48,170 bases of DNA from Rhodothermales bacterium. GTDB lineage: Bacteria; Bacteroidota; Rhodothermia; Rhodothermales; JAHQVL01. The stretch lies in the NCBI GenBank assembly GCA_034439735.1, contig JAWXAX010000018.1, forward strand, positions 1 to 48,170, written 5' to 3'. Each line of letters begins with the position of its first letter. Position 1 is the stretch's first letter. Below are positions 1 to 48,170 of this stretch, in pieces. The translations under genes were made by a program, and so were the position numbers. The notes under the pieces are model-generated. The model searched no databases. It was not told where the DNA came from and saw only the letters and a list, made by a program, of their open reading frames with translations.

Positions 1-2
1 AT

Positions 3-2078
3 ATGTCTTCATCCTCAGCCGACACCGACCCCATCGTGCCGTACGTGCCGGCGTCGCAGTCGTTGCCCGAGATCACGATCAAGGCCGTTGTACTCGGATT
101 TTTGCTTTCGGCTATTCTGGCGGGGGCCAACGCGTATCTGGGGTTAAAAGTGGGGCTCACGGTGTCGGCCTCGATTCCCGCGGCCGTGATCTCGATGGCT
201 GTCTTGCGGATGTTCAAGAAGTCGAACATCCTGGAGAACAATATTGTGCAGACAGCCGCCTCGGCCGGCGAGGCGCTGGCGGCCGGCGTGATCTTCACCC
301 TGCCGGCGCTGGTGATGCTGGGATTCTGGCAGGGGTTCAACTACATCGAGACCACCGCCATCGCCATGGTGGGTGGCATTCTGGGCGTGTTGTTCACCAT
401 TCCGCTGCGACGGGCGCTGATCATCGAGGCGAGGCTGAAGTTTCCCGAAGGCGTGGCGACGGGGGAAGTGCTGAAGGCCGGCGCGGAAGGGGGCAAGGGC
501 GTGCGGTACATCGCGATGGCCGGGATCGGCGCGGCGATCTTCAAGGTGTGCCAGACCGGTTTTAAGCTGGCGGCGTCCTCGATCGACGGGGCCATCACCG
601 CCGGCCGGTCGGTATTCGGTTTCGGGAGCGATTTATCGGTGGCCCTGATGGCCGTGGGATATATCATCGGGCTCAATATCGCAACGCTCGTGTTTGCCGG
701 CGGGCTGATTTCCTGGCTCTTCGGTATCCCGATCTTTATGGCCCTGGCGTCTCCCGATACGGTACAAGGCATCGTCGGTAGTAGTGAGGGGTATGAGGCG
801 GCGCTGGCGATCTGGAGCAAGCAGGTCCGGTACCTCGGCGTCGGCGCGATGGCGACGGGTGGCATCTATGCGCTTTTTTTGCTCGTCAAGCCCATCCGCG
901 ACGGGGTGCGGTCATCCCTCGAGGCCGTTCGCGCCTCGCGTAGTGGAAACGCCGTTCAGGTGATCCGCACCGAGCGCGATGCGCCGATCCATATCGTCAT
1001 GATCGGTGCGCTGGTGCTGACCATCCCCCTGTTCATCGTCTTCACCAGCGTCGTACAGCACCAGGCATTGGACATCAGCAGCGGCCTGTTCTGGTCGACG
1101 GTTGCACTCGCCCTCGTATTCGCCTATGTCGCCGGCTTCCTGTTTTCGTCCGTCGCCGGCTACATGGCGGGCCTCGTGGGCTCCTCCAACAATCCGATCT
1201 CCGGCGTGACGATCGCCACCGTGTTATCCATCTCGCTGGTGTTATTCTGGATCCTCGGAACGGAAATCGACTTCTCGATCGACACCGCGCGGGCCACCCG
1301 GGCGGCCGCGACGGCCATCCTGGTGGGCGCGGTCGTCTGCTGCGCGGCGTCGATTGCCGGCGACAATATGCAGGACCTCAAGGCCGGCCAGCTCGTTGGC
1401 GCGACGCCGTACAAGCAGCAGATCATGCAGATGGTCGGGGTAGTGGCCGGCGCGCTCGTGATTGCCCCTGTCTTGAGCCTGCTGTTTCAGGCGTACGGTC
1501 TGGGGGATGTGTTTCCACGAGCCGGCATGGACGCCGGCGAGGCGCTCCAGGCGCCCCAGGCGACGCTGATGAGTTCGGTGGCGAACGGCGTGTTCACCCG
1601 CAACCTGCCCTGGACGATGATCGCCCTCGGGGTCCTGGTGGCCGTGGCCATCATCGGGATCGATCGGGTGCTCGAGGCGCGGGGTTCCTCGTTCCGGGCG
1701 CCGGTGCTGGCGGTGGCGGTGGGCATCTACCTGCCGCTGGAGCTGTCAACCGCCATCTTTATTGGTGGATTGGCGGCGTTCGCCGTGTCGCGTTTTTTCG
1801 AGGGCCGCAGGGCCGAACTGGGCGACAGGTATGACGGTGAAGTTGAAAAAGCCGCGCAGCGCGGTTTGCTGTTCGCCTCCGGCCTCATCACCGGCGAGGC
1901 GCTGGTCGGCATCCTCCTCGCCATCCCCTTTGCGATCGCCGAGAGCACGGACGTGTTGCGCATCCCCCTCGGCTTGAGCGAGGGAGCGTACGACGTCCTC
2001 ACCCACACTCTGGGCCTCGGGGCGTTTGTGGCGTTTGTGTTCTGGCTGTACCGGGTGGCGATTCATCGCGAGCCATAA
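3..2078 (+). CDS. OPT family oligopeptide/metal-chelate transporter
   Basis: This 691-residue polytopic membrane protein belongs to the OPT (oligopeptide transporter) family, whose members import small peptides or metal chelates by proton coupling. The N-terminal block around residues 22-70 (LPEITIKAVVLG, then NAYLGLKVGLTVSASIPAAV) is the characteristic bacterial OPT signature. About 14-16 hydrophobic segments follow to a short basic C-terminus, and the length is normal for bacterial members. The ATG lies two bases inside the window, so a start further upstream cannot be excluded. The stop codon is followed immediately by a hydrolase remnant rather than by a normal intergenic gap. The family call is secure; the substrate cannot be read from the sequence. 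Confidence 0.93.
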   Translation: MSSSSADTDPIVPYVPASQSLPEITIKAVVLGFLLSAILAGANAYLGLKVGLTVSASIPAAVISMAVLRMFKKSNILENNIVQTAASAGEALAAGVIFTLPALVMLGFWQGFNYIETTAIAMVGGILGVLFTIPLRRALIIEARLKFPEGVATGEVLKAGAEGGKGVRYIAMAGIGAAIFKVCQTGFKLAASSIDGAITAGRSVFGFGSDLSVALMAVGYIIGLNIATLVFAGGLISWLFGIPIFMALASPDTVQGIVGSSEGYEAALAIWSKQVRYLGVGAMATGGIYALFLLVKPIRDGVRSSLEAVRASRSGNAVQVIRTERDAPIHIVMIGALVLTIPLFIVFTSVVQHQALDISSGLFWSTVALALVFAYVAGFLFSSVAGYMAGLVGSSNNPISGVTIATVLSISLVLFWILGTEIDFSIDTARATRAAATAILVGAVVCCAASIAGDNMQDLKAGQLVGATPYKQQIMQMVGVVAGALVIAPVLSLLFQAYGLGDVFPRAGMDAGEALQAPQATLMSSVANGVFTRNLPWTMIALGVLVAVAIIGIDRVLEARGSSFRAPVLAVAVGIYLPLELSTAIFIGGLAAFAVSRFFEGRRAELGDRYDGEVEKAAQRGLLFASGLITGEALVGILLAIPFAIAESTDVLRIPLGLSEGAYDVLTHTLGLGAFVAFVFWLYRVAIHREP

Positions 2079-2273
2079 ATCATTGTGGGCGACGTATTCA
2101 CGGTGGGGCCGCAGACCTCCCTTCGGGCCGCCGACATGCTGCGAGCAAAGATGTACGTCCCGATCCACCACGGCACCTTCCCGCCCATCGACACGGCCGC
2201 CTGGGCGCGGTCGTTCGAGGAAAAAGGCCACCGCGCCCGGGTGCTGGCGCCTGGAGAAACGCATTCACTCTGA
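2079..2273 (+). pseudogene. 3' remnant of UPF0173-type metal-dependent hydrolase
   Basis: Reading on in the frame of the upstream transporter, directly after its TAA, gives about 64 residues matching the C-terminal end of UPF0173/YtkL-like metallo-beta-lactamase-fold hydrolases. The visible blocks are GDVFTVGPQTSL, then YVPIHHGTFPPID, then VLAPGE. The intact family is about 220-230 residues, with its HxHxDH metal site in the N-terminal half. That half is absent because the transporter gene occupies the space. A GTG at 2085 could start a short peptide, but it would lack most of the active site. I read it as a deletion remnant; a recycled short protein is the less likely alternative. Confidence 0.7.
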
Positions 2274-2410
2274 CGGCGTCTAAACCCTGGCCCCAATGCA
2301 CTGAACGCCCGAGTCCAGCCAGCCAGATCGTGACGAAGTAGCGATGGCTCTCGGCCGGACTGGCACAAGAATGTTTTTTTCATTTTCTTGGAAGCGGTTT
2401 CCCCCTCCGG

Positions 2411-2462
2411 TTCTCACTCCGCTTTCTCACTCCGCTTTCTCACTCCGCTTTCTCACTCCGCT
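2411..2462 (+). repeat. Four perfect 13-bp tandem repeats
   Basis: The unit TTCTCACTCCGCT is repeated head to tail four times without mismatch (2411-2423, 2424-2436, 2437-2449, 2450-2462). It lies between an ATG at 2344 and the signal-peptide region of the following outer-membrane protein gene. Because 13 is not a multiple of three, each gain or loss of a copy shifts the frame of whatever is translated across it. Confidence 0.95.
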
Positions 2463-2474
2463 GCCCGGACTTTT

Positions 2475-3485
2475 TTGCAGCCTCGCGCTGCCCTTGCGTT
2501 GCCAAGCCCGTCTGCACATCGCGCCTTAGGACTCTTGACGCTGCTCGTTGCAACGGGCGCCGGGGGGGTGTACGCCCAGCAGCCATTCCAGGCTTACGAT
2601 CCCTTCTACCGGAGCGAGCAGACCCAGCGGGAGTTTTTTGGGGGATACGCCCTTTCGGGCGAAGTCTCGTACCGGGCCGCCGGCGTCATCCAGGACGACG
2701 GCCTCCAGTCACTCGAAGCCAACCCCCTGGGCCTGAGTTTTCGACTGGATTACCAGCTTGCTCCCCAGCTTGACATGAGCGGCATCATCGACGCCGCCGG
2801 CAACTCCACCCGCGGCGGTCTGGCCCTCAGCTGGGTGGTCTTCACCTACTACGAGCGCAACGAAGAAACCACCTTCGCTCTGCGCCTCGCTGTCGACCCC
2901 TCGTTCGACGGCCCGGTGGGATTCCCCCAGATGGACCTCGGCTGGCTCTCTTCGAGCAGCATTACGCCGACGACTACTTCTAATTTTGCCTTCGGCGTGC
3001 GCCGGATCCGCCTCGGCTACGAGCAGTGGGTGTTGGGCGACGAGCCGACGCCGGGCGTCGGGAGCGGCAGCTACGTGCTTCATAGCCTCGGGGCTGACGA
3101 TCCGAATCGGAATGTGGATATCATTTACACCCGGGCCTTCGGATGGGAAGCCCGGTTGATGCTGGGGTACGACTTCGCGTTCGACCCGGCCGGCTCCAAT
3201 GTCTTCTTCTCCCTCCTCGGCCAGGCCGGCAACTACGACCTCGTCGAAACCTCCTTCCTCGAGCTTTCCCCGAAGGCCTCTCAGAAATCGATCGGCGAGC
3301 AGGAAGTGACGATCGATTCGGACTATATCGGCGGCGCTGTCTGGTTGCGGAGTGGGCTCGAGTTCAACCGACCGGGTTATCAGATCCTACCCTTCATTGG
3401 CCTGCCCATCGTGCAATGGGCGCCCGAAAGCGCCAACTGGCCGCGGTCGCGCCGGCGCGTCGGCGTGCGCCTCATGCTTCGCTAA
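2475..3485 (+). CDS. Exported outer-membrane beta-barrel-like protein, unknown function
   Basis: From the TTG at 2475 the protein is 336 residues and begins with a convincing signal peptide: a short basic/polar stretch, the hydrophobic run ALGLLTLLVATGAGGVYA, and a likely cleavage before QQPFQAYDPFYR. The mature part alternates polar and hydrophobic residues with many aromatic strand ends and closes with RVGVRLMLR, as in a beta-barrel. I do not recognise the family. The open frame reaches back to a TTG at 2388, but that stretch runs across the 13-bp repeats, so I prefer 2475. No ATG is available in frame ahead of the signal peptide. An upstream ATG at 2344 is in another frame and would enter this one only if the repeat copy number changed. 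Confidence 0.72.
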   Translation: MQPRAALALPSPSAHRALGLLTLLVATGAGGVYAQQPFQAYDPFYRSEQTQREFFGGYALSGEVSYRAAGVIQDDGLQSLEANPLGLSFRLDYQLAPQLDMSGIIDAAGNSTRGGLALSWVVFTYYERNEETTFALRLAVDPSFDGPVGFPQMDLGWLSSSSITPTTTSNFAFGVRRIRLGYEQWVLGDEPTPGVGSGSYVLHSLGADDPNRNVDIIYTRAFGWEARLMLGYDFAFDPAGSNVFFSLLGQAGNYDLVETSFLELSPKASQKSIGEQEVTIDSDYIGGAVWLRSGLEFNRPGYQILPFIGLPIVQWAPESANWPRSRRRVGVRLMLR

Positions 3486-3530
3486 TCGGATCCCGTCTGT
3501 AGTATCCATGCCCGTTAGCCCGCACCCTCC

Positions 3531-4034
3531 ATGCTGATCGGCATCATCGCCGACACGCACGGCTATTTCCATCCTTCGATTCCGACCTATTTCACGGGCG
3601 TGGACCTGATTCTGCACGCCGGCGACGTCGGCACGCCGGACATCCTCGATCGCCTGGAAGAACTTGCCCCGACACGCACCGTCTGGGGCAACATCGACGG
3701 GCAGTCGATTCGCCGGCGCAGCGAGGAGCACTACAAAAAGACAGTGGGCGGGGTGCGCATCTGGATGACCCACATCGCCGGCCGGCCCGGCGCCTGGCAG
3801 CGGGGCATAGGCGCCCTGCTCCGCGACGACCCACCGGATTTGCTCATCTGCGGCCACAGCCACATCCTTCGCATCGAACGCGACAAATCGCTCCGGAATA
3901 TGCTCTATATTAACCCCGGAGCCGCCGGCCAGCAGGGCTTCCATCTGGTCAAGACCTGTGTCCGCCTGACCCTCACCGATGGAAAAGCCACCCAGGCCGA
4001 GGTCATCCATCTCGACGAACCGCGCTCAGTCTGA
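3531..4034 (+). CDS. YfcE/MJ0936-type metallophosphoesterase
   Basis: This 167-residue protein has the full set of calcineurin-like phosphoesterase metal motifs in order: IIADTHG near the N-terminus (D-x-H), HAGDVG, WGNIDG (GN-D), WMTHIAG, and CGHSH followed by NPGAAG. Small proteins of this type (YfcE, MJ0936) are cytoplasmic Mn/Ni-dependent phosphodiesterases with unsettled physiological substrates. The length is typical, and ATG 3531 directly precedes the first beta-strand. It stands 46 bp after the outer-membrane protein gene and 48 bp before the phosphatase gene, on the same strand. The family is certain; the substrate is unknown. Confidence 0.93.
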   Translation: MLIGIIADTHGYFHPSIPTYFTGVDLILHAGDVGTPDILDRLEELAPTRTVWGNIDGQSIRRRSEEHYKKTVGGVRIWMTHIAGRPGAWQRGIGALLRDDPPDLLICGHSHILRIERDKSLRNMLYINPGAAGQQGFHLVKTCVRLTLTDGKATQAEVIHLDEPRSV

Positions 4035-4082
4035 CACTGTCTGTCTGACGCGGTCGCGATCCACTGTTAGTTGTTGCTTTCG

Positions 4083-5810
4083 ATGCAGGATACGCCGTCT
4101 CACGTCCAACGCGCCAAACGCTACGATCTTCGGGCGCTATTTGAAGCGAGCCGGCTGCTCAGTGGCTCGCTCGACCTCTCCTTCGTCCTCAACAACCTGC
4201 TACTCACGGCGATGAGCAAGCTGCTCGTCACCCGGGGCATCGGCCTCCTCGACGGCAAACAACCCGGCGTCTACCGGGCGGTCATCGTAAAAGGGCTGTG
4301 GGATATCCCCGTCGAGAGTACCATCGCCGTGGACATGGCGGCGATAAAACATATCCTGCGAGACGATGAGGTGCCGGAGACGCTCCGTAGACATCAGGTG
4401 GTGCTTCTCCTTCCGATCATCAGTTCCGACAAGCTGATTGGTCTCGTTGGACTCGGGAAAAAGGCCACCGGCGTCCCCTTCAGCGATGAAGAGCTCGAAT
4501 TCATCCAATCGCTCGTCAACATGTCGGCCGCGGCCGTCAAGAACTCGTTGGTCGTCGAGGAGTTGCGACAGACGAACCGGACGCTCGACGGTAAGATCCA
4601 GCAGCTGAACACGCTGTTCGATCTCTCGCAACAGTTCAACGCCACGTTCGACCGTTCGCAACTGCTCAAGATGCTGACGTTCACGCTGATGGGGCAGATG
4701 CTGATCAACAAGTATCTGTTTATCATGCGCCGGCCCGGCGGAGCGCCCGATACACCGAATGGGCTCCATGTGATCGCCTCTCACAACGTCCCGGACTGCT
4801 TTTTTCCGGAGGCCACGATGGACGCACTGGACGCACTGCAGACCGATTGCCTGCTGAGTACAGAGACACCCGCCGAACTTGCGCCAATTTCTGCCTGCGG
4901 CATGACGCTCATCCTCCCCATCCGCCACCAGGATGAAACCAGCGCCGTGCTCTGCCTCGGGCCCAAGATGACCGGGAAGCCGTTTGTCGACGACGACCTG
5001 GAGCTCCTCTCCGCATTTGGCAACCTGGCCTATGTGAGCCTCCAGAACACCTACCTCGTCGAAGAGCAGATCGAGAAGGAACGGCTGGAGGAAGAACTTC
5101 GGCTGGCTCGCGACATCCAGTTGGGCTTGTTGCCCCAGGAAATCCCGGAGCTGGCTGGCATCGAAATCGCGGCCATGGCGTTCCCGAGCCGGCATGTGGG
5201 CGGCGACTACTACGATCTCGTTTCGCAATCCAATGGCAGCCTGCTTATGGCCATCGCCGACGTGACAGGCAAGGGGTTGCCGGCGTCGCTGCTGATGGCT
5301 AACCTCCAGGCCTGCCTGCACACGTTGACGCCGATGGAGCTAACACTTGAGGAAGTGGCAGGCCACATGAACCGCGTCATCTGCCAGAATACGGCCTTCG
5401 ACAAGTTTATCACGGCGTTTCTGGCCGTCTACACGCCGGGAGAGCGACGCGTGGACTATGTCAACGCCGGCCACAATCCCCCTATGCTCCTGCGCGCCTC
5501 CGGCGACGTTGAACTGCTTGAAAAAGGCGGTCTCTTGCTGGGCGTCATCAAGGGCATCCCGTATGAGCGTGGGACGCTATTTCTCGGTTCTGGCGACGTG
5601 CTCGCCCTCTTCACCGACGGCGTCACGGAAGCGATGGGGCCCAACGAAGACGAATATGGCGAAGAACGGCTGATCCAATTGCTGCGCGATCTCCATCAGC
5701 AATCGGCCCAGGACATCCTCGACGCCGTGCGGTCGGACATCATTTCGTTCACGGGTAGCGCGACATTACTCAGCGACGATCTGACGATGATCGTCGTGAA
5801 AGGCAGTTGA
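4083..5810 (+). CDS. Double-GAF SpoIIE/PP2C-type serine phosphatase (RsbU-like)
   Basis: From ATG 4083 the protein has 575 residues. Two GAF-like sensor domains (about 15-160 and 175-325) are joined by a helix. A signalling coiled coil (about 325-345) then leads into a SpoIIE-type PP2C phosphatase domain (about 345-574). The metal-binding acidic residues are visible in HVGGDYYD (D375), IADVTGKG (D393), LFTDGV (D511) and LLSDDLT (D565/D566). Such enzymes dephosphorylate anti-anti-sigma (STAS) proteins or related regulators in partner-switching pathways. No STAS protein or anti-sigma kinase lies in the window, so the partner is elsewhere. Two TTG codons at 4071 and 4074 are in frame, but ATG 4083 is the better start. 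Confidence 0.93.
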   Translation: MQDTPSHVQRAKRYDLRALFEASRLLSGSLDLSFVLNNLLLTAMSKLLVTRGIGLLDGKQPGVYRAVIVKGLWDIPVESTIAVDMAAIKHILRDDEVPETLRRHQVVLLLPIISSDKLIGLVGLGKKATGVPFSDEELEFIQSLVNMSAAAVKNSLVVEELRQTNRTLDGKIQQLNTLFDLSQQFNATFDRSQLLKMLTFTLMGQMLINKYLFIMRRPGGAPDTPNGLHVIASHNVPDCFFPEATMDALDALQTDCLLSTETPAELAPISACGMTLILPIRHQDETSAVLCLGPKMTGKPFVDDDLELLSAFGNLAYVSLQNTYLVEEQIEKERLEEELRLARDIQLGLLPQEIPELAGIEIAAMAFPSRHVGGDYYDLVSQSNGSLLMAIADVTGKGLPASLLMANLQACLHTLTPMELTLEEVAGHMNRVICQNTAFDKFITAFLAVYTPGERRVDYVNAGHNPPMLLRASGDVELLEKGGLLLGVIKGIPYERGTLFLGSGDVLALFTDGVTEAMGPNEDEYGEERLIQLLRDLHQQSAQDILDAVRSDIISFTGSATLLSDDLTMIVVKGS

Positions 5811-5828
5811 GCGGCTCCCTGCCCGCCT

Positions 5829-7091
5829 TCACGCCTGAACGGAATGCGCGATGCGGCAAAGCGCCTGAAGACGCACTCGTTCGTCAGCCGTCATGTGGAG
5901 GTTACGGCGGGCCATCATCACCTCCGCCACCCGAAGCGCCTTATCGATCCGGTACGGCTCCAGCCCGGATAATGGGCCGCCCCACGAGAAGGACGGGACG
6001 TGACGCTCCAGGTAGCCGGCTCCGAAGAGATTACACGACACGCCGAAGACCGAGCCGGTGTTGACCATGGATTGGATCCCCAGCTTGGTGTGATCGCCCA
6101 TGAAGACCCCTAGAAACTGCCGGCCGGAGGGTTCAAAAGCCTCCAGGTACGCGTTATACAGGGCCACTTCGCCGTAGTCGTTCCGAAGGTTGGAGACATT
6201 TGTCCCGGCCCCCAGGTTGCACCATTTCCCGATGTACGAGTGGCCAAGAAAGCCGGCGTGACCCTTGTTAGCGTGGGCGTGCATGATCACGTCGGACACC
6301 TCGCCGCCCACCTTGCACCCGGGCCCGATGCTGCTCCCCTCGACTTCCGCGCGGGCACGGACGGTGGCGCGTTTGCCGATATAGACTGGCCCGCGAACGA
6401 TGGCCCCTTCGAGGACGGACGACTCATCGTCGAGCACGATGGGGCCGTGCGTCGCATTCAGGATGGCGCCGTGGCTGATGTGCACTCCGACACCGATGAA
6501 GATGCGTTCTCGCGCGGCCAGGATGGCGCCTGTGCCCAACTCGAGCCCTGTGGCATCCCAGCGCGCCGGCTGGCGTTCGCACGTGCGTGCGTCGCGCACC
6601 AAAGCGGGTCGCACCTCGTCGATCAGGTGCCAGAGCCGGCTTATCAGCCGCGCGCCGGCGACCGGCTGGCGCTGGAGGTCGGCGAAGGCATCCAGCTCCA
6701 GCGAGGGACGCTGTAGAAGATCGGGATGCGGACGATGCACGCGGGCGGCGATCACGTCGTCGCCCTGGACCAGCACCTGTTCGGTCGCTGAGGGCTCAAA
6801 AAGGGCGGCGATCAGGTGGGCGACGGGGCCGGCTTCGGCCAGGTAGCGTCCGTTTACGAATACCACCGGTGCTTCGACCGGGAGCCGGTTCACCGACAGC
6901 CCTGTTGCGGTCGCCACGATCGATGCAACGTCTGGCCGCGAGTGAAGTACTACGGGAAACGAATTAAGCAGTAAGCGCGTCGCATCCAGCAGTGTGAACA
7001 TCCCCGGGCGCAATTGATACACCGCGCGCATATCGATGAGAGGGCGCAGGTGGTGCACCCGGGCGTCTTCGAACAGGCAGAGATGCGTCAT
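5829..7091 (-). CDS. Alternative bacterial GlmU-like sugar-1-phosphate nucleotidyltransferase/acetyltransferase
   Basis: This 420-residue protein matches the Bacteroidota-type GlmU substitute (alt_bact_glmU family), predicted to make UDP-GlcNAc from glucosamine-1-phosphate for peptidoglycan. The N-terminus (CLFEDARVHHLRPL, then YQLRPGMFTL) is the diverged nucleotidyltransferase start. Residues of roughly 205-380 form a left-handed beta-helix with hexapeptide repeats, for example IGKRATVRARAEVEGSSIGP and GNKGHAGFLGHSYIG-like stretches, as expected for the acyltransferase half. The gene is convergent with the SpoIIE phosphatase (18-bp gap) and divergent from the transaldolase gene. The family is confident; both activities are inferred. 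Confidence 0.88.
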   Translation of the reverse strand: MTHLCLFEDARVHHLRPLIDMRAVYQLRPGMFTLLDATRLLLNSFPVVLHSRPDVASIVATATGLSVNRLPVEAPVVFVNGRYLAEAGPVAHLIAALFEPSATEQVLVQGDDVIAARVHRPHPDLLQRPSLELDAFADLQRQPVAGARLISRLWHLIDEVRPALVRDARTCERQPARWDATGLELGTGAILAARERIFIGVGVHISHGAILNATHGPIVLDDESSVLEGAIVRGPVYIGKRATVRARAEVEGSSIGPGCKVGGEVSDVIMHAHANKGHAGFLGHSYIGKWCNLGAGTNVSNLRNDYGEVALYNAYLEAFEPSGRQFLGVFMGDHTKLGIQSMVNTGSVFGVSCNLFGAGYLERHVPSFSWGGPLSGLEPYRIDKALRVAEVMMARRNLHMTADERVRLQALCRIAHSVQA

Positions 7092-7386
7092 AGTATGGCT
7101 GTTTTTAGGACCGCGTCGTCTGACAGTCTTGACCGGGGCTTTCCGCTGCCCGGAAGTGCTTGCTGATTAAGACGAACCGCCGTAGCGCCGATATTCAGAC
7201 ACGAGTGTGGCGCCCGGCCTTGCCGGCGACGGATGGCAAAAGCTTCCCGGATCGAGCCGGCGCCCGAGTTTCCGGCTGGTGCACGCGCTTGAGGCGAGAA
7301 TCAGGCCAGCTGTGTGCGTTTCCGGTTTGTAACGACGTCCTTATAGCGTTTCATCGTCCTCATTAACGACACTTTCGAAACCGATC
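7092..7386. other. Divergent intergenic region, no clear element
   Basis: About 295 bp separate the start codons of the GlmU-like and transaldolase genes, so both promoters should lie here. I looked for a TAnnTTTG element with an upstream TTTG on each strand and for a -35/-10 pair. I found only weak fits (for example TTTGTAA near 7327 and TATAG near 7343 with wrong spacing). No open frame here looks coding. Confidence 0.5.
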
Positions 7387-8052
7387 ATGAAGTTCTTTAT
7401 CGACACCGCCGATCTCGCCGAGATCAAAGAAGCCAATGACATGGGCGTGCTGGACGGGGTTACGACCAATCCGTCCCTCATGAAGAAAGCCGGCAATGTC
7501 AACTTCCACGAACACATCTACCGGATCTGCGAGATTGTCGATGGCGACGTTTCCGCCGAGGTGACGGCGACGGATTATGCCGGCATTATCGCCGAAGGGC
7601 GGACACTGGCGAAAATCCACAAGAACGTCGTCGTCAAGGTGCCGCTCATCCTCGATGGCATCAAGGCCATCAAGACGTTTACGAGCGAGGGCATCCGGAC
7701 GAACTGCACGTTGTGTTTCTCGCCGACGCAGGCCCTCATTGCCGCCAAGGCCGGTGCCACGTACATCAGCCCATTTGTGGGCCGGTTGGACGACATCTCG
7801 CAGAACGGGATGGACCTGATCCGTCAAATCGTAACGATCTACAAGAACTACAACCTCGCGACGCAGGTCCTGGCGGCTTCGATCCGCCACCCGATGCACG
7901 TCGTGGAATGTGCGATGGCCGGCGCGCATGTGGGCACGATGCCACTGGGCGTGATCAAGTCCCTCCTGCACCACCCGCTGACAGACAACGGCCTCGCGAA
8001 GTTCCTCTCGGACTGGGAAGCGTTCCAGGCCAAGCAGGGCGTCAAGGGCTGA
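7387..8052 (+). CDS. fsa: Fructose-6-phosphate aldolase / transaldolase (TalC/MipB-type)
   Basis: This 221-residue protein is full length for the short transaldolase subfamily. It starts [16 protein letters not shown] and continues [17 protein letters not shown], the standard N-terminal signature. The Schiff-base lysine lies in NVVVKVPLI (residue about 85), and TNCTLCFS and SPFVGRLDD form the rest of the active-site barrel. Members either transfer dihydroxyacetone units in the non-oxidative pentose phosphate pathway or cleave fructose-6-phosphate; sequence alone does not separate these well. Transcription probably ends at the strong hairpin 20 bp downstream. Confidence 0.95.
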
Positions 8053-8072
8053 TACCCCGTCGCTACTGAAAT

Positions 8073-8110
8073 AAAAAAGCCCGGTACGCGGATGCGCGCC
8101 GGGCTTTTTT
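8073..8110. terminator. Bidirectional intrinsic terminator
   Basis: A perfect 12-bp stem (8073-8084 against 8099-8110) has an A6 tract on its left and a T6 tract on its right, with a GC core of CCCGG. It therefore works on both strands and serves the convergent transaldolase and PorV-family genes. Confidence 0.92.
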
Positions 8111-8135
8111 CTTGGGGTAGCGACTGCCCCAAAAC

Positions 8136-8169
8136 ACGTCATCCCCCGGTCAAAGCCGGGGGATGACGT
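8136..8169. repeat. REP-like palindrome, copy 1
   Basis: A perfect 14-bp inverted repeat (8136-8149 / 8156-8169) has the core CCCCCGG and a 6-nt centre. A second copy, inverted relative to this one and nearly identical in its core, lies at 18213-18239. It stands between the bidirectional terminator and the 3' end of the PorV-family gene. Confidence 0.8.
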
Positions 8170-8191
8170 AGCTGCTACCGTTTCGTATCGA

Positions 8192-9280
8192 TTACAGCGA
8201 GAACGAAGCCGTGATGTACTGGACGTCCGAGAAGAAGTCGGTCGGCTGGTACGCGTAGTCGAGCGCGATCCGGGTGCCGCCCACATTCAGGTTCAGACCG
8301 CCGCCGAAGGCCGCGCCCTGATAGAACGTCAGATCCATGTCTTCCGCGAACTGGTAGCCGCCACGAATATAGAGAATATTCTGGAAGCCGAGTTCGATGC
8401 CGCCCGAGTACAGATCCTGGTCGAACGAGTTCGATCGGAAGTTCGTCAGGAAGCTGACATAGTTGGAGCCGGCGATCGGTACGGTATACGCAAGACCCAC
8501 GTTGAGCAGCGTCGGCATCTGGACGCCTTCGCTCTCGAGGGCCAGGGTATTGTTGTTGGCCGACGGGTCCTGGCCGGGCACCTTCACGCTGCGCGAGAGG
8601 CCCGTACCGGTGAAGGTCAACTCGTTACCGATGTTCTTCAGGCTGACGCCCAGGCGAAGGCCGATCTCACTCAGGTTGTAGGTCATACCCGCGTCGAACG
8701 CGACCGCCGAAGCGCTCACGTCGTCGATGGACTCGTTGACCAGCTTCATCGTAGCACCGGCCGCGATGCGGTCGGTGATCTGACGCGAGTAGGAGAGGCC
8801 TGCCGTCAGGTACGACACGTTAAACGTCACGTCCGTGATCTCCGGGGAATCCTCCGTGGTTTCGGGGATATCGCCAAAGTCCCAGGCCGCGATCGTGAAC
8901 GCGATGTTGTTGAAGTCACCAAAGTTCTGCGCGATACCAAAGTAGTTCACGCCGATGTCGGCAACGTACTCCACGCGGCTGAAGAGGCCGGCGGTGCCGG
9001 TGTTCAACGCGAGGCCGGCCGGGTTGGCATACAGCGCCTCAATCCCGTTCATGTCCGCCAGACCGCTGGTGGACGTGCCGCCGAGGGCCGTGTAGCGTGC
9101 CGTAAGCGGCACCAGCAGTTCGGTGGCGCCGGACGTACCGGCACGGGAGCCGGACGACCCGGTGGTGCCACCGCCGCTACCTACGTCCTGCGCACGCGCT
9201 TCCGGAGCGCTAAGGAGCAGCAGGCCGAGCGCCAGCAAGCCGATCCCCAACGACAATGTTTTGTGCATCAATGCTTTCAT
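8192..9280 (-). CDS. PorV/PorQ-family outer-membrane protein
   Basis: The protein has 362 residues with a clear signal peptide (basic start, LSLGIGLLALGLLLLSAPEARA, cleavage before QDVGSG). A Gly/Ser-rich linker follows, then ARYTALGGTSTSGLADMNGIEALYANPAGLA, split here by the family signature ALGG...ANPAG, which typifies PorV/PorQ and related FadL-like barrels. The remainder is a 14-strand-type beta-barrel ending in FSDVQYITASFSL. In type IX secretion, PorV shuttles cargo proteins from the translocon to the attachment complex. It is last in a minus-strand operon after the large exported protein (gap 87 bp) and the TonB receptor, which suggests it serves that cargo. A generic outer-membrane transport role is possible. 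Confidence 0.87.
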   Translation of the reverse strand: MKALMHKTLSLGIGLLALGLLLLSAPEARAQDVGSGGGTTGSSGSRAGTSGATELLVPLTARYTALGGTSTSGLADMNGIEALYANPAGLALNTGTAGLFSRVEYVADIGVNYFGIAQNFGDFNNIAFTIAAWDFGDIPETTEDSPEITDVTFNVSYLTAGLSYSRQITDRIAAGATMKLVNESIDDVSASAVAFDAGMTYNLSEIGLRLGVSLKNIGNELTFTGTGLSRSVKVPGQDPSANNNTLALESEGVQMPTLLNVGLAYTVPIAGSNYVSFLTNFRSNSFDQDLYSGGIELGFQNILYIRGGYQFAEDMDLTFYQGAAFGGGLNLNVGGTRIALDYAYQPTDFFSDVQYITASFSL

Positions 9281-9367
9281 ATCTAAAACCCTGTTGTCTT
9301 CAAGATATCGAGGAAGAATCGGGGATACGGGGGGCTTTCGCCCCCCATATCACCACGGGATTCGGTG

Positions 9368-12300
9368 CTAGAACACGTTCAGCTGGACGCGTTTCTTGAC
9401 GACGGCGAACTTAATCGTCTGACTGCCCACGTTAGGCACCTCGACTTGCACGAGGTACATACCGCTGGCGATCGGAAGACCCGCTTCCGTCGTAAGGTCC
9501 CAGGTGAGGTAGCGTTCCGGGCTGTTTTTCCTCAACGTCCTGATCAGCGTGCCGTGCAAGGTGAAGATGCGGATCGTCGCTTCCGTCGGAAGGTTCGTGA
9601 TTCGGACTTCATCGATCAGCTGGCTGCGTTCGTAGATCGAGGCGCCCTTGTAGGGGTTCGGAGTGATGCCGATCGTTTCGAGGTCCTCTTCCTTCTGCGT
9701 CTGCGATGCCGCCACTACTTCGAAGCCGGCCGTGCTAACCGTAAAGAGGTCGCCTGGCTGGCTCGGTTTGAAGGTGTAGATACGGAACGTCGTGCCATTC
9801 TCGGGTCGAGGGGCGTTCACCGTCGGCAACACGCCACCGTTGAAGTTAACGAGCACCGTGCGGGCGAGAATTTCGCCACCGGTACCTGCGGTGCCGAAGA
9901 AGAAGTCCAGATAACCCTGAGAACCCGGGGTAACACCGCCGTCTTCCGGCAAGTACCAGTAGACCCAGTCCGTGAACGGATCGTTGTCGCCGCCTGAGAT
10001 CGGATGATCGCCGCCAAGGTCATAGGTCAGCGAATCCGTACCTGCGCCGCATGCTTCTTCGCACATCCCCGGAATGAGGCGTACGTCGTCTGTTGCATCC
10101 CCGCACGTGCCAATGCCGACACGCCAGAGCTCGAAGGGCACCTCCACGATCGCACCGTCATCAAAAGCGCGCCAGGCGAGGCAGTCCGTCTCCGCGATGA
10201 CGCCATCGATAGCGTCGGCGCATGCCTGCGTGAAGCGCATCTCAAAGTCGAAGAACGAGATGCGATCGAGGTTGTCATTACGTACGGCGCGTCCGAGGAA
10301 CGTGCTTTCCGTAATCGGGCCGAAGTTGATGCTCGCGGCGCCGCCGGCATGGAAGCCCCAGTTGGCTCCGCTCACCTGCTGCACACCCGTGTTCGGGCGA
10401 TCGGGAAACGGATAGGCGCCATCGGGCGTGATACCCCCATCCACCAGCGTCGGGAAGCCCGAGCCGTTGAAGGCGAACGCGCCCATGTCCGGCGGATCGA
10501 CCGGGCCGGCGGAGTTATTCACGACGCCGAAGGCCTTGATGCCCAACTCTGGACCCACGACACTGAACTGCAGGCCGTCGATCACGATAACCTTCTCCCG
10601 CTGCGGAGCGGGCTCACTAGTGGAAGAACCGTCAAAAATGACGGTACCGTTCCGTTTGATGTCGTATGTCGTGGCCGTAGCGGCGTTCTTGTTGGCTACC
10701 GGCGGCGTCGCAGGAGCCGGATCGATAACGTCATCCTGTTCAGCAAGGCGACCGTCAACCTTGTCCGGGAAATCGAACGAGTAGAATTCGACCGTGTAGG
10801 TCGCATTCTGAACCCGGCCAGGATTCACGACATCAACCCAAACGCGGCCTTCGCCGACGCCGGCACGGTCAGCCAATATATCTGGTGCGGCCTGATTCGC
10901 GGCGGCTTCGATCGCTGTTTCCGAGATCGTGTCCTCGCCACGGGCGGGGATGATGGAGAACCGAGCGATCGGGCTCGGGAAGATCTTCGGCAAGGAGGCC
11001 TCATTGTATGAGTAAGCCTGCACGCCGAAGTGGTAGGTCGTATAGTTCGTCAGGTTCTGGATCCGGTGGAAGTTCTGAACTCCAACGTCCGTACCACTGG
11101 CGACGACTTCCGTCGGCTCACCGGGCACACCGTCGATCACACGTGTGACTCCATTAGCCACGTCGTACGTCGCAATGACCTGACCGATCTGGTCCGCTAC
11201 GTCCGCGAACTGGTAGATCTTATACCCTTCGAAGAAGTAGGTTTTATCTTCGATGGGCGCATCCGGATCTACGACGGCGAGCGGGTCAAATTCGGAGTAT
11301 GAATCCAGGTAGTTGTTCGAGTTGGGCGGATTGGTCCACTCGAGGACCACTTCCCCGTCCAGCGGGGTCACCGTGACCACCGGCGGGTTGGGCGGCTGTG
11401 CGAGGTTGAAGTTCACATCGAACGCCGACTGCGCGGCCGCGTCCACCTGGCGGAGCTTGGAGACGGAGTCCCAGTTGTCTGCCCCAATGGCGAACACGAC
11501 ACCGAAGATGATCTCCTGCTGGTCGCCCGGGTTGATCGTGAACGGACCCGTGGCCATCGCGAAGCGACGGTCACCGGGGCTGATCGGAGCCACGGAGCCA
11601 GTAAACGGATCCGGGTTGCGTTCCGTCCACCCCGTGTTGGCTGCCGGATCGCCGGAGTACATGAACCGGGTCGGGCTGGTAGAGCCACCGCCGGCCTCAT
11701 CACGTCCGTTGCCACCGAAGGTGAACTGACGACCGTCACGCCAACGGCCATCCATGTAGTTGTAGAAGTCTTCCGCCGTAGCCGGGTCGCCCGTGACACC
11801 ACCGCCGTTGTTGTAGAAGGCGTAGGTGGTCATCCCCAGGTTTTTGAAGTCCGGGATTTTGCGACCACTCACCTGAGCCGTATCACCCACCGAGGGGATG
11901 ATGGGGCCCTGGAAGAAGTCGTAGCCGGCGGCCGGCGGCGGCGTGCCGTAGCCTTCGCCGCTGATGTCTTCATTGTCCGCGTTGTAGACGTAACCCAGGC
12001 CGAGCGTCGAGTCCGAGCCCACGTAGTCATCGGCGAAGTCGCCAAGGTCTGGGTCGGAAACGATACCCAGGTAGGCACGCTCCAGCGGTTGCGAACCTTT
12101 GTAGAAGATGTTGTACTTGTAGAAGGTCATGTCGCCGATAGCGCCCGCCTGGTTAAAGGCGAATGCCATACCATGCACTTCGACGCCGATCGGGGCGGAC
12201 TGGCTGCGTTCGTGCGTGTTGCCGCGGTCGTTCATAACCCACCAGATCGACTGATCGCCCAGGATGGCCGGGCGTTCGCCGCCGGCGAGGTCGATCACGC

Positions 12301-12868
12301 GATTGACGCGGGAAGCGAGCGGCGCGGCGATGTCGAACTTGATCTGCTCGCCGTCTTCGTCGATTTCGCCGTCTTCGTCGTCGTCGATGCCGTTACCCAC
12401 GGGGGCGATGGTCGGGGCGCCAAGACCGGTCGGCCAACCGAGCATCGCCGGCGTGGTGGCGCCAGTTGCTTCGTAGTTGTCGATATCGGACTTGTTGACC
12501 TTGAATACCCGGTCAAACACACCGCAATCGGCGGGCGGGTTGCCGTTTTCGTCAAGCGGGCCGGCCCAGAATTCCCACGGGCCGTACGTGGAAGCAGCCG
12601 TACGCGGGGACGTTTCGTTCCCGACGAAGCCGCCGATCCAGACACCCGACATGAAGATCGCGTTCGAGCCCGATCCTTTTGGTACTTCATAGACGTGGGG
12701 TTCCCCACGGTAGAACAGCGAGCCATTGTTGAGGATGCGCGCTCGAACGTTGTTCACGTCGAGGAAGGCCTCCCCAAGCGCTTGCTCGCAGTTCTGTGCC
12801 CGTGCCGTAGTGGCGCTCATACCGAGCGCCACTACGAACACGAACATCATTTTAAAGAGAGATTTCAT
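9368..12868 (-). CDS. Large exported surface protein with C-terminal sorting-like (T9SS/FlgD-like) domain
   Basis: From ATG 12868 the protein is 1166 residues (a TTG at 12883 is in frame but less likely). A signal peptide (MKSLFKMMFVFVVALGMSATTARA) precedes the mature start QNCEQALGEAF. Near residue 180 there is an acidic stretch (NGIDDDEDGEIDEDGEQ) that resembles a calcium-binding repeat. A fibronectin-III-like segment begins near PNPPVVTVTPLDGEVVLEW. The last 90 residues start with ITPNPYKG and run through ATIRIFTLHGTLIRTL and ASGMYLVQVE, matching the Por-secretion/FlgD-like C-terminal fold used as a type IX sorting signal. It sits between the TonB receptor and the PorV gene. Its substrate or ligand is unknown. 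Confidence 0.85.
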   Translation of the reverse strand: MKSLFKMMFVFVVALGMSATTARAQNCEQALGEAFLDVNNVRARILNNGSLFYRGEPHVYEVPKGSGSNAIFMSGVWIGGFVGNETSPRTAASTYGPWEFWAGPLDENGNPPADCGVFDRVFKVNKSDIDNYEATGATTPAMLGWPTGLGAPTIAPVGNGIDDDEDGEIDEDGEQIKFDIAAPLASRVNRVIDLAGGERPAILGDQSIWWVMNDRGNTHERSQSAPIGVEVHGMAFAFNQAGAIGDMTFYKYNIFYKGSQPLERAYLGIVSDPDLGDFADDYVGSDSTLGLGYVYNADNEDISGEGYGTPPPAAGYDFFQGPIIPSVGDTAQVSGRKIPDFKNLGMTTYAFYNNGGGVTGDPATAEDFYNYMDGRWRDGRQFTFGGNGRDEAGGGSTSPTRFMYSGDPAANTGWTERNPDPFTGSVAPISPGDRRFAMATGPFTINPGDQQEIIFGVVFAIGADNWDSVSKLRQVDAAAQSAFDVNFNLAQPPNPPVVTVTPLDGEVVLEWTNPPNSNNYLDSYSEFDPLAVVDPDAPIEDKTYFFEGYKIYQFADVADQIGQVIATYDVANGVTRVIDGVPGEPTEVVASGTDVGVQNFHRIQNLTNYTTYHFGVQAYSYNEASLPKIFPSPIARFSIIPARGEDTISETAIEAAANQAAPDILADRAGVGEGRVWVDVVNPGRVQNATYTVEFYSFDFPDKVDGRLAEQDDVIDPAPATPPVANKNAATATTYDIKRNGTVIFDGSSTSEPAPQREKVIVIDGLQFSVVGPELGIKAFGVVNNSAGPVDPPDMGAFAFNGSGFPTLVDGGITPDGAYPFPDRPNTGVQQVSGANWGFHAGGAASINFGPITESTFLGRAVRNDNLDRISFFDFEMRFTQACADAIDGVIAETDCLAWRAFDDGAIVEVPFELWRVGIGTCGDATDDVRLIPGMCEEACGAGTDSLTYDLGGDHPISGGDNDPFTDWVYWYLPEDGGVTPGSQGYLDFFFGTAGTGGEILARTVLVNFNGGVLPTVNAPRPENGTTFRIYTFKPSQPGDLFTVSTAGFEVVAASQTQKEEDLETIGITPNPYKGASIYERSQLIDEVRITNLPTEATIRIFTLHGTLIRTLRKNSPERYLTWDLTTEAGLPIASGMYLVQVEVPNVGSQTIKFAVVKKRVQLNVF

Positions 12869-12923
12869 GATGTTTCGCGTCAAGATTGTGTCCTACGATA
12901 GCGAAAAAACGCAACGTCAGGGA

Positions 12924-15900
12924 TCAGAAGTTGAGCCGCAGACCGAGGCGCGTCAGGCGGGGCAGACCCACCCAGTTCAGCTGGCGGTTGCTGTGTTCAT
13001 ACAGCGTTTGTCCAACCGGCTGCGAACCAGCCAGCCACTGCGAACCCGCGTCCGTGGCCAGGAAGCCGTCGTTATCCGGAATGCCCGTATAACGCCACAC
13101 GAGGTTCACATTGCGCTGATCGAAGATGTTCTGCACCCACAGGAAAGCGCTCAGGTTCGCATTGCCGATCTGGAAGGCGCGGTCGATGCGAACATCGAGG
13201 CGGCTGCTCCACGGCATGCGAGCGCTGTTGATGGCGCCCTTCGGGTTTGTGGCGCGAGCGGCGCCGGCGCGGTTGAAGGGCTCGATAACCGGCGTGTACG
13301 GGAAGCCGCTACCGACGGTCGCCAGTACGTTGACACCGAAGTTCTCGAGCACATGCACACCACCGATCGACGGGCCCTGGCCTTTGCCGAGGCGGTAGTC
13401 GACCGATACGTTCACCTTGTGACGCTGGTCGAAGTCCAGCGGGCTGATGAAGTTTGGCGGGGTTTCGTCCACCCATGTGATCGTGCTGGTGGTGTTGTTA
13501 CTGGAACCCGTGCCATCGGCGAAGGCGAGCGTATAGTTGATGCGAGCCGATGTGTTGCCCGTCCGGCGGAGGTCGAAGTCGAATTCGACACCCTTCACCG
13601 TACCGAAGTCTACGTTTTCGTAGCTCGTGTACACGCTCGGCGAGGCGCCACGGATCTCCCGCTGCTGGATCAGGTTCTCGATCTGATGGAAGAAGCCCGA
13701 GATCGTGAAGGCCGACCGTTCGCCAAGACGCTGACGGAAGCCGAGTTCGTACTTCGTCGTCTTTTCAGGCTGCAGACCGGTGTTGTCGATACCGCCGGTC
13801 CCGGCGAGCGCGTCGAGCGTCGCCAGCGTGTTGGAGGACGGGCGCTGCGACACGACACCGTAGCTGGCGAAGAACAGCGCCTGGTCGGTGATCGGGAAGC
13901 TGACGCCGATACGCGGCATGAGGGTGAAGACCGGATCGTAGTCCTTGAACATGTCCTCCGAAATCTGCGCACCCGTCGAGCGAACGTTGCCATTCAGGAG
14001 GATGTCGCCGGCGTTGATACCCTGGCCCTGTGCGTCGAAGAAGTTGCCTTCCAGGTCGCGATAGCCAATGACGTCGTCACCGCTATAGAACACCGAGTAG
14101 TCGCTTCCGATCGTGCCAGGGAGCGTCGCGCCGGCGCCACAACTCACGCCATTCACCGTGGCACCCAGATCGCCAGCGCGGCAGATCGGACGACGGGAGA
14201 AGCGGTCCTTAAGGACGCGGGTATTGTTATCGAACACGTCGGCACGAACGCCCAGGTTCAACACGATATCGTTGAACTCGATCTTGTCCTGGATGTAGCC
14301 ACCGTAGTAGATCGGCTCGTAAGGCGCGATGTTGTACGATGACAGGGGCTTGTTGACGTCCTGGTCGAGGAAGGCCCCGAAGTTTTCGGAGTCGATTTCA
14401 TTCTGCCCGCGGAGGTCGTACCCAAAGCCGCCAGCAATGTCATCCAGTACGAAGAAGGGAATTTCATCGTAGCTGGAATAGCCCTGGGGATTCAGGTTCG
14501 GATCGCCAGCAACCTGCTCCGCATTGCCGTCATTGACGTAGCGGGCGAGCGTGCGGGCCGTGATGCCCCAGGCGCGGTTGGTCCGTTTTTCGAACTCACC
14601 ACCGAACTCGATCTGGTGCAGACCGACCTGGGTGGTCGCGGAAGCCGTGAAGCGAATCTGCTCGTTGCGGGATTTCGAGTAGCCGTTGAAGCGGCCCCCG
14701 ACCGGCGAAACGAGTGCGCTTACCGTACGACCCGAGATGTTTGCGCCGTCGTTGAAGGCGTTGCTATACCGCGGGACCTGGACCGTGAACTCGGTGTCGT
14801 CGGACGGATCGTCCGGCGTACCGTGCTGATCGATGCGGGTCTCTGCCACGAACGATGGATTCTTGTAGCCGGCGAGGGTGGAGTAGATCGGGTTGTCGAT
14901 GTTGCCGTACTCGAGCAAGTCGGCGAAGTCGTTGCCGATGCGCGGGTCGTAGTTCTCGACATGACGGTCGCTGTAGTCCGCCTGCAACTGGAAGAACGTC
15001 TTGTCCCCGATGTACTGCGTCCAGGAACCGAAGACCTGATAGTCCGAACGATCCGTCCGCTGCGCCATTTCCGGCGCGAACAGGGCGTCAAGTTCCCGGT
15101 TGATCCCATCGAACTGGCCGACATTGACGCGACCGCCCACACGGAGGCGAGCGTTCTCGAGGATATTCCAGGTCAGGTTACCGGTACCCGAAAGATTCTG
15201 GGCGGAAGCACCAATTTTATCCTTCTCGAGATCGAAGTCGGCGGCGGTCAGTTGTTCGGCGCGCTCGACCGGCGTAAAGCTGATCGTCGAGCCTTCGACA
15301 CCGGCAGGGACGGCAATCGTGGTCCCATCGCTGAAAGAGAGCGAGCCGTTGGAGACCAACGGCGCGCCGGCATCGTCAACCAGCAGCGTGGCGCCACTCG
15401 TCAGGGACGCCGGGATCGGCATCACGACGGCGCTGCCACTGGCATCGCGGCCACGGAACCCCTGCGGGGCGCCCTGCAGATTTTGAAGCGTCGCTTCGTT
15501 CAACCGCAATGCCCCGAAATAGCGCGGGTCGCTGTCGGCTTCGTCCGAATACTCACCGGAGAGGAAGAAGCTGAGCTTGTTCTTGATCAGCGGGCCGCCA
15601 ACGGTGCCGGATACCAGGTTGTAGCCGAAGGCATCGAGCGACTGCGAGGTGATCGCCTCCAGCGAGCCGAACAACTGGTTGGAGCCCGACTTCGTGGTGA
15701 TGTTGATAACGCCGGACATCACGTCGCCGTAGCGCGCGTTGATGTTACCGATCAACATCTCCTGCTGCTGGATGGCCGACTGGGGAAGCCCCGTCGAGCC
15801 CTGGACCTTCACGCCGTCGATGTAGAAGGTGACCTCACCGCTACGACCGCCGCGGATGAACAGCTCGTCCGAACCGTCTTTCGCGACGACGCCGGCCTGG

Positions 15901-16367
15901 ATCTTGGCCAGTTCCTCGGGGCCACGAACCGGCAGCTGCTGGATTTCGTCGGCCGAAACGATCTTCGGCACACCCACCGCGTCCTTCTGAATCAGCGGAC
16001 GCTCGTACTCAACGACGATTTCGTCGAGCTCGACGCCCGGCGCCATCTCGAAGTTGAGTTCGCGCGTATAGCCGGCGTTGACGTCCACACCCTGCACGGT
16101 CTGCGTGGGGTAGCCGACGAACGAGACCTGGATGTCGTACGTGCCGACCGGCACACCGACGATGGTATAATATCCGTCGACGTCTGTCGCCACACCGAGG
16201 TTAATATCCAGGATGACGACACTGGCGCCCGGCAACCCTTCGCCCGACCCGGTATCCAGTACCCGGCCGGTCAGCTTACCCGTGGTCTGTGCAAACGCGA
16301 GCACAGGCACCATAAGCATGAAGAGAAGAAGAAGCGCACACTTTTTTCGTAGCATGTTCTCCACCAT
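12924..16367 (-). CDS. TonB-dependent outer-membrane receptor with carboxypeptidase-regulatory-like N-domain
   Basis: The protein has 1147 residues. After the signal peptide (MLRKKCALLLLFMLMVPVLAFA), residues of about 27-110 form a CarboxypepD_reg-like beta-sandwich (GRVLDTGSGEGLPGASV, then TDVDGYYTI and VSFVGY). A possible TonB-box region follows (LDEIVVEYERP), then a plug domain of about 125-250 containing LFIRGGRSGEVTFYIDG. The rest is a 22-strand-type barrel ending in the usual C-terminal phenylalanine (LGLRLNF). Such receptors import large substrates using TonB energy. MVENM at 16367 and MLRKK at 16355 are both plausible starts. No SusD homologue accompanies it; the partners here are the surface protein and PorV. 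The substrate is not predictable. Confidence 0.93.
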   Translation of the reverse strand: MVENMLRKKCALLLLFMLMVPVLAFAQTTGKLTGRVLDTGSGEGLPGASVVILDINLGVATDVDGYYTIVGVPVGTYDIQVSFVGYPTQTVQGVDVNAGYTRELNFEMAPGVELDEIVVEYERPLIQKDAVGVPKIVSADEIQQLPVRGPEELAKIQAGVVAKDGSDELFIRGGRSGEVTFYIDGVKVQGSTGLPQSAIQQQEMLIGNINARYGDVMSGVINITTKSGSNQLFGSLEAITSQSLDAFGYNLVSGTVGGPLIKNKLSFFLSGEYSDEADSDPRYFGALRLNEATLQNLQGAPQGFRGRDASGSAVVMPIPASLTSGATLLVDDAGAPLVSNGSLSFSDGTTIAVPAGVEGSTISFTPVERAEQLTAADFDLEKDKIGASAQNLSGTGNLTWNILENARLRVGGRVNVGQFDGINRELDALFAPEMAQRTDRSDYQVFGSWTQYIGDKTFFQLQADYSDRHVENYDPRIGNDFADLLEYGNIDNPIYSTLAGYKNPSFVAETRIDQHGTPDDPSDDTEFTVQVPRYSNAFNDGANISGRTVSALVSPVGGRFNGYSKSRNEQIRFTASATTQVGLHQIEFGGEFEKRTNRAWGITARTLARYVNDGNAEQVAGDPNLNPQGYSSYDEIPFFVLDDIAGGFGYDLRGQNEIDSENFGAFLDQDVNKPLSSYNIAPYEPIYYGGYIQDKIEFNDIVLNLGVRADVFDNNTRVLKDRFSRRPICRAGDLGATVNGVSCGAGATLPGTIGSDYSVFYSGDDVIGYRDLEGNFFDAQGQGINAGDILLNGNVRSTGAQISEDMFKDYDPVFTLMPRIGVSFPITDQALFFASYGVVSQRPSSNTLATLDALAGTGGIDNTGLQPEKTTKYELGFRQRLGERSAFTISGFFHQIENLIQQREIRGASPSVYTSYENVDFGTVKGVEFDFDLRRTGNTSARINYTLAFADGTGSSNNTTSTITWVDETPPNFISPLDFDQRHKVNVSVDYRLGKGQGPSIGGVHVLENFGVNVLATVGSGFPYTPVIEPFNRAGAARATNPKGAINSARMPWSSRLDVRIDRAFQIGNANLSAFLWVQNIFDQRNVNLVWRYTGIPDNDGFLATDAGSQWLAGSQPVGQTLYEHSNRQLNWVGLPRLTRLGLRLNF

Positions 16368-16442
16368 ATGTTTTACTGTGGTTCAAGGATGTTCTGTGTC
16401 CCCATAGCGTGTCGCGCCGATCTGCATTGCACCGAGATGGAC

Positions 16443-16490
16443 CCGATACGAATACAAAAAGACATAAACTTCGAATAAGCCGATACGAAT
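16443..16490. repeat. Direct repeat CCGATACGAAT, two copies
   Basis: The 11-mer CCGATACGAAT occurs at 16443-16453 and again at 16480-16490, 37 bp apart start to start, 75-125 bp before the TonB receptor start. That spacing (about 3.5 helical turns) could suit a regulator binding site, but no regulator can be named. Confidence 0.5.
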
Positions 16491-16654
16491 CGACTCGTTC
16501 GTTCGTTTATGTACTTTAGACAAGGTGTGTGACCCCATCAGAGGGCAGCGACGTTGGCTCCAAGACAAAGGCGCGGTGACCCGCGCGGCATGTGTTTTCC
16601 GATTACTCTAAACGCGTGGCAACCTCCCGATGCTGCCTGACGGCCCATACCCGA

Positions 16655-16720
16655 TCGCCGCTCGGGGCAGGTCCGGATGGATAGACCTCGGTCTCTCGTA
16701 ATCCATCCGGAAGAGCGGCG
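16655..16720 (-). ncRNA. Candidate structured leader RNA of the TonB operon
   Basis: Two nested inverted repeats are visible: an outer GCCGCTC/GAGCGGC pair (16656-16662 with 16713-16719) and an inner 11-bp pair TCCGGATGGAT/ATCCATCCGGA (16672-16682 with 16701-16711). They are separated on one side by an 8-9 nt bulge, and the apical loop contains a small AGAC/GTCT helix. On the minus strand this lies about 290 nt upstream of the TonB receptor. I compared it mentally with cobalamin, TPP and c-di-GMP riboswitch core motifs and saw none. It could equally act as DNA. Confidence 0.45.
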
Positions 16721-16784
16721 CCGAGGCGCCAGACAGCGTAATTCTGGAGATTCTCCTTGGTGGCTAGTCGTTTTTAACAGCCCT

Positions 16785-16813
16785 ATAATATTATGCCCCT
16801 CCTGTATTTACAA
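16785..16813 (-). promoter_or_regulatory. Candidate promoter of the TonB operon
   Basis: On the minus strand TTGTAA (complement of 16808-16813) is followed after 17 nt by TATTAT (complement of 16785-16790), a sigma-70-like -35/-10 arrangement. It does not contain the Bacteroidota TAnnTTTG element seen elsewhere in the window, so confidence is limited. A start here would give a leader of about 400 nt that includes the hairpin element. Confidence 0.35.
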
Positions 16814-17055
16814 TACGTGGATAAAAAACGGCCTTAGCTTCTAAGGTGTCTTTACCTACGATCTGGGCCGTTAAAACCCCTACGTTTCAAAGAAAAGCTC
16901 TTCCGAGCCGTTTCCACCTGGCGGAACACCACGACGATAGGTAGGCATTTTAACTCAACATTCATGTGATAGCCGGCCTGAACTGACGAAAAACGGGGTC
17001 GGACGGCGTTCTGGCGGATTCGGGCTGGCGTGGCGGAAGGGTGGGGGAGTGGGCG

Positions 17056-18042
17056 CTACACGCCGTTCGCAAATCCCCGTGGGTGGGCCCGATGCCAGTC
17101 CCATGCGCTCTGGATGATGGGGCGAAGCTCGTTGAATGCCGGCGCCCAGCCGAGGTCGCGCCGGATGCGGTCGCTGCTGGCAATCAGGCAGGCGGGATCT
17201 CCGGGCCGGCGCGGGCCGCGCACTTCCGGTATCGGGTGGCCCGTCACCAGCCGCGCCGTGTCGATGACTTCGCGCACGCTGAAGCCTTTCCCATTGCCGA
17301 GGTTATACGTCCGGCTCTCATTTTCCAGCGCCCCGAGCGCCAGCACGTGTGCCCGCGCCAGATCCACTACGTGGATATAGTCCCGAACGCAGGTGCCGTC
17401 CGCCGTGGCGTAATCGTCCCCATACACCACGATCGCCTCGCGCTGCCCGAGCGCCACCTGGAGTACGAGCGGAATCAGGTGGGATTCCGGCTCATGGTGC
17501 TCCCCGAGATCGGGCGAAATCGCTCCACACGCATTAAAATAGCGAAGCACCGCGTAGCGCATGCCGGCGCAGGTCTCCATCCAACGTAAGGCGCGTTCCA
17601 GGTACCATTTGGACTCGCCGTACGGGCTGCCCGGCGCGATGGGGGTGTCTTCATCGATCGGAATACGTTCCGGAACCCCGAACAGATTGGCGGTGGAAGA
17701 GAGAATGAAACGCCGCACACCGTGCGCCGCGGCGGATTCCATCAGGTTGAGGCCGGCCGTCACGTTGTCGCGCAGGTACAGGATCGGGTGCTGCATCGAA
17801 TGGCCGACGAGGGAGTAGGCGGCGAAATGCATCACGGCGTCCGGACGGAATCCTACCATCGCGTCGTCGATCGCGGCGCGGTCCATCAGGTCGGCCACGA
17901 TCACCTCCGCACCAGCGCCCACCGCCTCGCGATGCCCCTGGCTCAGATTGTCGAACACCAGTACCTGGTGCCCCATCTCCAGCAAGTGGGCGACGGTCGC
18001 GCTGCCGATGTAACCGGCGCCGCCTGATACGAAGACGTTCAT
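17056..18042 (-). CDS. galE: UDP-glucose 4-epimerase
   Basis: From ATG 18042 the protein is 328 residues, normal for GalE, which interconverts UDP-glucose and UDP-galactose using bound NAD. It opens with the Rossmann motif [11 protein letters not shown] (GxxGxxG). FDNLSQGH and the NAD-contacting AAYSLVGHS follow. The catalytic triad is visible as SSTANLFG and PYGESK (YxxxK). YGDDY...[18 protein letters not shown], in two blocks, is the standard sugar-nucleotide region. The open frame extends 52 codons upstream, but those codons cross the repeat-rich intergenic DNA and lack conserved sequence. It is the only sugar-nucleotide gene locally, so it gives no pathway context. Confidence 0.94.
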
Positions 18043-18145
18043 GGGAAAAAACGGATGAGGGTTAATTGGAAAGGTCCGCAAAGTAGGGATTTCCAGCCTC
18101 ATCGCCCCGCGACGGGCTTGATTAGCGAGTAGCGATTCGTGATTA

Positions 18146-18297
18146 ATGCGAATCAGGAGTTGAACTATGTCAAACCCCCCATTCTTCGTCTTCCCCAATC
18201 GAGTTGGGAGCCTGCCCCCGGCTTTGACCGGGGGACGACGACCCTGGAGCGTGGGGCGGAAGCCAGTATGCGCCGTGTTTCAACTCCTGATTCGCAT
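18146..18297. repeat. MITE/REP-like element: 19-bp inverted repeats around a palindrome
   Basis: A perfect 19-bp inverted pair (18146-18164 / 18279-18297, core CGAATCAGGAGTTGAA) encloses about 115 bp. The flanks show weaker continued symmetry (AGCGATTCGTGATTA against the complement of GATTCGCGAATAGCGAT). Inside lies the second copy of the REP-like palindrome (18213-18239: CCCCCGGCTTTGACCGGGGG), the first being at 8136-8169. No transposase frame fits within it, so it would be non-autonomous. Confidence 0.6.
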
Positions 18298-18403
18298 GAT
18301 TCGCGAATAGCGATGAGGTGTTTTAACGGCGCAGGGCGTTCTTGCACGACGGTTCGCGAGGCGCGGCATGACATGAACCCCGGACTCGCACAAAACAAAA
18401 AGA

Positions 18404-18569
18404 GGGAACGCGCCCGACCCACATCGGCGCGTTCCCTCAAGGGGGGATTCAGGGGGGTATTCCCGGGGAGAAGACCTCGCCCGACCCACTAAGGCGAGGC
18501 CCCCTCCCTGATGGGAAAAGGGCTCCAAGCATAAGGAGAAGGGACCGCACCCGACCCACTAAGGTACGG
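18404..18569 (-). ncRNA. Candidate small RNA: three hairpins with a conserved 11-nt loop
   Basis: Three stem-loops at 18404-18436, 18475-18499 and 18545-18569 have different stem sequences but nearly the same loop. On the plus strand the loop is CGACCCACATC in the first and CGACCCACTAA in the other two. The stems are an 11-bp perfect stem with core AACGCGCC, then CCTCGCC/GGCGAGG, then CCGCACC/GGTACGG with one mismatch, so they covary. On the minus strand the last hairpin met (18436-18404) is followed by TCTTTTTGTTTTG, giving an intrinsic-terminator end. This favours minus-strand transcription of an RNA of about 200 nt that displays repeated GUGGGUCG loops. No promoter was identified. Confidence 0.5.
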
Positions 18570-18700
18570 CCCCCTCTCCCGACCAGGGATAAACTCCATC
18601 CCCAGTTCCTGGAATACAGCCGATACATCAGCTGAAGAGTCGATGGGTAGATGCGCCGAATCCGGCTGTAGCGCGAATAGCCGGCGATGTACCCGAGCGT

Positions 18701-18731
18701 AAAAACAAGGCGGCCCGAGAGCCTTTTTTTT
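18701..18731. terminator. Short intrinsic terminator after the OmpA-domain gene
   Basis: AAGGC (18707-18711) pairs with GCCTT (18721-18725) around a 9-nt loop, with a T8 run on the plus strand and GTTTTT on the minus strand. It lies 240 nt beyond the stop of the minus-strand OmpA-domain gene and probably ends that operon. Confidence 0.55.
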
Positions 18732-18974
18732 GTCTGTTAGCGCTGATTACGAAGTCCATGCCAATTGGCCCGGGCCGTAAGGCATGCGCAGTATAGCGCC
18801 GGCCAATTCGCACTGACAAGGGGGAAAAAACCCAATCAAGGCCCATTATCCGCTTTTTATTCCCGCCTGGTATTCATACCTGCTCCATACTTCACTCCAT
18901 GCTGCGCACACGCTGTATGATAATGCCACACAAGATGCTACGGTCCTCCAGTAATGCCGCAACTGCGGTTCGGC

Positions 18975-20720
18975 TCAGCCGGCATCGATCACGCTAAACG
19001 TCACGCTCCGATCCAGAAACGGCTCCCCAGGCCGACCAACCGTCACCCCGGCGCCCGATTCGACGCGTAGCACCTCAGCCGGAACCCCGCGGCTGATAAG
19101 CGCGTCGCGCACTATCGCGGCGCGAGCGTCGCGCAGCCGGCGGTTGACGGCCGGGTCGCCCTCGCGACTGGCATGGCCGGTTACGACCGCCGTGCGCGCT
19201 GTGCCGGCGAGCCGGCTTCCCTCCGTCAGCTCGATGATCAAGCCGGCGACATCCATGAGGGCGGCCTCCTGCCCCTCACGCATGGCGGCGCTCCCGCTCT
19301 GGAAAAACAGGATCGACTGTCCGATGCGCTCGATGAGCTCCTCGATGGGTACACCGCTGATCGGCCGCAGGGACGTATCGATGTATCCGCCTACGCCGGG
19401 TGCGGCCAGCGCGCGCTCCCGAGCGCGCCGCATCCAGTCGGCCGACGCCGTACCTGTAGCTACGAGCGTATCGCCGGAGAAATGAAGCTCGACGGTTGGT
19501 GGGACCTCCCAATGGGCCTCGATGCGCCGGAGCAGTACGGTCGTTTCGAGGGCGAGGTACGGCTGCCACAGGAAGGTGATGCGGTCGGCATCAGGTCCCT
19601 CTGCCGGTGGGACTAGGGCGAAGGGATCGCGTAAACCTCGCACATACCAATCACCGTCGCCACGCCCGGCGTCTACTACGATGATCCCCGGTTCGCCCCG
19701 CAGACGGTCCACGTACCCCTGAAACCGCTGGTACTCCATGGCGACCATCGCCAGCCAGATGGCGCTGCCCAGGAAAAACACGCCGAGGCCGAGCCAGACC
19801 CAGCGTCCGCTCGAGGCTACAGGCCGCGTCTCCATGTGCAGGCCGGCGTTCAGCAGGGGCCGCAGGTGCTCAAAGGCGGCCATGTCCCCGGAAAAGTCCT
19901 GGAACTCCTGGCCATGCTGCAGATGGATGACCTCGATCAGGTCCCGCAGCCGTTCGCTCAGTTCGCGTGTCAGGACGCCCCGCACGACGGCCGCGAGGAC
20001 GGCCCGGGGGCCGGGCTCGATGAGCAACGTGAGGTCACCGATCTCCACCCGGTTCAGATTCTGCTCCCGCGTCGCCCCGAAGGACTCGCGCATGAAATCC
20101 TGCACGGCGCTCATCATCCCCGAAATCACATCCGGATCCAGTTCGGCTGCACGCTCGGAGGTGACGTGTTGGATGGGTAGCCCGCTGCTTCGCTCGATCA
20201 GAAAGAGGTGCTCTACCCGATAGGCGAGCGTGTGGCTGATGACGACTTCGGAGAACGGCCGGCCCGTGCGCGCCGCTTCCAGCCGCCACTGCAGGCTTCG
20301 CACCGAGAGGCTATGCTCCAGCGTGCGATTGATCGTCTCCACCATTCCCCGCAGCGCCTCCGCGATGCTGCGCCGGATAGCGGGGCCGATGATCGGGAAA
20401 AGGGCGTCGACGAACGGTTTGGGGTTTCGGCGGATCGAGTAATGAATCGTTTTTTCGATCGTCGGCCCGAGCGCATTAGCGAGCAGGCGGGAATCCTCGC
20501 CGTGGAGCGCGATGGCCTCGGGCAACGTCCGGCTCATGGCGGGGATTTGCCCCTCCTCTTCCATGGCCGCTACCCGATCGACGCGGCGCTCGAGGCGGTC
20601 GACCTGTTCGGCTTCTTCGCCAATCAGAAGCCGGCGCAACTCCTGCATCTCGGCCGCGTGGGCCGGCGCGTCGTCGCTCGCGCGTCGCCCGGGGGGCGAC
20701 GGCGGTGAGGGCTCGTTCAT
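18975..20720 (-). CDS. Inner-membrane-anchored OmpA-domain protein with large cytoplasmic N-domain
   Basis: The protein has 581 residues with no signal peptide. A Pro-rich start leads to a helical stretch (27-60) containing LRRLLIGEEAEQ. A predicted cytoplasmic helical domain covers about 60-300, and one transmembrane helix 306-328 (WVWLGLGVFFLGSAIWLAMV). The periplasmic part has a BON-like alpha/beta segment (about 340-455) and a C-terminal OmpA-like domain (about 470-577). In that domain the peptidoglycan-binding motif reads TGHASREGDPAVN...DARA, so the usual GHTD aspartate is Ser518 while Arg533 is kept. The topology is MotB-like: cytoplasmic domain, single span, wall-facing OmpA fold. It follows the coiled-coil gene by 24 bp, near a divergent Ras-like GTPase. 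I infer a trans-envelope adaptor for that GTPase. Confidence 0.85.
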   Translation of the reverse strand: MNEPSPPSPPGRRASDDAPAHAAEMQELRRLLIGEEAEQVDRLERRVDRVAAMEEEGQIPAMSRTLPEAIALHGEDSRLLANALGPTIEKTIHYSIRRNPKPFVDALFPIIGPAIRRSIAEALRGMVETINRTLEHSLSVRSLQWRLEAARTGRPFSEVVISHTLAYRVEHLFLIERSSGLPIQHVTSERAAELDPDVISGMMSAVQDFMRESFGATREQNLNRVEIGDLTLLIEPGPRAVLAAVVRGVLTRELSERLRDLIEVIHLQHGQEFQDFSGDMAAFEHLRPLLNAGLHMETRPVASSGRWVWLGLGVFFLGSAIWLAMVAMEYQRFQGYVDRLRGEPGIIVVDAGRGDGDWYVRGLRDPFALVPPAEGPDADRITFLWQPYLALETTVLLRRIEAHWEVPPTVELHFSGDTLVATGTASADWMRRARERALAAPGVGGYIDTSLRPISGVPIEELIERIGQSILFFQSGSAAMREGQEAALMDVAGLIIELTEGSRLAGTARTAVVTGHASREGDPAVNRRLRDARAAIVRDALISRGVPAEVLRVESGAGVTVGRPGEPFLDRSVTFSVIDAG

Positions 20721-20744
20721 AGGATCGATGGGATAAGACCCGAA

Positions 20745-21317
20745 TCAGGCGCCGGCGCCGTTTAATTGGTCGGCCAGCTGGTTCATGAACGTGGCGAGTT
20801 GCCGGCGGTCGATTTTATCCGAATCGAGGCGCGTGTGGGAGGTCTGCAACTGCAGGGATAGGGCTTCGACCTGGGTGTGTAAAGCGGCCGTCAACGCATC
20901 CGCGCGGGCGGCGAGCGTGGTGCGGTAGTCCTGCTCCAAGGCCTGGAGGCGCTCGGTAAACGCCTTTTCGGCCGCATCCATGCGTTCGCCGAGGCTGGCG
21001 ATATCCGCCTGGCGGTCGGCATCGTGGCCGGCGTTTGTCTGGCGATCGTTCGCGAGATGCTCCTCTATACGCGCCATCATGGCGTTCAGCACCTGATCTA
21101 CGGAACCGAACCGGTCTGCCATTTCTTCGCGGAGCGCGCCGACCTGGCCGGCGAAAGACGCCTCCATCTGCCGCAGCCGCGCCTCGTAGGCACGGATCTG
21201 CTCGCCAAAAAGGATGCTGCGGACTTTATCGAGTTCGCCCCCCATCCCATCCTCGGAAACCCGGAGTGCGACGGCGGGGAGCTGTTCCTGTTCGCCTGCT
21301 TTCGATTTTATTGCCAT
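20745..21317 (-). CDS. Soluble coiled-coil protein of the GTPase island
   Basis: The protein has 190 residues, with no membrane span, rich in Ala, Gln, Glu and Arg. It is predicted to be almost entirely helical with heptad character from about residue 40 to 180. Residues 29-49 contain LDKVRSILFGEQIRAYEARL, which resembles the start of the OmpA-domain protein encoded 24 bp downstream (LRRLLIGEEAEQ, then RLERR). That shared L-x-GE helix is the best clue that both bind the same partner. The gene is first in a minus-strand pair and divergent from the Ras-like GTPase. I do not recognise a named family; a scaffold role is inference. Confidence 0.78.
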   Translation of the reverse strand: MAIKSKAGEQEQLPAVALRVSEDGMGGELDKVRSILFGEQIRAYEARLRQMEASFAGQVGALREEMADRFGSVDQVLNAMMARIEEHLANDRQTNAGHDADRQADIASLGERMDAAEKAFTERLQALEQDYRTTLAARADALTAALHTQVEALSLQLQTSHTRLDSDKIDRRQLATFMNQLADQLNGAGA

Positions 21318-21764
21318 GGAAATAGGTGACGGGTGGATAGGTGATCAGTAGATAGTTCTGAGGCGATGCCTGAAAGGAGGCGGAATGAGTCGATGTGGAT
21401 CGATGCCGGCAAATAATAACGCATCGTCACGGATGCGTGCCAGTATTTTGGACGCCGCGATGCGAATTCGCACCTCTAATACTTCGGACCGTTTACCAAG
21501 GACAGTGCTACAACGAACGAATCAGGCCTTCCTCGAATCGAGGAGGGGCCTGATCCACAGGAATGGCTCGGAATAGCAAAAACTGTCCACAGTATTAACC
21601 TCGTCCAACCGATCCTCCTCCAATTGACTTCATTCGTTACGCCGGAGCCGCTCTGCGTGGTGGATTTCTGGAACGAATTGTTCCTGTTTGTGTCGCAGAA
21701 TGCTACACCTCACCTGGGGGCCCTTGCCTTCAGGGCCCCATCCACCCGAATTCACACAGGTCCT
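21318..21764. other. Divergent regulatory region of the GTPase island
   Basis: The region between the coiled-coil gene and the GTPase start is about 445 bp. It holds a strong hairpin (21521-21554: ATCAGGCC/GGCCTGAT with an inner CCTC/GAGG). The upstream part of the open GTPase frame (21624-21764) shows no family similarity. On the plus strand TATTTTG near 21451 is one base short of the TAnnTTTG element; no confident promoter was found. Confidence 0.5.
21521..21554. promoter_or_regulatory. Palindromic hairpin in the divergent region
   Basis: ATCAGGCC (21521-21528) is complementary to GGCCTGAT (21547-21554), and CCTC/GAGG pair inside, giving a hairpin or dyad operator. There is no T tract, so it is not a terminator. 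It lies about 210 bp from both flanking starts. Confidence 0.4.
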
Positions 21765-22298
21765 GTGAATCCAGCAGAACCGCCGGCCGCTGAACCGAGC
21801 CGGAAGATCAAACGCAAAGTGTGCATGCTCGGCACGTTCGCCGTCGGAAAAACGAGCCTCATCCGCCGCTACGTCCGAGGCGTGTTCGACGAGAAGTACT
21901 TGACGACGATGGGCGCGAAGGTCGACAAAAAAAACGTACGGGTAGCGGATGTTGGGGTCGATCTTTTGTTGTGGGATTTGAACGGAGAAGACCGATTCCA
22001 GGCGCTTTCGATGGAATACGCGCGTGGCGCCGCCGGCTACCTGCTGGTGATCGACCGGACGCGTCCGGCCACCCTCGAGGCGGCCCACGCGTTGCAGCAA
22101 AAGGTCCTGCATGCCGTGGGTCCCCTGCCGTTTATCGTCCTGGTCAACAAGTCCGACCTGCCCGGTCACTGGGATCGGCAGCCGGGCGACCTCGACGCGC
22201 TGCGTGCCGGCGGGTGGGTGTTCGTCGAAACCAGCGCAAGAACGGGCACAGGTGTTGACGAAGCTTTTATGAGTCTCGCGAGCCGGCTGATCGATTGA
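21765..22298 (+). CDS. Ras-like small GTPase (Rup-type prokaryotic family)
   Basis: From GTG 21765 the protein is 177 residues, the size of one G domain. The frame is open back to TTG 21624, but that part has no family character. The motifs are complete: P-loop GTFAVGKT (23-30), switch I near YLTTMG, G3 WDLNGED (70-76), G4 NKSD (128-131), G5 ETSAR (155-159). At the position of Ras Gln61 there is Glu75, which should affect hydrolysis. The G3 motif is not the MglA type, and no Roc/COR or other domain is attached. Prokaryotic Ras-like proteins of this class (called Rup in the literature) have no settled function. The neighbours (wall-anchored OmpA-domain protein, coiled coil, kinase, sigma-54 activator) suggest an envelope signalling switch. 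Confidence 0.88.
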   Translation: MNPAEPPAAEPSRKIKRKVCMLGTFAVGKTSLIRRYVRGVFDEKYLTTMGAKVDKKNVRVADVGVDLLLWDLNGEDRFQALSMEYARGAAGYLLVIDRTRPATLEAAHALQQKVLHAVGPLPFIVLVNKSDLPGHWDRQPGDLDALRAGGWVFVETSARTGTGVDEAFMSLASRLID

Positions 22299-22349
22299 CG
22301 TCGCTCCCGCCGCTTCTCACCTTACGAACGCCTGTAGCGAACTCATGGT

Positions 22350-23480
22350 ATGAGCGCCGTCCTCTCCCGCCTGCTCTCCGACCTCTCGATCGCCGTCCTG
22401 GAATCCACCGGTGGCCGCTCCTTTGCACTGGTAAGCGACATCCCGGCGTGGCTGGACGCCCTGTGGCCCACGGCACGGAGCCACGGCGAGGCCCTGGAGC
22501 CCGGTGAGACGTTCCTGTTTCTGGACGACTTCATCGATCGGGCGATCGCGCACTGGGAAGCGGGGCGCGAGGAGCCGCTTGTTTCGGGTTTGTGGACTGA
22601 GACCCGCGCGGATGGCGCCGAAATCCTGCTCGAAGCGACGGCGCGCTGTATCGAAGGCCGGCCTCTCCTCCTGATCCACATCCCCCCTGAACAGCAGACA
22701 CGCGGCATCTTCCAGCAGGCCCGCGAGCAACGGCTCGCCTACGAACACCTGCTCGACGAGATCAACAAACGGGAGATCCTGCTCCATTGTATCGTGCACG
22801 ACCTCTCGAACCCGCTCGCCGGTATCCGCGGCAGCCTGAAGTTGATGGAGCAGGAGTCGATGGTCTCGCCGGACGGCGACGAGCTGCTCCGGATCAGCCT
22901 CAGCCAGACCGAAAAAATGCAGCGATCGATCCGTGGCATCCTCGAAGCTTTCTCCGTGGATGCTCGCCCGCTGATGCCTTCCATCGTGGCGGCGGACGTC
23001 GCGCCGGACATTCTACTCTGCGCGCACCAGGTCGCGGCGTCGATGGCCGCAACGGCCGCGCTGCGGGGTGTGGCGATTCAGGTGGAGGCCGCGACCTCTG
23101 CTGGAGACACCTGGCGGGTGGCCGGCGAGGCCGAGCGACTCGAACGGGTGTTTTTTAACCTGGTTGCCAACGCGCTGCGCTACGCCACCGAAGGAGAAAC
23201 CATCACGCTGCGTCTGATCGCGGAGGATGCGTATATTCACGCGTCCGTCGAGGACCAGGGGCCGGGCGTGTCGGATGCGATGGCCAGCGCCCTGTTCACC
23301 CGCTTCGCCCGCGGCGACGACCGCCCCGGACAGGCCGGGCTCGGGCTGTACTTTTGCCGGATCACGGTCGAACAATGGGGCGGCCAGATCGGCTACCGGC
23401 CGGCCGCCGGCGGAGGCGCCTGCTTCTGGTTCCGCGTGCCGAGGCCGGCACAGGGTTTAACGTTAAACGTTAAACGGTAG
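22350..23480 (+). CDS. Soluble sensor histidine kinase of the GTPase island
   Basis: The protein has 376 residues and no transmembrane segment. Residues 1-115 form a PAS-like input domain (no cofactor motif recognised). A linker helix precedes the dimerisation helix with phospho-acceptor His150 in IVHDLSNPLAGI. The ATPase domain shows the N box (NLVANALRYA), G1 (DQGPGV) and G2 (GLGLYFCR). It lies 51 bp after the GTPase and 20 bp before its probable partner regulator, in one operon. The final residues (LTLNVKR) and the stop come from a small palindromic repeat (23455-23475), so the C-terminus is repeat-derived. The signal is unknown; a cytoplasmic cue passed by the GTPase is a reasonable hypothesis. 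Confidence 0.9.
   Translation: MSAVLSRLLSDLSIAVLESTGGRSFALVSDIPAWLDALWPTARSHGEALEPGETFLFLDDFIDRAIAHWEAGREEPLVSGLWTETRADGAEILLEATARCIEGRPLLLIHIPPEQQTRGIFQQAREQRLAYEHLLDEINKREILLHCIVHDLSNPLAGIRGSLKLMEQESMVSPDGDELLRISLSQTEKMQRSIRGILEAFSVDARPLMPSIVAADVAPDILLCAHQVAASMAATAALRGVAIQVEAATSAGDTWRVAGEAERLERVFFNLVANALRYATEGETITLRLIAEDAYIHASVEDQGPGVSDAMASALFTRFARGDDRPGQAGLGLYFCRITVEQWGGQIGYRPAAGGGACFWFRVPRPAQGLTLNVKR
23455..23475. repeat. GTTTAACGTTAAAC palindrome plus GTTAAAC copy
   Basis: A perfect 14-bp palindrome (23455-23468) is followed directly by a further GTTAAAC (23469-23475). It overlaps the last codons of the histidine kinase gene, three bases before the stop. Similar TTTAA-rich motifs occur in other intergenic spots (29531, 34150, 41265). 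Confidence 0.7.
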
Positions 23481-23500
23481 GATTTCCAACCTTATCACGT

Positions 23501-24946
23501 ATGGCGCTTCGCATCTTTATCGTCGAGGACGATCCCGACTACGCCTCCCTGCTCCGTTTCCAGCTGAAGAAGCTCGACACGCTCATCGAGGTATTCGAAA
23601 CCGGCGAGGCGGCCCTAGCCGCACTGGATCCCGCGCCCGACCTGATCTATCTGGATCTCGTGATGCCTGGCCAGGGCGGCCTGGAGACCTTGCGTCAGAT
23701 CCACGCCATGCATCGGCAGCTGCCGATCGTCGTTGTTTCGTCCCAGACCTCCCTCGGCGTGGCCCTCGAAGCGCTTCGGCTCGGGGCGTACGACTACGTC
23801 ACGAAGGGCGTGGACGACACGGTCAAGATCGAAACCATCGCCCGGCAGATCGCCGACAAAACCGCTTTATCGGCGGAGGTCGAGGCCCTGCGCGATCTAT
23901 TACCCACGCCGCAGGGCATTCCTGGCCTCATCGGCGAAAGCGCGGCGATGGGGCGGGTGCTGCGCATCCTGCGCAAGACGCTCAAGGGCAACCTTGCGGT
24001 GGCGATCGTGGGCGAAAGTGGAACGGGCAAGGAGCTGGCGGCCCAGGCCATCCATTACAACTCGCCCCGCCGGCGCGAGCCTTTTGTCATCGTCAACTGC
24101 GCCGCCATCCCGAACGAACTCATGGAAAGCGAGTTCTTCGGCCATGAAAAAGGGTCGTTTACCGGCGCCTATACGCGTAAGATGGGCAAATTCGAGCAGG
24201 CGAACCGGGGCACGATCTTCCTGGACGAAATCGGCGAACTCAACCTGAGCCTGCAGGCCAAGCTTCTCCGGGTATTGCAGAACCAGGAAGTGCAGCGGGT
24301 CGGCGGCAACGAAACGATTCGGGTGGATGTGCGCGTGATCTGTGCGACAAACCGGGATATCGTCGAGATGACGCAGCACGGGGCGTTCCGCGAGGATCTC
24401 TACTATCGTCTGTTCCAGTTCCCCGTCCACCTGCCCCCGCTACGCGAGCGCGACCAGGATGCCTTGCTGCTGGCGGAGCACTTCCGGAAGGCGTTTCTCA
24501 CGGCGCACAAAGACGTGGAGCCCCGTGAATTCTCCTCCGCGACCCGCCGGGTCATCCTGGCGAACGACTGGCCCGGCAACGTGCGCCAGCTCAAAAATGC
24601 GGTCGAACGCGCGTTGCTGGTGTCGGATACGCCGGCGATCGAGCCGCTGGACCTCATGCTCGAAGCGCTCCCCCCGCCCCGCCGCCCGATGGCCGCGAAG
24701 GCCCTCGCGCCGTCTTCAGCGCCGATTCCAACACGCGCCGGCTCGCCGTCGGAACGGCTCTACGAAGCCCGAAACGCCGATGCGATCCTTCCCCTGGAAG
24801 ATCTCAAGCGGCTCGCGATCGAACACGCCTACAAGGTGTGTAAAGGCAACATCGACCAGACCTCGATCCGTCTGGGCGTCACCCGGTCCACCATCTACCG
24901 GCTGATGGAGAAATACAAGATGGAAGGCCACGAGATCGTTCCGTAA
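23501..24946 (+). CDS. NtrC-family sigma-54-dependent response regulator
   Basis: The protein has 481 residues. The receiver domain covers 1-120, with the acidic pair VEDDPD, phospho-acceptor Asp52 (YLDLVMPG) and Lys102. The AAA+ domain runs from about 143 to 380 with Walker A GESGTGKE (171-178) and Walker B FLDEIG (240-245). The sigma-54 contact loop is GSFTGA, a usual variant of GAFTGA. A linker leads to a Fis-type helix-turn-helix (about 440-478, [19 protein letters not shown]). It is the natural partner of the histidine kinase 20 bp upstream. Target promoters would carry GG-N10-GC sigma-54 elements; I found none confidently in the window. Confidence 0.95.
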
Positions 24947-24977
24947 CGCGAACCAGGGGCTCGGGGCGAATCCGGGC

Positions 24978-25217
24978 TCAGGAACGACGGGTGTCGGACG
25001 TGAGATGCCAGGCCGCCTCGTCGGACTCCGAACCGGGTTCAGATTCGAGCTTCGGCGCAGGGTACGGGGCGTGTAGCCAGTCGACAGGCAGGGATGAAGA
25101 TAGGCTTTGAATGCGCGCGGCGTCCGCGAACGCCCCTCGGGTAAACCAGCCGATCAGGAAGCCCAGAAAGGCCGACACGAGTAAAAAAAGGAGCAGTTGC
25201 GCCGTGAGGTAGATCAT
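24978..25217 (-). CDS. Small single-span membrane protein at the end of the GTPase island
   Basis: From ATG 25217 the protein has 79 residues: MIYLTAQLLLFLLVSAFLGF, then LIGWFTRG, forming one hydrophobic helix, then a polar, acidic tail (ESEPGSESDEAAWHL). An in-frame start ten codons upstream (25247) is less likely because the hydrophobic helix would no longer be N-terminal. The gene is convergent with the sigma-54 activator (31-bp gap). I do not recognise a function. The GFLIGW-type transmembrane helix is typical of short bacterial inner-membrane proteins, and its location suggests membership of the island. Confidence 0.6.
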   Translation of the reverse strand: MIYLTAQLLLFLLVSAFLGFLIGWFTRGAFADAARIQSLSSSLPVDWLHAPYPAPKLESEPGSESDEAAWHLTSDTRRS

Positions 25218-25716
25218 GATGTCTCGCGCGTTTTGCCGACCCGGCATGGTGCAGATTCGAGTATATCATCCTACTCACAAGGCATATGCCACTTGGACCC
25301 GGGTGCTGGATTCCAGCCGGCAACGCCGCTCGGTGTCGCATTGTGCAAAACGAACGTGCCGCAATCGGACAGCACTTCGCTATCCGATTGCGACACGCCG
25401 AGATGCGGAATGTATCGACGGCTCTATACAATCAACGCTAGAGCAGGCCAAAGCCGGAAGAGACATTTCGCAGATCAAGGCACGCGACAAGTCGCGAATG
25501 AGGCGTACCCAGGTACGCCGCAATGAGCGGCGAGGAGCGCAACGCCGAGATGCGGAATGTATCGACGGCTCTATACAATCAACGCTAGAGCAGGCCAAAG
25601 CCGGAAGAGACATTTCGCAGATCAAGGCGCGCGACAAGTCGCGAATGAGGCGTACCCAGGTACGCCGCAATGAGCGGCGAGGAGCGCAACACCGAGATGC
25701 GGAATGTATCGACGGC
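25218..25716. other. Intergenic region occupied by a tandem repeat
   Basis: Apart from the 147-bp tandem repeat (25397-25717) this 500-bp stretch holds an inverted repeat (CGCAATCGGA 25360-25369 with TCCGATTGCG 25383-25392). The frames open across it on both strands are by-products of a repeat length divisible by three. Confidence 0.7.
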
Positions 25717-25717
25717 T
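25397..25717. repeat. 147-bp tandem repeat, two full copies plus a 27-bp partial
   Basis: Copies at 25397-25543 and 25544-25690 are almost identical (I see one difference, A to G, near 25481/25628). A third, partial copy (25691-25717) ends on the stop codon of the DUF3078 gene. Each unit contains internal dyads (GCGTACC CAG GTACGC; GCGCGAC/GTCGCG). The unit resembles dispersed intergenic repeats rather than coding DNA. Confidence 0.95.
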
Positions 25718-26607
25718 TACAGGAGCGAGAAGGAGACGCCCGTCGACAGCACCTGCTTCAGCTGCGCCTTGTCGCTGATGTCGAGGTCGTAGAACGTAAC
25801 GAACTCGAAGTTGACCGACAGCCAGCTATTCACCTTCATCGACACCAGGTTCTCCCAGCGGATGTCTGGCTGATCGAGTTGCGTAAAGCCGAAGAAGAAG
25901 CCCAGCGACGACTTCAGGACCACGTTTTTCACGAGCTCGCGATCGAGCTGGGAATACAGGTCGAAGCCGCCTTCCAGGCGCAAGGTCTCATCGATATCGT
26001 TGCCATACGCCTCACGCAGCTCCTCGATCGACACGATGGTCTCCTTGGCCGCGAGGCCGAAACGCTGCGAGAACCAGGGGACCGGCTGGTAGGCAAGACC
26101 GATGGTTTGTGTGGATGTCGCCGGCGAGAGGAAGGCCGAGACCCGCGTCTGGGGGCTGGTGCCATAATCAAACCCTTCCGCGAACTGGCTACGGAACGAG
26201 AAGGCGAGGATCGGATTGAGCGTCTTCCAGATGCGCTCGCCCTGGTACTGGGCGGAGCTTTCGAGGTGGATCAGGTCATCCGCCTTGCGTACATCCAGCG
26301 TATCCTGCTTCAGGAGACCAAAAGCAAAACGCAGCTTCCGCTTGCGCAGCCAGTGCTCCGTGTGCTTCATCTGTTCGCCGAGGATGCCGGTCGTAAAGGC
26401 GAGCGAGTTGATGCCGCCTTCGCTCCAGTTGCTGTAGGAGGCCTGGCTGCCGGCGAGGCTGGCGATGAGGCTATTCCGCCAGCCGGTGGTATCGACGACG
26501 GCATCCTGGGCGCGGGCGGAAGACGCAAAGGAAACAAGGGCAACGGCGAGGAGCGTCAGACCGCGAAAGATCGCACGGCCGGCACGCCCGGTAGTAGCAG
26601 TGTTCAT
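25717..26607 (-). CDS. DUF3078 outer-membrane barrel-like protein
   Basis: From ATG 26607 the protein is 296 residues. A signal peptide (basic start, then LTLLAVALVSFASSARA) precedes QDAVVDTTGWRNSL. The stretch ASYSNWSEGGINSLAF is the recognisable start of the Bacteroidota DUF3078 family, and the rest alternates as beta-strands to a C-terminal FSLL. The family has no assigned biochemical function and is thought to sit in the outer membrane. The open frame begins 31 codons earlier, but the signal peptide fixes the start. The stop codon coincides with the edge of the 147-bp repeat array, so the last codons may have been changed by that insertion. Confidence 0.86.
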   Translation of the reverse strand: MNTATTGRAGRAIFRGLTLLAVALVSFASSARAQDAVVDTTGWRNSLIASLAGSQASYSNWSEGGINSLAFTTGILGEQMKHTEHWLRKRKLRFAFGLLKQDTLDVRKADDLIHLESSAQYQGERIWKTLNPILAFSFRSQFAEGFDYGTSPQTRVSAFLSPATSTQTIGLAYQPVPWFSQRFGLAAKETIVSIEELREAYGNDIDETLRLEGGFDLYSQLDRELVKNVVLKSSLGFFFGFTQLDQPDIRWENLVSMKVNSWLSVNFEFVTFYDLDISDKAQLKQVLSTGVSFSLL

Positions 26608-26816
26608 GGCGTTAAGATTCCCAGAGGGGAGGATATTGATGGAATGATGGCGTTGGATACAGGCGTGGATCTGCGGGCCTGAAACGTACGGATCGGCCAT
26701 TAGGAGCCATGCTTCGCGCTTTTTTCATGCGGGGCGTTTTTCCAGCAGACGGAGGGGTATGTACTCTTTGTTTTCCACACGCCGGCGAAGGATCCATGAC
26801 GGTGTTGACGCTTTCT

Positions 26817-26830
26817 AAGGGGACCCCCTT
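26817..26830 (+). promoter_or_regulatory. Dyad before copA, candidate metal-responsive operator
   Basis: AAGGGG (26817-26822) and CCCCTT (26825-26830) form a perfect dyad 18 bp before the copA start, downstream of TTGACG (26805-26810). A dyad in a long -35/-10 spacer is typical of MerR/CueR-controlled copper promoters. The -10 (CATATC) is weak, however, and no regulator gene is adjacent. Confidence 0.35.
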
Positions 26831-26848
26831 CATATCCTCCCCATTGCC

Positions 26849-29323
26849 ATGCACACGCCGGCCCCGACAGCTACCGCCCCCGATGCGACCGAGTGGACAC
26901 TTCCCGTCGAAGGCATGGAGTGCGCCTCGTGTGCGGTGCGGATCGAAAAACAGCTTCGAAAGCGAACCGGGGTACTCGGGGCCTCGGTCAACCTGGCCAG
27001 CAACGAGGCGCGTATTTCGACCGCCGGCGGATCGGTTCACCTCAACGACCTGGTGGACACCATCGAGCGCACCGGTTTCCATGTCCCAAACCTCACTTTC
27101 GAGGCGCCACTGCGCCCGGATGCGTCTCCCGATGAAACGGCGCTCGAGGCGGTGTTCGAGCGTACAAACGGCGTCCTGACGGCGCGGATTGAGAATGACG
27201 GCATCGTGGTGCGATACGTGCCGGGGGTCGTCGAGCCGGCGGTGATTCAGGAACTGCTCGTCCTTCGCGGCTACATAGCGTCCGGCGCGCCGGCGGTGTC
27301 CGAGGTAGCATCGTTCGATCCACACGCGCTTGCGTTCCATAGTCTCTTCCGCCGTTTCCTGCTCGCGGCCGTCTGCACGCTTCCGGTGGCGATCCTCTCA
27401 ATGGCGCATGGCGCGCTCGACTTCCCGGGCGTGCACGTAGTCCTCCTGGTCCTGACGACCCCGGTGGTGGTCATCGCCGGCGGCCCGTTCTTCCAGAGCG
27501 CGTGGCGGTTGCTCCGTCACGGCGGGGCGGACATGAATACCCTGGTGGCCCTCGGCGTCGGCTCGGCGTATGGCTACAGCATGGCCGCGACGCTGGCTCC
27601 GGGTTGGTTCGAGGCCGCTTTTGGCCGCGCGCCGGACGTCTACTTCGAGGCGGCCGCCGTCATCGTCACGCTTATCCTCTTGGGCCGGCTGCTGGAGGCT
27701 CGGGCGAAACAGCGGACGAGCGAGGCGATCGAAAAACTCATCGATCTTCAGCCGGCGATTGCGCGGGCGCTGGTGGATGGGCGCGAAGTGGAGCTTCCCG
27801 TCGCCCAGGTAGCGGTGGGGCAGCGCCTCGTCGTGCGGCCCGGCGAGCGCATCGCGCTGGACGGCGTGATCGTCGAGGGCCAGTCCGCCGTGGATGAGAG
27901 CATGATCACGGGCGAGCCGCTGCCGGTCGAAAAAGAGCCCGGCAGCGCGGTGACCGGGGGGACGCTGAATCGCACGGGTGCGTTTGTCTTCGAGGTCAAG
28001 CGAATCGGGGCGGAGACGACGCTGCAGCAGATCGTCCGCTTCGTGCGGGATGCGCAGGGACGCAAGGCCCCCATTCAGCGCCTGGCCGACGTCGTCGCCG
28101 GCGTGTTCGTCCCGATCGTCCTGGGCATCGCCGTCCTCACCTTCATTCTATGGTCGATCTTCGGGCCGGAGCCGGCCACCGCCTACGCCCTCGTCGTGTT
28201 TGTCTCCGTCCTCATCATCGCCTGCCCCTGCGCCCTCGGCCTGGCGACGCCGACAGCCATCATGGTGGCCACCGGCAAAGCCGCAGAACACGGTCTGCTG
28301 GTGAAAGGGGGCGACGCGCTCGAGGCGCTGCACCGGGTCGACACCGTAGTGCTGGACAAAACCGGCACGCTGACCCTGGGAGCGCCGGAGCTGACCGATG
28401 TCGCGCCGGCCGGCGACTGGACCGCAGAGTCGCTGCTGCGTCTCGCGGCATCGGCCGAGCAACGATCCGAACACCCGGTCGCCCATGCCATCGTGCGCGC
28501 CGCGATAACGCAGGGGTTGGCGCTGAGCGCGCCATCCGCGTTCGCGTCGGCGACCGGCCTGGGGATCGAGGCCGTAGTGGAGGGCCGTCCGCTGGTCATC
28601 GGGAACGAGGCGTTCCTGGCGAAACAGGGCGTCGGCATCGACGCCCTCGCCAGCGTGGCCGAGGTGCTGCACGAGGCGGGCAAGACACTTGTCGCGGTCG
28701 CCGTCGACGGCCGGTTCGCGGGATTTCTGGCTATCGCGGATGCACCCCGGCCCACCTCCCGCGCGGCCGTCGCGGCCATGCGCCGACTGGGGATCGAGGT
28801 GATCATGCTCACGGGCGACCATGAGCGGCCGGCGCGGGCGATTGCCCGTGAGGTAGGCATCGACCGCGTCATCGCCGGCGTCCTGCCCGACGAAAAGGCC
28901 CGGACGATAGAACGGCTGCAGGCGGAAGGGCGCGTCGTGGCCATGGTGGGCGATGGCGTCAACGATGCGCCGGCGCTGGCGCTGGCGGATGTGGGCATCG
29001 CCATTGGCGGCGGCACCGATATCGCCATCGACGCGGCCGACGTCACGCTCATGCGCAGCGACCCGGGCGCACTGGTTGCGGCGTTTGCATTATCCGCCCG
29101 TACCATGCGTACGATCAAACAAAATCTGTTCTTTGCCTTTATCTACAACATCGTCGGCATCCCCATCGCCGCCGGGGCCCTGTACCCCGTGCTGGGTTGG
29201 CTCTTGAGTCCGATGATCGCCTCCGCCGCGATGGCGCTTTCGAGCGTCTCGGTGGTGACGAACAGCCTGCGGCTAAAGCGATGGAAGCCGGCGGATACCC
29301 CTACAACTGGACATCTCCCATGA
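26849..29323 (+). CDS. copA: Copper-exporting P1B-type ATPase
   Basis: The protein has 824 residues. An N-terminal heavy-metal domain has the metal motif GMECASC (residues 22-28). A second domain of the same fold at about 88-160 lacks any CxxC and looks degenerate. Eight membrane helices follow. The ion-channel motif is CPC ([12 protein letters not shown]), the phosphorylation site DKTGTLT, the nucleotide-binding SEHPVAHA and the hinge [10 protein letters not shown]. These define Cu(I)/Ag(I)-exporting P1B-1 ATPases of the inner membrane. Its TGA overlaps the ATG of a copper chaperone gene (ATGA), so the two are translationally coupled. Confidence 0.95.
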
Positions 29324-29535
29324 GCATCAAAAAAGAAACCCTCAAGATAAATGGAATGAGCTGCGGCGGCTGCGTGAAATCGGTCACCCGGGCGCTTACG
29401 CAGACGGAAGGCGTGACGGTCGAACGCGTGGAAATCGGCCTCGCGGAGATCACCTACGATCCGGCCCTGGTAACCCCCGAAGCGATCGCTGCAGCCATCG
29501 ACGAAGCCGGGTTCGAGTTAGCGGAAGGGGTTTAA
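29320..29535 (+). CDS. copZ: CopZ-like heavy-metal-associated chaperone
   Basis: This 71-residue single HMA domain has a beta-alpha-beta-beta-alpha-beta pattern: [19 protein letters not shown] carries the copper-binding MSCGGC motif. The rest ([19 protein letters not shown], then [10 protein letters not shown]) matches the family. It starts inside the copA stop codon (ATGA), which fixes this start against longer frames. It probably delivers Cu(I) to the N-terminal domain of CopA in the cytoplasm. Confidence 0.92.
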
Positions 29536-29600
29536 GGTTCGAGGTTCAAGGTCCAAGGGATTTGGTCCATTAAACCTTAGACTCCGAACCATAAACCCTC
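29531..29600. repeat. TTTAAGGTTCGA-type imperfect palindrome between convergent genes
   Basis: The left part (GGTTTAAGGTTCGAGG, then TTCAAGG) is roughly complementary to the right part (CCTTAGACTCCGAACC, then ATAAACCC). This gives an imperfect hairpin between copZ and the SDR gene that may serve as a terminator. Related sequence occurs at 41264-41290 and 34149-34168. Confidence 0.55.
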
Positions 29601-30301
29601 TACACGTCCCCAAGCCTCGGCCGTAGGATGAGCTCTTCCACGACGGTGCGGTCGCTAAGGCGGTAGACGTCCAGCAGCGCTTGAGCGATGTCTTCCGCCG
29701 GCATAAAGCGTTCTTCGGGAAGATCGACGCCTTCCCAGCTGGGCGTGAACGTGGCGCCAGGGAGCAGGGCGGTGACGCGCAGGCCGTGCGACTTCGTTTC
29801 TTCGCGCACGCTCCGCGCCAGCCCAAGCAGCCCGTGTTTGGCCGCGCAGTAGGCGGCGCCGGCGGCATAGGCGCGGATGGACGCGACGGAAGCCATGTAA
29901 AAGAGATGACCGTTGCCCCGCCGGATCATCGGCTCGAGGAACGCGCGGGTGACCAGGAAGGCACTGGTGAGGTTGACGTCGATCTGCCGGCGAAAGGCCT
30001 CGGCGGAGGTCTCGAGGATCGAGCCGGGCTCGAATACGCCGGCGTTATTGACCACCACATCCGGAGCACCCCACACCGTCTGCACGGCCCGCGCCATCGC
30101 GGCGACCTGTTCATCGACTACGACATCACAAATAAACACCTCCGCCAGGGCGCCGGCCGCGCGGCACGCCCGGGCCACGGCTTCCAGTTTTTCGGCGTTG
30201 CGGGCAACAAGTGCGAGGCGAACGCCGGGCTCGCCGGCGAAGGCGAGCGCGATGGCGGCGCCGATACCCTGGCTGGCGCCGGTGATGACGACGACCGGCA
30301 T
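29600..30301 (-). CDS. SDR-family oxidoreductase, probable pterin (sepiapterin-type) reductase
   Basis: The protein has 233 residues with NADP-binding TGASQGIG (7-14), NNAG (85-88) and the catalytic Ser138, Tyr151 and Lys155 (YCAAKHG), a classical short-chain dehydrogenase. It starts one base after the stop of folE, and the operon begins with a 6-pyruvoyl-tetrahydropterin synthase. In that order the natural third step is reduction of 6-pyruvoyl-tetrahydropterin to tetrahydrobiopterin. SDR sequence alone cannot prove the substrate, and generic 3-oxoacyl-type annotation is the alternative. The SDR family is certain; the pterin role is inferred from operon structure. Confidence 0.85.
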   Translation of the reverse strand: MPVVVITGASQGIGAAIALAFAGEPGVRLALVARNAEKLEAVARACRAAGALAEVFICDVVVDEQVAAMARAVQTVWGAPDVVVNNAGVFEPGSILETSAEAFRRQIDVNLTSAFLVTRAFLEPMIRRGNGHLFYMASVASIRAYAAGAAYCAAKHGLLGLARSVREETKSHGLRVTALLPGATFTPSWEGVDLPEERFMPAEDIAQALLDVYRLSDRTVVEELILRPRLGDV

Positions 30302-30302
30302 A

Positions 30303-30953
30303 TCAGTGGCTGCCGATCAGACGCATGAACTCGGTCCGCGTCGCGTCCCGGTGAAATTCGCCGCTGACGGCGCTGGTCGTGGTAGTCGAATTCTGCTTTT
30401 CCGCCCCGCGCATCATCATGCACAGGTGCTGAGCCTCGATGACCACCGCGACACCGAGGGGCTTGATGACCTCATCGATGGCATCGCGAATCTGGAGGGT
30501 GAGGCGTTCCTGGACCTGGAGCCGGCGGGCGAACACATCCACGATACGCGGCAGCTTGCTCAAGCCCACGATCTTCCCGTTTGGGATGTAGGCGACGTGC
30601 GCCTTTCCAAAAAACGGCAGCATGTGGTGCTCGCACAGGGAATACAGTTCGATGTTCTTTACGAGGATCATCTCGCTATAATCCTCCTCGAACAACGCGG
30701 CCGACAGGATCGCATGGGGATCCATCGCATACCCCTGGGTGAGGAACTGGTACGCTTTCGCCACCCGCTCGGGCGTCTTGAGAATACCCTCTCGCTCCGT
30801 ATCCTCGCCGATGAGCTCGAGAATGCCGGATACATGGTTGGCAATGGACCGCGTGACGTCCGGCGTATACCGTTCTTCACGGGTGTAGAGTGTGTCGAAG
30901 GTCGTATGCGCCGACCCATTTGAATCGTGTGATTCCGTCTTTTTCTTCTTCAT
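30303..30953 (-). CDS. folE: GTP cyclohydrolase I
   Basis: From ATG 30953 the protein is 216 residues. A Lys-rich, disordered N-terminus precedes the conserved T-fold enzyme. Zinc and catalytic residues appear in [21 protein letters not shown], split here as SLCEHH and FFGKAHVAY. The second zinc cysteine lies in [10 protein letters not shown], and SEFHRDATR-like [16 protein letters not shown] closes it. The enzyme converts GTP to 7,8-dihydroneopterin triphosphate, the entry point to both folate and biopterin. It lies 32 bp after the PTPS gene and 1 bp before the SDR gene, pointing to tetrahydrobiopterin rather than folate alone. Confidence 0.95.
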
Positions 30954-30985
30954 TGAAGTAGGATAGATAGAGGGATCGGGGGGCG

Positions 30986-31399
30986 TCATTCTCCCCGATA
31001 TTCGGCCACGTTGCGCTCCGTTTCGTAGAGGCGGATGGCATGCAACCGGCCCGCCGGGACCACGTCGACGAGTTGCCGCCAGATGGCCACCACTACGTTT
31101 TCGGTGGATGGCAGGATGCCCTGCATGAAATCGACATCTAGATTGAGGTTGGCGTGATCCACCTTGTCGAGCACCGTTTTTTCGATCAGCTGCTTGAGCA
31201 CACCCAGGTCGATCACGTAGCCGGTTTCAGGATCCGGCTCGCCAGCGACGGTCACTTCCAGCGTATAGTTGTGGCCGTGCCAGTTCGGATTGTTACACTT
31301 CCCATAGGTACGACGATTCCACTCGTCGGTCCGCTCCGGGTTGTGCAGGCGATGGGCCGCGTTAAAATGGACGACGCGGGTCACGTAAACGGTAGGCAT
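30986..31399 (-). CDS. 6-pyruvoyl-tetrahydropterin synthase (PTPS-II type)
   Basis: From ATG 31399 the protein is 137 residues. Zinc ligands are His16, His41 and His43, and the catalytic set is Cys35, Asp81 and His82, with pterin-anchoring Glu126. All intervals match mammalian PTPS. The C-x5-HGH spacing (CNNPNWHGH) is the PTPS-II signature, whereas queuosine-pathway QueD has C-x3-HGH. Long stretches ([24 protein letters not shown]) resemble the animal enzyme. It therefore should convert dihydroneopterin triphosphate to 6-pyruvoyl-tetrahydropterin. It is first in an operon with folE and an SDR gene. Automated annotation as QueD is the main alternative; the frame upstream of 31399 is not conserved. 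Confidence 0.9.
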
Positions 31400-31677
31400 G
31401 ATCACTCCGGACGATTGGGTAGCTCGGTGGCGGTTTTCAGCGTCGGACGTACTACGCCATACTACACAGTGCGCGAGCGGTGGTGACCAGCAACAGGGCC
31501 GCCTATTTCCTGCACGCGAGCCCGATGCTAACACGCGAGCGTTGAAATCGGTCCCGTTTGCGGTGACCGTCGGAAAGCAGGCATTCTGCCGGCCGCTGAA
31601 ACGGAGTATCGGCAATCGAGTATCTCAGCTTCACCGATCCGCCGATCGCCTTTTTCCAGCCATCGTGTTGACCGTCC

Positions 31678-32022
31678 ATGCCTGATAAAACACTCTTTCA
31701 GAAAATCGCCGACCGTGAGATCCCCGCCGAACTCGTCTATGAAGATGCGCAGAGTTTCGCGATTCGGGACATCCACCCGCAGGCGCCGACGCACCTCTTG
31801 ATCGTGCCGAGAAAGCCGATTCCGAGTCTGGATGATCTGGAGGAGGGGGACGAAACGCTTGTGGGGCATCTATTTACGGTGGCCCGCCTCCTGGCGGCGC
31901 GTGAGGGTCTCACGCACGGGTATCGAACCGTGTTTAATTGCGGGCCGGCCGCCGGCCAGACGGTGCCCCATCTCCATCTCCATCTTCTGGGCGGGCGCAC
32001 GCTCACCTGGCCCCCGGGATGA
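31678..32022 (+). CDS. HIT-family (HinT-like) nucleotide hydrolase
   Basis: The protein has 114 residues, full length for HinT. It begins TLFQKIADREIPAELVYED and ends with the histidine triad VPHLHLHLLGGR (H-x-H-x-H). Such enzymes hydrolyse purine nucleoside phosphoramidates and acyl-adenylates in the cytoplasm. Its TGA overlaps the ATG of the following exported protein gene (ATGA), an unusual partner. Confidence 0.95.
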   Translation: MPDKTLFQKIADREIPAELVYEDAQSFAIRDIHPQAPTHLLIVPRKPIPSLDDLEEGDETLVGHLFTVARLLAAREGLTHGYRTVFNCGPAAGQTVPHLHLHLLGGRTLTWPPG

Positions 32023-34082
32023 CGCGGCATGCCAACACCTCCTCCCGCATCGGGAGCCCTCTTTCCCTGCCGCTCGCTCTGACACTGGCGGTGCTGGCGG
32101 CCTGGATCGCCTTTCTGCCGCGTCTCTCTCTGTCGCAGGCGCCCGGCGCCGCGACGATCGGGTATGAGCGCGAGATCAACCGATACCGCTGGACGGCGCA
32201 CCTGGACGTGGACGAGCGCGCCGGCGCCTGGCAGGTGCAGGCCGTCAATCGGTTTGCGTCGGACGCCTATGTGTTGTTCGACAACCGATTGAGCTTCCGG
32301 GACGAGGACCGGTTTCGGTGGGCGCTCACGCGGCCGGCAAAAGGCAAGGTGGCGGCGGGATTCCGCGGATCGACCGCCTGGTTCAGCCAGAGTCGTGTCC
32401 TCCAGCAATCGATAGCCGGCGTGTTACCCATCACCCCCTCCCGGTGGATGCTCCTCGAGCCGGCGCTGGGCGTCACGCTCGACCAGCGGCCCGGGGCGAT
32501 CAACAGCGAGGGGTTTTCGCCGTTGCGGCGGGACGCCGGCCCGATGTTCGGAGGGCGCATCCAGCTGACGCCCGGCGAAATCGACGGCTACCGCATCCGG
32601 CTGGCGAGCGAGGCCAACCTCCAGCTCATCACGCCCCGACGCGGCCGGCTCCTACAGGTCGATGGAGCCGTAGAGCGTCTGTTCGACCAGACGCGGTTCG
32701 CTACCCGCCTCACCTACAGCAACGTCCGCCGCGACGCCTATCAGGCCGTCTCCTTCCTTAACCGCGACGCCATCACCGCTGCCGCTCCCGAAACGGTGGA
32801 GGCCACAACCAGCGATACGCTCGCGGCAGGCTTCGACCTCTCCACCCCCATCGCCCGGGGCCTCACCCTCGCCGGCCGGTTCGACCTCGGGGCCAACAAC
32901 CGGATCGTCCGTACCTTCCACGCCCCCGACGACGCCCTCTTTTTTGACACCGACTTTCACCGCCGATCGATCGATGTCGAAGCCGGGTTACGGTATACCT
33001 CACAACCCGTGCAGTCCTCGCTCACCTTCAGCATCGGCGCTGAAACCGAGGCCCGCACGCTGGCCAACCGCGACGCGTTGCCGCCGGCGCAGGCCGCGCA
33101 AAAAGGAGCGTTGCTGGAACAGGCGGACTATGACCGAAACTTCTACACGCTCCAGCTTCGCACCCAGGCCTCCCTCACGTCTCGCCTCACCGTGCTGACG
33201 GAAGGTACGGCCACCATCCTGCGGCACGATACACCGGTCCTCAATCAGGACGACCGCGACGAGGTCTTTTTTAACGGCCAGGTCGGCCTCCAGTACCAGA
33301 TCAACCCCGCTCTGATCGCGGATATCCGCCTGCTCAGTTCCTATTACCACACCGTGTATCTCAAGGCTCAGCGTTCGGCCGAGAACAGTGTGCAGCGATC
33401 CCTACGGCTGCGGCCCAATCTAACCTGGACTCCCACGCCGTCCACCCGCGCCCAGATCGGCTCCGAGGTGCGGGCGACGTATACGGTGGACGATTACGTG
33501 CTGGAGGGCCGGCGGCCCCAGGACCAATCCGCCCGCGAATTGCGCTATGACGGCACACTCGAGCAGGACATCGGTTCGGGGATGCGGGTGCTGGCGGAGG
33601 GGACCCTCAGCGACCTTCGCCTCGGCCGTTTTTTCCAGGATCGTTTTGCCGAGATTCCATTCGACACCCTGCGAACGTACGGCGGCCGGCTCCAGCTTCA
33701 GGCCGGCCGGCGTGTGGTAGCCCGCGCCGGCGTCCGATTTTTTATCCGGACCGATTATGACCGGGCGACGACGGTGCGGTATCGCCGGGTGGACGACGCC
33801 GGTGCGTTGTTGCTGGATGAGGGTGGAGCCGCGGTCCGCACCACTGTCACCCGGCCCGGCCGGCGTTGGATCGAGCAGATCGGCCCGACCGGCGCCATTG
33901 ATTACCGCATGCTCGGGGGTGGCAGCCTGCGCTTTGAGGGCTGGCTCAACCTCCAACGCATCCGTTACCGGCTCTATGGGGATCTCCCTGAAGAATCCGC
34001 CGCCCACATCCGCGCCGAGGCGCGCCGGGGCAGCCGGCGCTATATTCCCAACCTGGCCGTGACGGTGGTCTGGCCGTTGTAA
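32019..34082 (+). CDS. Exported outer-membrane beta-barrel-like protein, unknown
   Basis: From ATG 32019, which overlaps the HIT gene stop, the protein is 687 residues. The signal sequence is PLSLPLALTLAVLAAWIAFLPRLSLS, broken here at LALTLAVLAAW, with cleavage near QAPGA. The mature chain is dominated by amphipathic strands with Arg/Thr/Tyr-rich turns and ends with the hydrophobic strand IPNLAVTVVWPL, as in a large barrel. I recognise no named family. Starts upstream of 32019 would lie inside the HIT gene. Translational coupling to a HIT protein suggests shared expression, not necessarily shared function. Confidence 0.8.
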   Translation: MTRHANTSSRIGSPLSLPLALTLAVLAAWIAFLPRLSLSQAPGAATIGYEREINRYRWTAHLDVDERAGAWQVQAVNRFASDAYVLFDNRLSFRDEDRFRWALTRPAKGKVAAGFRGSTAWFSQSRVLQQSIAGVLPITPSRWMLLEPALGVTLDQRPGAINSEGFSPLRRDAGPMFGGRIQLTPGEIDGYRIRLASEANLQLITPRRGRLLQVDGAVERLFDQTRFATRLTYSNVRRDAYQAVSFLNRDAITAAAPETVEATTSDTLAAGFDLSTPIARGLTLAGRFDLGANNRIVRTFHAPDDALFFDTDFHRRSIDVEAGLRYTSQPVQSSLTFSIGAETEARTLANRDALPPAQAAQKGALLEQADYDRNFYTLQLRTQASLTSRLTVLTEGTATILRHDTPVLNQDDRDEVFFNGQVGLQYQINPALIADIRLLSSYYHTVYLKAQRSAENSVQRSLRLRPNLTWTPTPSTRAQIGSEVRATYTVDDYVLEGRRPQDQSARELRYDGTLEQDIGSGMRVLAEGTLSDLRLGRFFQDRFAEIPFDTLRTYGGRLQLQAGRRVVARAGVRFFIRTDYDRATTVRYRRVDDAGALLLDEGGAAVRTTVTRPGRRWIEQIGPTGAIDYRMLGGGSLRFEGWLNLQRIRYRLYGDLPEESAAHIRAEARRGSRRYIPNLAVTVVWPL

Positions 34083-34092
34083 GGCTTAAGAA

Positions 34093-34141
34093 GATTAGCG
34101 ATTAGCGATTAGCGATTAGCGATTAGCGATTAGCGATTAGC
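34093..34141. repeat. Seven perfect GATTAGC heptamer repeats
   Basis: GATTAGC is repeated seven times without mismatch (34093-34141), followed by a broken GAATAAA copy. It lies between the exported protein gene and coaE, 28 bp before the coaE TTG start, next to TTAAACC-type repeat sequence. A degenerate relative (ATTAGCGAGTAGCGATT) occurs at 18121. Confidence 0.95.
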
Positions 34142-34169
34142 GAATAAACCCATTAAACCTTAAACCCTC

Positions 34170-34772
34170 TTGAAATCCCTCGGCGTCACAGGCGGTATCG
34201 GCAGCGGCAAGACGACGGTGTGTCGGATGCTGGAAGGGATGGGGGCGGAGGTGTTTTACGCAGACGCGGAGGCTCGGCGGTTGATGAACGACGATGCGGA
34301 GTTGCGGAAAGAGCTGGTAGCGGCGTTTGGGGAGCGGGTGTACGACGCCGCGGGACGGCTCGACCGGGCGTATCTCGCTCGGGAAGTCTTTGGCGACTCC
34401 GAGCGGCTGGCGCGACTCAACGGGCTGGTTCATCCGCGGGTGCGACGGGCGCTGCAGGAACGCAAGGCCGGCGCCGCACATCGCGGGGCACCGCTACTGG
34501 TCTACGAGGCGGCACTGATCTACGAGACGGGAGGTGAACGGTATGTCGACGCCGTGGCGGTGGTGCAGGCGCCTGTCGCCCTTCGAATCGAGCGCGTGAC
34601 GACGCGGGACGGCGTGGAGGCGCATCAGGTGGAGGCGCGCATGCAGCACCAGTTGCCGCCCGAAACGCTTCGGGAGCGGGCCGACTTCCTCATCGAGAAC
34701 GACGGCGACCTGGAGCACCTGCGCCGGCAGACGGAAGCGCTATACCGGCGGATGGTAGTACGTTCCGAGTGA
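34170..34772 (+). CDS. coaE: Dephospho-CoA kinase
   Basis: The protein has 200 residues, normal for CoaE, which phosphorylates dephospho-CoA in the last step of coenzyme A synthesis. The P-loop is GVTGGIGSGKTTV (residues 5-17). The conserved YADAEARRLM, VHPRVRR and LVYEAALIYETG (the usual DVPLLFE region) follow. The start codon is TTG at 34170, since no ATG lies in frame before the P-loop. The start lies directly after repeat DNA (heptamers and ATTAAACCTTAAACC), so the native leader has probably been replaced. Confidence 0.93.
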   Translation: MKSLGVTGGIGSGKTTVCRMLEGMGAEVFYADAEARRLMNDDAELRKELVAAFGERVYDAAGRLDRAYLAREVFGDSERLARLNGLVHPRVRRALQERKAGAAHRGAPLLVYEAALIYETGGERYVDAVAVVQAPVALRIERVTTRDGVEAHQVEARMQHQLPPETLRERADFLIENDGDLEHLRRQTEALYRRMVVRSE

Positions 34773-34773
34773 C

Positions 34774-34812
34774 GAGTTCCGGGTTCTGAGTGGTTCTCGG
34801 AACCCGGAACTC
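34774..34812. terminator. Inverted repeat between convergent coaE and glutamine synthetase genes
   Basis: A perfect 13-bp inverted repeat (GAGTTCCGGGTTC 34774-34786 with its complement at 34800-34812) encloses a 13-nt loop. There is no long T tract. Its placement after two convergent stops suggests a transcription end; a dispersed repeat is the alternative. Confidence 0.55.
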
Positions 34813-34827
34813 CCTACACGGAATGCC

Positions 34828-35832
34828 TCACTTCACCTGCTTGAGTGTCTCGATCAAACGAGCGGCTACTTTGTACGGATCGGCATTGGAGGCCGGCCGG
34901 CGGTCTTCCAGATACCCTTTCCAGTTGTCGCGGATCATGCCGACGGGGATGCGGATCGACGCGCCGCGGTCGCTGGCACCGAAGCTGAACTTCTTGATGC
35001 TCTGGGTTTCGTGTTTACCCGTGAGCCGGAGTTCGTTGCTCGAGCCGTAGACGGCGATGTGTTCTTTGTGGCTGGCCTTGAACTGTTCCATGAGCGCCAT
35101 GACGTACTTCTCGCCGCCTTTCTCGCGGATGCGGGTGGTGGAGAAGTTGGTGTGCATGCCGCTGCCGTTCCAGTCGCCTTTGATCGGCTTCGGATGAAGT
35201 TCGACCGTCACGCCGTACTTCTCGGCGGTGCGGATGAGGAGGTAGCGGGTAAGCTGGACGCTGTCCGCCGCTTCCTTGGCGCCTTTCCCAAAAATCTGGT
35301 ATTCCCACTGGCCGAGGAGTACTTCCGCGTTGATGCCCGTCACTTCGAGGCCAGCGTTGAGGCAGAGGTCCAGGTGTTCTTCGACGATCTCGCGTCCGGC
35401 AACCTTGCCGGTGCCGACGCCGCAGTAGTACGGTCCCTGCGGGCCCGGGTAGCCATCGGTCGGGAAACCCAGGGGTTTGCCGTCCATCGTGAGCACGTAT
35501 TCCTGCTCGTAACCCAGCCAGAGATCCGGATCATCCTCGAACGTGGCGCGGGCGTTGGTGGCGTGGGGCGTGCCATCGGCGTTGAGGACCTCGCACAGCA
35601 CCAGGTAGGCATTGGCGCGGTCTGCATCGGGCGCGAGGCGAACCGCTTTGAGCAAACAATCGGACGAGCGGCCTTCCGCCTGCTGCGTCGAGCTGCCGTC
35701 GAAACCCCACTCCGGGCAGTCCTTGAGCGTCGGCGGCTTGCTCAGCGTGACAATTTTCGTTTTGCTACGAAGATTCGGCTCGGGTGTATACCCGTCGAGC
35801 CAGATGTACTCGAGCTTATACTTGGTGCTCAT
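34828..35832 (-). CDS. Type II glutamine synthetase
   Basis: From ATG 35832 the protein is 334 residues, the size of eukaryote-like GSII rather than the 470-residue bacterial GSI. Recognisable blocks are YIWLDGYTPEPNLRSKTKI, WGFDGSSTQQAEGRSSDC, GPYYCGVGTGKVAGREIVE, INAEVLLGQWEYQ (metal-binding acids), GDWNGSGMHTNFST and the C-terminal ASIRIPVG. It condenses glutamate, ammonia and ATP to glutamine. The open frame starts 49 codons earlier, but that stretch is not conserved. A TAnnTTTG promoter lies about 190 nt upstream. The next gene upstream on the same strand encodes an Lrp-type regulator, a plausible nitrogen-linked controller. Confidence 0.95.
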   Translation of the reverse strand: MSTKYKLEYIWLDGYTPEPNLRSKTKIVTLSKPPTLKDCPEWGFDGSSTQQAEGRSSDCLLKAVRLAPDADRANAYLVLCEVLNADGTPHATNARATFEDDPDLWLGYEQEYVLTMDGKPLGFPTDGYPGPQGPYYCGVGTGKVAGREIVEEHLDLCLNAGLEVTGINAEVLLGQWEYQIFGKGAKEAADSVQLTRYLLIRTAEKYGVTVELHPKPIKGDWNGSGMHTNFSTTRIREKGGEKYVMALMEQFKASHKEHIAVYGSSNELRLTGKHETQSIKKFSFGASDRGASIRIPVGMIRDNWKGYLEDRRPASNADPYKVAARLIETLKQVK

Positions 35833-36023
35833 AGGGATGGAAGCGTGGATGAATAAGTGCGTGGATAGAAAACTCCGATGGAGCGGATAAGCCCCGGCCT
35901 CGCCGTGCTCGCGAGGCGAGCGCTGGGTCAACGAGCTACCGTGGCGCGTCGCCCGAGCACTCATACCAGTGCCATACATGCGGACGGCGCATACTGTCTT
36001 AAAAAATTAGGCTAATCCGGCCC

Positions 36024-36055
36024 CAAATATAGCTTGCGTCTTTTTCCTATTCAAT
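36024..36055 (-). promoter_or_regulatory. Bacteroidota-type promoter of the glutamine synthetase gene
   Basis: On the minus strand ATTG (complement of 36052-36055) is followed after 20 nt by TATATTTG (complement of 36024-36031). This fits the Bacteroidota -33 TTTG / -7 TAnnTTTG promoter with a perfect -7 element and one mismatch at -33. Confidence 0.6.
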
Positions 36056-36241
36056 CGGAGTCAAAAAAGCAGGACGCACTTCGCCAAATATTTATGAATC
36101 AAGAGCCGGTGAACACATTAATAATTAAGCAGGAACAGCGTGGATGGTGCCGTATCGATGAGCCGGCGCAGTTAGTTCCGGCGCTTATTTTCTTAAGCGA
36201 CGGGGAGGAGAGGTACTCGATGGAGAAGAGCGCGGACCCAC

Positions 36242-36274
36242 AAAAAAATGGGGGCCGGAGGGGATCCGGCCCCG
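36242..36274 (-). terminator. Intrinsic terminator of the Lrp-family gene
   Basis: On the minus strand a GC-rich stem (GGGGCCGGA / TCCGGCCCC, with a 5-nt loop, 36251-36273) is followed by a T7 tract (complement of 36242-36248). It lies 10 nt after the Lrp gene stop, an ideal position. Confidence 0.9.
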
Positions 36275-36283
36275 AAAGGGGTC

Positions 36284-36769
36284 TCAGGTGGGCTCGCCGG
36301 CCAGGAGATCGGACGGCACTACGTCTATCTCTCGCGTCTCCTTGTAGGTGCTCAGCACGATGCTCGTCGAGGTCCCCTGCACGCTCGGCCACGACTGGAG
36401 CCGGGCGAGCAACTGCTCGAGCGTCGTCGTGTTGCGCGTGCGGATTTTGAGGATGTGCGAGCCCTCGCCGGTGATCGAGTGGACCTCCTGCACCTCGGGC
36501 AGCTCCGACGCGCGGCGGACGAACTCGGGATACCCATCCGAGTTTTCGACCCGCACGCGGATGAACGCGGTGATGTCGATATGCAGGCGTTTTGCGCTGA
36601 CGACGGCAAAGTAGCCCGTGATCACACCACGCTCCTCCAACTTGCGCATCCGCTCGCTCACGGAAGGGACCGAAAGGCCCACCTCCTCCGCGATGCGGTT
36701 GCGCTTCATCCGTCCCTGCGCCTGGAGCAGCGAAAGGATTTTTACGTCGATCTCATCTATTCTGTCCAT
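36284..36769 (-). CDS. Lrp/AsnC-family transcriptional regulator
   Basis: The protein has 161 residues. An N-terminal winged helix-turn-helix (MDRIDEIDVKILSLLQAQGR, RIAEEVGLSVPSVSERMRKLEERGVI) joins a C-terminal ligand-sensing RAM domain (VQEVHSITGEGSHILKIR, then EQLLARL). Lrp/AsnC proteins sense amino acids and form octamers or dimers on DNA. Its own promoter (36806-36838) and terminator make it monocistronic. The next gene on the strand is type II glutamine synthetase, a reasonable target, although no binding site was identified. Confidence 0.94.
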   Translation of the reverse strand: MDRIDEIDVKILSLLQAQGRMKRNRIAEEVGLSVPSVSERMRKLEERGVITGYFAVVSAKRLHIDITAFIRVRVENSDGYPEFVRRASELPEVQEVHSITGEGSHILKIRTRNTTTLEQLLARLQSWPSVQGTSTSIVLSTYKETREIDVVPSDLLAGEPT

Positions 36770-36805
36770 TGACAGCGTCTCCTAATAATTTTAACATTCA
36801 CGCCG

Positions 36806-36838
36806 CAAAGCTACATCAACGGCGGGAGACGAGTCAAC
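36806..36838 (-). promoter_or_regulatory. Bacteroidota-type promoter of the Lrp-family gene
   Basis: On the minus strand GTTG (complement of 36835-36838) is followed after 21 nt by TAGCTTTG (complement of 36806-36813), a perfect TAnnTTTG element. The expected start would give a leader of about 30 nt before the ATG at 36769. Confidence 0.55.
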
Positions 36839-36858
36839 AGATAGTTTAAATTCTTACG

Positions 36859-37875
36859 TCACGCCTGATTTTTGAGGTATACGAGCAGTTGTGAGCGGGA
36901 CAGTTTGGTGATGTACTCCAGAATATTGCGATGCTCCTGGCTATACGATCCCCGCGACAGGCTCGGGATATACGTCTTGAGCGCGTCGAAGTAGGAGCCT
37001 ACGGGCGCCGCGTCGCGGACGAACTGCGAGGTAAGGATGTCGCGGACGGTATGGAAGTAGGTGTCGAAGGTGGAGACACACACCTTGCCCTTCTTCACAT
37101 ACGAATCGTGCATGACGGTCTGCACCTTCTGCGTGGCCTGTTCGATGGCCTGTTCGACCTCTTCCGGGCGGAGCACCTGCTCGTGCGCGGCGGCGGCTTC
37201 CTCGTTGGTCTCGCCGACATGGACGTAGGCGGAGCGGATGGCCTGCGCGAACCCGGTGACCGGGTAGGCATTACAATAATACGGGTGTTCGGCCGCGAAC
37301 TCGACGAAAGACGAGACCAATTCGTGCGAGCTGGCCGAGCGGCACAGCCAGGCCGTCAGATGGGCTTCGAGCACCTCGACGGGCGCGATCGGCGCGCTGC
37401 TGAGTTCGGACGATTCGAACGAGCCGGCGATGAGCCACGCGCTGCCGTTGTAGCGCTCGAGTTGGAGGCGCTCATCGGCCTTGACCGCATCCTTGATGTT
37501 CCGGATGATCTTGGCGAGCGTCGGGTCCGCTTCGCGGTAGCGACGGAAGAGCCCTTCGTTGACCTTACTGAAGATGAGCCGGCGAAGGACGATGTAGAGA
37601 TCCTGGTCGTTCAACTTCTGCCATTTCAGCGGGCCGAAGTACTGATCCAGGAGGTTGAACCGGCCTTTTTCGTCACGCTGAAAGAGATCCGCGTAACAAT
37701 CCAGTGCCAGGTCCTCCAGCGTAAGCCCGAATAAATGAGGCAGCAAGTAGCCGGACCGGGCCTTTTTCTGCAGGTACGCCAGCGCAAGCCGGTAGCATTC
37801 GTCAACTAATTTATTCACCGAGGCGCGCTCGGGGCGATCACAAAGAGTCGCTGCGAGGATTCGTTTGATTTTCAA
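36859..37875 (-). CDS. Unrecognised cytoplasmic protein with sigma-factor-like N-terminus
   Basis: The protein has 338 residues, soluble and mainly helical, starting MKIKRILAATLCDRPERAS. Residues of about 18-110 (VDECYRLALAYLQKKARSG, GLTLEDLALDCYADLFQRD, then LRRLIFSKVNEGLFRRYRE) resemble in spacing the region-2 helices of sigma-70-like factors (the eDLxxDxxxxLF pattern). I see no clear region-4 helix-turn-helix. The C-terminal part (VSTFDTYFHTVRDILTSQFV, ILEYITKLSRSQLLVYLKN) ends in helices. It is a single gene, 89 bp upstream of the Lrp gene on the same strand. I cannot assign a function; a diverged sigma-like or anti-sigma-interacting protein is a weak hypothesis. Confidence 0.78.
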   Translation of the reverse strand: MKIKRILAATLCDRPERASVNKLVDECYRLALAYLQKKARSGYLLPHLFGLTLEDLALDCYADLFQRDEKGRFNLLDQYFGPLKWQKLNDQDLYIVLRRLIFSKVNEGLFRRYREADPTLAKIIRNIKDAVKADERLQLERYNGSAWLIAGSFESSELSSAPIAPVEVLEAHLTAWLCRSASSHELVSSFVEFAAEHPYYCNAYPVTGFAQAIRSAYVHVGETNEEAAAAHEQVLRPEEVEQAIEQATQKVQTVMHDSYVKKGKVCVSTFDTYFHTVRDILTSQFVRDAAPVGSYFDALKTYIPSLSRGSYSQEHRNILEYITKLSRSQLLVYLKNQA

Positions 37876-38664
37876 CTTCTTCGGTCGTCATGGGGTGGTG
37901 AGTAGATCGCTAGCCCAGGGGTGGTGCATGATACCACCAGTCAGCAGGGATTTTTTCAGCGCAAACCGCAGGAGGTTATGCGCCGTCGACTGGTGATGAA
38001 TGCGCCTTTTATCGATCGATCACGGAAGGGTTGGTATTCCTCGAAGAGGCGTGATCCGGCGGTTTTATGCACCGCCTGGAGAGCGAAACGAACACAGAGC
38101 GTTGTGCATGCCTAATCAACTGAGATAACGCCTCGGGAATGTCACGAAGCTGTGTCCTTTCAATCGTAAGTGTATTGTAATGTGCTGGTTCATTGTGGTA
38201 GAGACGCTTGAGGTGATGAGAGGTGTTTGCAGAACGGTTTCGATAGGCTATCTTGGGGACCCGTGCGCTCAGCAGCGCCAGTTGCCCTTCCGTGTTTTTT
38301 AGCCGCTTCCGGCTCCGTGCATCCGATTCGATGCGACGAGAGTACCAGTGCATCGGAATCGGTGCGGTGCAATGTGCCCGCGCATGCACTCCACGATGCC
38401 CCTGTAGTGCGAATGCCCGACAGGATTCCACGACGTATTCCGTCGTGTGCCGGCCTCTTGTATACGCTCTTGTATGCTGCAAGCGTGTATACGGTACATG
38501 CATGCACACTGTAGATTCGTGCACATTGTACATGTCTGCGCACTGTACATGTATGCAGACTGTACATGTATGCAGACTGTACATGTATGTAGACTACGGC
38601 CCGGACGGTACTCGTAGCACCTTTGACTCCACGTGCCGAATAACGATTATTCGCTGGTGCCTTG
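37876..38664. other. Non-coding region with TGTACATGTA repeats
   Basis: This stretch of nearly 790 bp lies between the divergent unrecognised protein gene and the J-domain gene. It has no credible coding frame; minus-strand frames rich in Cys, His and Tyr arise from the 17-bp repeats. Roughly 38460-38592 is filled with TGTACATG and TGCATGCA palindromic motifs; the remainder has no structure I could identify. Confidence 0.65.
38524..38592. repeat. 17-bp repeats with TGTACATGTA palindromes
   Basis: Three 17-bp units ACTGTACATGTATGCAG lie at 38542-38558, 38559-38575 and 38576-38592 (the last with TGTAG). They are preceded by a diverged 18-bp copy at 38524-38541. More degenerate relatives (GGTACATGCATGCACACTGTAG) reach back to about 38490. 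Each unit contains the self-complementary core TACATGTA. The array ends 73 bp before the J-domain gene start. Confidence 0.92.
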
Positions 38665-40329
38665 ATGAAGCAATACTTCGACATACTTGAGCTGCAACCC
38701 GGCGCCACCCCTGAAGAAGTGAAGGCGGCGTACCGGGATCTGGCCAAGGTCTGGCACCCTGACCGGTTCGAAGGAGATTCGAGATTAAAATCGAAGGCCG
38801 CAGAAAAGCTCGCGGAGATCAATGACGCGTATGAGAAGATCCGTGCCTACCAGGCCCGGCAGCGTGCGCGTGCGGATGCCAATGCCACCCAGCGTCCGAT
38901 CTACCCTTCGGCTTCGGAAACCGAGCAGCCCGGCACGACACCCGATACGACGGGCATTCACCAGCCGGGAGGCCAGCGCCCATCAAACGGCGCGTCGGGC
39001 GCCTATTATAGCGGATACCGGCGGCCGACGAATGGCCAGAGTGGACGCCGGCGCCCAGCTGAACGTCCGTCAAACGCAGGTAGCTTCAATGCGTTTCGCG
39101 ACGAACAAAAACAAAATTCCTGGGCGGAAAGCGCCGCCAATTCTAACCCTTCCTCCACCGGCGCCAAGGCACGCGGATGGGCCGCGCCGGCTTCGCTGAC
39201 GCGCCGCCGCGCCTCGATCCAGTACGGTCGGTTCGGAAACGCTTACACGAACCCTTATCGCCGCACGCGCAGTAAGCGCAGCCCCGTTATCCTCTACCTC
39301 TCCGCCGGCATCCTGCTCATCCTGGGCTTCGCCGCCATCCTCTTCTTTACCCAGCGGGAGGATCGGGTGGCTGATACGAGCTGGATCGAGAACTTGGAAA
39401 AGGAAGCGCAGGCTGGCAGCCTCGCCCGGCCTGCCGCCGGCCGCGACGAGACCCCCCTGGCAGACCCGGATTCGGCGGATTTGTGGGAGGTTGAAGCAGG
39501 CGGCGCCAATGACGAACCTCGCGCCAGCGCCGCGCGTCGGCGTCTCGCGCCGGCCGTGCCCCCGGGCTATTTCACCCTGGGCTCGTCGAAGGCCGACGTC
39601 GTCGCGGCGCAGGGGCAGCCGGACATCATGCGCGACAACCTCTTCCGTTACGGCTTCTCGCAGGTGGTGTTCGACGACGGCCGTGTCGTCGGCTGGCACC
39701 AGGCGCCCGAGCGCCCCCTCATGGTTCGCCTCCTTCCTTTTATCTACCGCGACGGGGAGTTTTTTACGGTCGGCTCGACGCGCGACGAGATTATCTCGAT
39801 TCACGGCACGCCCGATCGCTACGGCGAAGACGGCCGTGAGATGATGTACGGGAAGTCCCGGATCACGTTCGAGCGCGGGCGCGTCATCAACTGGCACCAG
39901 ACGAACGAGAACCCCCTCAACGCCCGCCTTCTGCCGGGATCGCGAACGAGCGCCACCTACTTCACGCTCCGCTCAACAAAAGATGAGGTCGTGGCCGCCC
40001 AGGGCAGCCCGGACAGCTTCAACGAAAACACCCTCCACTACGGCTACTCCACGATCTCCTTCCGCGACGGCCGTGTCGTGGGGTGGCACCAGTCCCCGTC
40101 GAATCCCCTCAACGTCATCCTCGAACCCTCGCGGCCCACGAGCTCGATCTCATTCGCCGTCGGTTCGACGCGCGACGAAGTCATCGCCGCCCAGGGCACG
40201 CCCGACCAGTACACGGACCGGATGCTCAAGTACGGACACTCCACGATCTCGTTCGAAAACGAGCGCGTGGTCAGCTTCTACGAATCGGCCACCTCGCCGC
40301 TCAAGGTCGCCGCGGAATCTCGCCACTGA
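38665..40329 (+). CDS. J-domain membrane protein with four C-terminal GSTxDEV repeats
   Basis: From ATG 38665 the protein is 554 residues (TTG 38662 is also in frame). Residues 1-65 form a complete DnaJ J-domain with the HPD motif (KVWHPDRF). A low-complexity Ser/Pro/Asn/Gly-rich linker (about 65-200) and a basic stretch precede one transmembrane helix (about 207-229, VILYLSAGILLILGFAAILF). The C-terminal part has four repeats of about 65 residues (303-359, 367-424, 433-489, 497-550). The consensus is YFTxGSTxDEVxAAQGxPD, then YGxSTIxF, DGRVVGWHQ and NPL. The GSTxxEVxxxxGxP pattern resembles BamE/SmpA-like modules. The J-domain would be cytoplasmic and recruit DnaK; the repeats would be outside. 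The combination is unfamiliar to me. Confidence 0.86.
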   Translation: MKQYFDILELQPGATPEEVKAAYRDLAKVWHPDRFEGDSRLKSKAAEKLAEINDAYEKIRAYQARQRARADANATQRPIYPSASETEQPGTTPDTTGIHQPGGQRPSNGASGAYYSGYRRPTNGQSGRRRPAERPSNAGSFNAFRDEQKQNSWAESAANSNPSSTGAKARGWAAPASLTRRRASIQYGRFGNAYTNPYRRTRSKRSPVILYLSAGILLILGFAAILFFTQREDRVADTSWIENLEKEAQAGSLARPAAGRDETPLADPDSADLWEVEAGGANDEPRASAARRRLAPAVPPGYFTLGSSKADVVAAQGQPDIMRDNLFRYGFSQVVFDDGRVVGWHQAPERPLMVRLLPFIYRDGEFFTVGSTRDEIISIHGTPDRYGEDGREMMYGKSRITFERGRVINWHQTNENPLNARLLPGSRTSATYFTLRSTKDEVVAAQGSPDSFNENTLHYGYSTISFRDGRVVGWHQSPSNPLNVILEPSRPTSSISFAVGSTRDEVIAAQGTPDQYTDRMLKYGHSTISFENERVVSFYESATSPLKVAAESRH

Positions 40330-40458
40330 CATTCTCGGGACGCCCAGGTAAGCAGTCGCTTAAGTCCAGTTCGCGCCGGCCGATGCTTCCAATGGGGACC
40401 AGCACCGCGCCCGGGGGGGCGTGGCGTCTATCAACCGTTCCCGCAAAGCGTGTCCGCT

Positions 40459-41253
40459 ATGGAAGAACTGGTTGAAAAAGTGCGTCATCTCGAGCGGCTC
40501 TACAATGCCGTACTCGATGCCGCCATCGAACAGCACGACATCGAGAAGGCGCATGCGCATCTGCGCGCCTACCATCGGGTGCGACAGGATATCCGGTTGA
40601 GCCTGCTGCCGCGCTCGGTCACGCCGTTGCCGGAGATCCGGGACAAGAAGATGCTGGCCCGGCTGCAGCAGATCAGCTCGGGGGAGGATCTCCCCGCCGG
40701 CTTCATGCGCGGCCTGTTCCAGGATACCCTCGACGCCGAACGCATCAAGGAGCTCAGCGAGGATCTGTTTTTCTCCTGGTTCGATCCCTACGGCTATGTC
40801 GAGGGGTTGTACGAAGTGGGGACGCTGGTGCTGGGCGTCGGGCGGCTGCCCGATTTCCTCGAGGATCTGGTGAAGGAGTTGCGGAATTGCTTCGTCTTCC
40901 AGCAGTACAACGCCACTTGCGCGTTATGCCGGACGGCGCTGGAAGTCTGTGTGCGCGACACCTTCGTGCGCGCCGGCCTGGACGATACGCATTCCCCGAA
41001 CTACCTGTATGTCGAGCAGCGCGTTGCACGCACCTCGCAGCGCTGGTTCCTGGACGCGGAGGACCCCTCACTCGCCCAGATGATCGGGATGTTGTGCCTG
41101 CTGAGGCCGTACCGGGCGCTGAAGCATCAGCTGCGCCATATCGTCGACCGCGGCAACGACCTGATCCACGGGCACGTGAAAGTCGACCGCCTGGAGGCCG
41201 AGCGCATGCTCCGGTCCACGCTCCAGGCGATTCACGATCTCTACGAGGTCTGA
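40459..41253 (+). CDS. Hypothetical helical protein with HEPN-like C-terminus
   Basis: From ATG 40459 (GTG 40450 is also in frame) the protein is 264 residues, soluble and helical. The C-terminal third has the pattern ALEVCVRDTF, LRHIVDRGNDLIHGH, then ERMLRSTLQAIHDLYE. It contains R-x5-H (RGNDLIH) within N-x-x-x-HG, as in HEPN and DUF4145-like helical domains, some of which are RNases. Four cysteines cluster near the middle (NCFVFQQYNATCALCRTALEVC). It stands alone between the J-domain protein and a tRNA gene. No antitoxin-like partner is adjacent, so a toxin role is not supported. Function unknown. Confidence 0.75.
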   Translation: MEELVEKVRHLERLYNAVLDAAIEQHDIEKAHAHLRAYHRVRQDIRLSLLPRSVTPLPEIRDKKMLARLQQISSGEDLPAGFMRGLFQDTLDAERIKELSEDLFFSWFDPYGYVEGLYEVGTLVLGVGRLPDFLEDLVKELRNCFVFQQYNATCALCRTALEVCVRDTFVRAGLDDTHSPNYLYVEQRVARTSQRWFLDAEDPSLAQMIGMLCLLRPYRALKHQLRHIVDRGNDLIHGHVKVDRLEAERMLRSTLQAIHDLYEV

Positions 41254-41376
41254 GGAAGGGTTTAAGGTTCGATGTATAAGGTTCAAGGTATGGTGGACGA
41301 AGCGGCGTGTAAATGTGGTCTCTGCCGCGAACCCGCCACGCCTTGACACGTAATACGGCCTGATCTCGTCAGATTC

Positions 41377-41452
41377 GGGCCCGTAGCTCAGCGGTTAGAG
41401 CCGTGGACTCATAATCCATTGGTCGTAGGTTCAAATCCTACCGGGCCCACCA
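41377..41452 (+). tRNA. tRNA with CAT anticodon, probably tRNA-Ile2 (lysidine type)
   Basis: All arms fold: acceptor GGGCCCG (41377-41383) with CGGGCCC (41442-41448), D arm GCTC/GAGC, anticodon loop CTCATAA with anticodon CAT, T arm GTAGG-TTCAAAT-CCTAC, and an encoded CCA end (41450-41452). The short D loop (AGCGGTTA) and the ACTCATAATC...TTGGTC context resemble bacterial tRNA-Ile2, which reads AUA after lysidine modification. Elongator tRNA-Met has the same anticodon and is the alternative. It is not initiator-like, because the first acceptor pair is intact and there is no GGG/CCC anticodon stem. Confidence 0.93.
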
Positions 41453-41806
41453 CCTTATCGTTCGTCACGCGCGCCTCGGGTCTTCTGACCGGGCCGTTTT
41501 GCGCTTTCATGAACCCCGGCGAGCTCCGGAACCGCGAAAATAGTCGCCGGTAGCAGAACGCCTGAATCTCTTCTTTTTCCACGGCCGCCGCATGTCCCGG
41601 CTCGTGTCACGTACCCTTCTTTCCCCAATCGTCGTTTCGGCCATCTAGCGGCCTCTGGCACTTAAGAAAACGTCCATTCCAGACGATACTTTAAGACATC
41701 GAAGCAGGTGTCGTCCCCACTCGCCGCCGCGCCCCTAGCGCATCGGCCGGTGTCCGACACGGTACTCCGCCCCTCGGTCCTCCCGCATCCTGCCAACCCC
41801 GATTTC
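41453..41806. other. Intergenic region upstream of the hybrid kinase gene
   Basis: About 350 bp between the tRNA and the signal peptide of the hybrid kinase. The kinase frame is open back to GTG 41708, but that part is unconserved and Pro-rich. I see no promoter match, repeat or terminator beyond the tRNA 3' end. Confidence 0.5.
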
Positions 41807-44800
41807 ATGCTCTGTTTACTACTGAGAGGCGTCTATCTCATGGCCCTTGTCGCCGGGATGGGAGGACGCATTGCCTGGGGACAATCGGTACAGAACCCGC
41901 CGTTGCCTGCGGATCGAGCCCTTACGCAGATGGTGCGCACGGCGTGGACCACCGGTGAAGGCCTGCCGCAAAACTCCGTAAATGCCATCGCGCAGACCAC
42001 CGACGGCTTTATCTGGCTCGGCACGCAGGAAGGACTCGTCCGCTTCGATGGTGTCGCATTCGACGTCTACGATGCGAGCATCTCGGAGGCCTTCCGATCC
42101 AACAATATCCGCACGCTGCTGGCGGACCGCCGTGGCGGACTCTGGGTTGGCACGCACGATGGCGGGCTCATCCGGTATGCGGACAACCGCTTCACCCACA
42201 TCAACAGCCCGGGCGACGAGCGGGTGATGGCCCTGCTGCAACGCGAAGCCGGCGACGTACTGGTCGCGACGGGAAATCGGGTTTTCACGCTTTCCGACAC
42301 CACCGTCACGCGTGTGGATGTGCTGCAGGAAGGCCGCATCTCGGCCCTCGCCGAAGACACCCGCACCGGCGAGGTGTGGATCGGAACAGGCAAAAGCGGT
42401 CTGTACCGGCTACTGGATGGAGTCGTTTCGAAGGCCTTCGCCGCCCACCCCGTGGCATCCGCCGGCATCAACGCCCTAGCCTTCAGCCCCGACGGCACAT
42501 TGTGGGCCGGCGCCCGCGACGGCATCTACCGGATCGACGGCGAACGTATCGAACATCTCACCCGAAACGATGGGCTCCCCAGCGACGCCATCGTAACGCT
42601 GCTCCCTGACGCCTATGGCAACCTCTGGGCCGGCACCGCCGACTCGGGGATCTTCCGGATGGCCACATCGCCTACGCTCCCAGTTCCCGCCCGCGATCAG
42701 CTGGCTCGCAGTCCGTACGGGCTCACGGACACCAGCGTAAAGGCCCTGTTCATCGACCGGGAAGGGAGCCTCTGGATCGGCATCGACGGCGGCGGCGTCC
42801 AGCAGCTCCGCGCCGGCAAGGTAACCCCCTTCACCATCGAGCAAGGCCTGGCCGACGACCACGTCTACCCCATTCACGAGGACCCTGCCGGCGCCATCTG
42901 GTTCGGCGGCGAACTCGGCGTTACCCGCATGGAGCCTGACGGGAGCACGACGCTTTATAACCAGGCCAGCGGTCTCCCCACCAACTTTGTGCTCTCGATC
43001 GCCAGCACGCCCGACGGCGCGGTATGGCTCGGCACGATGAACGGCCTCGCCCGCGTGTTAAACGGCCGGATCCGCACCTACACCGAGACGGACGGCCTGC
43101 CGGACAACGCCATCTATGGCCTCTATGCGGATCGTGCCGGCGCCCTGTGGATTGCCACAGGCGGCGGCCTGTCTCATTTCGACGGGCGCACGTTCACCAA
43201 CTACTCGGAAGCCAACGGACTCGTCAGCAACTACGTCACGGTGGTACTGGAAGACCGCCACGGAACGGTGTGGATCGGGACGTACGACAAGGGCCTTAAT
43301 TTGATGAAAGACGGGACCCTGTACACGCTGAAGAAGAGCGACGGCCTCTCGCACGACGGCATCCTCTCGCTCCACGAGGACGACGCCGGCGTCCTCTGGG
43401 TGGGCACGTACGGCGGCGGCCTGAACCGGATCGAAAACGGCGTCATATCGTTCGTCACCAGCCGCGACGGCCTGTTCAACGACAAGGTGTCGCAGATCCT
43501 GGAAGACGAGAATCGAAACCTGTGGATCAGCTCGAACAAAGGGCTTTACACGGTGTCGCGCGACGAAATCGCACGATTTGCCGCCGGCGAAATCACCCGC
43601 ATCACCTCGCATCTCTACGACCGCAGCGACGGGTTGCTCAGTCAGGAGTTTACGGGCGGCATCCAGCCGGCCGGCTGGAAATCGCGCGATGGCCGTTTCT
43701 GGTTTCCCTCGGACGCCGGCGCGGTTATGGTGAACCCCGGTGCGATGGTTACAAACGCGATCCCGCCCCCTGTCGTCATCAAAAAGACGGAGATGAACCG
43801 GCCGATGACCTATGTGGATGGGGTCTACACCCTCCCGGCCGGGACGTCCAGATTTGAAATCCAGTTCACCGCGCTCACGTATGTGGCGCCGCAGAAAACC
43901 CGTTACCGGTACATCCTGGAAGGGGAGGATGAGGACTGGATCGATGCCGGGACGCTGCGCGACGCTCATTACCGCAACCTCGAACCCGGCCACTACCGCT
44001 TCCGCGTCCGCGCGCAGAACGCGGATGGGCTCTGGAGCGATAACGAGGCGATATTTTCGTTCGAGCTCGAACCGTTTTTCTATCAGACGTCGATCTTCTA
44101 CATCGTGATCAGCGGGCTGCTGGCAATGCTGATCCTGGCCGGCCACTTCCTGAGCGTCGCCCGGATGAAGGCCCGCGAACGCGAACTGGAGTCGCTGGTC
44201 GAGGAACGAACGCACGACCTGAAGCTGGAGAAAGAAAAAACGGAAGAGGCAAAGGCCGTCATCGAGGCGCATGCCGACAAGCTGCGCGAGCTCGATCGGT
44301 TCAAGACGCGCTTTTTCGCGAACGTGTCGCACGAGTTCCGGACGCCGCTGACGATGATCATCGGGCCCCTTGAAAACGCACTCAATGGCACCTATGGCGC
44401 GCTCAACGCCACCATGGGCCGGCAGGTAGACATCATGCGCCGCAACGCCCTGCGCCTGATGCGGCTCATCAACCAACTGCTCGACCTCTCGAAACTGGAA
44501 GCCGGCAAGATGCAGCTCCGCGCCCGACCGCAGAATGTCGTCCGCTTCCTGGAGGATGTGATACTCACCGTGGCCCCGTTCGCCGAAAAAAAGGACATCC
44601 GCCTCACCTTCGCGGCCGAACAACCCGAACTCGAGGTGTACTTCGAGTCCGAAAAGTTCGAGAAGGTCTTCTACAATTTGCTCTCGAACGCCTCGAAGTT
44701 CACCCCGGCTCGCGGGGCAATCGACATGACCGTCCGCGAGCAGACGCTGGCCGGCGGGACGCCGGGAGTCGAAGTCCGCGTCCGCGACACAGGCCGTGGC

Positions 44801-46333
44801 ATTCCGGCGGACCAGCTGCCGTTTATCTTCGACCGCTTCCACCAGGTGGACGGCTCCAACACGCGCGAACATGAGGGCACCGGCATCGGGCTGGCGCTGG
44901 TGAAGGAGATGATCGAGTTACACGGCGGTGGCATCGCCGTTGAAAGCGAAGTGGGCGCCGGCACGGTGTTCATCATCACCCTCCGGCAGGGCGCGACGCA
45001 TCTGCAGCCGGAAGAGGTCGTGGCGACGGTGGAAGGCGACTTCGAACCTCGGGCGGATCTGGCGTTCGACGGCGAACGGCCTGCCGGCGATTCCGCGGCC
45101 ACGGCCGTTCCAACCCGCCGGGCCGAGGCTTCGCCCAATGCGCCTACCGTACTCATCGTGGACGACAACGCCGACCTGCGAGACTATCTGGAGAGCATCC
45201 TCGGCGAGCACTACCACATCGCCCAGGCCGGCGACGGACTGGAGGGGCTCGCGAAGGCGCGGGAGATCCGGCCGGACCTGATTGTTAGCGACGTGATGAT
45301 GCCGCTGATGGACGGCCACGCGTTGTGCCGGGTCATCAAGTCCGACCCCGAACTCAACCACACGCCGCTTATTCTCCTCACGGCGCGCGCCACCAACGAG
45401 ATGATGTTGGAGGGCCTCGAAGAAGGCGCCGACGACTACATGGCGAAGCCGTTCAACGCCCGAGAGTTGCTGGCCCGGGTCCACAATCTGCTCTTCATGC
45501 GCGAACAACAGCGGGAGCTCAGCCGGTCGAACGAGGCACTCCGCGAATCGAACGAGCACCTCATCCACGCCAACGACACCCTGATCCAGCGCACGGTGGA
45601 GCTCATCCATTCGCTCGAAAAGAACAACGAGATTCTGGGCGTGGCCTCACACGATCTCAAGAATCCCCTCGCCGGCATCATTGGCCTGGCCGAGATCATC
45701 CTGGAAAACATCCGCGATTCCACGGACGACGACATCAAGGCCGAAGCGCTCGAGTGCATCACCCTGCTCCATTCCGAGGCCGCACGGATGCTCCGGATCA
45801 TCAAGGAATTGCTGGACAAACACCGCGAGGGTGAACAGCTGACGCTGCACAAAGAGTCCATCGACCTGAATGATATTATCGAGACGGCGCTGCGTTGGAA
45901 TCATCTGCAGGCCATCCAGAAGCAGATCGGCATCCACTACCAGCGTGATCGCCGGGTTCCGGTGGAGGTGGATGTAGATGCGATCATGCGCGTTATCGAT
46001 AATCTCGTTTCAAACGCCGTCAAATACAGCCCACCCGGCAGCCAGGTATGGATCGGATTGGAGCACGATCGCGGTAGCGCCGTCCTACGGGTACGGGACG
46101 AAGGGCCGGGCCTGACCTCCGACGACCTGGGCCGTGTCTTCGGCAAGGGCCAGCAACTGAGCGCCAAGCCGACGGCCGGCGAACACAGCACCGGGCTGGG
46201 GCTCTATATCGTGAAGCAGCTCGTCGAGCAGCACCAGGGCGAAGTAGGCGTGGATAGTGTGGCCGGCCATGGGGCCACGTTCTGGGTGCGCCTGCCCGTC
46301 CTTCAATTCGATCCCATCACGGCTCTTTCCTGA
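41807..46333 (+). CDS. Giant hybrid two-component sensor with two kinase cores
   Basis: From ATG 41807 the protein is about 1508 residues. A signal-anchor (MLCLLLRGVYLMALVAGMGG) leads to a periplasmic sensor of tandem regulator-propeller repeats (many WIGT/WVGT with GLPxNxV), then a Y_Y_Y-type domain (RFRVRAQNADGLWS). One transmembrane helix lies at about 763-785. Kinase core 1 has His842 (NVSHEFRTPL) and an ATPase with NLLSNASKF and GTGIGLAL. The receiver domain (VLIVDDNADLRDYL) has Asp1162 (SDVMMP). Kinase core 2 has His1282 (ASHDLKNPL) and an ATPase ending GLGLYIVKQL. Classical Bacteroidota hybrid systems end in an AraC-type DNA-binding domain; here a second kinase takes that place. The upstream GTG 41708 frame is possible. 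Confidence 0.93.
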   Translation: MLCLLLRGVYLMALVAGMGGRIAWGQSVQNPPLPADRALTQMVRTAWTTGEGLPQNSVNAIAQTTDGFIWLGTQEGLVRFDGVAFDVYDASISEAFRSNNIRTLLADRRGGLWVGTHDGGLIRYADNRFTHINSPGDERVMALLQREAGDVLVATGNRVFTLSDTTVTRVDVLQEGRISALAEDTRTGEVWIGTGKSGLYRLLDGVVSKAFAAHPVASAGINALAFSPDGTLWAGARDGIYRIDGERIEHLTRNDGLPSDAIVTLLPDAYGNLWAGTADSGIFRMATSPTLPVPARDQLARSPYGLTDTSVKALFIDREGSLWIGIDGGGVQQLRAGKVTPFTIEQGLADDHVYPIHEDPAGAIWFGGELGVTRMEPDGSTTLYNQASGLPTNFVLSIASTPDGAVWLGTMNGLARVLNGRIRTYTETDGLPDNAIYGLYADRAGALWIATGGGLSHFDGRTFTNYSEANGLVSNYVTVVLEDRHGTVWIGTYDKGLNLMKDGTLYTLKKSDGLSHDGILSLHEDDAGVLWVGTYGGGLNRIENGVISFVTSRDGLFNDKVSQILEDENRNLWISSNKGLYTVSRDEIARFAAGEITRITSHLYDRSDGLLSQEFTGGIQPAGWKSRDGRFWFPSDAGAVMVNPGAMVTNAIPPPVVIKKTEMNRPMTYVDGVYTLPAGTSRFEIQFTALTYVAPQKTRYRYILEGEDEDWIDAGTLRDAHYRNLEPGHYRFRVRAQNADGLWSDNEAIFSFELEPFFYQTSIFYIVISGLLAMLILAGHFLSVARMKARERELESLVEERTHDLKLEKEKTEEAKAVIEAHADKLRELDRFKTRFFANVSHEFRTPLTMIIGPLENALNGTYGALNATMGRQVDIMRRNALRLMRLINQLLDLSKLEAGKMQLRARPQNVVRFLEDVILTVAPFAEKKDIRLTFAAEQPELEVYFESEKFEKVFYNLLSNASKFTPARGAIDMTVREQTLAGGTPGVEVRVRDTGRGIPADQLPFIFDRFHQVDGSNTREHEGTGIGLALVKEMIELHGGGIAVESEVGAGTVFIITLRQGATHLQPEEVVATVEGDFEPRADLAFDGERPAGDSAATAVPTRRAEASPNAPTVLIVDDNADLRDYLESILGEHYHIAQAGDGLEGLAKAREIRPDLIVSDVMMPLMDGHALCRVIKSDPELNHTPLILLTARATNEMMLEGLEEGADDYMAKPFNARELLARVHNLLFMREQQRELSRSNEALRESNEHLIHANDTLIQRTVELIHSLEKNNEILGVASHDLKNPLAGIIGLAEIILENIRDSTDDDIKAEALECITLLHSEAARMLRIIKELLDKHREGEQLTLHKESIDLNDIIETALRWNHLQAIQKQIGIHYQRDRRVPVEVDVDAIMRVIDNLVSNAVKYSPPGSQVWIGLEHDRGSAVLRVRDEGPGLTSDDLGRVFGKGQQLSAKPTAGEHSTGLGLYIVKQLVEQHQGEVGVDSVAGHGATFWVRLPVLQFDPITALS

Positions 46334-46353
46334 CGGCCAACGGCGTATAGGGC

Positions 46354-47097
46354 TCAGCGCATCGCCGAGGCCGTGACGGGTTCGGGCGGCACGAAGGCGA
46401 ACGCGGCCGGCTGGACCTGGCTCAGATACCGCAGGCTGGTGTGGATCGCATACAGGATAGCGGACATCTCCAGGAATTCCTCGATCGTCACCAGGATGTC
46501 GAACAGCGGACCGGGGCCGGCGGCCTCTGTGTAGACGCGCGCCTCGAGCATTTCAAACCCGAGCGCGGCTCCCACATACAGCGCGGCCGCCACGGCGTAG
46601 GGCCATTTGATCGTCGCCGGTAGGCCGAGCCAGAAACGGCCGAAGACGACGAAGAAGGCGGCTACGAGCCCCCCGTAGAGAATCACCCAGGGCCAGGCCA
46701 GAAAACCGCTCGTTTCGAGGCTTCCCCAGATAAGATCAGTATCCAGCTTCTCGTGGATCTGCGCGGCCTCATCGAGGGTGAGGAAGAGGAACACGCCGGC
46801 GAGAGCCATCCAGTGGCCACTCTTCGCTCCGTCAATGGCCCGGGCACATCGACCGATTAACCCGAATAACGCCGACGCTAGAAGCAGAAGAACGGCTGAA
46901 AAAAAGGCCGGGATGTTCCCCTCCCCACCGAATGAGAATTTCTCCACCAGCAATTCGCTCAATCGGTTTTGCCCGGTCCACCACAGGGCCATGCTGAACA
47001 CATGCGCCACGGTGAGTAGCAGGATCACGCCGGCCAGCACTTTGACAACGCTGATTGCCGTCACGGGCACGATAATACGGTCGGGTATCAGATTCAC
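46354..47097 (-). CDS. Unrecognised multi-pass membrane protein with conserved acidic/His motifs
   Basis: The protein has 247 residues with about six or seven hydrophobic segments (for example VVKVLAGVILLLTVAHVFSM, FFSAVLLLLASALFGLIG and WVILYGGLVAAFFVVF). Polar residues stand out at membrane boundaries: LTLDEAAQIHEKLD in the middle, then GFEMLEARVYTE and TIEEFLEMSAILYAIH. The D-E-x4-H-E and E-E-x3-E-x8-H pattern could hold metal ions, as in some membrane hydrolases or desaturases, but I cannot place the family. It is convergent with the hybrid kinase gene (20-bp gap). Function unknown. Confidence 0.8.
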   Translation of the reverse strand: MNLIPDRIIVPVTAISVVKVLAGVILLLTVAHVFSMALWWTGQNRLSELLVEKFSFGGEGNIPAFFSAVLLLLASALFGLIGRCARAIDGAKSGHWMALAGVFLFLTLDEAAQIHEKLDTDLIWGSLETSGFLAWPWVILYGGLVAAFFVVFGRFWLGLPATIKWPYAVAAALYVGAALGFEMLEARVYTEAAGPGPLFDILVTIEEFLEMSAILYAIHTSLRYLSQVQPAAFAFVPPEPVTASAMR

Positions 47098-47233
47098 CTT
47101 GTGGGTCAGTTAAGGATTACATAGTAATTTGATCACGTGACGCATGGTACAACCGACGACGTGGCGCGGGAATGGCGGAAAAGCGCGATCCTCACGAGCG
47201 GAATGGCGCATAATCCGGGATGATCAGATACCA

Positions 47234-47267
47234 GAAACGCCCTGACCGCAAGCGGCCAGGGCGTTTC
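47234..47267. terminator. Intrinsic terminator after the carbohydrate-binding-like protein gene
   Basis: GAAACGCCCTG (47234-47244) pairs with CAGGGCGTTTC (47257-47267), with an additional CCGC/GCGG helix inside. On the minus strand it lies about 34 nt after the stop codon at 47301; TTTC rather than a long T tract follows the stem. Confidence 0.7.
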
Positions 47268-47300
47268 CCAAGATATCAGCCGTGTGAAGAGTGCCGTGGG

Positions 47301-48170
47301 TTACAACTCGTTCAGCATCACGTCGTCCACCTTGAGGGACCCGTTCCCCCCATTGGTGACGATCCAGAGGACGATCGTCTCCGTATCGTCGGGCGCGATT
47401 CCGGCGACCGAGAACGAGCGGTATCCGGTGCCAGGTGTGATCTGCTGCACGACCTCGCCGATTTCGTTGCCGTCCTCGTCTTTAAAGTCGATCCCGAAGC
47501 CCGCCCAGTCCGACAGGCCGTCCATCTTAAACTGCCCGGAGAACGCGTAATATTCCTCATCGTCCACGGGGATTTCGAGATACAGACGGCCGTTCGCGAC
47601 CACCTGCAACGCCTTGGAGCCCGTTCGGGCGTCGGTAGTCTGCCAACCGTTTGATAGAAACCACGGGCCGGTTTCGAAGCCGCCGTCCGAAATCAAGTTT
47701 GTCGACGACGAGCCCTGGCGGAGGGAAATGTCGTCCACCTTGAGCGAGCCGCTGGCGCCGTGCGATACGACCCATACGCGGATCTGCGCCGTGCCGGCGG
47801 GGGCGTAGCCATACGTGGAGAGCCCGGTGTAACTTGTCGTCCCCGTGAAGGAACGCAGCGTTTCGCTGATTTCATTCCCGTTGGCGTCGAGGTAATCGAC
47901 CCCGAATCCGGTCCAGGTGGGCTGGCCAGACCGTTTGAATCGTCCGGATACCGTGTACTTCACGCCCGGCTGAGCGGGAAATGTGCGCAAAATGCTACTG
48001 GTCGCGTTCCAACCCATCTCGATGGCCTGGTCGCCGTTGCTTTTGTCGTCCGTCACCCAGGCATTGGTGGCATGCCAGGGAGATTGCTCGAAACTACCAT
48101 CCGCGAGCAGGTTCGGCAGCACTTGACCCACCCACACCGACTTCATCGTGGTATTCGCCGGCGCGCCGGC
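47301..48170 (-). CDS. C-terminal part of an exported protein with two CBM4/9-like modules (partial)
   Basis: The gene runs off the window: the frame stays open from the ATG at 48146 to the edge, so this is the C-terminal end of a longer protein. Two homologous modules of about 130 residues follow one another. Each starts NLLxDGxFE or NLISDGGFE with GPWxLxNxW and ends GSLKVDDI/VxL; internally both have FKxxGxxxWxGFGxDxxDxxGNEI. This is the jelly-roll pattern of CBM4/9-type carbohydrate-binding modules, commonly attached to secreted glycoside hydrolases or polysaccharide lyases. No sorting domain follows the second module. The catalytic part, if any, lies outside the window. Confidence 0.8.
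   Translation of the reverse strand, partial: AGAPANTTMKSVWVGQVLPNLLADGSFEQSPWHATNAWVTDDKSNGDQAIEMGWNATSSILRTFPAQPGVKYTVSGRFKRSGQPTWTGFGVDYLDANGNEISETLRSFTGTTSYTGLSTYGYAPAGTAQIRVWVVSHGASGSLKVDDISLRQGSSSTNLISDGGFETGPWFLSNGWQTTDARTGSKALQVVANGRLYLEIPVDDEEYYAFSGQFKMDGLSDWAGFGIDFKDEDGNEIGEVVQQITPGTGYRSFSVAGIAPDDTETIVLWIVTNGGNGSLKVDDVMLNEL

Follow-up and report, generated by a model that had tools for sequence, protein, structure and literature searches.

In the cuckoo RNAs of alphaproteobacteria, each hairpin presents an identical loop motif, the C-rich anti-SD motif. CcsR1–4 are arranged in a related way, as a tandem series of homologous sRNA hairpins that follows a protein gene, with co-transcription and processing (PMC10253847, PMC8307010). 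CsrB, CsrC and RsmZ likewise combine several hairpins in one RNA, display one short loop motif and vary in the copy number of that motif (PMC3856055). Other systems share single aspects with these: the alphaproteobacterial sRNA EcpR1 has a motif that serves as a seed for mRNA pairing (PMC4414408), the type III toxin-antitoxin RNAs, for instance ToxI and CptI, are tandem RNA repeats that bind a partner (PMC4627078), and the FopS/GibS sRNAs of Bacteroides, which possibly belong to the same phylum as the organism discussed below, form a multi-copy family with a conserved seed (PMC11697453).

Here we describe a hairpin array in a Rhodothermales bacterium (GenBank assembly GCA_034439735.1, contig JAWXAX010000018.1, positions 1 to 48,170; this whole analysed stretch of 48,170 nucleotides is referred to as the window in the following). 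Judged from its sequence and that of its homologs, the array is most likely an apparently undescribed, family-restricted structured noncoding RNA encoded on the minus strand. We classify it as a new family within a general type that is already known, the small RNAs that display loops on several hairpins. Its architecture is closest to that of CsrB or of the tandem CcsR/cuckoo RNAs, but it is a member of neither, because the loop motif, the partner protein and the neighbouring gene all differ. Unlike in CsrB and RsmZ, the motif is GUGGGUCGG and not GGA, which occurs in none of the nine known loops (all nine read NNNGUGGGUCG), and CsrA is absent from the three genomes that carry the element. Unlike in the CcsR/cuckoo RNAs, the upstream gene encodes an OmpA-like protein and not a DUF1127 protein, and the loop carries GUGGGUCG instead of a C-rich anti-SD motif.

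The motif of EcpR1 is single-copy, and its sequence and lineage are unrelated. In comparison with type III antitoxins, the repeats described here are long hairpins 61–70 nt apart, whereas the CptI unit measures 45 nt, and in none of the three genomes does a ToxN/CptN-type toxin gene lie directly downstream, where we find galE, a protein without Pfam match and a MarR-acetyltransferase, respectively. FopS/GibS are dispersed genes of about 65–70 nt with 5' seeds and an unrelated sequence, and their RRM partner type was not found in two of our three genomes. A search of Rfam 15 returned no family at the gathering threshold in the array and only a tRNA elsewhere in the window; the best sub-threshold match at the array was P37, with 24.2 bits against a cut-off of 50, and the homologous loci in the two other genomes had no match. 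The motif GUGGGUCG was found in no paper in our literature search.

Results and discussion

Three hairpins with a common loop

A preceding sequence-only reading of the window had claimed three stem-loops, spaced 67–70 nt apart, with 11-nt loops closed by CC/GG pairs. They are indeed present: on the plus strand, the motif CGACCCAC starts at 18415, 18482 and 18552, at distances of 67 and 70 nt, and the loops, read on the minus strand, are 11 nt long, of the form NNN-GUGGGUCG, and closed by CC/GG (Table 1). A repeat search finds a single family with three copies, the first of which, in plus-strand order, is flanked by a perfect 13-bp inverted repeat. The stems reach beyond the interval originally given, 18404–18569, and extend from 18402 to 18579. 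Likewise, the statement that the stems differ completely and still pair was correct regarding the pairing, with six compensatory, two-sided pair changes among the three hairpins, but exaggerated the difference, as H2 and H3 are 85% alike across 34 nt.

Table 1. Features of the hairpin array and its surroundings in the window.
Feature	Position	Strand	Description	Basis
Hairpin H3, first in RNA	18535..18579	-	17-bp stem, 17/17 paired: GGAGAGGGGGCCGUACC / GGUGCGGUCCCUUCUCC; loop UUAGUGGGUCG	covariance-model match, 51–64 bits
Hairpin H2	18465..18509	-	16/17 pairs; loop UUAGUGGGUCG	covariance-model match
Hairpin H1, last in RNA	18402..18438	-	perfect 13-bp stem, 13/13; loop GAUGUGGGUCG	covariance-model match spanning 18398–18442
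U-rich tract	18391..18401	-	UUUUUGUUUUG, directly 3' of H1	sequence
Tentative leader hairpin P0	18583..18605	-	CUGGGGAU-GGAGUUU-AUCCCUGG	sequence
Promoter-like site, sigma-70-like	18790..18819	-	TTGTCA-18-TATACT; weak consensus-level match, about 1 expected by chance	
OmpA-like protein gene, 581 aa	18975..20720	-	conserved upstream neighbour, same strand; context, outside the RNA	Pfam OmpA

The full pairing of these stems is limited to the minus strand. In H3, a C-A mismatch on the plus strand corresponds to a U-G pair on the minus strand, the plus-strand mismatches of the outer stems likewise pair there, and, with one exception, every A·C mismatch seen on the plus strand of the window becomes a G·U pair. 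The region 18385–18600 folds more stably than dinucleotide shuffles on either strand, by 4.2 SD on the minus and 3.2 SD on the plus strand.

The T-rich tract that had been noticed after the final hairpin on the minus strand is found at 18401–18391 and reads TTTTTGTTTTG in DNA. With its 13-bp stem and the subsequent UUUUUGUUUUG, H1 shows the succession of GC-rich stem and U tract of an intrinsic terminator; it is beyond the reach of our terminator scan, which accepts loops of up to 8 nt. H1 and the U tract thus look like a terminator, so that in the window the last hairpin may double as terminator, and the 3' end of the RNA is probably this U tract.

At the other end, a small hairpin with a UUGGGAU..AUCCCAA-type stem precedes the array in all three genomes, as P0 in the window and as UUGGGAU-ACGGAA-AUCUCAA and UUGGGGUA-GAGA-UAUCCCAA upstream of the relatives' arrays (from the sequence and the fold of the G002 region). 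In an alignment of the three leaders, overall similarity was only marginal.

Homologous arrays in two further genera

A covariance model built from the window's three hairpins only, an approach that the sequence-only reading had proposed, was run on 113 genomes of the order and gave weak matches (E 0.011 and 0.018) in the only two other genomes of the same GTDB family, which represent the two other genera available from it. Independently, a protein search that used the OmpA-like neighbour as query showed that orthologues of this protein adjoin both matches. One of these genomes (G001, locus L061) has five tandem hairpins carrying the loop, 61–66 nt apart, and the other (G002, locus L062) a single hairpin; in each of the three, the OmpA-like gene is followed on its own strand by the array, at a distance of 340–430 nt. 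A second model, built from all nine hairpins, yields nine matches at E < 1e-6, all of them within the three family genomes; the 112 genomes that make up the remainder of the order and 396 genomes of the phylum contained nothing comparable. Within the window's own genome, neither the exact pattern nor the three-hairpin model revealed a further copy, leaving three copies at one locus.

Four units of G001 retain a common outer stem and form a tandem repeat with a period of 64; the units of the array therefore appear to arise by duplication in place and then to diverge through compensatory changes. The G001 region folds 5.6 SD below shuffles, and that of G002, taken alone, no better than shuffles (z -0.5). 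In G001, the last hairpin of the array has no U tract, and a little further on there is a separate hairpin that resembles a terminator. The whole sample consists of three genomes, two of them with tandem copies, and tandem copies inside one genome are not independent of each other.

The existence of homologous arrays in two other genera rules out a chance origin. Taken by itself, the motif CGACCCAC is no rarity in the window; nevertheless, the copies are clustered, covary and have counterparts at the orthologous locus of two other genera, and their spacings break the reading frame, which makes chance hairpins or a coding repeat a negligible option. Since the distances of 61–70 nt are mostly no multiples of three (64, 64, 66 and 61 nt in G001, 70 and 67 nt in the window), the copies share no common reading frame, and the array is no multiplied coding sequence.

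Covariation and strand asymmetry

Nine bases, GUGGGUCGG, are invariant in all nine hairpins, while the first three bases of the loop vary. This sequence is displayed in the 11-nt loop and includes one base of the 3' stem strand; the loop-closing pair is a weak U-G in six of the nine hairpins. Around this constant part, the stems covary: over the nine hairpins, 83% of the cells in the stem columns are paired, and 14 of 17 pairs have changed on both sides. Two-sided change at 14 pairs was reached in none of 500 shuffles, and registers slid along the alignment attain at most six pairs. RNAalifold, given no structure, recovers essentially the same stem. The sequence of the stem is free as long as it is paired, and the selection on structure proposed from three hairpins is supported by covariation across nine hairpins and three genera.

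When the fixed-register stems are read on the minus strand, they contain 23 G-U pairs and one A-C mismatch, where equal numbers would be expected if the strand were irrelevant (p = 3e-6, with sites that are not fully independent). This asymmetry argues for a single-stranded RNA transcribed in the direction of the OmpA-like gene. The idea of a minus-strand RNA that exposes repeated GUGGGUCG loops gains support both from this 23:1 ratio and from the conserved position and strand beside one gene.

The same observations bear on a DNA-level element, the alternative that had been raised alongside the RNA, in which the hairpins would be protein-binding repeats or recombination or transposition hairpins of the REP/BIME or attC-like type. 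Tandem arrangement, imperfect palindromes and a copy number that differs between genera would all be in keeping with such an element, but its copies are not dispersed in the genome, with three at one locus, its pairing is strand-asymmetric, and conservation is confined to one side of the loop and does not describe a symmetric site. We consequently regard a DNA-level repeat as highly improbable. Overall, the observation underlying the sequence-only reading is confirmed and stronger than it had appeared from the window, and the interpretation is partly supported.

Genomic neighbourhood

The OmpA-like product is a predicted cell-envelope protein; its match to Pfam OmpA is below the cut-off for the protein in the window and above it for the G001 orthologue. 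The gene on the far side of the array is different in each genome, namely galE in the window, the gene for the protein without Pfam match, on the opposite strand, in G001, and that for the MarR-acetyltransferase (MarR-GNAT), also on the opposite strand, in G002. The element therefore stays with its upstream neighbour. Orthologues of the OmpA-like protein are present in many families of the order, and in those outside the family, no array was found downstream where the contig extends far enough.

This association could also mean that the hairpins are a cis-acting 3' element of the OmpA-like operon, which terminates transcription, protects the 3' end of the mRNA or provides processing sites, with the loop kept for a nuclease or a Rho-blocking factor. 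The fixed place on the same strand, 340–430 nt behind the gene in three of three genomes, and the quality of H1 as a terminator are what one would expect of it. What is conserved, however, is the loop, whereas termination requires no loop sequence; the last G001 hairpin lacks a U tract; OmpA-like orthologues in other families do without the element; and another terminator-like structure precedes the array both in the window (18694–18728) and in G001. We thus consider a purely cis-acting role improbable. As read from the sequence, the terminator-like structures between gene and array would instead favour a separate transcript. The one in the window has an A/T tract on either side (AAAAACAAGGC...GCCTTTTTTTTG in plus-strand orientation) and is possibly bidirectional.

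Several further features of the surroundings were noted. The OmpA-like gene is part of a gene set common to the window (18975–22298) and G001, which also encodes a coiled-coil protein and a divergent Ras-like GTPase. The leader of galE (18132–18311) contains a MITE-like 33-nt inverted repeat whose arms are 88% complementary and separated by 114 nt; a 26-nt stretch between the arms recurs at 8137–8162 of the window and a 34-nt stretch on another contig of the genome (L164, 1677–1710), so this leader carries a dispersed repeat. The window also encodes TonB receptors with carboxypeptidase-regulatory domains, as would fit the Bacteroidota and their kin.

Possible partners of the loop

We infer that the RNA is made, either as an independent small RNA or as the processed 3' tail of the OmpA-like operon, and that a trans-acting partner docks onto its repeated loop, several copies of which would raise avidity or capacity; this is the simplest reading. 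The conserved sequence would then be the display and the variable stems its scaffold, with one, three or five displays on locally duplicated hairpins. We estimate the probability of a trans-acting, multivalent loop-displaying RNA, whichever type of partner it has, at about 0.6.

Two types of partner come into question. The first is an RNA containing CCGACCCAC, with which the loop would base-pair. We lean slightly towards this option, as the nine bases are unsubstituted in all nine copies, the constraint passes beyond the loop to its 3' neighbour in the stem, and the loop-closing pairs are mostly weak, but we hold it only tentatively. The sequence-only reading had proposed a search for complementary sites close to start codons. 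In the 25 nt that precede ATG, CCGACCCAC was not enriched against a reversed control; the comparison was coarse and its control not CpG-matched, so we read nothing into an apparent depletion. Nor does the neighbourhood contain a shared site that could pair with the loop in each of the three genomes.

The second is a protein. As a sub-form of the trans-acting reading, each loop could bind an RNA-binding protein and the array soak it up, in a CsrB-like manner but with a different protein. An identical single-stranded motif, repeated on rigid stems in variable copy number, fits this well, and CsrB/CsrC have the same architecture (PMC3856055). Nonetheless, an invariance of nine bases exceeds the GGA core typical of such sites, and no known candidate protein is common to the three genomes: CsrA (PF02599) was detected in none of them, with control genomes positive, and an RRM protein (RRM_1) in only one, so that neither is the common partner. 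We regard protein titration as nearly as likely as base pairing and hold it just as tentatively.

More specifically, the family might establish a new class: a multivalent RNA of a CsrA-less lineage whose displayed GUGGGUCGG loops titrate or deliver a novel RNA-binding protein or pair with dedicated transcripts, perhaps linked to the OmpA-like/Ras-like GTPase envelope system; in this full form, the proposal is doubtful. Together with synteny, the constancy of the loop, the covariation of the stems and the asymmetry between strands define an apparently undescribed RNA family, for which the usual candidate partners are missing, CsrA in all three genomes and the RRM protein in two. To learn what the loop binds would be to find a new regulator that binds RNA or else a new sRNA of the seed type, and the natural copy series of one, three and five hairpins provides a ready dose test.

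Wider searches

A tandem-loop pattern search over 84,980 GTDB species gave 73 matches and no convincing relative. Most matches are tRNA-like stretches or, in GC-rich genomes, short tandem repeats, which do not have variable stems around a constant loop. An array in Nonlabens (L090, 5680–6090) is a different repeat, with GC-rich palindromic units of about 58 nt and constant stems in a region of 39% GC; some units contain GTGGGTCGG. In Amycolatopsis (L134, 688–945), a repeated GAGGGCCTCC...GGAGGCCCT hairpin encloses GTGGGTCGG, but has a constant stem and is REP-like and unrelated. Two matches in viral contigs are both unrelated, a plasmid search gave no match, and a DNA comparison of the 221-bp region with 40 relatives stayed at noise level.

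The weak matches within the order (L019, L020, L023–L032, L139–L149) are ordinary GC-rich hairpins, several of them terminator-like, or coding sequence (ftsW in L023). The best of them, in genome G036 (L139), has an E-value of 0.01 per genome, which is the chance expectation for about 112 genomes. It is an intergenic 13-bp hairpin on the minus strand (1501–1544), followed by a U-rich stretch, and its loop, CCGGGGGUCG, resembles the family loop GGGUCGGGCG at chance level; this hairpin could be a distant relative.
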